Shown: piece after piece, positions 1 through 64,000 of the stretch | Layout of the letters: the number at the start of each line of letters is the position of its first letter | Position numbering within the stretch: the first letter of the stretch is position 1 | Source: Kappaphycus alvarezii | Lineage: Eukaryota > Rhodophyta > Florideophyceae > Gigartinales > Solieriaceae | Direction: 5' to 3' | Length of the DNA: 64,000 bases | Assembly (NCBI GenBank): GCA_002205965.3 | Contig: NADL03000740.1 | Coordinates: 1,674,001-1,738,000 of the forward strand | Position numbers and translations under genes: made by a program | Notes under the pieces: model-generated | Seen by the model: only the letters and a program-made list of their open reading frames with translations | What the model was told of the DNA's origin: nothing | Databases searched by the model: none

Positions 1-906
1 ACCTTTCTGCTTCTTCTCCTCTTCTTCGTCCAACAGTCGCTCTCATCGTGCCCAGGCTTCCCACAGTAGGAGCAAGACTTTGCCAGGCGTTCCTCTCTGT
101 CCTTCTTCCAACAGCTTCTTTCATCGTGTCCGAGCTTGCCACAAACCCACAGCGTGGAATATCACCACCTCCCCTTGTGGCGCGCCATGTTTGGCTTCCT
201 TCAGTGCGTCTCTGGAACCACTCTTCTTGACCAGCAGGGAAGCTCCGCCAGTTGCGACGCAAGCGCGTCTATCTTGTCCTCTTTATCCTTCCTCACGTTC
301 CTCACCTCCCCCGCAACACATTATCTGACATCGACACATGCCTGTCCGAGGTCGAGGGTCGCGCCTGACCAAACCTGTCCTTTGATGCCTGATACTGAAT
401 CAGCGCCTTCATCAAGTCTTCATATGACAACGGAGCATGCAGCACGACAAAGGACCTCACTTCTTCACTGACAACGGCGGCTTTGTTCATGAAAAAGAAC
501 TTTTGATCACTAGTAAAACCAGCTGCTGTGTAGGCTTCGTCAGCTTGTCTTACAAACGAGGCAAGATCCCCACCTCGAAACTGTAGCGAGAGAGCCGTTT
601 CCACAACCAAACGCGGATCTTCCTGCTGCCTAAAATCCATGCGTAGGGCCTCTTTTACCTTGTCGTAGTCCTTTCCATCTTCTGTCAACTTACCCCTTCT
701 GTGAAGGTCCTGTAGAAGAATTGAAAGGCATCACTTCGCAAGAACCGGATAAGCGAACGAGCCTTCTCTTTCGGAGGCCCTTCTTCCCTTACCATGTTCT
801 CGAAATAAAACAAGAAGTAATCGATGTCGGTCTCCCCGGACCCATCAAACAGGAGGGTAGGATCATTCATGGTGCGTGACAAGACCAACCTCCACAAGAG
901 TACCAA
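1..906 (-). mobile_element. Gag region of an LTR retrotransposon, cut by the window edge
   Basis: Reading on the minus strand gives an acidic and basic, helix-rich Gag-like protein. Its early part contains the phrase LFDGSGETDIDYFLFYFENM and continues with a region resembling the retrotransposon gag domain (LTEDGKDY, FRGGDLASFVRQADEAY). It is followed towards position 1 by zinc-knuckle sequence of the CCHC type (CSYCGKPGHDESDC near positions 40-80, and a second similar one near 110-150). This order of gag domain and knuckles is typical of Ty3/gypsy-like elements. The protease and polymerase would lie to the left, outside the window. The unit looks old, with about one or two breaks. No LTR could be assigned. 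Confidence 0.65.
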
Positions 907-1021
907 TGAAAGCGTCTTTTAACGCTCTGCTCTGCGCAATACTTTGCTCTAAACAAACACAAAAAGGTCCCTTTTACTCTAGACTACCTCTCCCTCTCCT
1001 CGTCTATCATTCCCTCCCCCT

Positions 1022-1031
1022 GTTATATAGG
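1022..1031 (-). promoter_or_regulatory. TATA-like box upstream of the gag unit
   Basis: On the minus strand this reads CTATATAA, about 120 bases ahead of the first usable ATG of the gag fragment. It lies between the gag reading frame and the 26-bp tandem array, the expected place for a core promoter. Assignment rests on motif and position only. Confidence 0.4.
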
Positions 1032-1088
1032 AAGCAAAGATTATCCGTTACTAACGGATGGCCAGGAACGCAAGTGAGCTCAACGTGT

Positions 1089-1216
1089 ACAAGTGTCCAC
1101 GTCGAGCTCACATCACAAGTGTCCACGTCGAGCTCACATCACAAGTGTCCACGTCGAGCTCACATCACAAGTGTCCACGTCGAGCTCACATCACAAGTGT
1201 CCACGTCGAGCTCACA
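1089..1216. repeat. 26-bp tandem array, five copies
   Basis: Five near-identical 26-base units start at 1089, 1115, 1141, 1167 and 1193. Each unit holds ACAAGTGTCCACGTCGAGCT followed by CACATC. Every unit carries an ACGT core and a GAGCTC palindrome, so the array offers five evenly spaced copies of a possible factor-binding site. It sits just upstream of the TATA-like box and gag unit on the minus strand, as an enhancer in an LTR or 5' leader might. Confidence 0.9.
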
Positions 1217-2069
1217 CTATACAAAGAGTGTTGACGTTTTATTCGTGTCCCAATCTATTTGGAACTGTACGTAACCTTTGAATGGTGGCACTATGACTGA
1301 AGCTTTATTTAGATCTATCATACTTGATGGCATGCCATGAAGATTACCACAAAAGAGATAATACTCGACGCGAAAATGAATGGAGTCCTTAGTTGTTCAT
1401 TGATATGGTAATAAGTGGTTGAATACTTTGTCAAGTCAGTCCGTGATAAGGATTTGTCGCTATTGAACAGTCTCCTATCGTCTATGGCTGCCCTTAGTTC
1501 TACTGCGAGCTCGTCTGTTGCTAGGTTTTGTCAGGCAGTTGATTGTAAAACGTGTATTGCTGCCATGGAGTACGAGCACGGAGCCCAACCTCTCTCTCTT
1601 CACATTTGCCAACCATCTACGATTGTCAAAAGAGACGGCTGCCCGGAATGAGCTATAGCTTTCCGCGGGGCCGTGTTAAAAACGCACTTCGAGAGGGATT
1701 GCTCCTGGAGAACATTAAATTGTATTGTAAGAGGATGAGTAAGAGAGGAGAAGCGAAGAGGGTCGTTTTCTCCCCGAGGTGAGGTCGTGAGGAGAAGTAA
1801 AGGTCGTGGATTCGTGCGCCATTCCAAGTGGGAAGGGATGGGTTGCTGTACATATAATTGGCTCGTAGAAGGGAGGAGAATGGAAGTGAGCAGTTGCCAA
1901 AATCAGGAGTTACAAGGGATGGGGGGTGAAGGTGACCTTTGAAAGTAAAAATGTGAAGAGGGGATAGAGACTATCTGGCCTAGTCGCAGGCATATTACTA
2001 AGGTCTGTCGCTAGCTAGTGATACATATTTTGCGGTAACTCGTCAAAAGTGTTGTAAATCAAGAGAATA
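1217..2069. other. No gene recognised; purine-rich stretch with a repeat shared with 4.8 kb
   Basis: No coding sequence is convincing here. The + strand is G/A-rich from about 1720 to 1960. Positions 1914-1951 (AGGGATGGGG, then GGTGACCTTT, then AAGTAAAAA) closely match 4782-4818 in the same orientation. This may be the conserved 3' tail of a LINE or SINE family. Confidence 0.4.
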
Positions 2070-2126
2070 ATGAGACCCGTGTACGCAGGGAATCAAATTC
2101 AGAATGAACGGTATTTCCTACGCCTC

Positions 2127-3661
2127 TCAGCCGTAAAGTTGCATGGTCTCGGAGAGCCTGGGACCAGATTTTCCGACCTGTTCATAGATGTCGACGGTGA
2201 GGGAGATGACACCTACGCCCTCTTGGTCGCAAGCCGCAGAATAGTATGCTACTTTCATCATCTCGGCGCAGTCAAGAGTAGACGCACCATTGTTAGCGAA
2301 GTTGCGGTATGGGGCAGAGTGGGGTCTGACAATGGTGACAACCAATGCCATGAGAGGTGGGGCGAACAGGGAATCGTCAATGACTATGTCAAGTGCCCGC
2401 CGCTCACAGGGGTTCTTGTGCAGATCGGCTGCGGGGACACTCCCCGTTTGACGAAAAGGGAAATGGCGGGGTGCGAAATTTCGTGATATAAAAGGTCGCG
2501 CAGGCGGTAGTGCCGGTACTGCCCGATACTACCCTTCCATGCAGCCGCGTGATGTCCGAGCTTGTCAAGAATAGGCTGAACGTCGGAATGGCCGGAGAGG
2601 TATGTGGAGCAGCAGTCCGAGCCGCGGGAGATCGGAGCTCCGAGGTGTGCGGAGAACATCGCACGCCAGATCTCGCCGGGTGTATACAGGCTATTGGATG
2701 GAAGGGGCAGGGTGGAGAAAGGAGCTGATGTGATGGAGGACTGCACCGAGAGAAGGCGCGAGCAGTGATGTTTGCATTGGTGTGCGGAGAAAGAGTGGCG
2801 CAACTTCACCAGTCCCAGCTCAGTAATAGCGTGTTGTAAGGAGCGAGAGGTCGTTGCGTCCAATGGAGGGATGGCCTCAACGAGTGTCTCTAATTGGAGT
2901 TCGAGAGGTAAGTCTAGGTCTGCGGAGCGGCTGTCGTAAGCGGGAGCGAGGAGACTTGCCGCGCGGTCGTACGGAGTTGCTAGCAGTCGATTGACGAAAT
3001 TGAGGCTTGAAGGGAAGGAGGTGGTGCAGGCGATGATGTTAATATCCTGTGATGGGGTGAGTCCTACATCGCCAAATCGGAACGGTTGGGACGCTTGGAG
3101 CCGCTGATTGTCATCGACTTTGCGATGAGTCTGTTCGAAAAGCCCTTCGCATCCCCTTGTCAAAAGATTTGGCAAGAGGGGTAGTACTTTGCGGCGGAGC
3201 AGTTCGAAACAAGTACATCTCGAGGGAGGAGATGCGCAGTAGCAGAGGATGTGGAACGAAATTTGCGGGTCGTTGAGGAGGCGAGAGAGGACCACAAGGC
3301 TTCGGCGTTCACAAGAGCTTGGCGTGCGAGGATGATGGAGGCAGATGTGGTGCCCACCGGGCTTCCCAGAACTGTTGTAGCATCCGAGGTGATGACGTCG
3401 CATGAAAAGACAGGGAGGGAGGCGTCGGGGTGAAGACAGGGCCACCATACTGATGTCTCTTAAGGGTTGAAGTTAACGTGAAGCCCATGTTGTAGGCCGT
3501 GCTGCGGAGGTAGAGCAGGATTTGCTTAGCAACGGGGCCGGCGAAACGATGTGTCCGTCACCTGCATACCACTTGTGAAGAGGGAGAGAGGAGAAGTGGT
3601 ATGCAATAGCTTCCACAAGGGGATGGAGGGCAAGAGCGAAGAGCATGAGCCGCGGCGCGCA
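2127..3661 (-). mobile_element. LINE-like retrotransposon, reverse transcriptase C-terminal half plus possible endonuclease domain
   Basis: On the minus strand the end near 3661 begins with LFALALHPLVEAIAYHF, the region that follows the QGDPLGP motif in LINE reverse transcriptases, and continues to WYAGDGHIVSPAP (about 3541-3575), the position of the catalytic YxDDG box; the second acidic residue is shifted here. The long open stretch 2384-3448 carries the downstream phrase QPFRFGDVGLTPS, matching the PIRFGGLGL motif of the family, and an HHAAAWKGSIGQYRHYRLRD segment matching the Cys/His region before the endonuclease. The last part (2127-2351) has ALVVTIVRP and EMMKVAYYSAACDQEGVGVI, which resembles a PD-(D/E)XK-type endonuclease with the first acidic residue lost. 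The copy is 5'-truncated and switches frame at least three times. Confidence 0.7.
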
Positions 3662-3664
3662 TAG

Positions 3665-4782
3665 ATGTCTGGGAGGTTGCAGGGGTTGACAGCCTCCTAT
3701 TCACAATTCAACCTTCCACCTCTCAAATCTCTGCATCAACAACATCTTTCATTTCTTGTCTTCTCTTGCATGCCTACCGCTGCCCCCGCAGCGGCTGGCC
3801 CCGGTGGCCTGCCCACCTTTGTAAACTCCCAGAAATCCATGCGCAACGCGGCTCATGCCTCCCTGGACCTCATCGCGGACATGATCCGCCACCTTACACC
3901 GTTAACTGACCTGACCGCAACGGATGCTTCTTCCGTGCTCTTCGAGCTTCAGAAGGAAGACCCAGCCCTAGCCACCGCTTTTGGCTGCTTGCGCAGCACA
4001 AAAGCGGCTAAAAACGTTGTCCGCATCCTATCTCTGGTTGACTCCGACAATGGCTAAACCGACCCCTCCCGCCGCCCCAACCGTCCACACCCCCTACCTC
4101 AACGCTGCCCGCCAAACCTCCCAACCGCCAATCCGCCTTCCATCCTTGGTTGCTCTTCCACCCGTCCGCAACCAAATGTTGCCCCGCTTCACCCAAACCT
4201 CCAACGGAGCATCAACCGCATTGGCTCCCGTCTCGTTAACCATGATCCCAAACAGTTCGTCCAAGTGACGACCCCTTGAGACAAACGTCCCTCCGCAATA
4301 CCCTCTCCCTCCGGAAAGCTCTCACCGCTGGAGGATTCCCGGGCCCCGTTACCGTCGTCACCAACGCAGGCCCTCACACTTCTTTCGTATGCGCTGTGGG
4401 CGACCCCTCCGTCATACAGCAACCGCCTACGATTCCTTCCGCAAACACTGCCCGTCCTCTCTACCCTCTATCACCGTCTCCCCTCCCCCCCGGTTGTTGA
4501 CCATTGTAAAACGGTCGAAGACGCCTGCTCCCTCCTCTTGACCTCCAACTCAGAGCTTTCTCGCCTCCTACACCCCTCCTGCGCTTGGCGGCCTAAGCAG
4601 TATTTCATTGACGTGCTGCGCACCTCTACCTCGGACATCATCTCTCGCTTCCCTGGGGCTAGCCCCCCTGACCCCTTCCCCTCCTGACCCAATCAATCCT
4701 GACCCTGCCCCATTTCTTCCGCCCCACTCCTCCCGCAACGCCCGCTGCATATCCTTACAAGCGCCTGCGTCTCGCCGGTCCC
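3665..4782 (+). mobile_element. Unrecognised + strand coding-like stretch, possibly part of a LINE
   Basis: A 130-codon open frame (3665-4057), with a likely internal start at 3770, gives a Pro/Ala-rich start and then an amphipathic helical segment (SLDLIADMIRHL, FELQKEDPALA). The following kilobase stays C-rich and proline-biased without a long frame. It ends at the GGGGTAAAGGTGACC tail shared with 1.9 kb. It abuts the 5' end of the minus-strand LINE at 3661, so one element probably inserted beside or into the other. I do not recognise the protein. Confidence 0.35.
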
Positions 4783-4818
4783 AGGGATGGGGTAAAGGTG
4801 ACCTTTTAATGTAAAAAG
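4782..4818 (+). repeat. Shared tail repeat, second copy
   Basis: AGGGATGGGG, then AAAGGTGACCTTTTAATG, then TAAAAAG matches 1914-1951 at most positions. Both copies are on the + strand and follow C- or G-rich sequence of uncertain origin. A conserved 3' terminus of a non-LTR element is the simplest reading. Confidence 0.6.
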
Positions 4819-5460
4819 AATCGTTGTTGTACCCGCGATACAAGAGGTATGTCCCGGAAATTAAGCTATGCAATCTGGTCCACATGTGCCGCCTTGATAA
4901 TTTGCCGCGACCCGCACGCAGGGTTTACCCACCCAATAGCCACCCAGTGATGCCCGAAGATTATTCGGACACTGCACGTTGCACGTACAAAACCGTAGCT
5001 AAAAATAAACCATCCACTACTCAAATGGCATGATTCACCAAAAAAATTAAACAGCATTGTAGTACCTCAACAAAAAATTTATGATATCCTAGGGCCAATC
5101 AATAGTAAAAAAAAATATCTTACAGTACAAGATATATTACAGATTCTCGAACAATTAAAATTTCAACCTAAGTGTATACATTTTAGCTAAGTTAGATAGA
5201 AATTGCAGAACCAGATACTGAAGCAACATTAATCGCTGAATTCATCACACAACGGTAAAATGTTCTAATACTTAAAAGAACCTCAATAGCGTAAGCAATA
5301 GCCTAAGCATAAACCTACTTCATAAAAAGCTACCAGTGACATTAGGAAAGAAAAAAATACACATAAAGTAGAAGTACGTGTTGTATGCACGTTCGGTTAG
5401 ATCTTAGCCGTATAGTTAGGACGTGCGCAGTCCCCAGTAGATACTGAATGCATTAAACTT
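4819..5460. other. No gene recognised, AT-rich spacer
   Basis: AT-rich DNA with no reading frame above about 70 codons. A run of A residues lies near 5107-5117. I see nothing else that can be assigned. Confidence 0.5.
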
Positions 5461-5479
5461 CTTTCCCGTTTGTCAGCTG

Positions 5480-7660
5480 AGTGAATCAAATCTACCGCAG
5501 GAGATTCCGACTGACCAGGCCGGGTACATGTCGCCTTATTTCAGTCTCCATTCCTTCTATGATTTTGATTACAGAGGTATGGCCAGAACAATCCGAAAAC
5601 TCAAACCCGGATCAGCTCCAGGGGGCTCGAGAGTACCTTAGAGTTATCTTGGCGAGCTCCTGAGACCTATTTTTCTCGAATCGTTCAGTTTTTCAGCGGG
5701 CTATTAGCAGATTAGTGATCGTTTTATCGCCCGGAAAGGCCTCTAATGTAATCGCTTCGGAGGTTGCGGGTCCCTTAACTTCGGTGGCAAAAAGGATGTG
5801 ATTCCTCGGCGTGTTGGAGTTGAGGAGGCCTTGCGGAGATTGTTGGGAAGCTGCCTAATGAAGAGAGTGTGCAAAAAGCCAAAAACCACTTTAGCGTTGG
5901 AATTTTGGCATACAAACAAGACACGTCAAGCAGCAGTCTGAGTTCTCCATCAAGTTGTGCCAACGTTTGGTGCTAGGCTTGCTTGGGTGTATTTACTGTC
6001 GAAGTTTAATAACCTTACTTCGATTTGTGGAACAGCCCAACCTTTCTGGAGGCGGTAAACATTTTTGAGAAATACTGTCTCGGATTAGCTATTGATACAG
6101 GAAGGAGCATCGCACACATCTGGAGCAGATCTGATATCACAAGTAGCATCGAAGTAGCTCAAAAGGGGACGATCTGGGAGGGCTTCTCTTTAACCTTGTC
6201 CTGCATCCTACTGCCATGAAAATACAGGAGCTTCGAAGGTAAAACGCTGATGATGACCGCGGTCTGGTAAATCTTCTCCTCCGTCTTTGTTACCTTGATG
6301 GATACATGATTTCCCGCCGCAAACAACTTCTTGAAGCAGTAGATTTTCTCCTCCTCCATAGAGAAATTTAGACGGCGACTCCATCTTTCTTTGATCAACT
6401 GTATGATATTGTGGCAAGCTGCTCCCTTGGAGCTGTTTCAGAAGCTCTATCCCTTGTGAATTAAGAAGGATTTTACCGAAGATATAATTGCCTCAACTCA
6501 CCGGTGGGATCGAAAGATTTATGCAAGCACCATTTCCCAAGTCATGTGAATCTCTTAAGCCCTTCTTTGGAACCTCTCCCTTAAGCCATTCTTTGGAACC
6601 CTAATGGACCTCGCGGACAAGCATATTGCCTTCCAGTTGCAGAATTTTTTTGTCTGCACAAGATCAGCTACCTCAGGAAATTTCTCTGTTCTATACTTCA
6701 GAAGGGGTCTAAATGTTTTATTGCTTTATAGAAAACTGTATCCGAACCATGGAAAGTGGCGTCCTTGACTATGAGGTTTCCAAAGAACTTCAGCTCTATG
6801 TGGAGTCGCAAGACTAATAGAACAAACCATTGCTCTGCATCGGCCTTAAATCTGTAAGCACTATTGCTGAAGTTGATTTCAAGAATAGAGCACTGCCTCC
6901 AACAGGCTTGTGTCGCATAATTGTACAGGCGTCTACGAAATAGGTCAGCACATGCGATGACGCCGTTGCCGGCTATTGAGCTTTTTCAGTACTTTCCCGC
7001 AGTCTATCGCAATCTCTTTGAGAGAATTTTGCTGTAATAATCTACCTAAGCAAAAGAATCTGACGGATACAGGTAACGTCGCAGCCCGGGAGCGCAAAGC
7101 TCTAAGCAGTAATCGGAGACAAGCTTTCCGCTCCTGGATGAGTCTCCTCGCAGCCAAGCAGTGGATATGCTGCACGCCTAATCCATGTCTCAAGACCCGT
7201 ATGGATCTAGGAGCACTTCGCCTTGGTTCTAGTATTATTGCTGGCTGCCCCTCTTCGCTCCCGAAAAACCCTTCCGCAAGCGTCACTGCCCCGAAACTGT
7301 GAACATATTCCGGGACAACCGCCTGCATTGCTTACATTGGCGAGAGGGAACTGAGAATCATGGCTGCCAGGTTGCACTCCTCCCGTATGACTGGGAAAGA
7401 CCTCCAGGAACCTGGTCATGGAGCCCCTCCCAAATGGTCAACACCGCACGACGCCGGACATCAGGGATTTGGGACGCAGCAGAGGACGGATTTCTTGGAA
7501 GTCATATTCGCGAATCCGCTTGCTCCCTGCGGATCCTGTGGCAGATCGTACCAGAAACCGTAAGGAAGCGGCGCTCGATAGCCAGGACGATGTTATCAAT
7601 TAGCAAGTTTTGGCTATGGGAGGTGCCCTTGGGGAGTCGAAGGCGATGGGCTGGGGGGTG
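5480..7660 (+). mobile_element. LINE-like retrotransposon, decayed
   Basis: Three pieces of one family protein occur in order on the + strand. Near 5760-5960 there is a GGVRP-like start followed by degenerate palm sequence. At 6162-6215 KGDDLGGLLFNLVLHP matches the QGDPLGPLLFxLAxHP motif of LINE reverse transcriptases, followed at about 6285-6310 by CYLDGYMIS at the YLDDG catalytic box, with one aspartate missing. At 7130-7300 LGALRLGSSIIAG matches the FRxALxLRLG motif of the C-terminal region, and a protein-like frame runs on to about 7660. Stops and frame changes are frequent, so this is a dead copy. A direct duplication of about 25 bases lies at 6553-6600. Confidence 0.6.
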
Positions 7661-7688
7661 ATGAAGGATGGGGGTAGTGGGTCGGTTG

Positions 7689-8060
7689 TTAGATTGAGGA
7701 GCCTTGGGCCAGTTTGCGCCCGAGGTCGCTGACCTTATCACGTTGAGATACCTCACTTGCGCCCGTATCGAGTTTGGTGGCCTTGCTGCGTGTTGTGGCT
7801 TTAATCGCGGAGACGTTGATGAAATCACGCGCGAAGGGGAAAGTCAGTGGTAAAGGACGTGGCCGGGGACTGCACGCGGCGGTCTGCTCGCCGTAGTTGC
7901 GTACCGCGGATGAGGACGGGGACCTCGAGTTCACGTTGCGTCTGGACGCACGGATGGCATGGTACGCATGCGCGTTACGAAAAAAATTGTAACGATGGAG
8001 CCTCCCGAAACCCCGTGGGCAGAAACCAGCAGCGTGTTCTCTCAACATATGCATCTGTCT
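7689..8060 (-). mobile_element. LINE C-terminal fragment, minus strand
   Basis: The minus-strand reading gives RELEVPVLIRGTQL in one frame and, further on, RDFINVSAIKATTRSKATKL followed by SQRDKVSDLG. These match the order seen in the end of LINE polyproteins of this kind (a charged proline region, then an xxDVSV core, then a lysine-rich KxxKY helix). The 189-codon frame 7689-8258 covers most of it, but its first half is probably out of frame. Orientation is opposite to the neighbouring LINE copy at 5.5-7.66 kb. Confidence 0.4.
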
Positions 8061-8453
8061 GCGGCAGTTTTGGAAATCAGAGAATAAAGTGGCATTGATT
8101 TTCAGATGATTGGAGCCTGCATTTCTCAAATGTCCCAGACAAATCACATCGCTCAACGACGTGATTCCACACTTCGATAATTTCTTCACGTACAAACGAG
8201 CAACCTTGCTGCAATCGTCCAAACTACAGCATCTGATACGAATCGGTATGGGGTACAATCTTCTCCGAATTCCGCCCCCTCCGCCAATTTGCTAACCTTC
8301 TGCCAATCACTCATGTAAACCAGGTTATCGCACGACGCCATTAATCCCAATCTCACGCTGCATGACGACGTCTTTCATCCAAATGACAAGTATGTGCATC
8401 ATTTCGTGCGCTAGGAGCCTTTTCCTTGCCAAAAGTCAATTGTGGACACCCTC

Positions 8454-8842
8454 TCAAGCAGTCCCCAACACTCTCCTCACCCACTTCCCCGCTTCCAACT
8501 TCTGTTCATTGTCGTATCCCCATTTGTCTACAAAGGCCCCAAACCTTCCCTCTCTTTTCTCCAGACCCTCTAACATCTCTTTCAAAACACCCTCCAAGCT
8601 CCCGTCATCATTTCTCATTACCTCTCTGGCTAACTTCACAGCCCTCTCACGCGTCAACAAGCTCCCTTTCCCCAGCTCCCTTTCCCCTTTTCTCTCATAA
8701 TAAACCACCATGCAGCTACTCATTACCACATTCTTTGCCAACAAGTCGCTCACCTCCGTGCCTCCAGCGCCAATCATCTGTATCAACTCCCCCCAAACTC
8801 CTCCCCATCTATTAACCCTACGTCCTCATTTGATAACACCGT
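8454..8842 (-). CDS. Hypothetical protein remnant, charged and helix-rich
   Basis: An open frame of about 125 codons on the minus strand ends at 8454. It contains GAGGTEVSDLLAKNVVMSS, then a strongly charged helical region (LTRERAVKLAREVMRNDDG, LEGVLKEMLEGLEKREGRF) and ends WVRRVLGTA. Codon choice and charge pattern look like a real protein and not a shadow; the opposite strand is simple C/T-rich sequence. The same frame continues upstream beyond a single TGA to about 8890 (FGIVRNVEWESWILRNGV), so the original gene was longer. I do not recognise a family. It could be a decayed host gene or part of a mobile element. Confidence 0.4.
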
Positions 8843-8899
8843 TACGAAGAATCCACGACTCCCATTCGACGTTTCTAACAATGCCGAAATTAAATCAAG

Positions 8900-9380
8900 T
8901 TGCTCACGGATAAAGTCTTAGAGTCACCTACAATCGCTCTTGTGTGCTCCACGCAGGCCATGAAGGACGCGGATAATAAAGTCTCCCGGTTCGGCAGAGA
9001 CACGGTCATACGTGTCGCACTTAATCCACGACAATTAAGTGTTCTTGTCAGTTTCGGGTGGTTGGAAAACTTTGTGCTGGCGACCGGAAAAGAGGTAGAA
9101 AAGTGCCGATGAAAGAGGCGCGAAAAAAAGGGTAAGCTGACATGATGATGCTCTGTACCAGGCAGCTGAAGTCGCGGATTTATGGTACAACAAAAGTGGA
9201 ATGGTGCAGCGAACGAGTCGCAGGGCGATTGCCGAGATAAGTGCACGAAGCATGCTCTGGACGAGCAGCTTGGTCGATTTGTCTTTAAACAAACGTGCCA
9301 AGTGGGATCAATAGTTCCCATACCATATCACAATATCTGGATCAATGGTCCCCAAGCCAGATCACAATTGTTGTATCAAT
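8900..9380. other. No gene recognised
   Basis: Overlapping frames on both strands (for example 8890-9321 minus) have serine- and cysteine-rich compositions without recognisable motifs. I cannot choose a coding strand. Confidence 0.35.
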
Positions 9381-9387
9381 GTGTCGA

Positions 9388-9426
9388 GTACAATACTGTA
9401 CTGCACTGTACAGTACAGTGTACAGC
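9388..9426. repeat. TACTGTAC-type palindrome cluster
   Basis: Overlapping copies of the palindrome TACTGTACAGTA and its halves (ATACTGTACTG, CACTGTACAGTACAGTG). The same motif recurs in clusters elsewhere in the window, mostly in non-coding DNA. Confidence 0.85.
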
Positions 9427-9471
9427 ATGTCCAGCCACACGTTTCTTAGTCCTTGTCCTGGCTTGTACGAT

Positions 9472-9488
9472 GGGTCGTTACACGACCC
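9472..9488. other. Perfect hairpin
   Basis: GGGTCGT and ACGACCC form a 7-bp stem around a 3-base loop TAC. It sits 50 bases after the TACTGTAC cluster. Confidence 0.7.
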
Positions 9489-9529
9489 TTCGATGACATA
9501 GGCACTCACCCCCCGCTTCACGCAGTGAA

Positions 9530-11480
9530 ATGGTTCGAGCTCCACCATCTCTGGCAACTCAGTTTAATGTACCGCCACGTGCTCTCGCCACTACAGCAGA
9601 GCCAAGTAAGGCGTATACAACGCCTACTTGCTTGTTACACGGCCAGCGCATCCTAAGCGTTCTCCGCGACCATTATCTTGCTCAGCCAAAGGACACCACC
9701 TTTCTCCCTGTCCTCCATCGTATCCCCCACCACGTATCTCTGTGGCTACTGTTGCACGGCACGTGCGCGGCGTCTATGAGACACCACTGCCGAGCATCAC
9801 CCCCGCATCGGGAGAGTCCACAACCCCTTCTGATGGCCCCGTTTATTGGTCAAGATCCCGTCAGCCCCGAACTCAGTAACAGTTTCCACAAATTTGGTGA
9901 TCCGCATCGATACTGGAACCCTCCCAAACTCGATCCTCCCTCTGATTGCGCTGCTACGCTACATTTTCTGACCAAGCCCGGGCAGGGTCCGATCCATTGC
10001 TGTGGGCTCAATTTCCGCCGAATGGAGACCAAAGCCCCGCTCCGCGCCGACTTCGATGACACAAGAGACCTTTTGTTCCACACATCAAATAGCGAACGGA
10101 GTCAATTTTGGCACGAGAGCCGTTGCCGACGATACCGGCACCCTCTCCAACCTGTATGCCCCAAGCCAATCGTTGCAGCTGACTTGGTTATGCAAAGAAT
10201 GCTTCCAATTGTGTGGACCGACATAGGATGCCTTCTTCTCTACCACACCCAACTCTGGCCCACTTCACGAAATGCTATGTGGTCGTTCCCGACCACCGCT
10301 GTTGGTACCGGTAGCGCGATGATCCCGAGTGCTGATGGAACCCAACAGAGGGACCCATTTGTATGCTCCTTTCCCCCTAGTATCCATCTTCTTGACTGCC
10401 AGCAAAATCCTCTTCAATCAATTGTTCACGGGTGATGGTGGACTCATTCCCGCTTGAAAACGTGCGCAACGCGCTCTAGTTAATCCAGAGCCAAGGCCCT
10501 GCTGTCGGCCTCTATCTGAATATCTGCGAAACACGTACCTCTCGTGTTCACTCCTCCGAAGCCTGCTGTGCCTTCCGTCGCGATTTCCCCCTCCAAAAAT
10601 GCACCGACTAACGTCTTGAACTCCTTGGAACCACTAGGGACCACCACTCTGACGTTCACCCCTTCCTACTCGCTTCCGCCACTGCCAGTATCATCAATCC
10701 AGCCGTCGCCCGAGCTCGTACAGCCCAGTTTTATTTGCCTCTCACTGCTCAACTGTTGGTAAACCATGCTATCTGGCCCACGGGCCCTCCTTGCTTAGTC
10801 AGATTTACTCATTTGCCTTTTCTTGGGTACCGTCCCAGGCTACCGCTCGGAGCTCAGGCCCTTCCGCCCCCAACGTCCTCGCTGCTTCATTCAGTAATAC
10901 CTCCTCAATCCGCAACAGGGTGCAACACGGCGCGATGACCCGGGCCTACCGGGAGGAAGTCGATTGAACCGCAACTCCTACTCTCCCGCAACACAGTGAC
11001 ACTGATATACGTCCCCGCGTTGGCGGAATCGCATTCCGCCATAGCTCTACCACAGCCTTCCTGACTTCCCACCCCACCAACACCACTACCATACCCTCCC
11101 TGTACTCTTACCGGGCCCTCCACTTACTTCCCACCATTGCCGCCGTCGTGTGAAAGTGTTCTGGGACCACGCTGCTAAACTCTGCGTAAGGCTCAATCGC
11201 CACAACTCTTTTCGTAAAGGGCTTGCTTTTCTCGTCATCCACGTTGCCTAGCGTAAATATGACTTTGCGGTAGCGAGACCCCCTTCTTCGTCCGCAGTAC
11301 TGAGTCACGGCCAACATACTTCTCCTGCAGTCCCCTGCCCGTCCCCTATCACTGATTTTCACCCTTCCGCGTGGGACATCACCAACTTATCCCCATTCAA
11401 GTCCATCACACGCAACAAGGCCATCCAACTACATGGGAGCGCAACTGAGGTAGCCCACTGATAAAGTCCGAGACCTCGAG
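9530..11480 (+). mobile_element. LINE-like retrotransposon, decayed, + strand
   Basis: The 301-codon frame 9530-10435 includes, at 10334-10372, SADGTQQRDPFVCSF, which matches the GVQQGDPLGPLLF motif of LINE reverse transcriptases. Just upstream a +1 frame reads KECFQLCGPT, the place of the DxxNAFN(C/S)xD motif. Near 11023-11075 RVGGIAFRHSSTTAFLTS matches the RFGGLGIRxxxxxAxxAxL segment of the thumb or connection region. The N-terminal part is proline-rich and not recognised. The lack of one continuous frame and the loss of the catalytic box indicate a dead copy. It shares orientation and family with the copy at 5.5-7.66 kb. Confidence 0.6.
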
Positions 11481-11640
11481 CGCAAATGACCCGTTGACCC
11501 CTCAATAAAACAATCGGGCCACTATCTCCACTTTACATCATTCCCCAGCCCGTCGCCTTGTGCTCCCTTGGAGCACCCTCCAGAGCCAGAGCAGTCAATT
11601 GATGAGACCATGCCGGCTATCGTGCGCCACTCTTCACATG

Positions 11641-11860
11641 ATGTGGCAGACCGTGCGGTCTGTCACAGGATCTTTCAGCGCCTCTTGTAGCTCTATTTTT
11701 GACGTCTGCAGCCGCTGCAGACGCCATGGAGCAGAGCTACAAGAGAGCCACGGTGATCATCGCCGCGGACCGCACCCAGGGTGCGGTGCAGTTTGGAACG
11801 AATTCGTCTGGCATGGTCAAATTAGGGTTGCAATTCCCAGCGGCGGTTAGCCGCCAAAAG
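11641..11860. other. Cluster of nested perfect hairpins
   Basis: Outer arms CTCTTGTAGCTCT (11682-11694) and AGAGCTACAAGAG (11733-11745) enclose inner arms CGTCTGCAG (11703-11711) and CTGCAGACG (11715-11723). The outer stem is extended by an imperfect match between 11650-11680 and 11750-11776. Directly after it ACCGCACCC and GGGTGCGGT (11769-11787) form a 9-bp stem with a one-base loop, and GGCGG/CCGCC (about 11842-11855) a further one. This could be a fold-back element or a structured RNA; no terminal repeats or target duplications were seen. Confidence 0.75.
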
Positions 11861-12010
11861 TGAGTACAGTACAGTGCGCGTCCTACAGTAAATATACGTT
11901 CTTACGGTACTCGGCAACTACACATCAGATTTAAATAAATTTTTGCCACATGTTGGACATTGATAAAATTAGCATGATGGCGCAATCAGAGTATAAAAAA
12001 TAATATATTA
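11861..12010. other. Short spacer with TACTGTAC-type motifs
   Basis: Contains GAGTACAGTACAGTGCG near 11863-11880 and then AT-rich DNA up to the Tc1/mariner end. No gene. Confidence 0.5.
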
Positions 12011-12014
12011 AAAA

Positions 12015-13272
12015 AGTTATGCAAAAATAACTGTTTCAGCTGTTTCATAACTATACGGTCAGGGGCAGAACAAGGCAAAATGAGAGTCACAGTTGCGGTT
12101 TTCCCGCCAACTTTCTTTCATTGCGAGTTATAAGGCCTTCTGTTGCTACAGAAACAAAGGCCAGGCCCCGAAAACACTTGCAACCACGCCCAGAGGAACC
12201 GCACTAACAGCAGAAGAGCACGGGGCTATTCTAGCCCTTCGAGGGCAGAATTACTCCACAAATTGATCGCAAAGAGCTGGGAAGATCGCAGGACCTTGTA
12301 AGTAGGTTCTTAAGGGACCCCAACGATTGCAACACAAAAAAAAGGACGGGTAGGCCGCCGAAAATTTCCCGCGACAATTAAGCGGCGCATTGCACGGAAA
12401 GCTGCGAAGACTGGTCACGGCCCACAGCAGCTTAAAAAAGACCTCTAACTAACCGTTTCAAAGTCTAGTGTACTGCGCATACTCAATAAAGACAGTAGAA
12501 TAGTTTACAGAAAGATGAAGTCCTCTTTTTTTCTCATGGCGGCTCAGAAAAGAAAGCTGAATGAACTGGGCAGAGGAGATGGGCAGTTAGGGGAAGAAAA
12601 GTGGAATTGGATCGTCTTTTCGGACGTGAAAAGTTAAATCTAGATGACTCAGACGGTTGGGCTTGCTATTGGCATCATTTGGGGACAGACGAACGCATTT
12701 TTTCAAAACGGGAAGGTGGTGGAGCAAGTCTAATTGTATGGGGATGCTTTTTATTTCATAGTTCTTGTGATTTGGTGTTTTTGGAAGGAAGGCAGAACTC
12801 GAAGAAAGTGCAAGAAAACAATGGCCGACAATCTGTTGCCTTGGGCTGCTATGACGCGTGGAGAGAACTGGGTGTATCAGCAAGACAACTGCCCATACCA
12901 TGTGTCAAATGCTACGAGGTTTTGGTTTGAGGCGAATGATATTGATGTTTTAGAATGTCCATCACGCGCTCCCGACTTAAACCTAATAGAAAATTTTCGG
13001 ACGACTGTTTCTAGGGATTTTTACAAGGATTAAAGGCAATTTAGGTCTAGGTCGGAGCTCAAACAGCGAATTGTAGAATGCTGGGGTAGCATTCCCGAAG
13101 AAGTGCTTCAAAAGATGGCGTTGTCGATGGTCAGGCGTTGTTTAGCTGTTTTACGAAGCAACGGAGCTAAAATTGCCTTTTAAACCATGGATAGTTAAGA
13201 AATAGCTCTATAAAAAATCCTGACCGTATACTTTTGAAACGACCAAAACACATTTTTTAAAATAACTACTTC
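12015..13272 (+). mobile_element. Tc1/mariner transposon, DD34E type, decayed
   Basis: Transposase pieces appear in the right order. A helix-turn-helix start LTAEEHGAILALRGQNYS is at about 12205-12260. The GRPPK-type linker RTGRPPKISRD is at about 12343-12375. The first catalytic aspartate is in IVFSDV near 12610. The phrase DDSDGWACYWHHLG follows in another frame. The second aspartate is in YQQDNCPYH near 12873, and the glutamate, 34 residues later, is in DLNLIEN near 12980; this is DD34E spacing. The C-terminal RSRSELKQRIVECWGSIP and a final KIAF match the family. Inverted ends are visible: TATACGGTCAGG at about 12052 and CCTGACCGTATA at about 13219, with similar DNA outside both. Frame changes and stops make it inactive. 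Confidence 0.85.
12873..13022 (+). pseudogene. Best-preserved part of the Tc1/mariner transposase
   Basis: This stretch of the 12734-13033 frame carries the second and third members of the catalytic triad: the D of QQDNCPYH and the E of NLIEN. The intervening FEANDIDVLECPSRAPDL matches the family closely. The remainder of the protein is split over several frames, so no full transposase can be made from this copy. Confidence 0.75.
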
Positions 13273-13689
13273 AGAAGTAAAGGTTTTTATACTTTCTTAT
13301 TATTGTGTTTCGGTCATGATTGTGAACGAAACTGTGAAGAGTTTGTTTAAATATGACATATGTTTGCTATAATATACAAGAACTTATATTTATGAAGCGC
13401 ACTGTACTTGGTTTCCGCAGTGCGCGCGGAGTCGTCCGTATTCTCCAGCGACTGTGCATTATTAATTGACAAGCGACAGGGGTTATCCCGATTCTCCGGG
13501 GCTAGGGGCTTGCTTCTCTTTGACTTTCGCCTGCCCTCCACGATTAATCCTCCCTCTCACGTGACCAACAGCGATCCCTGCTTCCCCTCCGATTACAGTC
13601 TTCTTTGCTCCCTCTAGCGCTTGCGCTCACTAACCGGCTACTAAACGCCGCTTCGCTCTTTCCCCTTTCGGGTTTCCCACAGCTATGGA

Positions 13690-16600
13690 CCCAGGGATCA
13701 AGATGACTAAGAATCATGGAATTTTCGACCTGCTGGGGTTTTCTGCTGATGGCGATCTCGAAGTTCGGAGAAAGCGCTTCGGGCAATAGATGGGCTCCCT
13801 CAAAGTCGCTCGTGATCTTGGAACCTATCGTCACCTACAGACAATGTTTCGTCCACTTGGCCACACGCTCCAAGAGAAGGGCCTCTCGGATGCTCAGAAG
13901 GCCATCGTCGACGAAGTTCAAGCAAAATGTAAGATTGACTACCTTCAGATGGACAACCCCGTGGATGCCGCATTGCACATCATCAAGCTTTTTGCCATCG
14001 ATCCGCCAATTACTATGCTTATTCAGCTGATCAAATCATATCAGAAAGTCAGAAGTTGCCGTCGAGAGAAGAGCGAGAAGCTTTCGAACTTCGTTCCTCG
14101 GTTCCGAGGCCCGCTGCCAACGATTTGTCGCTTTCTCATACCTTGTCCTGTTCGCAAATCGGTGAACTTTTGGCGATTACCCTTCTCAACAAAGCATTTA
14201 TCGAAGACGGCACACTCACGAATGGCAAACTTCAGCTGATCGCTCATACACAAGCGAGAGGTCGAGACGAAGAAAGGGACCATTATTTTGGCAAGATTCG
14301 TGCCTCGAAAATCACTGAACTCAAAGAAATTACTTCGGACCTGGAATCGCTTAATCAACTGACTGGCACCCAAATTGGTCCGCGTAACTATCAAGATTTA
14401 TTTACATTCCGAGCCGGTATTTCGTCTCTTCGGAATCGCCTAGCTTCACTTCTTCAGGATGTAAAACCCGGACCTCAACGTCGCCGGAATGTCCATATAC
14501 GAAAAGCAGAGGTACCACTTCAATTTGGACGATGTAGTACTATTATTTTGAAATTTAACTATGGAAACAAGTATGGATGTACTAACATTTTCAATGAGAT
14601 ATGTTTAAGCGTTAGTTAAAAAGAAGCTCAATTCTTTCTTCGCTTCCAAAGACCCACAATTACTCTCTGTTTCCGGCTCATTCCATGTAGATGATGAATA
14701 CCGAAAGGCAGTTGGCCAATTCAAACCTTATCAGACAGGAATCAGTAGAAACCGGTCCGGTAGAAAACGAGACCGATCTTCAAACCAACTATCGGACAAA
14801 GGCGACCGCAAGACGGTTTGATACGATTGCGGTGAAAATGACCTCTACCGCAGATGTGATGATCTCAAGTTTCCAAGTATTTTCACGAAGAATAATAAGG
14901 CTCGAGAAGCATCCTCAGAATCAAACTCAGATGGATTTGACCCAAAATTAGGAAGGTGATTTTTTGATGGCTCTGGCATACTACAAGGCAAATGAGTTAA
15001 GTCGCTTCGCCGGAGCCTCTTCTCACATTGTCGATAGTCAACCTGACTCTAATCATATCTTTGATCCCAAGATGTCCTCATAGCATTTGCGAGGCCATGC
15101 TTTCTGTGCACTTTTCAACGCCTTGGGGATCGAGTTCAAGCTCCGCGATCTCGATTGCGAGCCCTTTCTGTATGGATTTGGTCACAACTGTCGTGACCCT
15201 TGATAACGAAATTCCCCACAAGTCGTACCAACTCGGACCCGACAACTCTTTATCTGTTTCTCCAGGCGTTCGGAATATTTCGTCACAACACTTCGTTTTT
15301 CAAACTTATTCCGTACCTTCCTCAACCTTGAATATCGATTCCGTCCGTACCTATTTGTTCGTAGTACCCTCCAATAATTCCTCGTTGACGATATTTTTCG
15401 CTTGTCATAGCTATGTAGGCAATGAAAATTCCAGGAGAGAAGAAATACAGCGCCTCTTTCGATATGGAAAAATCGCTAGACGTTTTGCTAACGAGCTCCA
15501 TGGATATTCTCACCGTCCCCTTGAGTAAATCATCACCCTCTGCGGACGAGGTGGCGTCATGACCCGGGTTCTGAAACAAGCCCTGGAAGCCTATGTTCAG
15601 AAATAAACAACTTTTATAGAAACAGGAAGGCCATTGCAGTCCCGAAAAGCTTCTCTCGGGAAGATCTTTTCAAGTTTCAACGAGAATCTCCAAATAGACT
15701 TCGTATTTTCCAAGGGTTCGATAATGCGCCCGTCTTGCATATTGCAGATATACACCATGACGCCTATTCAGTCGCATCAATCCTTCCGAAACATCGCATG
15801 GAAAGCGTCGCAAAGGAACTTGAGATCCAATGGAGCAAATATCATGGTGCCCCAGGAAAGATCTTTGGATACATTGAATTATCCAACCGCAAGCTCAGTC
15901 ACGCTCTCCGATATTTTGGGACCCAGTTTGATCCTCACCCTGCTCGCTGACACAAAAAGATTGGCGTCGTCGAATGGAAGAATTTTGTACTTCGGACTCT
16001 TGTGGATAGATTGCTGAAAGAAGCGGAGCATTTCAGAACCACACGTGGAATTGTGTGGGAAAACGTCGAGGTATTGTCCCGTGCAACCTTCCTGATAAAC
16101 GTTCCCTACGGAAGCAAGACCATTAGAAGCTGCGAGCTTACCTGCGGATACACAATTTCGATAATGGGGCTCCCCAGATCTGAACAGGCTGACAACGTTG
16201 GGAAGGCTCAAGAAGAAAAGGTGACAAAAGGGCGATAAGGCTCGTTGGAAAAAAGTCATCACCCGAAAACCGTCCCCCATTCTGACTTCTTCAGAGCGGA
16301 CAGAGTGTATTTATTCAAGCATGGGAAAAAATATGTAAACGGAAATCGAACTTGTGCGCTTAGCGACGCCGCACATGTTAATCGTTTCGCACAGAGCGGT
16401 CATTCCGGTAAACCTGTGAATGCAGCATATGAAGACGTCCGTCAAGCTCCCTCACCATTTCTTTGCGAAAAACTCGATGAAATTAATTTCTTTTTTCCAC
16501 GCAGCCACTCATTCATTAATGAAGACTACGAGGATTGTGTTGACGAGTTTTCAAAGTAAACGCTGCCAATAATTTCCCGAGATTAAGGACGCTGCTGCCG

Positions 16601-18100
16601 ATAATGTCCGATATCGGCAGTTTCTACTGGAAATCTTTAGTTTGTCTCAACAAGATGATCTACAGGACTTATGGCCCACGAATGCAAACGATTTCGCATC
16701 AGTTATTGAAGAAGAGGAGGATTCTGGTGCCAGTATCGGGAATTGCAATCACTTCGATTTCTAAGAAACCTCGAAGAGTCAACCATCCATTCCGCGACAT
16801 CAATAACAAGGCTACTGGTATTTGCTATTCTCTGCTCGGAACTCAGACAGTGCTGGTGACCCAGTTGGAAACGACCATAGGAAGAACAACTTCGATATGA
16901 CCTCCTCGCATGATCCGCCGCAGTGCGAGAAAGATGTTTGCACGTCCGCTCTAATCCACTACCGTCGCTCCGGTACTCACTCAAGTCAACGGAGCTAGAA
17001 ATATTTCGAAAATTTTTTCCAAGTCCTTGGAGATAAGCAATCCAGTGGATTCCAGTTACAGCTCGCGTCAAGTTGGATCCTTGTAAAAGCCATCGACGGT
17101 GAAAAGGAAAACTAACGTAAGGCAGGAACCTACAAGGAAGTGGAATATCGATTTTGTCTCTAAATTAAAACCAAATTTCATACCAAAACTTCTTTCAACC
17201 TCTTTTTTTACTAATGAAGGCAAACTAAGGCTTAAATTCCGCTTCGTGCCACACGCAAATCGCAATAAGGACAAACACACATTCCGTGTTGATTCCTCTA
17301 CTGCAAAGTTTCCCGTCATTCGACAGCGTCCATCTTTAAATTTCGCCTTCCAGGTATCTACATCAAGCATGTGTATCATGAAGCAGGCAATTTTACCCGT
17401 TACGTGTATATGAGACCTCCAAAAGGTTAGGCTTCTTCTTCTTGTATGCTGTGGAAAGTTTTTAACCCAGCGTATAGATTCGTATCTTGTCGTTTTTGGC
17501 AGCTGGTTGCCGAAGCCGTAATGAAGTAATGTGAACTCAAGTTCATCCCCGGCCTGCCTAAATTCGTCGCTAAGTATATAGAAAAAGATTCGATATGCAT
17601 GGTAGTGGGTAAGGTAGTCGATGAATTCCTTCTCGCTGGAACACCGAAAGTCACCAGGCGTTTCATGATGCAATCGACAAGAGGTGGACCGTTGGAAATT
17701 TTGTCTTCGAAAAGGACCTTGTTTTCAACGTACTTCACATTCGTCAAGATTCTGACGGCTCCGTTAACGCCAACATGAAGGAGTACTTTGAAAAGATCGA
17801 TGTGCTCGAATTATTACCGGTCCATCATAAATATTCATCACTAATTATCTTTGATGTCACGTTAGTCAACACCCTCGCAACTTCCAATAGGAGAGCGCGT
17901 ACTTTTGATCCACTCGAATCCCGCAATGCAGCAATACTCGCCAAGAGCAGGAGGTAAGAACCTTTTCTCGCGACTTCTGCCACAGGAAGGCATGTGCCTA
18001 TCCTAATATCCACACTCGGAGACTGAAATACAGTCGGGGATGCGGTACTAACCGATTCCACGTGTAACATGGCTGTTCGAGTAATGGAGACTTATGGGAA
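13690..18100 (+). mobile_element. Ty1/copia-type LTR retrotransposon, heavily decayed
   Basis: Parts appear in copia order on the + strand. Gag-like sequence lies at about 13.7-14.65 kb (IGELLAITLLNKAFIEDGTL), a zinc-knuckle-like stretch near 14.8 kb, and protease-region sequence near 15.0-15.4 kb. Integrase is at about 15.7-16.3 kb (WSKYHGAPGKIFGYIELSN, then sequence like KIGVVExKN). Reverse transcriptase is at about 17.3-17.75 kb (VYMRPPKG, ICMVVGKVVDEFLLAGT). Order gag-protease-integrase-RT identifies Ty1/copia. The right end resembles no LTR I could pair with DNA before 13.7 kb. The element is very old, with well over ten breaks. Confidence 0.75.
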
Positions 18101-18900
18101 GGTTCAATCAGTGCTAAATCAATGGCACGCTGGCCCGGCCATTATATCTAACGAGGCATGAACGCTCGCTAACGTTGAACCGGCCCTTTAGGGAAAGTCA
18201 TCTAATGGTACAAAGAGACGAAAATATCCGTCGCAAAGCACTTATGCCGGTGTGGCTGCAACCGGAGGTCGGTTACCGACCTCGTCTTCCAATATTAAAA
18301 TAACCCAAAAATTCCCTGTTAATTTTTGGGGGCCAGTCTTGTACGGCACTAGGAACTCTACAGTGGTGGCCGCGCAAGGGCACGCCGGGCCCTGCCGAAA
18401 AGACCATAAATTGCTTTACTGTACTCGGGCTACAGTACTTTAACGAGAAAGAGACTCTAGTATCCGTCGGACATTGGATAAACGTCCCAAAGGGTTGCAG
18501 CTGTCGTGTTGCTGTAGATTTCACTGGTAAATAGGAATGAGACCGCAGAGGGTAAATAAATACCGAAGTGAAAGGGTCGATGAGGATATGTCCTGAGACA
18601 CGAGATAGACTGAAACCCAGAATTTTGCAGTTTAAAGATGGAAAGGGACTATTTCTTTGGCACCAAAATCAAAGCCTTGGATCCGTTTACGTTCAGAAAA
18701 AGGTGCAACGTACAGTAATCGAAACTAATTAAGACCAAAAACAAAGTGTGAATTCTTGGGACACATACTGTACATGTCTCACACATGCGTATACGGCACG
18801 TACATTACTGAAATATCAAATTAGCATAATGCAAAAACTTTTTTCTATACTCTTCATAATAACGTGAACTATATAATTCAGAACGGAGAGGAATAGGACC
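18101..18900. other. Unassigned DNA with hairpin and TACTGTAC-type motifs
   Basis: No gene is recognised. It may include the copia 3' end. GAGGTCGG (18265-18272) and CCGACCTC (18276-18283) form an 8-bp stem around the loop TTA. TACTGTAC-type motifs occur near 18416-18440, 18710 and 18769. Confidence 0.5.
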
Positions 18901-18919
18901 TATTTTAGAGCGAACAAAA

Positions 18920-20110
18920 ATTAAGACCAAAACACAAGCAAAAACTTCATTGATGCACAAACGACCTCACTATACTTAGAATTTCTCCCACGAAGCTTTA
19001 TCTGTCCATAAAATGATCCGTTAGAGATTTTACAGCTTCTAAATTAGAGAAGCTGAATTTTGTCCCATTCTTCAACATTGAACTCACGGAGGTCTCCCGA
19101 GGACTCAAAAACTGTCTGTTACCTTCGTACACTACCCTCGGCATCATTATCAACAGGTTTCAATGATTTTTACACCCGGAGATTTCGCTCACCAATTTAG
19201 AACCTCTACTTCCTTCGCTGAACGCCAATTATGAGTTACATTGCTTCTATGCACGGATGATCCATCATGCTGAAACATCCATTTCTCTCCCAGAGTATCT
19301 GCATTCCAGGGTAGCAAATGTTCTTCCAGCATATCACAGTAGTTCTTAGAGACTTTTGATCCGCTAAAGTAAATCAAATATGGTAAGTCGTAGTAGGATA
19401 TGGCAGACCAAACCATAATGGATGAACCCCCTGCTGCAGGGTTGAAAAGCATGCCCATCGCGACGTAAGTCATACCAATAATGGAAAAAACCGTATGGCA
19501 CATCCGGATTGAAATTATTTTCATCTGAAAAGAGGATATTCTCCCATTTTCGCATGTCCCAGTTGCCTCAAATGCGAGCCGCCTCCAACAGTTTCCTTTC
19601 ATGTTCCTTAGTCATTGACGAAACCCTTCGAATCATTTTGTGCACCAAATTCCCGCTTTAAGTCAGCAACTGATGTATTCTGCGAACTGAGAAGTTCAAC
19701 TGCAAGCTCTATTTCAGATCTTGAGCGGTATATTTGCCTCTTGAATCGTGCCAAAAATTCTCTCTGCTCTGTCGCTGTAATTTTGGGCTTCCTTCCCAAC
19801 CTTTTCGACTTTTTGAGATTCCCTGCTTTGCAATGAGGTTTTGTACGGCGGTTTCAGAGCAGTTTACATTGAAAAAGACTGTAATTTTCCTTTCACCAAC
19901 AGTTGACGGCCAGTGTGAGCTCGGAAATGATCCCGGAGCAGAAGGCTCCCGCTCTGGGATCATTTCCCCTGCATAAACCAGTACTGCTTCTCTCTGCATG
20001 TCTTTTAGTGATTGAACCGTTCACATGCCCCCCGGTTTCTTGCTGAATGGTTTTGCGGCAAGTTTCAGATTTATGGGAAAATTTAGCTATTGTATTTATG
20101 GGCAAATTGG
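18920..20110 (-). mobile_element. Second Tc1/mariner transposon, DD34E type, decayed
   Basis: Read on the minus strand. Helix-turn-helix sequence (CSETAVQNLIAKQGISKS, then GRKPKITATEQREFLARF) lies at about 19700-19870. The first catalytic aspartate is in ILFSDENNFN near 19520. GGSSIMVWSAISYYDLPYL follows, the second aspartate is in MFQHDGSSVHRSNV near 19270, and a glutamate 34 residues later is in KIIET near 19160. The final part resembles RRVYEGxRQFxS followed by the family's C-terminal helices. Its N-terminal linker and catalytic flanks differ from the element at 12-13.3 kb, so it belongs to another subfamily. Stops and frame changes are scattered throughout. Terminal inverted repeats could not be placed. 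Confidence 0.8.
19923..19967. other. Perfect 12-bp inverted repeat inside the mariner N-terminus
   Basis: GGAAATGATCCC (19923-19934) and GGGATCATTTCC (19956-19967) are perfect arms with a 21-base spacer that itself has partly matching ends (GGAGC and GCTC). It lies within the sequence that should encode the DNA-binding domain. It may be a short insertion or an old internal structure. Confidence 0.8.
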
Positions 20111-23100
20111 TCTTTCCGTTTGTCTGCTGGGGTTTTGAACTGTTTTGACGGTATTTTCTTTTGCGCGAAAAAGGTGCCGTATTTTTTTGTAATATAGCTT
20201 AATGAAATACTATAATTGCTGGTTTTCTTTAGTTTAGTTAAATGAGACAGTGTTCAAGGGTCTTATAGTAGTACAGTTTGTATTTCTGTGCAGAGTGTAG
20301 TCGGAGAATGTGCGGGACTGGGTTTTGCGGGTACTGTGCAGTAACATACACCGAGAGACCCCGGGGGATCGCGGTCATAAACGGAGGGCGAAAGATTGTT
20401 GCAGACCACTTCTGTGTGGTGCTAGAGGCACTGTACAATTTTGGCCCACAGAGGAGCAAGAGTCCGGCTGAAGGGACGAAAAATTAGGCTACTGTAATAA
20501 AGGTACTGTGTTTTAGTGAGACAGAGAACCCTATAGTACTGCTTTGACGTAAGAAATCTGACCAATATGTTTGCTGGTGAGGGGTTATTGCACAGTGCAC
20601 AGGTCGGTTGGAATGAGACCACAGAGGCTCAAAAAAACAGAGGTGAGAGAGCCAATAAGGTTGAGCCTGAATTCATGGCAGAGATCGAAACCAGAGTTTT
20701 GAGAATTTTTATCTACAGAGTTTTGACGATTTACTTTCTCCATCCACAGCAAAGCAATTGTCTTAATCTCTGAACATTTATCCACAATTTTTTTGCTGCA
20801 AACTTCTCAGAAACCGTTTCAACTTTTCAGGATGGCAAATGAGGGTGATTCTCTCGGAAAAGGTCCAATATTTACTGTAATAAAGGACCTTATATCTTAG
20901 AAATGATGAATCAAGGCATGCATCCAGCGATAAGATCTTAAATCACTTGGACTACAAGAGAGACCAGGATATATGATGGCTGCCCAAAATTCTCGTTAGA
21001 ATAAAGTAAAAAATGATTCATGGTAAAGTAACAAAGTTATTGGGTCCCACCAACTGCGACATGGCTCAAACTATACAAAATTGATGAAGATTAGAAGTGC
21101 GCAAGGAACTCTTGGGGGTCTTAGCTTGTCTTTTCAATTCATCCAATGGGTAAAACTAACTCAAAATTTCTGCAAAATTTGGATACCTTTCTGTACAAGG
21201 AAGGATAGAATTGGTTAGAGCTCTAGTAAAGATATAATGCAAAAAAATAAGCAAGCTCGCTAAGCTCTGTATGGCTTTTCCTGACGATCAGGAACTTTTG
21301 AAGCAATTTCGTACGCTCTCGGGACTTCTTATCCTAATTTAGATTACTCCAAGCAAATGTGAATATGAAGAAATCCCTGCAACAATCTCAACTAAAAATC
21401 TATAGTCGTAAAGGTAAGGTATCAGAAGGTAATAATATTGCCAAATTCCTGATATCCTAGAAGGCTAAGGCGCTGAGGTTAGATGCAGAAATCGCGAATA
21501 TATTCAGAAAGGTTGCATCAGAAAAAAGAACTGAAAAAAATGTTGATAGTTGCTAGTTTTTCCGGATTCACAGTTATCTTTCAAGTAAATGATTATATCA
21601 CTATGGTAAGTTAGGTAAAGAAGCACATAGATGCGGGCAACGGCGAGCTAAAAGATTTGGACGTGATTATTTTGTTGAGGCCTTAGATTTGTGGAACATA
21701 ATATCTTCATAGATATGCAAGTATTTAAAATTGGGTTATTCGCCAATTACACCGAAAAAAGTTTGGAGTACTGGATACAATTTTCATGGGAATGTAGTTT
21801 GGGGGTTTCTAGCAGATCTGCCCCGTATGCTTTTCCAGTTCTCGCTTCGAGTCAAGAGTAATAAAATTATCAATTTTAGGACCATAATCAAGGCAGGAAT
21901 GGAAGAGATGCGAATATCGCATAAGAGTTCAAGGTTTGGATCAAATTCAAGACGACTATTGCGAAATATGGAATGGGTGTTTAGTTTAAAGTACTTGACT
22001 CCGAAAACCCACTCCGTTCTTTTCATTCAAACAATTGCTTTATTTTGAACGCATTGAACCAAAAACTGTCCAAATGACATCTTATTTTTCTTTTTTTTCG
22101 GAAAAGCAGGAGTATTCCAAATTGATGCATACTATGAACCCCATTTTCGGAAGAAGAAATTTCTGCTGTTGTTATCACTCGATGCCAAAAAATTATGTTC
22201 AATATGAACTATTCCGCCAGAGATCCAAGTGGAAACCTTTTCTTTCCTAGTGGTTACTCTGAATAATCAAAAGAATTGAGATTGATTGCGATAGATTATA
22301 ACGTATCTAAAAACTTCAGGCCAAAGCACGCATTTTAATATGTCTTACATTTATCAAGCTTTTCGTTAAAAAATGATACAGAAGTCTACTTGAAACAGTT
22401 ATTTGAGCCTCTTAGTACAGGTAAGGACGAAAATTGGTCCTAAAATACCATAATCGTACAAAACATACCCAATGTGGACGAGACACGAAGTTTTCAACAA
22501 TTTTTATGCATTTTCGCAATACTGAAGCCCACTTCTAGAATATGTTAGTTTTTTATTCCTGGACTCGAAAAAACATCTCACTTCAGTACCATAAAGCTTG
22601 CGCATCATTTCAGGCCTACTAGAGTCTGTTCACATCCCCATCCGCATCAACTTATCATAGCCATGTTTTTGGAACATTCATTGTTCAGTTTAATTTGTCT
22701 AATATCGCACTGCAAAGACTGACGTATACTTCATGAGCGGTAATTAAGATATATCTGCTCTGAAATACTTCAATTAAAGATCAGAGAAGATTACTAGTTA
22801 AAACTTTATGAACCTTCGCCCCATGGAGTAGGTGAGAACCTTTCTGTAGCTGTTTAACGAAATATGCTTTCGGGAAAAATCTAGTGGTGTTATCCGCCAA
22901 TCAAATTGTAGAAAATGCTTTCGCCAAATATTTAGATATTTTTTATATATGACAACGTCTTTTGAAAGCCATGTTGCCGAATACATGCTTTGTTGTAGGG
23001 AAGTGGGACTCAAACGACCATTGCGACGACTAATCAAACCAGAATGACAGTTCGGAAAGTGGTCACCTTGGCCCACAGGTCGCAGCCTAGTAGGAACTTT

Positions 23101-23280
23101 GACTTTTTTTCATAAAATGATCAAATTGAGGCGACATTATCACTAAATTTAGGCTTCGGCAACTCAGTAGCCGTTCCAAGCATTTGATAGTGCGCCAAAT
23201 GGACAACTTTTCATGTCCGTAGAAAGCTTCGAACCCGACAGTCCATTAGCTCCACAAAGACCCAAGGGTCTTGTAATAGA
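20111..23280. other. AT-rich region without recognised genes
   Basis: Only frames of up to about 105 codons occur, for example 21731-22048 on the + strand (NFHGNVVWGFLADLPRMLFQF and later basic sequence). Composition and scattered stops resemble the decayed retroelements nearby, but I could not match any domain. Confidence 0.4.
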
Positions 23281-23284
23281 TTTA

Positions 23285-23485
23285 CAACAACGTAGACCAA
23301 ACAGTCCAGTTCAAGTCTTTTTCATGAAAAAAGACAGAAAAAAGACAGCATAAGGCGCCACATTCTAGTCCAAAAACTATGGTTACGACCAAATATTCGC
23401 GCTTTTGACGTAGAAACAGCAGTCTAGTCCAAAAATTCTGCTCACAAATCAACATTCGAGCTATCTACGTAGACCAAACAGCCGT
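23285..23485. repeat. Diverged tandem repeat, about three units
   Basis: The phrases ACGTAGACCAAACAG (23289 and about 23470), ACGTAGAAACAG (about 23409) and TAGTCCAAAAA (two copies) recur at spacings near 70-90 bases. The units are clearly related but diverged. Confidence 0.5.
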
Positions 23486-23889
23486 TTCCCAGATATTTAC
23501 TTTATAAAATTTATAAATCTAGTAACAAAGATCCTCACAAAAATGCAAAAACGTTAAGGAAATGTATTTACATCACAGTAGACACAGTTGAACTCCCCCC
23601 AAAAGATCCTTTTTTAGGAAAATTTGGAGAAAGTATGTATACTTTTGGGGAAGATTCAAACATTGGTAAAGAAAAACTCACAAACCGGCCCTCGCGCATT
23701 AAAAGCAGAAGAAATAAATAAACATTGGAAATGAGGGTCATCAAGGCCCCATTTTTGACACAAAACGATGGAAAATCAAAACAGGAACGAACTTTTTCAC
23801 AGTATCCGCAGGCCGTTCAGATGAATCTAAGTGTTGTAAACGAATTATACCATTGGATATTAGTTATCGAACGTAGTTTTACCTGAAGC

Positions 23890-26800
23890 CAGTTATGTTA
23901 ATTACTTGTGAATATTGACATTCACGTTTCCAGTGATTGTGCCAAAGAGTTGTACATTAAAATGACCGTAAGCATAAATAAACCATCTACTCCCAAAGTT
24001 TCGCATGGCATATTTCCAGAATAGCTTACGTAACCATGAAACGTCCTTAGAACAAGATGAAAGAGCCACGTACTCTGACTCTGCTACGAACATTGAAATG
24101 ACTGTCTGCCGTTTGATACTACAGAATAAAGGGGCTTTGCTGATGGAGACTAATAATCCTGTGGTTTAGCGACTAGTTCCCTTATATTTCGCCCAATCTA
24201 AGTCAACTTAAGCCACAACGGGTGAATCTTTAAGGTGTACTCAGCTCAGAAGTTAATTTTGTAGTGATAACCACAGAGATAGCGCAGCAGAAATTTCAGG
24301 AACGAGTACTGTCGCGCTATTGGAGCGCAGAGTTGACGAAAAAGTGACGAAACTGAGAAGTAAATGTCTAATCTTTTCCCAACGACAAGGTCAAGCAATC
24401 CACCAGTCATGGATCGATACTGTACGTGAAAAGTCGGTGAAACAAAATTTTAGTTTGATTGTGCTGTAAGTAGGTCTGCATTCAGAGGTAATAGAGTTCA
24501 TACACTGTTCACTTGGAGAAGAGCATAGTTCTCCAAAAGTTGGAGGGAGTACTGTGCCTGGTCAACCTTGACGAAGTCCGGGCCGCAAGTGACATTTCGA
24601 CCCATTAATGAGTAGCGTGGCCAGAATAGTTTGACATCAAATCTGGCTCATAATTTTTTCTTGAAAGAACTCATAAAAGAATTTTAATTCGAGGCGAAAG
24701 TGAGGTTATAAAAAACTACGGAGAAGATAGTGAATTTTATTTGTGCTCCAAATAGAAATTAAGACGGGTATCGTAGGTGGAAGTTTTCAATCTCAATTCT
24801 CGCAGACATTTGTCAAGTACGAACCTCAGATTCCTCGGGTTTCACGAGTGACAGACATTAACATAAGTAGCTTAGCAACATGTAGAGATTTGAGCGTTAT
24901 TTCAGAAGAGTCTGCATACAGTTCCATAACAACCGAAAAGTCCATTTTGGCGTATAGGTAAGCAATTTTTACGTCGCCTCCTCCCAGCCTGCAGTTGTGA
25001 GCTGCGACCATTTCAATTTCAAGAAGGATGAGCCAATTTTCATGGGAGGCGACGGGGAATACATGTTTTGGATCAAAATCTAGGTGTGGTCTTTGTTTAT
25101 CCCGAGGACTACACATCGGGTCATGTGGAAGAATGAACAAATGCTTTTGGCTGCATTCGAAAAGACCATAGGTACGGGACTTTTCGCATCTCCCGGGTAC
25201 GGTAAACAAGATTAAAACTTCCGCGCTTGACTAGAGCATCGAATTACCTGTCTATCTCCGCAGCGAAGTCTAGATCCTGACATGCTTGCCTAATGTATCG
25301 CGGGAGACGAGGATCCGCAAGCGTTTTCTTCGAGATGAATGCAGATAGTTCCATCATAGTTGCAACAGTTAGAACTCACACAATTATTTCCTTTTCAGTG
25401 CCTTTCGTTGGCTATGTTATCATGTCCTGGTTAGTATCTAGTGCATCAAGCTCCATTTCCCTCGAGATTACGTCCATTAATGAGGATGTGAACGACACCT
25501 CTGAATAGTTAGTGGTTTTTAAAATTCTTGAAGCGAGTGATTTTCATCTTCAAAGCGGAAAGGACAATGATTCTGTAAAACAAAAATTCGCCCTGCCTAC
25601 GGAATGGCCAAATAAAGTCATACAGAGTACTTACTTTGATGAGTTGCTTTCGAACGGTATAAATACGCGCTTTGAGTTCGGATTTCATAGCATGGTGGGA
25701 ATTTTGCCACCTTTTCTTTCAGATTGTGCTCAGGTTCGACGGCAGTCAGATGGATTGATGAAATCTACCCACAGAGCGGTCGGTAGGTTGCGTTTTCATT
25801 ACTAATAATAGAGGGTGATTCTACTGTTCCGAGATTAAGTACTCTGTCGCTCTGTTTCTTTCAGATGCAGACACGGGAATAGTCCAAACCAATTCCATCC
25901 ATATGTGCAAAAATGATTTAAATCTTCTCCTCTTTTCTTCCCAGTTAGATCTAGACTGTTAGTGCGTGACCGGAGCTGACCATTAAAATTACTCACGGAT
26001 CGATATAAATACCGCTCCAGTTTTCGATACATTTAATTTTTTGTCTTCAGCATAAATAAATCAGAATTGAGTATGTAATTGTCAAGGGTGCTTAGAGACA
26101 ACCGGCTGCCAGATATACTAGTCAATATCGAACCATAAAGGTCTGTTTGGATAAGATATAGCGGGTGAACAGAGACGATTCTGTTCGTTTGAACTCCCGA
26201 TCGGTGTTTTTTCCCTTCAGACAGGGGATGCATTAATGTTCTTTCAACAATGCCCTGTAAAACTTTCGTAAGGATGGAATGAGCTCAGAAAGTCTCATGT
26301 CACGACCGGCTTTCAGGTACTTTTTTCGTCAATTAAATTCCAATGTAAAGCTTTGAGATGGACCTTTTGTAGTTTTTACCGCTGAGATTTCGTTCTTTCC
26401 TTCTAGATTTGGGATCTTGCAGAATCTGTTTTTCCTTGCTGCTTCCCAAATTATTTTCGATATTTGCTTGTGGAGGAAGAACCAACCATTGTATGACTAG
26501 ATAACACCCGTAAATGAAATGATGATATATGAATTTATCAAGGTGACATTGATACAGAAATACGGAGCATGAAAGACCTGAACTTTTGTGCATCGCTGAC
26601 TGGGATCAATCAATTTCCTTTTCCGACGAGCTTTGATAGCCCTGACGCAGCTTCGTTGTTTCTTGCGGGGTTTCTAGAGTTATGAAAGATTTAAGGGAAC
26701 GAAAGAGATAATGAGCTGCAATAGAACCAACACAAGCGATAGCGGATTTTTATTGGACAAGATTGCAAACTTGCGCCGGAGTGAGATTTTTGTGGATTTC

Positions 26801-27900
26801 AACCATCAAAACCTTCGCGTCAGTCTCGTAAGTATATCAATTGTCAGGGAATCGGGCAACTTGATGGCCTAAAGCCTCGGTACCTGTAAAGCTTCATTAA
26901 TGCCAGCTTCATCAACGACTCAATTCACTATCATGATGGTTTCTGGGTAATGGGGAGCTTTTATTGGTGGTGAACGATGTTTTCGAGAATTCTATAGCTA
27001 TTTACGTCTGAAGTTGGCTTGAAGCTTTTGAGAACGGCTTCCTTCCAGAGCTCATGTTAAATCTCAGCATTTATTTAAAAATGTCCAGTTCTTGCACATA
27101 AATGGCAAATTATTTTTCGTATTCCTATTGTGAACGAAAAATACTACTGCGACCACGAGCGGAGCGGATTTTTCATATTTCCCGTGCTTTGGTTCCAACT
27201 TTTCTCAATCTAGTTCTGTACGCTTTTAAATTGGGCTATTTTTACAGCTTTTACTGTAATTGTAGAATGCAATGGTTCGATATTCGGGCAAGCTCTACTT
27301 GAACAGCTTTCACCACACTTTTCCAAACTTTTATTCTTGCAATCTTAAGACTATCGCAAGTAACGTAGGTAGATATCTTAACATCTTGTATTTCTTCTCT
27401 TTTTCGCTTATCTCAGATTCGTATGTAGCGGTTTCCCACGACCGATAAGCATTATGCAATCTGCTTGTCCAAATTCGAATCTTCTTTGAATATCACAGAG
27501 TCAAACTTAAGCTTCAGATTCTTGATAAATTGTGTGTTCTACATAGTGAAAAATCTTTTCAGTTCCCCGTACAATTCTCCTACAGTCTTGTTTTCGTCTT
27601 CTACGTATTTTATTGCTTTTGATGCGACCGAATCCCCCAGTAAAAGAGCACTGTTTCCCTTAGCAACCGCATTCTTGATATTACACGACTGAAAGCCGCT
27701 ATCTGAAGCTGCACGGCCAGTTGACTTGTGATTCAAGCCAAAAAAGAGCGGATATATTTGAGCGTAGGAATTTATATTACGGAGGCACTGAAAGTAATGC
27801 GCGGAAACCTTCAGTTTTTTTATTTTAACCAAAGAGTATTTGTTACCATGATTGGTCATGATGAAGATTTGAGTGGTGACTATTACCTTTATAGATTAAC
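23890..27900 (-). mobile_element. Ty1/copia-type LTR retrotransposon, heavily decayed, minus strand
   Basis: Read on the minus strand the parts run from right to left. Gag-like sequence is at about 27.5-27.9 kb (SVASKAIKYVEDENKTV). Integrase N-terminal sequence is at about 26.0-26.2 kb (HPLYLIQTDLYGSI, then GSRLSLSTLDNY) and further core sequence at 25.8-26.0 kb. Reverse transcriptase is at about 24.8-25.2 kb (AAHNCRLGGGDVKIAYLYA). RNase H is at about 23.9-24.1 kb (AESEYVALSSCSKDVSWLRK). Integrase before RT identifies copia. LTRs were not found. The copy is old, AT-rich and has more than ten breaks. Confidence 0.75.
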
Positions 27901-29825
27901 TTTGCATGAAAAGAATTAGTTACACTCTTCGTTTTAAAACTGCTCTTTTTCACGCCAACTCTTCAGGTAGATAGTATTGACCGAAAGGTAGAACCTATCT
28001 ACTGAAGTGATTCCCTGAGGTATTCGGAACTCAGGCCCCCGATGAGACACTCCGGATGTGTTTTTCTTTTCTTATGTTTTCCTAACTATGGAAGGCGACT
28101 CGAATCGGTGATCCTAGCTATTGACAAGCGGTATAGATCAATGGCTTTTATGTGTGGTAAATAGGAGATCCTACCATACAAGGATTTGGAACGTAAGAAA
28201 GTTGTAAAGTGAGAGTCACTTGTGGCGTTCCGCGTTCATTACTGGATCGAAGAGCGCTCACGTTCTTCGATCATATATTTTATATCATCATTGGAATAGA
28301 CTATTCGTACTGTAGGATCATACGTAAATATCCATTATAAATAAAAATTTTGCGCAGAGGTGTTCGTCGATGATGACCACCGCCAATAACGTCAATGAAA
28401 TGGCTTTCGCAAAAATTGAGTTCATTTACCATATCTGGGAGTCAGTTTTCTTCTTTCATACGGATAGTATATTTAGGGAACCCAAACCGTTGTAATAATA
28501 TAAAAAGCCGAATACAGTAAAAGAGACGAGGTCGAGCCTCGGAGAATGGACCAAATTCTGGGGGGAACAGTCTGCTAATTGCGATTAAAATCATCTCTGT
28601 GTCATCTTTTTGGGCTCCGATAGACGAAAGAATATTTAATGGCAAATATTCACAAAAAGAACCGCCTTCTTAGTTTAAACTACGGGGCGGCCGTGGTGTC
28701 TACTTACATGTTTCAATCATTCGGAACTGCTCAATAGTTCCCTATTGTATTAGCATAGACTCTGATACAGACTATTCACTTTTAAATACTTTCAAACAGT
28801 TATCAAATCTCCCGACAGGAGAATACCACTTATCAAAATCGTGGAGAATTTTTCAGGGCACGCCATTTCCTGTGTGCAATCGACTGTTCTTTATGGAGCC
28901 CGCATTTCAATGTAAATTTCGAGCATTTAATGTAAATAGTATTCGTACGGCATTGCAGTACCGGAGCAGCGCCACCAAGAACTTTTGTACATATCTAATT
29001 CCTTTTAAGTATTGTAAGGTCATGTTTTGAATGTAAATTCATAGCACTCATAAAATTTGCGCAGTTCTCAGTAAACCAAAACCATTAACTCTCTTGTAGA
29101 ACTACTCTTTGAGATTTTATTAATTGAATCTCTGAAATTTACGCTGAACGATTATTTATTAAGGAGCTTAATGGTATCGGTATTTTTGCAGTACCGCAGG
29201 GGGTAAATAAGGAGTGCTTCACTATTTGAAAAATATGGTCACTTGGTAGGGGTGATTTCTTTTTTTCTTTTTTCTTTTTATTTTTTTTAAAATGCCCATA
29301 AATTTCCAAATGTTATCCTACCTAAACTTCCTCCCTCCTACCTAACTTAGATAAGAATCAAACTGTAGCAAGGTTCCAGGCTCAGCTAAATAAATCTTTA
29401 CGAAGCAAGTATTCATTTTAGCCCCTCTATTATCTAGGATTATTGAAGCCTTTTTCGCTTTTTAGGTGCATAAGGAGATGTATGCCCCAAACAACACGCA
29501 AAAATGCTGGTACTGAAGCCTTTTGTCCAGACGAAGGAGTTCAGGATGTTCCCTAGCCCTGGTGTGACACAGCACGTCACCATATTTTAACCAAGCCCCG
29601 AGAGAACTATTGTTCATTTTTGTTCTCAACCGTGCTGGCAACGACGCGATCCATAGATTTTAAGCCCTAAGACCTTTCATATTTTTGCTATAACCCTAAG
29701 AACTAGTTCAAACAAATAGTTCTATTTACACCTCCTGATCCCTTTTTTGAATTTACTTTATCTCATCCCGGCTTCAAGTTGAATCCAATTTTGCATTACA
29801 GTGTTGCAATATTTCAAACGAGGCA
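27901..29825. other. AT-rich region without recognised genes
   Basis: No frame above about 70 codons and no recognisable motif. A T-rich run lies near 29260-29290. It may hold the 5' end of the copia remnant to its left. Confidence 0.4.
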
Positions 29826-29831
29826 ATCGGA

Positions 29832-29892
29832 TGTAGCAGACCGGTAGATATCGTAGTAATTCACGCCTTGGTCTCGAGTTCAATTCCAGAAT
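29832..29892 (+). other. tRNA-like promoter remnant (A and B boxes)
   Basis: TAGCAGACCGG near 29836 resembles a Pol III A box, and GAGTTCAATTCC near 29877 resembles a B box (GTTCAANTCC). Spacing of about 40 bases is right. Stems of a tRNA do not form well, so a decayed tRNA-derived SINE is more likely than a functional tRNA. Confidence 0.3.
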
Positions 29893-29929
29893 TTTAATTT
29901 CGCGATCGTGCGACGAGGGGAGTGTTAAC

Positions 29930-29980
29930 AGCACTGTACTGTGCGGCACTGTAATTACTGTACTGTCAGTAGTGCTGTGG
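29930..29980. repeat. TACTGTAC-type palindrome cluster
   Basis: Contains CACTGTACTGTG, then CACTGTAATTACTGTACTG, close after the tRNA-like remnant. A further copy, GACTGTACTGTATAG, lies near 30262. Confidence 0.8.
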
Positions 29981-30305
29981 AGTCTCCCGAATCGCGTCCT
30001 CTCTCAGCACGTAAGCATTGAATCCCTCTGCACCGTCTTGTTCAGGAGGTAAAGAGGAATTGCGTTGTAAACGGTGCCGCGCAACTTACTGGTATCCCTC
30101 GCCACTTCTCATTACATTCTTATCCTCTTAATAACCTCTATCACTATCTACTCCTCAATCTTTTACGCTCTTTTTTTTGTCTCAAAGGGTTTGGGCCCTT
30201 TATCCCCTCATGAGAGCCCGTGTTGTACCACAGTGTTAGTTCTTTTGAGACCAAGCAGTATGACTGTACTGTATAGTAACATCATTGTCGCGCTATTCAG
30301 CTCAG

Positions 30306-30558
30306 ACAAGATGGGTACCAGCCCAAAATGCGAGTGAGTAGCAGTTTAATGTGTAGAGAAATAATAAGCACGTCTTGCAGTTGCTTAACTGCTTGTGTTT
30401 TCCCTGATTTCTCCCTGTGTTTCGCGATCTGGGTGGATGTTTTCTGAATGACGGAGTAAGTAGACTACAATACAGTTTCACTGCCTTAATTAAAGTTTCG
30501 TACAGAAATTTTCGTACAGTATAATTGTGAGATTCTGCAGCTGTGAGCTGCCTCATCA
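30306..30558 (+). repeat. Dispersed repeat, copy A
   Basis: About 250 bases match 47763-47982 in the same orientation. Shared landmarks in order are GATGGGT, GAGTAG, AATGTGT, a T-rich TTGT block, GCGATC, GACTACA, TTAATTA, TTTTCGTACAGTA and the hairpin GCAGCT/AGCTGC with a three-base loop. No coding potential is evident. A SINE- or MITE-like element is likely. Confidence 0.75.
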
Positions 30559-31400
30559 CCCCACTCGTTGATTAATTCAAATTACACAAAAACCGAGCAG
30601 AAAAATAACATGGTACTCTAAAAAATTTGACAGCCTCAAATTTTGAAAAAAGAAGGCTGTTTTGCGGAAATTAGTTCTATGGTGTCCAATGAAGGACTCA
30701 GGACCAAACACAACGGCCTGGTCTAAGTGGCGTGATATCACCGCGTTCCAATTGTGAGCAGATTGCTGATCAAAACTGCCAAAGGAATAGTTTTCTTGGA
30801 ATGTTAAACATTGCTAAAAATGATATCAAATCATATGAATTTCAGCGTAGCTTTATTTTTATCCGTGTTCTAAATGAAGCATCTGTACTCGGAACAGCGA
30901 GAAACGCAACAGCCGGACAGTAAAAAATTCTCCGAGCTCGAATAGGCCAGATATCAACCAGGTGGAGAAAACCCAAAGAAGAAACAACACAAGAAACTTT
31001 TTTCTGTCCCTTCATAATGACGGAGGACCGTGCGCGGCCATACACAGAGTTATACCTTGCGATCTGTGTCGGGTGCCGGAGAAACATTTTCCTTCGGCTC
31101 AACTTTTGTGAAATTTCCACCAGTAGACAGAGCTATGCATAACGCAGTTTGCTTCATCGACTACTCAAAACTGCCTACTATATAACGCGCCATGCGTTCA
31201 AAAATCAATGTCAGGTATTTTCCTTTTTCGTAACCTTCTCGGGATGAGGGCATTTAAAGCATCAAAAGTTTTCGTGATGTACGACCACCCTTAAAAATTA
31301 CTTCGAGAAGAATCTTTTTATCGGTATTAAGCTAAAGATGTATAATGAATTTAGAATAGATTGCCCACAGCTCCTCAGAAACGAAGCACCAAAAATTTCT
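30559..31400. other. AT-rich region without recognised genes
   Basis: A 92-codon minus-strand frame (30842-31120) contains FLAVPSTDASFRTR, faintly like a copia RNase H start, but too little is preserved to assign it. Confidence 0.3.
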
Positions 31401-33200
31401 GCGGAAGCAGTTAATACTGCATCCGACCCTGATAGAACAACGCCCCTAGCCTCATAAGAACGAAAAAGTATCGAAAAAATTCTCCCAGTTCCATCTCTGG
31501 GTAGGTGTGAAATATAGACAAGATGCGATTGAAGGTCTTAGTTTAACCCGAATATAGCGCAGATGTGTCCAATTACGCAGAGCGTAGACAGCTCGAATTT
31601 CGAGGATTCATTCTAAAAATGATGATATTTAACGTTCTTTATTGTCCTATAGGTAGATTTAATGTTTTCAAGGCGCTCTTCGCTGAAAATAAGATGATTT
31701 ATTTGAGTGAATTACAACAAGTCCAACATTTCTTCTAAAAGGGTATGGAGCAGCCACAAGAGTTTCATTCGTAACGACGCTAATTCAGAGAATGTAGAAT
31801 CATTATTCAGTAAAGCCAATTTGTCGATGTAATTGCTTGTTTCATTTACAGCGTGTTTTGGCCACCGTGAGAGTAGCATACGTCAAATCCTGTATATTTG
31901 AACGTGCGTACTCTTTTTCACTCGCTTATACTTAAGCGATAAGGAGTTAGCGGCGTCCTGGAAATAGAACATAGAATATCGTAGACGTAGGTCTCGGTGA
32001 GTTTTTGCAAATTTCCATCTTTAACTAGCCAGTATAATGCCGGATAGGATTGAAACGGTTTCATATTCAGGAACTTTCTGTCATGAAGGTCGATATTTTC
32101 CCATCGCAGATCATCTATATGGCATGAATAATTGAGTTTTCAGCATTTTGAAGCATTTGTCGTGTGACGGCTCAAACTCAGGTGCAAGGTTCTTGAAGTA
32201 TATTTCATGGATATGGGGTAGAAGAAGACTGTAAGTACGCTTGTGTGACATCAGTGTCCATAATTTGCAATCGTGGATCACCCGGAAAGCCAAAAGAAGT
32301 TTGGCTACTGACAGTTGAATTGTCTGAAACTTGTGCACGATCAAGTTCTTCTGCCTATCATGTTGTTCGCCGTTGACATAAAGAGCCTTTAACTTCATCT
32401 TAACATACTTACTCGACTTGATCCATAGAATAAAGTGTTCGGGCGTGAAATTCACATCGAATGACATGTCTTCGCGCAAGATGAACTTAAACACGCTACG
32501 CTGTAATAGGCCTCCTATTTCAGCTCAGATTACGTAGGTTTTCTCCTGGGACGGATACTGAGAGTCTTTTTGATCTAGGAATTCAGTGAGAAAGATGAGG
32601 TAGTCATCAGATCAATCAGACGGGCTCCCGTAAGACAAAAGTGCCTTTTCAAGGTCTAAGAAGAATCCTTCTAACCCATATTCAGATCCCTTGTAATGCT
32701 TGACTTGAATAAAACAGAAAGCCTGAGTCGAGTAGCTTGAACCATCGTCACCGAAAAAGACAAGAAGCTTATGAATACATATCTATGTGTCCCTGAAAGC
32801 CACAATCAACTCTCCAAAGCGGTCGCCAATCTGCTTTTCTCTCCACACCAGTACTAGATATCTCACATCAAAGGTAACGACGACGACAAAGGGGAAGTTG
32901 ATGATATAACACGCTTTATGAGTCGAGTGACAATGTTATTACGAAGTAAATGAGCAAACATTTCACCCAGACCAAGGAGTGATTGAACTTCTGCTGCGAC
33001 CATATCAACATGAATGAAGATTGTAGGCTGACTGGTGGATTATAAAGCGGGAAATGAATTCTTCCGAGGGATTCAAAAATATCATTACCGAACTTTAACA
33101 TTATACTACTCCTCCTGAGGCGCTACAGATGATTTTCTATATCTGAAAATATACGATGTAGCTTCTCTTGTCGGACAGTCGAAGTGGAGGAATCGGTGTC
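31400..33200 (-). mobile_element. Ty1/copia-type remnant, reverse transcriptase region, minus strand
   Basis: The 127-codon minus-strand frame 32111-32494 matches the N-terminal half of copia reverse transcriptase: VNFTPEHFILWIKSSKYV, then VHKFQTIQLSVAKLLLAF, and after it EFEPSHDKCFKMLKTQL at the position of the LKKSLYGL motif. Degenerate sequence to the left (about 31.6-31.9 kb) resembles the segment between RT and RNase H. Nothing of gag or integrase could be recognised to the right. It is very old with many breaks, and no LTR was found. Confidence 0.6.
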
Positions 33201-33379
33201 GACACAGAGACCAAGTAGTGAGCGAGGACTTTTATGTGACATAATACGAAGCGGTGACCTAGTCTACACGTTATCATATTTTCCTTTTTATTTCCATGAA
33301 CGTATTTTTCATCGGGAGTGGCTTCCTGTGTGCAGCAACTCAATTCGTTCGAAGTGGTCTCTTGGACGCATCGAACGGC

Positions 33380-34100
33380 GTCCCAACGAAAATAATGGAG
33401 AACAACTTTGTCCTACTGAACCTTGAATACCCTTTTGCATTTGAAGGTACAATCGACGCATGGAGGTGATCGACAGAAATTGATATATCAATTTCTTCAA
33501 ACATTTCAAGTGGATCAATTAATGTCGCTAAGGTGTTACTCTCAGTCTTTGGTATTTGTCAGAAGCGCTTGTAGCGCGATGGGCGAATGTAGTATCTTTT
33601 TCAAAATGCGATTCCGAAACGAACAATTGGGCTCGAAATAGTCCGTGGTGTCATCGACATCGGAGATCTCTCCTAATTATTTATCACAACTCATAGAACA
33701 GGCGTTCTGCAGGAATGAATTTTATAAATTCCTCGCGGACAAAGTAATTCACGTAATTGGTCCTGTAAAAGCTGTGGAAGTGCTGTCTTGAACATCAGAT
33801 GCGGCGCAGAAGGTGCTTTCCATCAAGGCTGATATTTTTCTTGGTTTCATTACTACTTAAATGAATAAAAAACATATTAGGGTCCATAACAAAACTGGGT
33901 TCGTGAATTTTCAGACGATATTTACAAGTGATCTGTCACTCCTCTTGTTAAACAAACTTTCATTTGAAGAGCGTTCTGTTCGTGACAGTATTTTGTCGAG
34001 TCTCATTATGTATTTTCGAAGACAGCAGAGCTGCACTATTTTATTTAGTGCTGCGGATATCGAAATTTCTCAAGATATTGAGGTGAAAAGTTGATTCGTT
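33380..34100 (+). other. Unrecognised coding-like stretch on the + strand
   Basis: Frames 33423-33641 and 33861-34094, and the DNA between them, have the amino-acid balance of real protein, for example KFLADKVIHVIGPVKAVEVL near 33730-33790 and IKADIFLGFITT near 33820. No family is recognised. It lies in the AT-rich remnant zone just left of the gypsy insertion and may be another old element or a dead gene. Confidence 0.3.
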
Positions 34101-34350
34101 GATCAAGAAGATCAATATCTACGCTGATTTTTGGAGTTTCGTTCTCCTTCATAATTTGTGATAAATTCACGCCCTCTATTTGATTTTGCAGATAGTTTGC
34201 GGGGTATCAGAATAGAATTCAAATAAGAATAATTCTGACTTGATTGTAAAACATATGGACGGCACGTCGATCTTGGCGAAAAAAGTCTGCACCATTACTA
34301 ATGAAAATAATACTAGAAACATTCCGCCTGATTCGACAATCCGAACTATA

Positions 34351-35043
34351 TGTGGAAAACTGGTCTCCTTTTCGCGTGAGCATACTGTACTTGCTACAGT
34401 CGGGACAGGATTTCCTGTCCAGTTCCACGTGTAGTTGCCACGTTTAATGCCCACATGGAAGACGGCTGGAAATTACTTTTTGTTCCCTTAATTATCACTT
34501 TATTTTATTAATTATTGTTGGACTAATTAGCTGACAGTGCCACAGTAGGTGGCACTGCCACTACTCAGGCTCGCCGGCATTCTGGTCGTCCAACGGTGAA
34601 CGTAAGAACAATCCTCTCGAACCAGACCTTCCTACTCGCCCGAGAGCTAAGTATTTCGAGTCGACTAACGAACTAGGATTCCTAGTTAAGGACACACGGA
34701 AAGCCTAGCGCTGCACGCCGCCACTTAGCTAGTTTCCAATAGCGTGTCCTGAGTAGACATTGCTACCCTTTTGGGCACTCCCGGAGTAGGATTGCCTACC
34801 CTTTTACGCTCGCGAACCACCCTCCCTCCACCCGATTCCTTCCCACCTTGCGCACTAACCACCCGTGAATTACTTCCGGGAAAATCTAGGGCATTGCCCT
34901 ATCTTTTACGAACGCGACCTACCGTCTGCGCTACCCCGCTAGCTACAACTAGCTGCCTAACAACGTCTAGATTGGTCTCCGGAAGAACCTTTGCTTCTAA
35001 AACCCCCACCTCGTGAGTGGAATTGAGGGTCCATTCTACTACA
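34351..35043 (+). repeat. 5' LTR of the gypsy element
   Basis: 693 bases from TGTGG to CTACA, matching 45063-45750. It carries three notable palindromes: GGACAGGA/TCCTGTCC (34403-34420), AACTAGGA/TCCTAGTT (34671-34687) and TAGGGCA/TGCCCTA (34887-34901). A TACTGTAC-type motif is at 34383-34391. Confidence 0.92.
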
Positions 35044-35062
35044 AGTGGTCTCCCAACCTAGA
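35044..35062 (+). other. Likely primer-binding site
   Basis: The sequence just after the 5' LTR is AG followed by TGGTCTCCCAACC. It starts with TGG, which pairs with the CCA end of a tRNA, as primer-binding sites do. The matching tRNA is not identified. Confidence 0.45.
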
Positions 35063-35079
35063 ATAGGACATCATATTCA

Positions 35080-37420
35080 CGCTTTTGCGCCGGCTCACTT
35101 CCCCAACGCGTAACAGAAGGATTCCTTCTGAGTCTGCAGTTGATTTTCGACTTGGATTCTCAAGATGCCTCTTGCGTCAGATGCTACGAGTCGATGTAAG
35201 GCCTCGACTCGGAACGGACGAGGAATTAGTCGTGTGGACTACTCTAGAAATGGAAAGGGATCGCGCGCGTCGCGCGTCCACAAAGACCATGGAGTTCATA
35301 GTCCGAAACAAGAGAGCAGTGCTTTTTTTGGCGAGTCGCAAGCGGGAGTTCCCGCTACAGTAGCTTCGGTCACGCCGGATGTCCAAACTGGCTTCACCCT
35401 AGTTGATGATGTGGAAACGGGTGACGACACCATCCCTGTTGAAGGAGAGCCTGAGGTTCTACCTCAAGAGTTTATCACTCCCCAGCTTCGCCTGGTGTAG
35501 TCATCCCTCGAGCAAATGCTCGAGGAGCAGTTGATGGTAAACCAGCAAGTGCTGGAGGATCGCCTTAAGGAGAAAGATGATGCCTTCAAAACCAAGCTCC
35601 GCGAGAAGATGGTCCCCCTCTCCAAGGAGGAGCGTGTAGTAGCAGATGCTAATCATGTCGGACGGCTCTTAGGAGCCGCCCTGACAGACTCGCCGATCCA
35701 GCAAACGCTCGATTGACTCGAGCGTGAGCTTGAAGAGGAGAGGTGCACGGTAAATCCCTTGCAGGATCAAGTACGTGAGCTCAAACTCCGCACAAGAGCT
35801 TCTCGGGCATCCAGCCGGAGCCCCGTACCGCCAGGTACAAGGGAAAGGCACGATCGTAGCCCTTTCCGCAATAATCGCCGGGGATGTCCCGGACTCCACT
35901 TCCGAATTTGTGGCGAACGTGGACGCGCGCGGAAGGTCCGCAGTGACTCCGCAGAGCGCGTGAACCGCTGGTTCCAGAAGCATCTGGACAAGCAAGCCCG
36001 CAGGGCTGAATCCGATAATTACTCGGAAAATTATGACCAAAGGGAACAGGAAATTCCTGTTCGTCAACGTCCTTGGGTTGGTCCCAAGTTTGCCGGTCTC
36101 ACTGAGATCCACCGAGCCGAGCCAAACTTCGCTCGTGTCGTGACCTATCGCAGGTATCGCCTGCGTAAAACAGAAACAGCAATTGGTGGTACTGTGCTCG
36201 CCGAAACTGGCTATCATTACAAGCGTCTCAAGCATTTGCTTGGCGCGCGCAAATTTGATGCTACTGATCCCATCTCCATCATCCCCTTCATGTCCGCGTA
36301 CAAGAAGTTATGCGATAGCAATAGCGTTAGTGAGGGAGCCACCCTCATCCTGTTACCAGATCTCCTCTCGGGTGAAGCCCGAGAACACTTCGAAGCTAAC
36401 TTCGAATTGGAGAAGAGGGTAGTGGATGATTTCCCTCCTACCCTGGTGTCGTGCAGTTCTTGCAGCGCATGTACGCCACCGATCATACGATCGAGGCGGT
36501 GGTCGAGAACATAGACAACCTCCGGCAAAGCCGGAGGAGACGGAACTAGCATTCGCTAGTCGCTTACCCAAAATGGCGAGGTCCTGTGGCGCGGTGTACA
36601 CCGAGCAGGACCTCATCACGCGCTTTGTAAGGGGATCCTTACCAGACTTGAAGCCCTTGCTTCAAGTTGAGCGTCAAACCGCTCAAATGTCTCGGGATAA
36701 CCGAGAGCCTTTCTCGACTTTGTCGAGAAAGCGGGAGCCATAGGGAGCGCCCAACGCGCCCTTACGCAGAGGCAGACACAGGTGCCAAAGTCGACACGGA
36801 GAGTGAAAGCTCTCTCCGTGGAATCTGTAGACGAGGGACATCCCTCGCAAGAGCGTCGTCGTCAGACCGCTCACAACCAGGGCGACCGTGTGCTCGCCCT
36901 GAATTTTGAGGAGGATACCCCCTCCTCGCGTCAACACGCGACAGCGACAGAGTTTGAATCATGTCACTCAAACATTCGTCAGGATACTCCTGACGCAACG
37001 TTTGCCGTTATGCTGGCACGGAACCCAAGACAATCTGCTTGGGAGCAACCCACCCAGAACCAGAAACCTGGTTGGGTACAATCTGAGGATCAACCCTCAG
37101 ACATTTGTTTCGAGTGCTACCAGCTGGGACATCGCCGTCCCAACTGACCCGCACTTCGTGTGGATCGTAAATGGCAACTACGAAAAGTTGTCCAAGCAAC
37201 AGAAGGAATTCCTCCGTGCGTTGGGAAGAGATCCACTCTTCCTTTCCATGGACGGGAAAGGCCCGTCCTACGTTGTGGAACACCCATCGGCTCCATCGGT
37301 GAGGTCTGAATCACTATCGAGAGAATCCTCGATATCCAAGAATGATGACCGTCAGGTCTCCTTCGCATCAACCGCTAATCCGACGAAGTCGGAAAAATAG
37401 GAGGGGTTTTGCTCATGAGG
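35080..37420 (+). other. Gypsy gag region
   Basis: Several open stretches in one direction encode charged, Arg/Glu-rich sequence, including a segment with LKHLLGARKFDATDPISIIP followed by FMSAYKKLCDSNSV, typical of retrotransposon Gag. A knuckle-like CFECYQLGHRRPN lies near 37.1 kb. Identification rests on its position before protease and RT and on its Gag-like composition. Broken; part of the 34351-45750 fossil. Confidence 0.65.
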
Positions 37421-37439
37421 CCCTTGCGAAACCCCCTCC

Positions 37440-38016
37440 TTATGCGGAACCATCGGGGGTTCCCGACGTTAAGCACCTCAAAGTAGGGATCCTACTTCGG
37501 CTCTTTGGCCTTCCCCGCCACATCACTGTGGAGGAGTATCGAGCCGACACTATCCGCTACTTACCACGCTATAACTATAAATTTATAGCGGAATTTGGGG
37601 CTTCCTTGAAAAGTATGCACGCATACAACACCGTGTTTGACATCGATGCAGGATCAAACTTGGTCAAGGCAGCTTGCTTGCCTAACGAGGTTGTTGCGAA
37701 AGCCAACAGCGACTGAGAGATAGTTAATCTATCTATCGCTTCCAACAATCGGTTAAAGACGATGGTAATCGCAGTATTCACGCTACGCGTAGGGAACCTG
37801 ACATTCTGGCAACCCTTTGTGGTCGTCGAGGAACTCGGTGCTGATGCCATCCTCGGCACCACCTTCATCGACGGGCATGTGGAACTCCTCATAATACGTA
37901 GTCGAGAAGTGGTACTAAGTAGCGGTGCTACGATGCGGATCCACAAGCGACCCGCAGCGAATTCGTTCCGACGGGTTTCGACGGAACCGAATCCGTTCTT
38001 CGAGGAGGTGCCTTAA
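37440..38016 (+). other. Gypsy protease region
   Basis: Contains DIDAGSNLVKAACLP near 37.64 kb and, further on, VVEELGADAILGTTFIDGH near 37.83-37.88 kb. The second phrase matches the ILGxDFL motif that closes retroviral-type aspartic proteases; the first corresponds to the active-site DTGA region. Part of the same fossil. Confidence 0.65.
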
Positions 38017-38399
38017 TTGAAACTCATACGGGTTACGCGTAGGTTTGAACTCCCTCCGCAATCGGAGACATTAGTGGAAGTCAATGCTTCCTTACAATGG
38101 GATCTCTTAATAGAGACGTATCACAGGTTTTATCGTAACTCTCCCAACCTGAGCAATGGCATCATGTCGGCCACGCCGAACACACGCCGTTCGCGGTAAA
38201 GTTTGCGAACTTCGCAAACGTAACGCGTTTCCTGGCCAAAGGCCAGATTGTGGGGTACGGTACGGTTCGGCGATACCCGATACTGTTCTCGAGGTCAACC
38301 TCGAGGGTAAACAAACCGGACAGGAAGAAGTTCCTGTTCTGCTGAAACTCGGGAAACCCGAGGAGATCTTGGGTGTGGACGATGTTGACTTGTACAATC

Positions 38400-39350
38400 T
38401 CACCCCTGAAGTCCAAAAGAAAATATGAGCGATGCTCGTGAAACACGAATCTATGTCGTCAGGTTAGGAAAATTCCGGGTGACTGAACACTGGATCAACT
38501 TGATTCCCGGGTCAGTCTCAGTGAGGTCACATCCCTACCGTGCAGGGCCCACGGCCCGCGAGGTAGAAGCGAAAGAAGTCAAGCGAATGCTCGACGCGAA
38601 CGTAATTGAGCCTGCTCAATCCGAGTTCGCCAGCCCTGTTGTGCTGCTACCCAAACCGGATGGGAGCAAGCGTTTCTTTATAGATTAACGCAATCTCAAC
38701 GCCATCACGGTCAAGGGCAGCTATCCGCTGCCCCGCAGGGATGAATGCCTAGACTCTCTAGGTGAGGCGACGTCATTTACCGCCTTAGATTGTAATTGCG
38801 GCTACTTTCAAATACCTATCCGCGACGCAGATAAGGACAAGACAGCCTTCTTCTGTCAAGGGGGTTGCTTCCGGATTTTACGGATGCCCTTCGGGCTGCG
38901 CAATAGCCCAGCCACGTTCCAGCGCACAGTAGACATCCTACTGGCGCGATACAAGTGGAAAACTTCTTTGGTATACTTGGATGATACTATCATCTTCTCC
39001 AGGTCCACGGAGGCTCACCTCGAACAGGTGGACGAAGTTCGTAGTTGGCGTACTTCGAGCTTCAGGGGCATCCCTGAAACTCAAGAAGTGTACGTGGTTC
39101 ACCACGACGGTGAACTACCTGGGCCATTTAATACGGTCAGGGAAACTCGACGTTGGCTCGAAGAACATCGAAGCGGGGAATGGTTTCAAACCGCCGCGCA
39201 CGCAAACGAAACTGAGGAGCTTCCTCTGTATATGCATTGTGTATCGGAGATTCGTCCTGAACTTTTCGAGAGTGGCGGCGCCACCAACAAACTCTTGATA
39301 AAAAAGGAAATACCTTTCAGTTACTGGAGTTCGACTCCGCGCATATAGAA
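38400..39350 (+). other. Gypsy reverse transcriptase region
   Basis: Characteristic motifs occur in order: VVLLPKPDGSKRFFID near 38.64-38.69 kb, DCNCGYFQIPI near 38.79-38.82 kb, MPFGLRNSPATFQR near 38.88-38.93 kb and the catalytic YLDDTIIFS near 38.98 kb. These are standard Ty3/gypsy RT motifs. Part of the same fossil. Confidence 0.9.
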
Positions 39351-39389
39351 GCACTTGATTCCTTAAAGAAGGCCTCGATAGAGCCGCCA

Positions 39390-39960
39390 GCGTTTAGGTT
39401 GCCTCAACCCAGCCTCCTGTACTCGGTTGATACCGATGCGTGTGATGAACAAGTAGGATGTTCCCTACTTCAGGAAGATGGGGATGGCGTTCGCCATCCC
39501 ATCGGCTACTGGAGCCGTTCACTCTGCCCCGCCGAGCATAACTACACAACGACCGAGAAGCCATGCTTCGCAGTGGTATGGGCAGTACAGCTGTTCCGAC
39601 CTTACCTTGAGCAGGAACACTTCGAGCTGTTCACAGACCACCAGGCATTACGCTGGTTAATGACATCCACCGACACCACCGGTCGGTTGGGTCGTTGAAG
39701 GTTACGCCTCCTTGAGTTCAGATTCTCTTGAGCTACCGCAAGGGAATCAAGAACCAAATAGCAGATGCTATTTCTCGGTTCCATACCGAGGGCGAAGCTA
39801 ACTTCGCCGGAGATTGGGAAGTTCCATGCTTCCTGATCAAGGCTGAGGAAAAACCCTCAGACTCTGAAGAGTCTGACTCTTCCGGAGCAGGCTTGAGCCT
39901 ACTCCTGAATGAAAACGGAAATCCTTTACCCCCTCAGACTTTGTCAACGGGAGGTGAGGT
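39390..39960 (+). other. Gypsy RNase H region
   Basis: LYSVDTDACDEQVGCSL, then HPIGYWSRSL, then FTDHQALRWL match the RNase HI domain that follows gypsy RT, including its DxD, glutamate and DHxAL signatures. The next part (QIADAISRF) is the usual bridge to integrase. Part of the same fossil. Confidence 0.88.
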
Positions 39961-39989
39961 CCAATGACAGGGACATCCCTGTTGGATCC

Positions 39990-41380
39990 AACGTCATTGA
40001 CTTGGATGACATGGATTGCGAAGAACCATTGGACGAGGCCATTGCCTCGCCAGATCCGATTTCGGTCACTGAACCGGTCAGTGAGCTCGAACCGCTCACG
40101 ACGGAGGAGATCCTCCGTGAACAAGAGACGGATCCCTTCTGTCAAGAAGTGAAGGATGCCTTCACAGAACACGAACGTAAAGTCCGTGACTTTACGATAG
40201 ACCAGCGTGGATTGGTCGTTCGCCTCGCGGAGATTGACGATTCAGTGCAGATTTACCTGCCGCGTCCTTGCGACCGCGTGTGCTAATCATTTCTCAGTAT
40301 GCAAAAATGTCCGAGCATCCCGGAGGAACGCGATTGTAAATGACATTGCGTCGTACCTTCTACTCCCAGCATGGCGCTGGACATTTACAACACTGTACGT
40401 CAGTGCAGTAGTTGCGCGAAGGAACGCATCGCGCTTAGAAAGCATGCGAGCTTTCTCAAGTTGTTCCCTGCCACGAAACCTCTTGAGTTCGTCGGCATGG
40501 ACATTCTTGGTCCATTACCAAGGACATCCTTGGGATACCGCTATTTGTTAGTAGTAACAGATATGTTTTCGAAACTCGTTCGAACAGTGCCATTGCGCAG
40601 CGTAACTGCTGTGGCAATCACCAAAGCATTCTGTGAAGAATGGGTTTTTGTATACGGGAGTCCCGTATATCTGCTGTCGACAACGGAGGTCAGTTTGTCA
40701 GCATGTTCTTCCAGATCATATGCTCTGTACTAGGCACGCGTGACTTGTTTACGACGGCCTATCATCCGCAGACCAATGGTCAGATGGAGAGGTTCAATAA
40801 GACAATCCTGTCCGCCTTGCGTCATTTCTGCAGTGAGCATGGCCGAGACTGGGACCAGTTCCACTCTACCGTAACCTATGGTTACAACAATACAGTGCAC
40901 CGGGCAACTGGTCACACGCCATTTGAGATAGTGCTCAGTCGGCCCCAAACCCCCATGCCTTGTTGCAAGCGAGGACCATTGACCTCGGGGAAGTTCACCC
41001 GAGCCAAGTGAAGCGTCGCTTCCATGACACCTTGAGGGCCATGTTGGCAACTTCAAGGAAAAAGTTGAATCAAGCTCAACAAGCGTACAAGCGCGACTAT
41101 GATCGCCGCTTGCGTGTAAGCCCCGAGAACATCTCAGAGGGAGACTTGGTCTATGTGCCCCGAGAAAGAGCGACAAGCGATGAACCTAATCCGCCGCGTC
41201 GCGAGCCCATCGATCATCTCCCGGATCATAAGCTCCGCACAAAAGCCCTGGGTCCGTACCCAGTTGTGAGGGCAACTCCACACACAGTCACGATATTACG
41301 TGATGGTCTCGAAAACACAGTGTCTCGGACCCGCGTAGCGAAAGCGCCGACTCGGGATAACCCAAGTAAACCGTGAGCTG
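39990..41380 (+). other. Gypsy integrase region
   Basis: The zinc-binding HHCC region should lie near 40.25-40.42 kb (CSSCAKERIALRKH). The catalytic core shows FVGMDILGPLPRTSLGYRYL near 40.49-40.54 kb, a DNGGQF-like segment near 40.68 kb and TTAYHPQTNGQMERFN near 40.75-40.80 kb. A basic tail with LRTKALGPYPVVRATPHT (about 41.23-41.29 kb) matches the GPFxVL motif of gypsy integrase C-termini. No chromodomain was seen. Part of the same fossil. Confidence 0.85.
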
Positions 41381-41399
41381 ATAGGCGAGCGGTTCCCAA

Positions 41400-42600
41400 T
41401 CAGGATACTCCTGATTCCCCAGAGGCGACTCAAGGTCCCTCTGATCTTCATACCACTCAGGTACAACCTGAGCCGAACTTTCGTGCGGAAGGTTCAACAG
41501 CGGATGATGTAGAAAATCCTAAACTGGTGGAGGAACCCCCCACCCAGTCATCGGGGCAACAAGAAGCAACGCTTCTTCAACTCGGAAAAGATGACTCTTC
41601 CCCAGATGTGGAGGACACTCCACTTGAAGCAGTGCTTCGAAGGTCGTCGCGACTAGCTAGTGAAGCGACATCCGACCAAATTGGTCCGGGTCAAACCCGT
41701 ACAGATGATGACGAGCTCCCTGAGGCTTCGCAGTCGGGTAACCCTACCGCGGACGAAGGTGGGGAAGTCCTTACCCAAGCTCAAGGCGACGTAGGTCCAT
41801 ATGCGTTTGATAGAATTGTAGGACATGACCTACAAAGCGGACTGTATCGCGTCCGCTAGAAGAACTATTCGCCCAGCGATGACAACTGGGAGCCAAGGTC
41901 ATCCTTGCCCTACAACGTGGTGGTACGTTACTACCGACGTAGGCGGCTCAAGACGCCTCGGTATTACCCAAACACCGAAGAGTAATGGAGGAATCCTCCA
42001 TACCTCTCAAGGAATAACACGTCAGAGAACTGCTAGGTGGGAAATCAAGGAATTCCTTGTGAAAAATGGAATCTTCTACCATGATAACAATGTGGACTCA
42101 AACTAAGCTTGTCCTAACGGAAGGAAAAATTCGGAGTGCGGATTGGAGAGGGGTCTCGGATTAGGTGATCCTAATCGTCGCGCGAGGTCGCTCAACGCTA
42201 CCGATAACCCGAGGACCCCCGGTGGGACAAGGCAATTGTCGTCCCTGCCGAATTCGACGCCATCCGGCCGACATGAGGCGGAGAACCTGGACGGGCTGAT
42301 GCCCGTCGGGAAACGCTTCGTGCGGGTGCGCGTAAGCGAGTGGTGGTCAGGCAACCCTGACCCCATATTCCGCGCAATATTCTACTGCGGGGGAGGGGTC
42401 ATGAGCCCCTCAATAAGCATATGCTTGTTCGCCCTTCATGTACGTATAGTAGATGAGATCATGTGATCAGGAAATCCTGATCCGAAAGATTGTTTTGCAC
42501 TGGCACACAACCTCGAGTTTACTCTCGATTGGGATATCGAGACCCTAGGAGTATCCTACAGTCTCCGGAACATCAAGGAATCCTTTACGTAAGACCATCG
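41400..42600 (+). other. Gypsy post-integrase sequence
   Basis: The 110-codon frame 41527-41859 is acidic (PTQSSGQQEATLLQLGKDDS, then SSRLASEATSDQ). It could be an extended polyprotein tail. After about 42.1 kb no + strand protein is evident. Inverted repeats remain dense. Confidence 0.4.
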
Positions 42601-44330
42601 TGCATTCGCCCGATGGGTGGCCACGAGAGCCCAGGCGCATCCTGGACATGTAAGTCGGAACGTTTCAGCCAAGTGCTGACGCTAGAAGTCCAAGTTCACT
42701 GACAAAAAACATCTTGTCAAAGAGGACGTGGCCCTAGGCCACGCCACAAAGCCCAACAAAAGGTCGCGGTGACCAGGGGCTAAGCGGGCAACCCGCTTCC
42801 ACTTAACAATTTTCGCGGAACCGTCAATAATTACCGATCCGGCGTCCAGGATGACCTGGACATTTAAACCGTTTGTGCGCAAGCCCAAACGCATGACAGG
42901 GATACCCCATTGACAACTTTGTCATACTCTCCCACTAGTTGTTGGGAAGAGTTCATGTAAGCGACGCTTTACCCCGTTTCTTGAGTCTTGATGACCATCA
43001 AGACCACACGGTCGGGTTCCCCTGACCTAACCTATGGTAATACGGCCTGTTATGCCGTTGCGTTTAAGGGCGTCCATAAAAGACGGCCCCAGCGATTTAA
43101 CGCTACAGTACCGGGGATTCTCTCGGCCGCTTCATACTCCACTCGGTAACAACCCCGTTGAGCAGCAGACGGGAAGCTACCGCTTCCAATAGCCTGGCCA
43201 AACGCCCCAGCAATGCCCTGAGGGCGGGACTCCTGCGGCAAATGCCGCAGACTGTCGATGAGGCGCTTACCGCGGTCATCACGTTTGAAGCCGCCGTCCG
43301 CATTTCGTGGGATAAGCCCACCTAGAGCGTTGATTGGGGTCCAAACTGCAGCATTGAACTCGACCCAGTCTCCACCAGCATGGACTGGTTTACACATGTC
43401 CTGTGTTTCAGACAGGACACGGTTCGCAGGAGGAACCTGCGACCAGCGAAGCTGGTCAACGAAGTCCATCAGCGTACTCGCATCTTCGCGATCGCCCTGT
43501 GTCGCATTGGGAAGCACCGCTTCCATACCCATATCGCGTGCGGCATCGACCGTGGCGGGAAGCAGGTAGTATAACCTACATTTGAGAGCCTGGTAAACAA
43601 GCTCGAACACACAGTTCTGAACCCACTCAGACACTGCGATGTTCCACGAGGAATCCTCGTCGTTGGCGTAACCCCCTGCGATCTCCAGACCGCGATAAGA
43701 CAAAAATCAGGGCATCTCTGGCAAGAACCGGTATGGACCTCAACTTTGGGCCACCATACAGGTACGGGCACTTATTTCCCACCCAGCGATGCTGGGTCGT
43801 GGACCTCCGCCTCGCGGTTGTGGTACGTCACGAACACGCCATGGGCGTGACGCATCCTCTATTCGTATTTACGATCGGTATAACCCAGGTAACAGGGTAA
43901 TAATCCCGGTCAGCGCGAATCGTAACGGTACCCGGGACTCCCCGCACGCGCAGTCAAGAGGGTTCTCTCCCTCGCAAAAGAGTAAGTCGGCGGAATAGTA
44001 ATCGTCACTCGACATGTCATCCCTATTTAACGAGGATATCCTCGTTGCATAGGGTGCCTCATTTGCCCACCACGCAAAGGAAATGTCGAGGCCCTCCTCG
44101 ACCGCGAATCGCAGGTCAAAATACTGACCGCGTCGCTGCGCACAGGACCTGAGCCTGTCGATGCGACGCCGGCTCACACTGCCGGCGTCCGTATAAACGC
44201 GTACTTGACAGTCTCTGCTGGTCGTCATCGCACGCGGGATACCCGGTGCTGCGTTGGGCAGGTAACCTGCCCTAGCTGCCGAGGCCTGCTCAGGAAGGAG
44301 ACCGGACATAATGCGCAAAGGAGTGGGATG
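42600..44330 (-). other. Antisense reading frames between integrase and 3' LTR
   Basis: Three minus-strand frames have protein-like composition: 43869-44318 (149 codons; QYFDLRFAVEEGLDISFAWW), 43050-43703 (217 codons; SWNIAVSEWVQNCVFELVYQ) and 42682-42894 (70 codons; VILDAGSVIIDGSAKIVKW). They lie in the 3' spacer of the gypsy element, opposite to gag-pol. Plant Tat/Ogre-lineage gypsy elements are known to carry antisense genes at this place, so this is a plausible accessory gene region. I recognise no domain. The G/C-rich palindromic DNA could open frames by chance. Confidence 0.4.
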
Positions 44331-45049
44331 AAAGGAGCCGTGGAATTAGGTAGAAGCAGGCGACGTGCTGCGAAATACCACCAGGATACCTGGTTAAGTA
44401 CTGCATCAAGCATGGACTTGATACAGAATCCGGCAAGCCCCGACGTCGGGAGTCTACCCGACAGGACAACCGTAAATTTTAGTTAATTTCACGAGTGGTC
44501 GCCTGAATTTGGCCCGGCCAATGCCGAGCGCCACAGGACCACTGATCCATCGGGCCAATCAGTTACGACAGGTAAACCTTGTCAAGGGAGTGTGCACCTT
44601 ATCACACTACCTCCCTCTCTTCACTGGGACACCCCAGTTTTATCGAGTTACAATTTGGAATGCGTGGGGAGATGACTCAATTCCCCCCCCCTTAGACGAC
44701 AGTTTAGTAGCGACTGCTACTACGTCCTCCATGTTAGCTCCGCTAACTTGCATCGACCAGGATTACCTGTGCCAATAATTCGTAAGAGGATGAGGACGAA
44801 CAGCCCCCATACCCCGCCTTGTTTGTCAAGGCTATCCTTGACCAATACATAGCAGACCGTTTCACGGACGACTAGCTACGCTAGTCCGGAACAACCTGTG
44901 GTTGTTTGCCTAGTAGTCGGGCAATCCCGACTTCATAAATTAACGAGGACCTCCTCATTTTTTCCTGGAACCTACGTACCAACTACCCCTGACCAGGTTA
45001 CCTGGTTGTTTTCCTCGTGATTTCTCGCACACCACCCGTTCTGGACGCT

Positions 45050-45060
45050 GGGTGAGGGGG
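45050..45060 (+). other. Polypurine tract
   Basis: GGGTGAGGGGG lies two bases before the 3' LTR, where plus-strand DNA synthesis of LTR elements is primed. Confidence 0.75.
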
Positions 45061-45062
45061 CA

Positions 45063-45750
45063 TGTGGGATCCTTGTCTCCTTTTCGCGCGAGCATACTGT
45101 ACTTCTACAGTAGGAACAAGCTGTCCTGTCCAGTTCCACGTGTAGTTGCCACGTTTTAATGCCCACGTGTAAGGTCGCTGGCAATTACTTCTTTTTTGCC
45201 TTAGTTATCCCCTTATTTTAGTAATTACTGTAGGACCAATTAGCTGACAGTGCCACAGTAGGTGGCATTGCCACTACTCAGGCTCGCCGGCCTTCTGTTC
45301 TTCCAACAGTAAACGCAAGAACAATCCTCTCGAACCCGACCTTCCTACTCGCTCGAGAGCTAGGTATCTCGAGTCGACTAACGAACTAGGATTCCTAGTT
45401 AAGGACGCACGGAAAGCCTAGCGCTACACGTCGCCCTTTAGGTGGTTCCCACTAGCGTGTCCTGAGTAGATATCTCTGCCCTTTTGGGCGCTCCCGGATT
45501 ATGATTGACTACCATTTTACGCTCGCGAACCACCCTCACTCCACCCGATTCCTTCCCCCTTGCGCACTAAACACCTGTGATTTAATTCCGGGAAACCCCA
45601 GGGCGTTTCTCTATCCTTTACGAACGCGACCTACGGTCTGCGCTAACAGCTACAACTAGCTGTCTAGCACTGTCTAGACTGGTCTCTAGAGTAAGCTTTG
45701 CTTCTAAAACCCCCACCTGGTGAGTGGACTGGAGGGTCCATTCTACTACA
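45063..45750 (+). repeat. 3' LTR of the gypsy element
   Basis: 688 bases matching the 5' LTR at roughly seven positions in eight by eye. The AACTAGGA/TCCTAGTT palindrome is kept (45384-45400). The counterparts of two other 5' LTR palindromes are not palindromic here. Confidence 0.92.
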
Positions 45751-46370
45751 CTGTACGAAGCGTGATTCGTAGTCGCGGATCCCTTTTTACGATAGGGAGA
45801 TATTGGTTCGTGTCAAGGTCCCTATCTCCACTGAAATTGACATCTCTAGCATTACAGCAACAGCTAATACTTCATTAGAATCAGGAGGTGAGCTTTTGTC
45901 ACCTCTATGACAATCCCCGCGATTATAGGAGAATTTATTGGACCCTGAATCAGTATTACAACGTAGATTAAGATCTAGAGAAGCACCATTTTGACTGTAG
46001 TTTTGACTTATTTCCTTTCCTTCCTCAATGAAAATTATCATTCTTTGCTTTTTCCCGATGATAATTATGATCTGAATGTACCAAAATTTAAGCGTAGTAG
46101 AGATTTACGAAATGCTTAGTCAATTTACGCGCCATGTTCGGTTTCCTACTCAAAACTGAAGAAATCCATACTGTAGCATGCGTTTAAAGTGTAGTGCATT
46201 ATTGGCTCCCACTACCAAGCCACATCATTAGGGACAAGCTTAAGGTGATCCTCCACTGGTAGGGGTCCTACAGGCATGGATATGCGTGAGCGGCCCATTG
46301 GCGGCTGCTGTACCTTTTAGAGTAGCGAATTATAGATTATATCTGGATCCATATTGGATCCCTGCAACCG
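45751..46370. other. Unassigned DNA right of the gypsy element
   Basis: Coding-like + strand sequence occurs near 45.80-45.90 kb (VKVPISTEIDISSITATANT), with AT-rich DNA after it. No family is recognised. It may be the other side of the sequence into which the gypsy element inserted. Confidence 0.35.
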
Positions 46371-46408
46371 GGTCACCTGAGCCGGCGGCGGGCAAGGGGG
46401 CGACTCTG

Positions 46409-46418
46409 TATATATAAG
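46409..46418 (+). promoter_or_regulatory. TATA-like box
   Basis: GTATATATAAG follows a G-rich block (GGCGGCGGGCAAGGGGGCG) and precedes C-rich DNA. This is a good core-promoter shape, but the downstream product is not recognised. Confidence 0.35.
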
Positions 46419-46419
46419 G

Positions 46420-47750
46420 TCCAATCTCCACCTTACCACCCTTGAGTGTAAAGTCACCTTGGACCTACACGATCTCCCGACTCCTTATAGTTGCGACTCT
46501 ATCGATCGAGTCTTCCCTTCTATAAGCGCTCATCGCGGAGCGCGGAAGTCCTTGGTACCTCTTTATCCCTTTCCCTTTTGTCGCTTCCGTTAGCGACTAG
46601 CGTTGGTTCCATCGCGGCAGGTTGCGACCGCCGCAGGTGACGGTGCGTGCCGAGGGTGCGTGTGCAGGATTACCCGCTAGGTATTGTGGAGCAAGCGCCG
46701 CACCGCAGGTAGCGTCGTGTCGGCGATCCCTACTGGGGTTATTGTGGTGCGGTAAGGTTTCACCGCTGTTACAAGGTATCTACAGGACCACTGCAGGTCC
46801 CTCAAGGAGTCGGCGTAAAGCCTGATCCGCGCCGAAAAGACCAGTCGACGGCTCTGAGGAGGGCCGTGCGCAATCAATTCTACGAGGGTAGGTCTTTGCT
46901 TGACAGGTTGGAGTTTCGCCCCACGCTGAGTGGCATCCAGTATCGACTAGGCCGTACAAGTCTCTACCACATATGGAGCTACCGTTTGCCGCGGCTCAAG
47001 CTATTGTCAGAGGAGGGAGTTGGACACCCTCAGTGTTTGCAGATCAGGTTGGCCGCTGTTGGTTGTTGGTTTTGTTAGTGGTCAGCCGTCGCACTACACC
47101 AAGTTAGCCCTCGCGCTCCTTGGACGTGAGCTGTAATTAAAGCCACTGCTCTTGAATTCGAACAAGAAGGGTGGTACTTGGACCAGACAGCCGCAGGCGA
47201 ATGGGCGCCAAATGCGTAAGTTGGGTAGACCATAAAATGTTAAAGGCACGACTCTCCAGAAATCTGACGTGCATCGCCAAGGGGAATGGTCATCGAGTTC
47301 TTCACTATGTTACCCTGCCGTCCCTGATCCATCTCGCTTGGCTACGACCTGCCACAATACAGAAGCGCATATATTAGAAGCGCTGCGCCATCGATGGTGG
47401 ACATTACATGCCCAGGTATCGGCATGAAGCAGTATAACTGAGCCACTATCTTTACCATAATTATCGAATACAGCGGTTCCATCACAAATTGGTCATCGAA
47501 TAAGACATTTGTCTGTGGATGGCCCATGGGAAACATCGTAACAATACGGTTCCTGTCGGCTCTGCTCCATCTAAATTCATTTGTAATGTGATTCTCGTAG
47601 CTTATAAGGTCTGTTTCGCAACCTTATTTTCCTTTTGTACTGATCTATCCACTTCATCAGTCTAACACGAGCGTTCATGAAGTCATCCGCAGAACCACGA
47701 CTATTCGCCCTGGTAATGCTTCAAGTGGAGCTGGGTAAATCCGAATAATC
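46420..47750. other. GC-richer unassigned region
   Basis: Short frames such as 46866-47078 on the + strand (FRPTLSGIQYRLGRTSLYHI) look protein-like, but none can be matched. Together with the TATA-like box this may be a fragment of an LTR and leader of another element, or a dead gene. Confidence 0.3.
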
Positions 47751-47762
47751 GCGCGAATTCGG

Positions 47763-47982
47763 TACGATGGGTCTCAGGCCATAGTGCGGATGAGTAGGAG
47801 TGAAATGTGTGCGGAGGTAAACAACAGGACTTTTAGTCGTTTTATTGTTTATGTTTCTCCTCCAACCCAGCGATCGAGGTGGGAGTTTACTGCGATGACT
47901 AACTAGACTACAGTACAGTGCCATTGCATTAATTACAGTAAATTTTCGTACAGTAAAACTGCAGCTGTAAGCTGCCTCTTCA
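47763..47982 (+). repeat. Dispersed repeat, copy B
   Basis: Matches 30306-30558 in the same orientation, ending in the same GCAGCT/AGCTGC hairpin. It lies about 440 bases upstream of the oxidase start codon, so it could contribute to that gene's upstream region. TACTGTAC-type motifs occur within it (about 47910) and after it (48037-48052). Confidence 0.75.
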
Positions 47983-47997
47983 ATTATCTTACTGGTT

Positions 47998-48052
47998 TTG
48001 TAGCTCAGGTGGTTTGACGTAAGTCCACTCTAGAGTGCACTGTACAGTACAA
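47998..48052. promoter_or_regulatory. Upstream motif cluster of the oxidase gene
   Basis: TAGCTCAGGTGGTT at 48001 equals a Pol III A box, but no B box follows. CACTCTAGAGTG (about 48027) is a palindrome, and CACTGTACAGTACAATAAAG follows. All lie 370-420 bases before the ATG. A regulatory role is inferred from position only. Confidence 0.3.
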
Positions 48053-48419
48053 TAAAGTACCATAAAGCATACTGCTGGGGCTTGTCATAAACCGCCCAGC
48101 CTCCAATGAGCATCCTCCATGCACACAACGAACATTGGATGATTGGCCATCAAGGAGGTAGCCAGTCAGTGATTAAAGCAATCATGTCTCATTTCCAGAT
48201 TCTCTATCTCAACCTGCTCGACAAGACGAGCATGTTTAACCCATACAACAAAGTACCGAGACAAGCAGCCTCTGGAACTGTTCATATTCCGCAACAAGAA
48301 ATCCAGTCAAATCTTAGTTCACTTGCCGCACGGCAGTTCAAATTATCATTCTTGCAACCCGCGAAAACCCTGCAGTGACAATCTGCAACGCCTGATCTCA
48401 CTACACCCCTCATCGAACA

Positions 48420-49955
48420 ATGCGAACCCTGCATTCTGCCTTTCTCTCCCCTGTCCCGTGCCGCCCTCGCTCCGAATTCCCTGTCAAATGTCTAGCCAGA
48501 TCTGGACGACCCTCTTTTCTCCTTCATCCTTCCCGACGACCCACCATAATCTGCCCTCGAGCTCTTCACGACCCTACTTCCTCCCCAGATCTTGACCACT
48601 CCAACGTTGCCACCGAGGAATCCCGTCTACGTGAACAGCATCTAAATGCCTATTATGAAGCAGATGAGTCCATGTACCAATCAGACCTGACTAACATTTT
48701 CCGCCTCGCAATTCAGAATTTCGTCATCGAATTAGGTGAGTTGCAAATCTCCTTTCGTCGCCTGGTCGGCCTGGATCCGCCACTACGCTACACACTTCCC
48801 GAATGCCTAGATTTCACACTCAGCAATGAGGCCGTTGCAAACAGGGAACGTGAGCGCGATTTTGAACGGGGTCAAGTCCCTGCCAGTCGCCTGGTGCGCG
48901 CCGTATATGCGTTTAGTTGCCAGATGTTAGATTGGCGCTTCGCTGCACGCCCCATTCCTAGGTTTTGGGTTCTTGAAACGGTCGCAAGAATGCCCTACTT
49001 TGCATATTCCAGTTGTTTGCATTTGCTGGCTACATTGGGTTGGTACCGCTCGCCTACTTTGATGAACATGCATCATGCAGAGGAGCTCAATGAGGCATAT
49101 CACCTTGCTGTTATGGAAAGCCTTGGCGGTGACAAGCGCTGGGGGGTAAGTTGAATGCCTTGATATATCCTGTGTTGCAAAGCACACGCCTTGTGCGGCG
49201 TCTAACGTTTTTCATGCAACCATTAATGATCATCTCAATGTTCTAATGTCCTCTCTAGGATCGGTTCATAGCGTTTCATGCGGGCATTGTCTACTACTGG
49301 TAGGTTACCACTTTTCATGACACCTTGTGTTGTTATCCTGGTCAAAGAAGCCTCTTGATTATCGACACGCTTGCAAACCACTTTGCGCTGACCACTGGAT
49401 GTGATTACAAAATAGGTGCCTTGTTCTGCTCTTCTTTATCTCTCCAACTCAGTCGTACCGCTTCTCACAGCTAATTGAAGCTCATGCTGTCGACACGTAC
49501 GCTCAATTTCTAGATGAAAATGAGGAAAAACTTCGCTCTTTGCCCGCCCCCGATGTCGCTTATGAGTATTACAACAACTTCATGTACTACTTTTACGAAT
49601 TCCAGCTTTCATCCCAGGAACAGTCCGGTGATGACATCCGCCGACCTGAAATCAACTCATTGTTTGACGTATTTCAAAACGTGCTTCTAGACGAGGTAAG
49701 CTTTACGTACATTAACTGAGTCCATCAGCTCGTTCAAACGGTGAAGCTAACCCGAATTCGCATTTTCCCTCATAGCTCGAGCACTCAAGAACAATGGAAG
49801 CCTGCACGAATTATATTGAAAGTGGTAAGCCAATTTGGTACAATGGTCGGTGCGTATCTGGAAGCTCTCGGAGGCCAACAATGATTCCGTCGCAGCAACG
49901 ACGAGAATTTTGGAAGAAGTGGAGTCGGTTGCATATTCTGCAAGCAGAAGAATAG
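48420..49955 (+). CDS. PTOX: Plastid terminal oxidase (plastoquinol oxidase), four exons
   Basis: Exons 48420-49145, 49259-49299, 49416-49695 and 49776-49955, joined by GT-AG introns, give a 408-residue protein. It belongs to the alternative-oxidase family of membrane-bound di-iron enzymes that pass electrons from plastoquinol to oxygen in plastids. All six iron ligands are present: E186 (FWVLETVARMPYF), E225 and H228 (EELNEAYHL), E277 (RFSQLIEAHAV), E349 and H352 (DELEHSRTM). The phrases LGGDKRW and YEFQLSS also fit PTOX more than mitochondrial AOX. The first 60 residues are rich in Ser, Arg and Pro, like a transit peptide. The start is the first ATG in frame. Intron 3 splits the last ligand motif exactly between E349 and L350. 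The C-terminal 50 residues are basic and not conserved. The gene is intact. Confidence 0.93.
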
Positions 49956-50870
49956 ATTAGTCGTCCACTTTCCTCAGACCCTCTTGCAACTCATTCATCT
50001 TCTTTAACTGCTGAATTCAGACTGTTGGACCGCAAGCATGTTTGGGCAACGCAAGAACTTATCAGAGCAACGGATGAGTAGATAAACGAGTTTCAAAACA
50101 GCTGCAGGGCCAAAGAAACTTTATCGGATGTCGCCGGGGACACACGCATTCTCTCATCAAGACGGAATCATTGGGACGTAGTAACCTTGAGTTGGGAACC
50201 ATGAGAAATTCTGGGACATCAGAAGAGAATAGATTAGTTGTAAGTGCCATAGACGGGCAGTCAGATTGTTCTGCGATTCTGGGAGCACTTTGGTAGTCAA
50301 CGCGACATACTTGCTGTTTTCTGGACTACCGGCGCTATGTTTCGCGCATGTGCGTGCGTGTAATGTGGAACTCGATTTTCGCATGACGTGACACAACCGT
50401 GTACTATTGCCTAGCATGTGCTATGCTACAGATATAAACGCTCACGTTAGCCGGGGGCAGCGTTGACTGTTTCTAGTTTGGAAGGAGCGTTTATTGATTG
50501 AAATGGTCCACCGCAGCTATTCTGTCTCGAGCCACGGCAAAGTTAGGTGGGCCAATTGACGAAACGATTAGTCACTTTTCGATGCCTGCTTCCTAGATCG
50601 ACGACTTAAAGAGAGAAGGGATAGAGAGAAGGGGATTTCCGGATCACCAAGTCAACATCTTTCCACGCATTGACATTGGTTACCGACTGGGAAGGAACGC
50701 TATGAAGCGGGGAAGGTTCCCAACAGACAGCACGACGGGAACAGATCTTGGATGCCGAGTAGAATTGTCCGCAGTGACAAACAAGTAACAACAGAAACGT
50801 TGTGAATCCAAGGGTCGGCTGCGCATCAGGATAACCTCATGATGCTAGAAATAGCCCAGAAATTGTTTTT
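49956..50870. other. Spacer between two convergent genes
   Basis: No gene is recognised. A 22-base sequence overlapping the oxidase stop (AGAAGAATAGATTAGTCG, 49946) recurs with small changes at about 50221 (AGAAGAGAATAGATTAGTTG). The spacer must hold the 3' ends of both genes. Confidence 0.5.
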
Positions 50871-53634
50871 CTAAGACTGCACCTGATTGTTGACACGGCT
50901 TCGACGCTGCGCATGTTCCACTTGGTAATCCGGATGAAGGGATCCGGTGTGTTGACGTAAGTTTCCAAGCTCCCCGAACCGAGCTGAGCACACTGGGCAC
51001 ACGTATGGGCGAAGCTTTTCGTGGACGGTTTCCTTATGCGCCGAAGTTTGTTCCGCTCCGAAAACATACTAGGGCAGCTGGGGCATTGGTAGGGCCGTAT
51101 ACGTTCGTGAACGATCCTAATATGCCTGTTTGCATCACTCTTAGTTTTGAAACGGGCCTGGCATTTTGAACAGGCAAATGAGCGCTCGTGCACAGTTCGC
51201 ACGTGATTGTCTCTATCCCTTTTCCGACTAAACTCCTGGGCACACCCCGAACACGAAAAGGTCCGCGTGCCAATCACACCGTTTATCACCGAAGTTCCGG
51301 CCGGGTTCAACTGACGTCGCTTTCTCGGTGATGGTTCCCCAGGGGTTTGCGGCATTCTGCGCATGTTTGGCAGCAAGTGCTGCGATTGTCGTTGGACTTT
51401 GTGAATCGCAACTTGCTGTGTTACTTGCTGGACCGTGCCATTCTGTGCAGCCATGTTGTAGACTTGGGGTTGCGTGATGAGGGTACCTTGCGCCGCAAGA
51501 ACATTCGGCGTCTCTCCGTTAGGCTGTTGCGTGATTCCACCCGCCACAACACGTACGTTCGGATTCGCAGTACCCCAAGGCAAAAGCCGTTGTTGATTCG
51601 ATGCATTCACCGCCTTGGGTTGCTGCTGGTCTCTATCTTGTTGCGGAGTTACAACAACGGTTTGAGCTATCTGAGTTGGATTACCAACTTGATACATACG
51701 TTGCTCAAAGTTACCGTCCTGGCTCTGGATCGGCGCGTGCTGTGCAACCTGCCCGCTTTGGTTGTGCATGGTTACCTGTCCTGCATGCTGCTGGATTGGA
51801 GGTTGTGTAATGACAACCTGCTGCGTCGCATGTTGATGATCCATCGGTGGGTACATGTTTGCCCTAATGGCGTGTGGTGGCGCGCCACGACCCTGAAGTT
51901 CGTGTTCCCAGGCCCTTGAACCGATGCGCGATGAATAACTTGCTGCTGCCCATGCTCGACGAGCCCGTGCATGTCTTGCGCAACAACGCCGCTTCTGTCC
52001 ATACCCTGCACTCCAGGCCGTCCTTGAACATGCTGAACTGGAACTTCTTGACCTTGTCTGTCTCGAGTCCTAAGGATAGTCATGTCCTGGCGTCCCACTG
52101 CCTGAGCCAAGGCAGCATTCGATAATGACGGATTCATGCTCAGCGGGTCAAACAGAGTAGCATATTGATACGGGGGTCCAGCGTAGTGAGCGTTCGGGGC
52201 ACCGGATACAGGTATCGTACCCTGTGGTATTGTACCTTGTGGTATCGCCATCTGCACCTGATATATCTGGCCATTCGGCGCATGTCTCTCCGCAGCAATT
52301 GGCTTTGCAGTATTATGAGCAGTTGTTAAAGTTGAAGTCGAGTTAGCGATTATAGGGTGTCCAGCAGGATACGAAGCCGCCTGCTGATTTTGTGTTGTTT
52401 GCCGGCTCTGCTGACCTTGTGGGACAACGTGTTGAATGTCCTGGGCGCGTTGATGCTGAGTGCTCTGCTTCTGTGTTATGTGGTGGATCTGACCGGCGCC
52501 ATGTTGCGGTGGGTAGGAGGACTGCGTCCCGTTCATGTCCGATCCAATGCGATGAAAGCGATTGGTCGAATCTCGACCCTGCGGAATGCGATACGTGCGT
52601 CGTACCGGGCGATGAGTCATTTGCACAGATTGGTGGTGCAGCTGCTGCATTCAGCAGGGTGGTGACCCTCTGATTGCTTCCGCTGACCTGTGATTGTGCT
52701 TGTGATGATTCAATGGCCGAGTGTTGCGATACAAGTTGCTGTGGCGCGAGGCGTGGAGTACCCATCTGGGATGAGTCCGGGTGGCGTTGCGGAGGTTCGT
52801 GGTGGGGATGGTGGGAGACATTCGGCTGCACGGGCTGCTGAACGAGATGTTGTTGGGGATCTTGCCTTGGCACATCAAGGTACGTGCGCATACGCTGCTG
52901 CTTTGGATAAATGTAGACGGTTTCTGGGCGTGACGTGCGAGTCAAGTGTTCCGCGGGGCTTAGGGGACTATGTGCAGCCGGTTGTAGCTGCTGATGACCT
53001 TGATGTCGCGAGTGAGCAGTTTCCATGTGGTGGGACGGATGTCGTACTGGATGCTGGCGATCGACTTGAGGTGGTGGCATAAGTATCGGAGCTTCGTTGT
53101 GTGATGATGAGAGTGGTCGGGAGGCTTGGAATGCGGCGGATGCACTTGCGGTATGTTGCGTAGGGGTATGACGAGGTTCTTGGAGCGTTGAGAGGATTTG
53201 GAAATACCTTGAAATTGTGCGGTGGCCGGGGCTTGCGTAGGCATTTGCTGTGGGGGCAGAGATGAGTGTTGTTGCGGGAGGGTTGGGACAGACTGATGCC
53301 AAGCGGTGGATGTGGGTGCGGCAGAGATAGAAGCATTGGTACGATGATGATGATGGGATGGATGAGTTTTTGGGTCGGGCGGGTGGTGAGCGGTGGATGT
53401 TGGACGGTGGAGGAGGGGTGGGTTCGACTGGCTTGTGCGAGGCGGGACGAGAGTGACCTTGCGATACCGATGCCATTGGGAGCCCGGTTTGCCGTGAAAA
53501 CCGGCAGAGCGTCGACGAGGTGGTGAGCGAATATGTTGCGGTTGCGTTAGCGGTGGACAATGGTAGCTTGAAGTGGATGTATGCGATGTGACAAAGATGG
53601 TGATGGGAGTGGGATCGTTATCGATTGACGGCAA
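50871..53634 (-). CDS. C2H2 zinc-finger protein with long Gln/His/Pro-rich N-terminus, frame-disrupted
   Basis: The C-terminal part has four C2H2 fingers, each with two Cys two apart and His-x4-His: FSCSGCAQEFSRKRDRDNHV (about 51263-51198), FACSKCQARFKTKSDANRHI (51180-51115), YQCPSCPSMF (51093-51020) and YVCPVCSARFGELGNLRQHT (51009-50945). Linkers are VHER-like, not TGEKP. A one-base slip near 51039-51040 separates finger three from finger four, yet finger four and the following 30 residues up to the TAG at 50871 are intact in the next frame. The upstream 2.3 kb encodes low-complexity sequence (many QQ, HH and PP) in at least three frames that switch near 51900, 52640 and perhaps 53150. Probably a nuclear DNA-binding regulator. 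Recent decay or indel errors in the sequence are both possible. The start at 53634 is uncertain; 53560 is an alternative. Confidence 0.6.
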
Positions 53635-54060
53635 TGTTGTGGCAATATGCTCAACAGCTGGAGCGAAGGCAGCGGCAGTCGATCACTGATTGACGCGAGA
53701 GGTTTGGATGGGCAGAGTAGAAGAGGGGAGTGGAGGGCGGGCGAGGGACGATAGGGTATTGTTACGGATTGGAAGCGGGTAGTGTGGGGGAGATTGGTAG
53801 GTTTTTGGAAGAGGGTCACGGGGAGCGATTTCAAGACTGAAAGAGGAAAACGAATGCCGCGTCAGAGGGGCTGTGCAATTGGTCCCGTCACCGAATGAGA
53901 TTTTATGGGTCAAAAGAGACCTTAGCGTTTAGGTGCCGAGTGCAGCACGTGCGTAAATTTTTGTTTTTTTTTTTTTCTGCCGTTAGTTGAACTTTTCTCT
54001 TCAAGCTTTTTATAAATCATCTCGACAAATGGCCGACAGATAGGCATTGGGCACTCCTTT
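53635..54060. other. Upstream region of the zinc-finger gene
   Basis: Purine-rich on the + strand (C/T-rich on the gene's strand) from 53680 to 53830, with a T run at about 53961-53976. No distinct gene. It may hold the promoter of the zinc-finger gene. Confidence 0.4.
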
Positions 54061-54064
54061 CCTG

Positions 54065-54209
54065 ATACTGTACTGTACAATCAGTGTGTCAAGTACAGTA
54101 GAGGAACACTTTGGAGCACCTTGATGTCCAGTACTGTACTGTACAGTGTTGTTCTGCACAGGACAGTACAATACTGATGTATGTACTGTACTCTACTGTA
54201 CTGTACAAT
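54065..54209. repeat. Large TACTGTAC-type palindrome cluster
   Basis: At least eight copies or halves of TACTGTACAGTA in 145 bases (for example GATACTGTACTGTACAA, CAGTACTGTACTGTACAGTG, ATGTACTGTACTCTACTG). It lies about 450-600 bases upstream of the zinc-finger start. Confidence 0.9.
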
Positions 54210-54563
54210 AAAATAATGGTATTGATTATGCGCTGTCTTCGCACACCGTCCTCTAGTGTACCGCCAAAAGGGCTGAGTTCTGTCTGCATATTGTTACAAT
54301 AGCTTGAAGCATTCACGTTCGTACGTTAGTCTCAGACTGCTGTGAGCCAGTGGCTGTATGGAAAAAATATCACTTGTAATTCCTTCCATTGTGCACCCTC
54401 CAGAAATTGTCGAAATGAAACAATAATATAAAGTGAATAATTTAAATTTAGAAGCATGTAATCACACTTTCAATACGGATAACATAAATTACGCAAATTA
54501 TTACTAAAAGTTTTATATTTATTGAAAAAAACCGGGCAAAACACAAGGCCAGTGTTGGCAGTG

Positions 54564-54760
54564 CCGTACAGTACAGTAGTGTACGGTAGGTCATGCTCTC
54601 AAGTGAACAAGAGCAACAAATCTCCATTTCCATATTCTGTCCATGTATTTGGTGCCCGTTTGAACGATGTTCAGTGCATTGTACAGTACTGTACAGTACA
54701 TTACAATGCAATACTCAACATACTGTACTGTACAATATTGTTGTATACACAGTACCATAT
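54564..54760. repeat. Two further TACTGTAC-type clusters
   Basis: CCGTACAGTACAGTAGTGTAC at 54564 and a denser block at 54675-54760 (GTACAGTACTGTACAGTAC, ATACTGTACTGTACAAT). The DNA between them has no recognised gene. Confidence 0.85.
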
Positions 54761-57700
54761 GTACAATGGTAAATTTGTTTGGGCTCAGAGACCGCGCTGA
54801 AGAATTTTGAAATTCAATCTTTCTGAACCGAGAAAACACATGTAACAGGAAAGCGGTAATGGTGTCGTATCGATGACTTCCGAAGGGCCCTTGACGCAAT
54901 TTCTAATTTTGAAGGATCAGGGTGCTTACCGATTTTCGCTGCGCTATACAGTCCGGTTGAACCGTCCTGATCGAATGACGCCTTTGTCTCGATATTCAAA
55001 GAAAAATAAGGCATCTGTGTGAGACTCTAATTTGAACCGTAGCAACGACACGGCCTTGTGCTGTTCGTCAACGGGCGGTTGAGCCAAGCGCGGGGTCCGA
55101 TATCGGCATCGGGACCGTAGTTTGCTGACATTGGAAACGAGCGGCAATGGTCCTGTGTTGTGGACAGGTAATGTAATGGATTAGTCGCTCCATGTGACCA
55201 GGGAAATGCGCTTTCAATTGGCCATCATACAGTACTAGGGGCGGTATTTGGTCCCGGTATGCTCACCCTGTGCTCACATCATACGTGTTGATTGCGCCCC
55301 TCGATCCTTTCAAAAGACAAGTGTTTCACGCGCAGCGAGAGCAATCCTGGATCCTCAGGCGATACGGCTTTTGGAAACGGTTTTCTAGATTATGAAACTT
55401 ATCTATATTCTGCTTGAAATCATTCAACGGAAGGGTCGCTTTTTTCGGAGTCACTGAGCACTTGACATTCAGAGAGCAGTAGTACTGCGTATTCTACGCT
55501 ACTAGAAAACTGTTCAGTACAGTAGAGTACATACCCCCGTACTCTTCCTTGTACTGTACAGTACTGAACTGTGTAGCCAAGGTAAGATAAGGCAACCGCT
55601 GAACTCAAATCAAATTTCAAAATATTGCGTCTCTTTCCTGTATTTCAAATTAGATTTATGCAATTTCTGTAGAAACAATGTTCATTCGTATTTCTCGATT
55701 TGGCATACCACTGTCAAAACTGACACCGTCTAACCCGTAATTTTTGGGAAGAGGACGTTTTTTCAAAGTCTGGCAGCTCTGCTATTCGGATTACTACTAC
55801 TATTATTAACGCGTACTGTACAGTACCATGCAATAAATTACCTCTCAATACTGTATGACGCCCAGTATTGAAGTGCTTTTCGGATTCTTGATTTTTCTAT
55901 TAAAAATAAAACAGATCCGTTAGCCGCACGACCGCAGTCTCACAACAGTCAAGGCGGAACCGCTGCAGTTAAATTTTTTTTTGTTGTACGCATCCCTCTT
56001 TCCTGAATATTTGCGGCCGAGAAAGAACCCATCAGTGCAAGTGAGGGAAGGGAATAGGTTGGGCCACCCTCGGAGCATGTTGTAAAAATTAACTATCCAA
56101 AATCGGAGTTGCAAGTAGGGCCTCAAGGTCGAGCATCGAAAAGTTAACAAAAGCTTGAAATGCTGAGTCAAATTAGGGGCCGGACCATTCGACATGGTAA
56201 AGCAACAGCCATTGCTAGCTACTGTACATGCGACGTGTCTAAGCATGCAACAGATCTTCATATGGAGGCCATCTGGGCGGATATCAGCCAACGCATGCAT
56301 GCTAGTGCATAGATCGTAACGCTGATTGCAAAATTTCTTTTGCAGTAGGAACAACATTTCTTTTGCAGTAGCAACCCCCTATCATAAAATAAAACTGCGG
56401 GAAATTTTCATTTTGTCTGATGCCAACCTACGGTTTTGTGATCCAGGATTTCGGCGGTACAGTACAGTACTTTTTCGCAATCGGCCTCATCAAATGCAGT
56501 AACTCGTGACCCAAACGCATCGTGTCAAGTGTCTACTGTACAGGTCGTCTATCAACATCCCGAGTCCGCCCACAAATCCCGGCTCAGGGCTGCACTTGCA
56601 GCTGCAAAACCGAAAACATTTTTCAAGGTTTGAGTGAATTCAGCAATAATTAAACCCGAAGAAAGGAGTCCAGAAAATTTTACAACAGTGTACAACCATC
56701 GAGCTTGAATGCCTTGTTTTTCGGGTTTTACTCCAAAAATGACATTACAAATACATCTTTTGAAACAAGCTCCACACAGTCCAATACCATACAAACACAT
56801 ACTTCATCACCGTCCCGAAAACTTGGCGATCGATTAATTAAGTCGTGGCTTGTACTGTATGTTCTTTACGGTACTGTCGAGTTGTTGACAATATCTTGTG
56901 GCAACCTGCCACAACCATACTCAGCGAATCAGAAAGAGGACAGTGTAGCGCCGTGCCCGAGGGGCGTCAATCTCGATTTCCAAAAACACTTGTTGCAAAC
57001 TTCATACTAGCCATGTATATGTAACAAAAATAAGTGCTCTGCAATGCGTGGAAGAATACCACGTGTACCGACCTTCGTGCAATGCCTCGAATTAAATAAC
57101 ACGAGTATCTGCCAGACCCGCCATGTTTCAAGAATTTAGACTGGAGCATCACTGAACATTTTCAGAAAAGTAAAACGTTAGATTTCAATCGTTTCGAGCA
57201 CCACTGCACGTGAGTTAATCTTTGGCAAATTTGTTCTTTCACGAAAAGAATGGACACCTTTGCAATGTGAATTCGATTGAATTACAACATTGTCCACGAT
57301 CTATGACCAACGGAACAACACGTCTGCATTTCTCTCGAGAGACAACTCTGGGATGTGCTGAAGTCACCATAAACGAGCTGGAAACACTACACCCACGCGT
57401 ATATAACTTAGTGTCATTGTCCCAGGGGGCTCATTTACTAGGTTTAAAATAAACTTTCGAGTCACTGTCGAGTTCCAGGTATTTTGATTGCGGACAACTG
57501 TGCAATTGAAGAGCCGCTCGACCACTTAACTAAATCTCGGCTTGGATCCATGCGGACCGTTCCTAGAAAAACCCTTCGTTTGAACGGTGCCAATCATGAA
57601 CGTTTTTTTTTCGCTACAAGCCACAAAAAATAAAAACGAGACAGTTGACAACTTGAGCAACCTAGCTGCAACATGTGAAAGCTGTGACCCTAGGTTTCGC

Positions 57701-58150
57701 TTGTGTAAGGACTCAACTGTCTCCTTTCCTTGCTCTTCTGTTGTTCTGGAAAGGTTACATCGTTTATGCATGAAATGTATGATTGGCTATCATTCTCCTG
57801 TTCCGTAAACTTGCGTACTACTACTTTCAATTGCAGTGTCAACATTGTTGCGATTGCTGTACAGGGCAGGGATTCTAGATTTTTTAGTCCAGACTCCCGA
57901 CCGGTGCACGCCGGCGTGCAGAACAAAGTTGTACAGTAGGTTGCACCCGGATGCGTTTCAAGAATCAGAGGTATAACTGCCGAGGACGGAGGCGAAGGCG
58001 GAGCTATAGTGAACGAGTCCACCAAGATGTGGTGCACATCCAATACATACTTTCTCACTAAGAGCCGACGAGAGCTATGCACTACGGCAATCTTCTGACT
58101 TCACCAATAGGTGGGTGTTTGTCGCTACATTATGCCCAACGAGGATTACG
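54761..58150. other. Long stretch without recognised genes
   Basis: Frames reach 145 codons (55920-56357 minus, cysteine-rich with a KKFNCSGSALTVVRLRSCG end) and 130 codons (57690-58082 minus), but none shows a known motif and codon use is not persuasive. TACTGTAC-type motifs recur at 55513-55574, about 55817, 56458-56470 and 56534. Confidence 0.4.
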
Positions 58151-58156
58151 TTTTAC

Positions 58157-58480
58157 TCAGCATGGTAGATGCCCTCGCCGTGCATGGCATGCGAGCCAGT
58201 AGCACGGCAGCGATACAGACTCAATAGAGAAGCTAAGCCGTTGATGAATTAGCGCCTTAGCTGTTGAGTACCGCTGGGTGGAGCGAAATGCGATGTGCTT
58301 AGCATGCACGTCGATAACACGTCGCAAACACTCGGACATCGCGCCAAAGGTATCAAAAGCAAGCGGAACAAAGTGGCAGGGGACTTGAGGTGACACATCG
58401 ACGTTAGCAGAGACCCCAAGCGAATCGCGAGTCCCTTGCTGGAATGTCAACATCTCGGCAGCTCGAGCGAGCTCAGCGGC
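58157..58480 (-). mobile_element. LINE C-terminal fragment
   Basis: The minus-strand frame reads CHFVPLAFDTFGAMSECLRR and later HQRLSFSIESVSLPC. These match the FVPLAxETFGG and FQRLSxALQ phrases that end the polyprotein of the LINE family seen at 2-11 kb. Only about 100 residues remain, with no reverse transcriptase nearby. Confidence 0.6.
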
Positions 58481-58572
58481 ACATGTAACCTAGAGCACAG
58501 CTTCTCGTACAATGCCGTAAAGCTCGTCTTTGTAAACATGCAACACCGTTTGGTGCATTACAGCATTGCATG

Positions 58573-58670
58573 TGTACGTACAGTACACTACAGTATAAAC
58601 ATACAGTACATTATAGACCTTAACACGTCTACTGTATTTATATGTAAATTATAAATACTGTACAGTATTC
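58573..58670. repeat. TACTGTAC-type cluster
   Basis: GTACGTACAGTACACTACAG, ATACAGTAC and ATACTGTACAGTATTC lie within 100 bases, directly upstream of the LINE fragment on the minus strand. A further copy, GTACAGTACAGTACTGTGC, is at 58866. Confidence 0.85.
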
Positions 58671-58961
58671 TTAGTTCTTATCGCTGTATGAAATTACCTT
58701 GCTAAGTCGGAAAATAAAATAATAAGTATCTACGCTCCGGTACAAATTTACTGGGTACCAACCCCATATCTACACAGTAAATTAACCCCCCATTTCAAAA
58801 GTATGAACAGAATGACCCAACTTACAGTAGCAATTGTATGCAAGACTAAAATAGACGCGGGACAAGTACAGTACAGTACTGTGCGTAGTTGCCTGCAGTA
58901 TTTTTTAAAACTTGGAGTAAATTCCGCACAAGCATATAGTGCCTGCTAGTAATAGTGCACC

Positions 58962-59000
58962 TTGGTCTGGTGAATATAGCGTGGTCTGGTGAATATAGCG
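58962..59000. repeat. Two tandem copies of a 20-base unit
   Basis: GTCTGGTGAATATAGC occurs at 58965 and 58985 with the same flanks. A short duplication, probably replication slippage. Confidence 0.8.
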
Positions 59001-59800
59001 TAGTGGCACGAACTGTATTGCTGTTAACGCAGGATTCGCTGTAATGTAAAAAGCATGACAGTGCATACTGTACAAACGGTCATGACCAATCACGGGCCAC
59101 GACAGATCTGACTTGGCAATTGCAATGACTCGGGCCCTAGATTGTCAGGATACTGTATCTACTGCTTTATAGCTATCCGAACTGCTAAAAACGCAGTCCT
59201 CACTACCCGATCGGGGCGGTAGGAGGACAGGGCACTTTTGATTACAACCAACCACATCTCCCACACATTAAAATAACCAAAAAAATTTCATTTTGATTAC
59301 TACTGGTGAATCTCGCTAATCAACTGTTTTAGAAACTCACTATATTGAATGCCACAAATAAGGGACTGAAAGCCATCTTGAGGTCCTTTGTACCCATTCA
59401 CCGTGCCTATGTTCTTTCTCACCCTCGCTGGCACCGTGTCTATGACGGTTATGGGCCTAAGGAAGGACTTCAAGAAAGGTCCAGGCATGATGAACTTTCC
59501 GGTATTTGAGGCGGGTCAAGGCCTCCTGTCGTGGGGTAAGAAGGTTTCAGGAGGGTTGAATTAGTAATAATCGCAGCCGAAAAGAGAGAAGACAGTTCCT
59601 ACAAGGCATTATTCTATACAAGAGAAGACGATTAAAAGCAACGTGACAAAGAAAAAGCTGTCCAATGGTCTTGGACCTGTTGCTCAAATCTCCCATCTCT
59701 CCTACCCGCCTCATATCCTTCAATGATGCAAATTTTTGCAAGCAAAAGAATAACGAGATCTGAACCCTTGGACTCGTGGCCGAATACGTGGTGAAATAAA
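59001..59800. other. Region without recognised genes
   Basis: Only frames of about 60 codons on the minus strand. No motifs are recognised. The left LTR of the copia element that follows may lie here but could not be paired. Confidence 0.4.
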
Positions 59801-60149
59801 GATCTACTAGTCAATTTCAAATTGGAGAAGTACTAGAAATTACTCTGTTTAATAATGCCTCACTTAATGAAGCGTCTCTAACCGATTTCAAGCTCTATCT
59901 TATTGGAATGGCAGAGGAACGAGATAAGGGAACGATTTTCTCTGAGAAAACGTTCAAATTGACACCAAAAGATGCAAAAAAGGTATATTTGAGTATCAGT
60001 GCCCAGAGAACAATTGTACTCATATGAGTACATATTTCTAACGGCACAACTTTATGTAAAAATATTACAGAATGACACCATTAGATTTTTTGCTTTATAT
60101 ATATTAGCACCCGCAAGTAGTCAGCCGGGGAAAACTTCGGAGTTAATAC

Positions 60150-62130
60150 TCGAAATTTTCAGCTGATCCCACAACAATTTTGTCAACATATCAAATTTAA
60201 ACCAAAAATGACGAATCCAAATGACCCCAGCCCGGAAACCTTGTCAACACTCGAGTAACCCTTGTCAAGTCAGCGGCTGAGTGTAGGTGACTATTCAGTT
60301 CTCTATGGAAAGAAAGCGGGTCAACGGAACTGTAATCAGCATCGAAATTGAGACATCTACTGGAAGACGTCAGACTTCGGTCACCGCAGACTGGTCTATG
60401 CGAGATCGGAAAAAGCATGTCAGCTGGAAACTTTTCAACATCAGGCCATGAGATGAATCTGAAAATGGCCCAGCCACGCCCAGTGAAATTGAAACATCTG
60501 CTGCCGGGGTCGAGCTAGCAAAAATGTCAACCTTCAGAAAAAGAACCCCGAGAAGAAGCCAGTGGATGGCCGGAGTAGGGGGGGTATGAAAAGAAGTGCG
60601 TTGAAAATTTTGGGCCAATCTGGAGGTTTTATTACCGTTGAATGAATCAGCGGCACATCGGGGCTGGAATGTAATTCGTCCAGCAGGTGACACGTACATG
60701 CAAGGTCATATCGAGTATGAGAAGAATCCAGACTATGTTTTCCTTTGTATAGTCCCCTCGAACACATTTCTACAATTACTGAACTTACAAACCGGGAACT
60801 CGCTCATCGTGGGCACATGCAACAACTGGCGAAATTCTAAAGTTTTTGAAATTCCCATATTGCCACGCAGACTCGACTTGACAAGCAGGAGGTCAATTTG
60901 GAGTACACAGTTTACATCCTAATACATTACATTGGCGATGTTTGGAAAAATAATTTCGGGGAACCTTTTTCGAAGCACTGGTCTCATGTATTACGTTCAG
61001 CCGCTACACGGAAACTGAAAGCACTGACAGAAGATGGTCTTTGGTCAGTGGATTCGTGGAGGCCATAAAAGTGCATAGGAGGTTAAGTGTGTCTCTATCG
61101 GAGAGAATTTGCGTGGATGAAAGCATGTTGCGCTGGTACGGAATTGGGGGGAATTGGACATCAGAGGGACTTCCGCACTACGTCGCTATAGACCTTCAGC
61201 CTGAAAACAGATGTGAAATCAAGACTGCTTGCTGCGGGGCCAGTGGCATTGTATTGAAATTATAGATTGTTTTGTCAGCATTTGACAGCACTAATCGGCG
61301 CTGCGAGTCAAAATTCCCTCATAGTACCTCTATTTTTCTTCGCCTTACAGAGCCTTGATTTCATTCAAATTGACTTATTTTTGCAGACTCCTTTGCTTCT
61401 GCGGCTACGGCAAATGAACTTTTCGAATTTGGACTGAGGTGTACAGGTGTCGTCACCAATGCGACAAGGCAGTTCCCTAAGTCATTTTGTCAGGGCTGGA
61501 AATTTCTAGCCGCGGAGATCATACCTCTATGGCAAGTCCGAGGACGGAAAGCCATCCTTCTTTGATGGCTGTTGTGTGGATGGATAAAGAAGGAAGATAT
61601 TTCATCATTACTTCCGGTACAAAACTTCCTTCAGAGCCTATCAGAAGATCTCGTTGGAGATCTGCTAGCAATGACATGGTGCTTGCGGAAATGTAAATTC
61701 CAGTCTCAGCGGTTGTCAGCACATACTATGAAACTCGCTCCCAGATTGACAGGCATAACAGAGGCATAACAGATGCAGACAGGATGACCTTGGAATGGAG
61801 AAGAAGTTCGGAGTCAATGATTGGTCGTTAAGGGCTAATGCATCTTTGCTTGTAATTTTCGTCTTTGACTCATGGCTGCTATACAAGGGTTTGATGGGTG
61901 CGAGAAATTGCATGTCATAAAAAATATTTTTATGCAAAACTTGCAGGGCAACTCATTGACAATTCATTTGATGCTATCGGCCTCCGCAGATCTGACATTG
62001 ACTTTCCAGCGTATTATATTCCCTCGTTGGCCTTAAAGTAGAGTACTTACCAAGTCTGATCGGATGCCTATACATAACGACCCCAATCATATCCTGGACG
62101 GGTTGTCCCAATCGGCTGGGGCATAAAGTC
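60150..62130 (+). mobile_element. piggyBac-type DNA transposon remnant inside the copia element
   Basis: The transposase core is recognisable. SERICVDESMLRWYG at about 61100-61140 carries the first catalytic Asp, and LPHYVAIDLQPENRCEI, ACCGASGIVLKL follow. ADSFASAATANELFEFGLRC at 61386-61445 carries the second, and VWMDKEGRYFII at about 61573 the third. YYETRSQIDRHN near 61720 and a LEW/W(S) segment follow, as in PGBD-like proteins. At least three frame changes break it. Its limits are set by where the copia protein sequence stops and resumes. TTAA ends and terminal repeats were not identified, and an intron ending TTTTGCAG at 61385 is possible. Confidence 0.7.
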
Positions 62131-63899
62131 TATAGTAGCGCTTTCCTTAGCGATGGGCGTCGAATTCGAGTTGGAGGCTTTAGATTTTGAGCCATTCTTC
62201 CGCGGTTGTGTTGAGCAATGAGTCAATGCCAAACTTACATTTGATATATGGAGACGACCTCTTGAAGACTTGAGAGGGAATAAAATCTTAGTTCTGTTCT
62301 CCGTCACGAAGGGCGATGGTTCTCTTCTACTTTTAAATTGTATCTTGAGCAAATCAGATGTGCCCAATTCTCAGACAATTTGTGTTCTAGTAATATCACC
62401 GGATATTTTTTAAGTATTGGATAGCAAAATAATGCTCCGAATCTACGTTACTGAAGGTAGAGAAACTAGAACTACCTCAATATTTTCATGAGTCAAATCT
62501 CCAAATCCAAAGCTGTTTTGCGACACAGGGAGCTTTGCTTGGAACTCAAGGAGATTGGGATGACGGTATTAACATAAAATCGCGCTTAATGGGAAAATAT
62601 GCACAAGAATTCGCTTCGAAACTTCACCTGCATTCACACTCACCTCTGACCGACATGAAGGATCTCTTCAAACAGGGCGGAGTTTTTTCACCAGCCTTGG
62701 AGCAATCTCTCGAAGCTGTCGTGCAAAATTTCCCTAGCTGTAAGAAGAATGAAAGTCCACTCAATGCTCGCAATTCATCCTTGAATAAGATACTCATAAC
62801 CTTTAACGAGGAAGTGCAAATCATTTTCATGTACGTGGTCGAATTAACGAAATACTCAGTGTTCCATATGAAAGATTTGGCTTCAAGATTTTTGCAACGC
62901 TGTTTTTGTGCCGGTCAGACATACTAAAGAATCTTCAAGACTCCTTGAAACGCACTGGATCGCAGTGAATGGAGCTCCTGCTCCAATTTCGCTTGATCAG
63001 GAATTTGATGAAGATGATTTTGTCAAAATATTGCACAAACATGGTATAATAATGGTTCCGTCGATAGTGGAAACAATGCTTTGCGTCAGATGTCGCCGCG
63101 TATTCTCAAGGATGAAATGCACGCGATAGAAACGAAAGATAATTCGTTCACAGATCAGAAGATTGCTTCACGGGCCGTCCTCGCTACAAAACTTCTCCAC
63201 GGAAACAATCGAGGCAGTTCCTTTGAGCTTTCTAGGGGCTAAAAACCATCAGTACTAGTTAACTCAGAATTATTACTGCAAATTATGGGCAAATTGAACG
63301 TCGCTCTCTCTCAAAGATGCTGGAATCTCGATCACCAAGTATTATACCGTCACATCTTCTCACGAAAAGATAAGCATTATATTTCTTTAAGAAACCCACA
63401 CGAAACGGTGTTTGTAATTCTGGATATATCCAAAACGCAAAAGAACATTTCGTAGAGCTCACTCGGAGCAAAATCAGAAACGGGAAACGGCTTAAAGTCG
63501 CATAAGAGTACATGAGGCTGTATCCATCTTCATCACTTTTGAAAGAGTTGGATTGTATCGAACGTGCAGAAGAAGGACAAGATTATCAGATCCCGCTGGG
63601 TGAAGAAGGTTAATCTGATGTTTTTGCACAAAATATGTCTGCTTTCGCGCCAAGAACAACACCAGAGAGAAAAGAGTCTCATAAAGAAGCTATCAACGAA
63701 GAAAACAGTCCTTCAATGATCTGCCTTCGTATCGATGATGTCGAGAATACCCGTTTAATCTCTAAGAAACCTATATCTTTCCTTGTGGCCAAGCCAGTAA
63801 TGTTCGAGATGGGGACTACGCAATTGACATAAATAAGAGTACTCCAACTAGTAGAACGGACAAGGATGTTGGGGATACACTCATTGCGAAAGTGTGACG

Positions 63900-63938
63900 A
63901 ATATGCCCAGTAGTATCAATATGCCCAGTAGTATCCCG
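63900..63938. repeat. Two tandem copies of an 18-base unit
   Basis: ATATGCCCAGTAGTATC occurs twice, about 20 bases apart, near the window end. A short slippage-type duplication. Confidence 0.8.
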
Positions 63939-64000
63939 CTAATAGCTCTCAAACGGCATGAGCACCGTAGAGAGGCCCCAGTGCAACATAAGCACTGTAA

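Follow-up and report, generated by a model that had tools for sequence, protein, structure and literature searches.

A decayed Ty3/gypsy-type LTR retrotransposon in the red alga Kappaphycus alvarezii carries, all along its sequence, short perfect hairpins in numbers that chance cannot account for, confirming the observation from which this analysis began. From comparisons among copies and related families, we lean towards the view that selection for a folded state in replication has maintained these genome-wide hairpins. The initial annotation knew of no gypsy family with this property, and in the portions of the literature covered by a non-exhaustive search we likewise found no LTR element reported to carry hairpins along its whole length.

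The element and its hairpins

The window, the whole 64,000-nucleotide stretch analyzed, contains one copy of the element, with broken frames (Table 1). Its assignment to Ty3/gypsy is made from Pfam families and domain order rather than from a reference tree. The LTRs align with 606 identical, 81 mismatched, and 9 gapped columns (identity of 87-88%), and the right end first proposed, 45060, lies about where the 3' LTR begins; the true end is 45750. A candidate primer binding site (TGGTCTCCC, two bases past the 5' LTR) and a candidate polypurine tract (GGTGAGGGGG, ahead of the 3' LTR) are plausible by eye. The gag-like region is without a Pfam match and includes a CCHC-like knuckle, CFECYQLGHRRPN. 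Both integrase matches fall under the curated Pfam cut-off, and their order is as expected, downstream of RNase H. Outside the element, alternative oxidase is matched by an open frame, presumably of plastid type, at 48396-49151; its best hit bearing an organism name is from Gracilaria domingensis (59%), in keeping with a red algal host.

Table 1. Features of the element and selected hairpins (window coordinates)
Feature	Position	Strand	Evidence or remark
Ty3/gypsy-type LTR element, one decayed copy	34351..45750		LTR pair, TG...CA ends, target duplication, RT and RNase H
Target-site duplication, left	34346..34350		CTATA
Target-site duplication, right	45751-45755		CTGTA; agrees with left copy at 4/5 bases
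5' LTR	34351..35043	+	LTR alignment; TG...CA ends
3' LTR	45063..45750	+	LTR alignment; TG...CA ends
Leader, 5' LTR to gag	35044..35500	+	Hairpin coverage 13.8% vs 2.8% in shuffles
Gag-like region, frame broken	35500..37400	+	Densest hairpins, 33.9% coverage
Reverse transcriptase (RT) piece	38689..39348	+	Pfam RVT_1, E 8.5e-21
RNase H piece	39261..39698	+	Pfam RT_RNaseH, E 2.9e-31
Integrase-like pieces, frame broken	40344..41011	+	rve_3, E 0.002; rve, E 0.053
Antisense frame, broken	43050..44345 (pieces 43869-44345, 43050-43706)	-	Similar frames in L070, L073
Hairpin, 10-bp arms, loop TTT	36709..36731		Homologous stems in other copies shorter or imperfect
Hairpin	36832..36847		Outer pair C-G in window, T-A in subfamily B
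Hairpin	36977..36995		Arms conserved, loops differ among three groups of copies

The 3' part, initially described as non-coding, carries a conserved minus-strand gene. Five 3' pieces were examined, and L069 and L072, which lie mostly outside homologous sequence, were excluded from the comparisons. Outside hairpins, L070 and the window differ at 64/289, 49/286, and 135/285 sites in antisense codon positions 1 to 3, a codon-periodic divergence as expected for a protein gene. The frame has no Pfam match, and a protein search with the L070 frame returned no homologue. Retand and related plant gypsy elements likewise have an antisense ORF, located after pol and before the 3' LTR; unlike that of Retand, the frame here matches neither TRP28 nor any other Pfam family, and the paper on those ORFs makes no mention of the word hairpin (PMC11963269).

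Palindromes were counted as perfect inverted repeats, with arms of at least 7 bases and loops of at most 5 in the main count, and compared with 1000 dinucleotide shuffles. By this measure the element (34351-45750) holds 70, against a shuffle mean of 3.6 and a maximum of 12. With the same loops, the counts are 122 for arms of at least 6 (mean 14.3, maximum 29), 28 for at least 8 (0.9, 6), 12 for at least 9 (0.2, 2), and 1 for at least 10 (0.06, 1). All 18 sites listed in the initial annotation are present, two of them beginning one base earlier with 9-bp arms, and its claim of an excess over chance is borne out by 27 repeats with arms of at least 8 and loops of at most 5 in 34351-45060. Density in the flanks, which it had proposed as a yardstick, is only mildly raised (arms of at least 7, 30 shuffles): 23 against 12.5 in the 34 kb to the left and 15 against 6.1 in the 18 kb to the right. 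In 20 randomly chosen 10-kb stretches of the genome, 200 kb in all, we counted 120 palindromes, where shuffles gave 75; this is 0.6 per kb, one tenth of the 6 per kb in the element. The signal also disappears when synonymous codons are shuffled, a control run on the RT piece of L062 (all 1.48 kb read in a single frame that is open from base 240 onward), where 24 hairpins with arms of at least 6 fall to 3.1 ± 1.6. It is next to incredible that chance, composition, or an assembly artefact produced this load: the mild genome-wide palindrome excess leans that way, but both dinucleotide and synonymous-codon controls are exceeded, and the hairpins recur in copies on other contigs.

Hairpin coverage (arms of at least 6, loops of at most 8) is 20.7-33.9% in gag, pol, and the 3' region and 13.5-18.3% in the LTRs, against 2-3% in shuffles. 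The drop in density reported at the ends of the element is thus real in that hairpins are sparser in the LTRs and the leader than in the interior, but both remain far above shuffles.

Only arms of 5-9 bp, plus one of 10, are in excess. In the window copy (W), with loops of at most 6, arms of exactly 4 number 177 against 174 expected, of exactly 5, 76 against 43.5, and of exactly 7, 47 against 2.8; there is one of 10 bp and none longer. Pairing past the first mismatch is about at chance (0.19-0.35 against 0.25). Loops are mostly of 1-6 bases, most commonly 3-5, and hairpin centres stand on average 33-52 bases apart (arms of at least 5). Their codon phase follows no consistent pattern in gag or in the antisense frame; in L062 it is uneven, with first codon positions paired to each other in 15 of the 24 hairpins whose arms are at least 6. 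In the hairpin at 36832..36847, both changes in the outer pair are at CpG sites and are synonymous by eye. Accumulation of tiny palindromic insertions, one of three origins suggested in the initial annotation, finds no support, as most of 17 displayed stems align gap-free to copies lacking them. The exceptions are 36977, with a 23-base insertion in one copy, and 35114 and 35341, where distant copies align poorly.

Distribution among copies and related families

To follow the hairpins through the 336-Mb, 884-contig assembly, we used a 301-base gag query, which gave 62 candidate places. Forty were scored, and 28 of these, the window's own among them, were read in the gag piece, with subfamilies drawn by eye: A (the window and four others), B (nine copies), and 14 copies placed in neither. 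Palindromes with arms of at least 7 number 5.9-10.6 per kb in B, 7.5 in the window, and 1.6-3.3 in the other A copies; the remaining 14 copies range from 0 to 7.1, the extremes coming from pieces of 277 and 420 bases. Third positions differ by 0.031-0.048 between B copies, compared with 0.07-0.17 between A copies, and many hairpins of the window copy recur in copies on other contigs. These patterns mark the hairpins as a family trait, densest in the least-decayed subfamily, B, and decaying after insertion. L033, whose RT match lies inside an 822-aa open frame, nevertheless has just 5.9 per kb, which the decayed window exceeds.

Comparison with other families, as initially proposed, covered 20 RT pieces: 15 from other gypsy families, two B copies, and three sister families. 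The 15 (39-44% RT identity) are at or near shuffle level, the highest being the near-identical L052 and L054 (8 against 2.8 and 2.6, arms of at least 6), whereas the two B copies each have 24 against 2.4 and 2.7. Of the sister families, L065 has an excess (11 against 1.8), with hairpins at other sites than those of the window family, and L064 and L066 show an excess for arms of at least 5 alone, about twofold. Of the added sister pieces, L076, with a 358-aa open frame, has 0 against 1.6, and the other three have 4 against 2.3, 1 against 1.6, and 5 against 1.8; the piece with 1 has 13 against 5.7 for arms of at least 5. All six sister pieces other than L065 (L064, L066, and L076-L079) are therefore low for arms of at least 6; open frames are short in several of them, and decay lowers hairpin counts. 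The stems of L062 are not conserved in sister families at 34% divergence. In an RT tree (15 rows, 117 columns), the hairpin-rich W, L062, L063, and L065 fall in two places with moderate support. As close sister families are mostly without the trait, its origin would be recent. A search for relatives in IMG/VR found none.

Conservation of stems

Between subfamilies, stems in the gag piece change far less than their surroundings. Among stems fixed in B, 18/27 are without a broken pair in A (5 non-fixed stems dropped), as are 11/19 of those fixed in A when read in B (11 dropped). Fixed A-B differences fall at 26/384 stem sites (6.8%), 27/96 loop sites (28%), and 157/693 other sites (23%) for B-defined stems, and at 21/265, 34/117, and 155/791 for A-defined stems. 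At third positions of A-by-B copy pairs, B-defined stems differ at 0.210, loops at 0.525, and the rest at 0.438. Third positions paired with non-third positions changed in 3/63 pairs of B stems and 11/64 of A stems, compared with 68/157 third sites outside stems; third-third pairs are broken on one side in 8/27.

Within subfamily A, third positions of B-defined stems are unprotected (stem 0.170, loop 0.072, rest 0.169). Stems defined on a decayed copy appear too conserved, as in the W-defined rows of the two-sided and RT/3' comparisons given below; W-defined A-A contrasts are biased in this way, stems being lower there too, so that only the B-defined A-A figure is fair. Outside stems, the three codon positions differ to much the same degree among A copies (0.137, 0.159, and 0.169), as decay would have it, so that much of the A-by-B stem figure is decay. 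Stem first positions in the A set exceed the rest (0.202 against 0.137) and second positions fall below it (0.109 against 0.159).

The RT and 3' regions agree with gag, the 3' region more weakly. For L062-defined RT stems with arms of at least 6, third positions changed at 13/87 stem, 11/25 loop, and 101/300 other sites, and with arms of at least 5 at 27/132 stem against 80/238 other sites. In the 3' region, L070-defined stems changed at 33/179 sites against 313/1037 with arms of at least 6, and the contrast is smaller with arms of at least 5 (75/297 against 254/870). In the antisense frame, third positions changed at 39/104 stem against 135/285 other sites. We attach no p-values to these counts, since the copies share history and the counts are not independent, and the argument rests mostly on one gag piece in one genome. 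The conservation of stems at synonymous sites between subfamilies, together with their undistinguished decay among A copies, favours selection for folding and suggests that pairing itself was kept by selection while the element was active. Of the three origins initially put forward, selection for folded RNA or DNA thus fits best, and the other two are unsupported.

The second of those origins was template switching. During reverse transcription a strand would snap back on a short match, copy 5-9 bases of itself, and return, with later errors overwritten from the opposite arm and the resulting hairpins functionless. Perfect, length-bounded arms with near-chance pairing beyond are what such a process would leave, and a study of nematomorph mitochondria, where repeats are likewise either perfect or absent, takes this as an argument for conversion (PMC6649704). 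Two-sided changes, which speak for selection on pairing as well as for this process, exceed independence between subfamilies in three of four comparisons: 11 against 3.5 for W stems read in L007 (8 paired), 17 against 5.3 for L007 stems read in W (8 paired), and 6 against 1.8 for W RT stems read in L062 (5 paired, one hairpin common with the W-L007 set). The excess is weak for L062 RT stems read in W (4 against 2.2, 2 paired) and absent between W and the four A copies (9 against 9.3). Five of 11 distinct paired changes in the W-stem lists are transversions, which have no G-U route. Conversion, however, predicts mostly two-sided changes, and among changed third-third pairs just 2/11 in one direction and 1/5 in the other are two-sided and paired. 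Stems with at least two broken pairs are not unusually one-armed (2/9 against 2.1 expected, with 16 non-fixed stems omitted and low power), and private change clusters make palindromes at the chance rate (11/176 against 9.5 expected, for recent changes in the gag piece). We consider templated mutation unlikely on these grounds; conversion biased to the older arm and acting in reverse transcription alone is a possible variant.

A still less probable cause, to which we give very little credence, is mutation bias alone, in which unpaired cDNA bases mutate faster, for example through a single-strand deaminase, and paired stretches survive. Slow stems and plus-strand loops poor in G and rich in A are in keeping with it, but unpolarised A-B differences outside stems have no strong deaminase skew (G/A 37 and C/T 25 of 146), and loops do not clearly outpace other sites (20/89 against 146/653, and the B-defined counts above).

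Folding energy and the folding molecule

Folding energy was compared with 10 dinucleotide shuffles for each of the 300-base windows sampled in gag, RT, and the 3' region, on the plus and minus strands. The difference is 25.5/18.9% (plus/minus) in the window's gag and 18.7/18.6% in its RT, 26.1/21.7% in L029, 20.6/22.4% in L062, and 15.2/13.9% in L065. It is 2.7/3.8% and -3.6/-4.9% in two other gypsy pieces, 0.6-4.0% in the flanks, and from -1.5 to 6.8% in the sister pieces L064, L066, and L076-L079. The family thus has a fold-energy excess of 19-26%, which approaches that of MS2 (30.1/21.8%) and Qbeta (28.0/29.3%) under the same script. These phages are plus-strand RNA viruses without a DNA stage. 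They resemble the element in this difference of 22-30% and in an excess of inverted repeats, and differ in its size: for arms of at least 6, the ratio to shuffles is 3.6 and 4.8 in the phages, compared with 8.0 in the window RT and 11.7 in L062.

The folding molecule may be genomic RNA, minus-strand cDNA, or both. Selection on plus-strand RNA alone should favour G-U over A-C mismatches in stems, and we found no such preference, which counts against it. Folded RNAs, however, give no clear preference either at the same mismatch count (MS2, G-T 9 and A-C 10; Qbeta, 9 and 11), although a looser count in Qbeta gives 47 G-T against 30.8 expected. A seemingly strong asymmetry of A-C over G-T in L007 (22 against 2) was rejected, as it shrinks to 7 against 3 once each stem centre is counted once.

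Selection might instead act on DNA, on cDNA hairpins or on cruciforms in the integrated element, in the service of reverse transcription, integration, or chromatin. Watson-Crick stems are strand-symmetric and the folding excess is near-equal on both strands, as this would have it. The hairpins, however, run all along the element rather than standing at particular sites, and loop composition differs by strand, which pure double-strand selection does not predict: in both the sense and the antisense parts, plus-strand loops are enriched in A and depleted in G (A over T, p 0.04, and C over G, p 0.002, across 253 hairpins, some of them homologous). We regard selection on DNA as improbable.

Possible role and relation to known systems

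Selection on folding during replication, the explanation we prefer, would work as follows. The single-stranded genome, whether genomic RNA, minus-strand cDNA, or both, would fold into mini-hairpins strung one after another, with selection removing mutations that disrupt the pairing of a stem; after insertion, third positions in stems decay as other sites do. The likeliest benefit, already proposed for RNA viruses with folded genomes, would be a compact, shielded molecule, poorly reached by silencing machinery, nucleases, and pairing partners, with stems too short to resemble double-stranded RNA. More tentatively, and at somewhat less than an even chance, the lineage may have remade its entire genome, antisense gene as well as sense genes, into closely set perfect mini-hairpins held by strong silent-site selection, a folding armour evolved recently, perhaps twice, and plausibly as a counter-defence against algal small-RNA silencing. 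A hairpin-rich element beside relatives without the trait in one genome offers a natural comparison of living and decayed copies under the same host, and its decayed copies provide a neutral control of a kind not available for RNA viruses. Dating such elements by their synonymous sites would be unreliable.

Genome-wide ordered structure is known from RNA viruses, where its purpose is debated, and is indicated here for an LTR retrotransposon: folding energy is well below that of shuffles in the sampled gag, RT, and 3' windows, and paired sites are less variable than unpaired ones. According to one report, SARS-CoV-2 has 657 predicted stem-loops, largely unbranched and serial, across coding sequence, with published fold-energy differences of about 15% for SARS-CoV-2 and 7.5-10.7% for HCV, obtained by another procedure than ours (PMC7642675). 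The element shares with coronaviruses and HCV, as described there, serial stem-loops, less variable paired sites, avoidance of long duplexes, and a raised folding-energy difference (PMC7642675). Pair identities are poorly conserved between relatives in those viruses; here a similar turnover may be seen in L065, with its hairpins at other sites, but the other six sister pieces are low. It differs in being an LTR retrotransposon, in its perfect stems of 5-9 bp (with one 10-bp arm), and in a difference of 19-26% against dinucleotide shuffles in 300-base windows.

Perfect inverted repeats within conserved coding sequence, with hairpins gained and lost, also occur in the mitochondria of Nematomorpha, where four genomes together have 110 perfect repeats, none shorter than 15 bp and with a mean of 43 (PMC6649704). 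Unlike those repeats, the arms here reach at most 10 bp (loops of at most 5), and one hairpin occurs every few dozen bases.

Conserved antisense gene and neighboring alternative-oxidase frame

Divergence in the antisense gene that the element shares with L070, a 3'-region piece of a related copy elsewhere in the assembly, follows the codon period. A Pfam scan of this gene gave no match, and one protein search, with the L070 frame as query, found no homologues. For the neighboring alternative-oxidase frame, the top match among those with a named organism is from a red alga, and the host was tentatively assigned from this frame.

Features in the window and in a related copy
Feature	Location	Strand	Remarks
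Conserved antisense gene	43050-44345	-	between pol and 3' LTR
Counterpart of antisense gene	L070:337-1850	+	
Alternative-oxidase frame	48396-49151	+	Pfam AOX
Strong inverted repeats	11021-11800		starts 11021, 11703, 11769; arms 9, 10, 9 bp

Indels at hairpins and inverted repeats outside the element

The gag piece L035 (C585) lacks 15 bases inside a hairpin retained by its near relatives, as though copying had jumped across this structure. One- or two-base gaps scattered in L035 and in L029, a piece of another copy, may be assembly errors. In L002, a subfamily A copy, a 23-base insertion occupies the site homologous to window position 36977 and is a partial duplicate of the hairpin there.

Short inverted repeats are mildly in excess genome-wide, with 46 having arms of at least 8 bp versus 15 in shuffles (200-kb sample). 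Beyond the element lies a small group of strong inverted repeats (table), with no similarity to it by blastn, and a perfect 22-base palindrome stands a short way to the left of the element (33475-33496).
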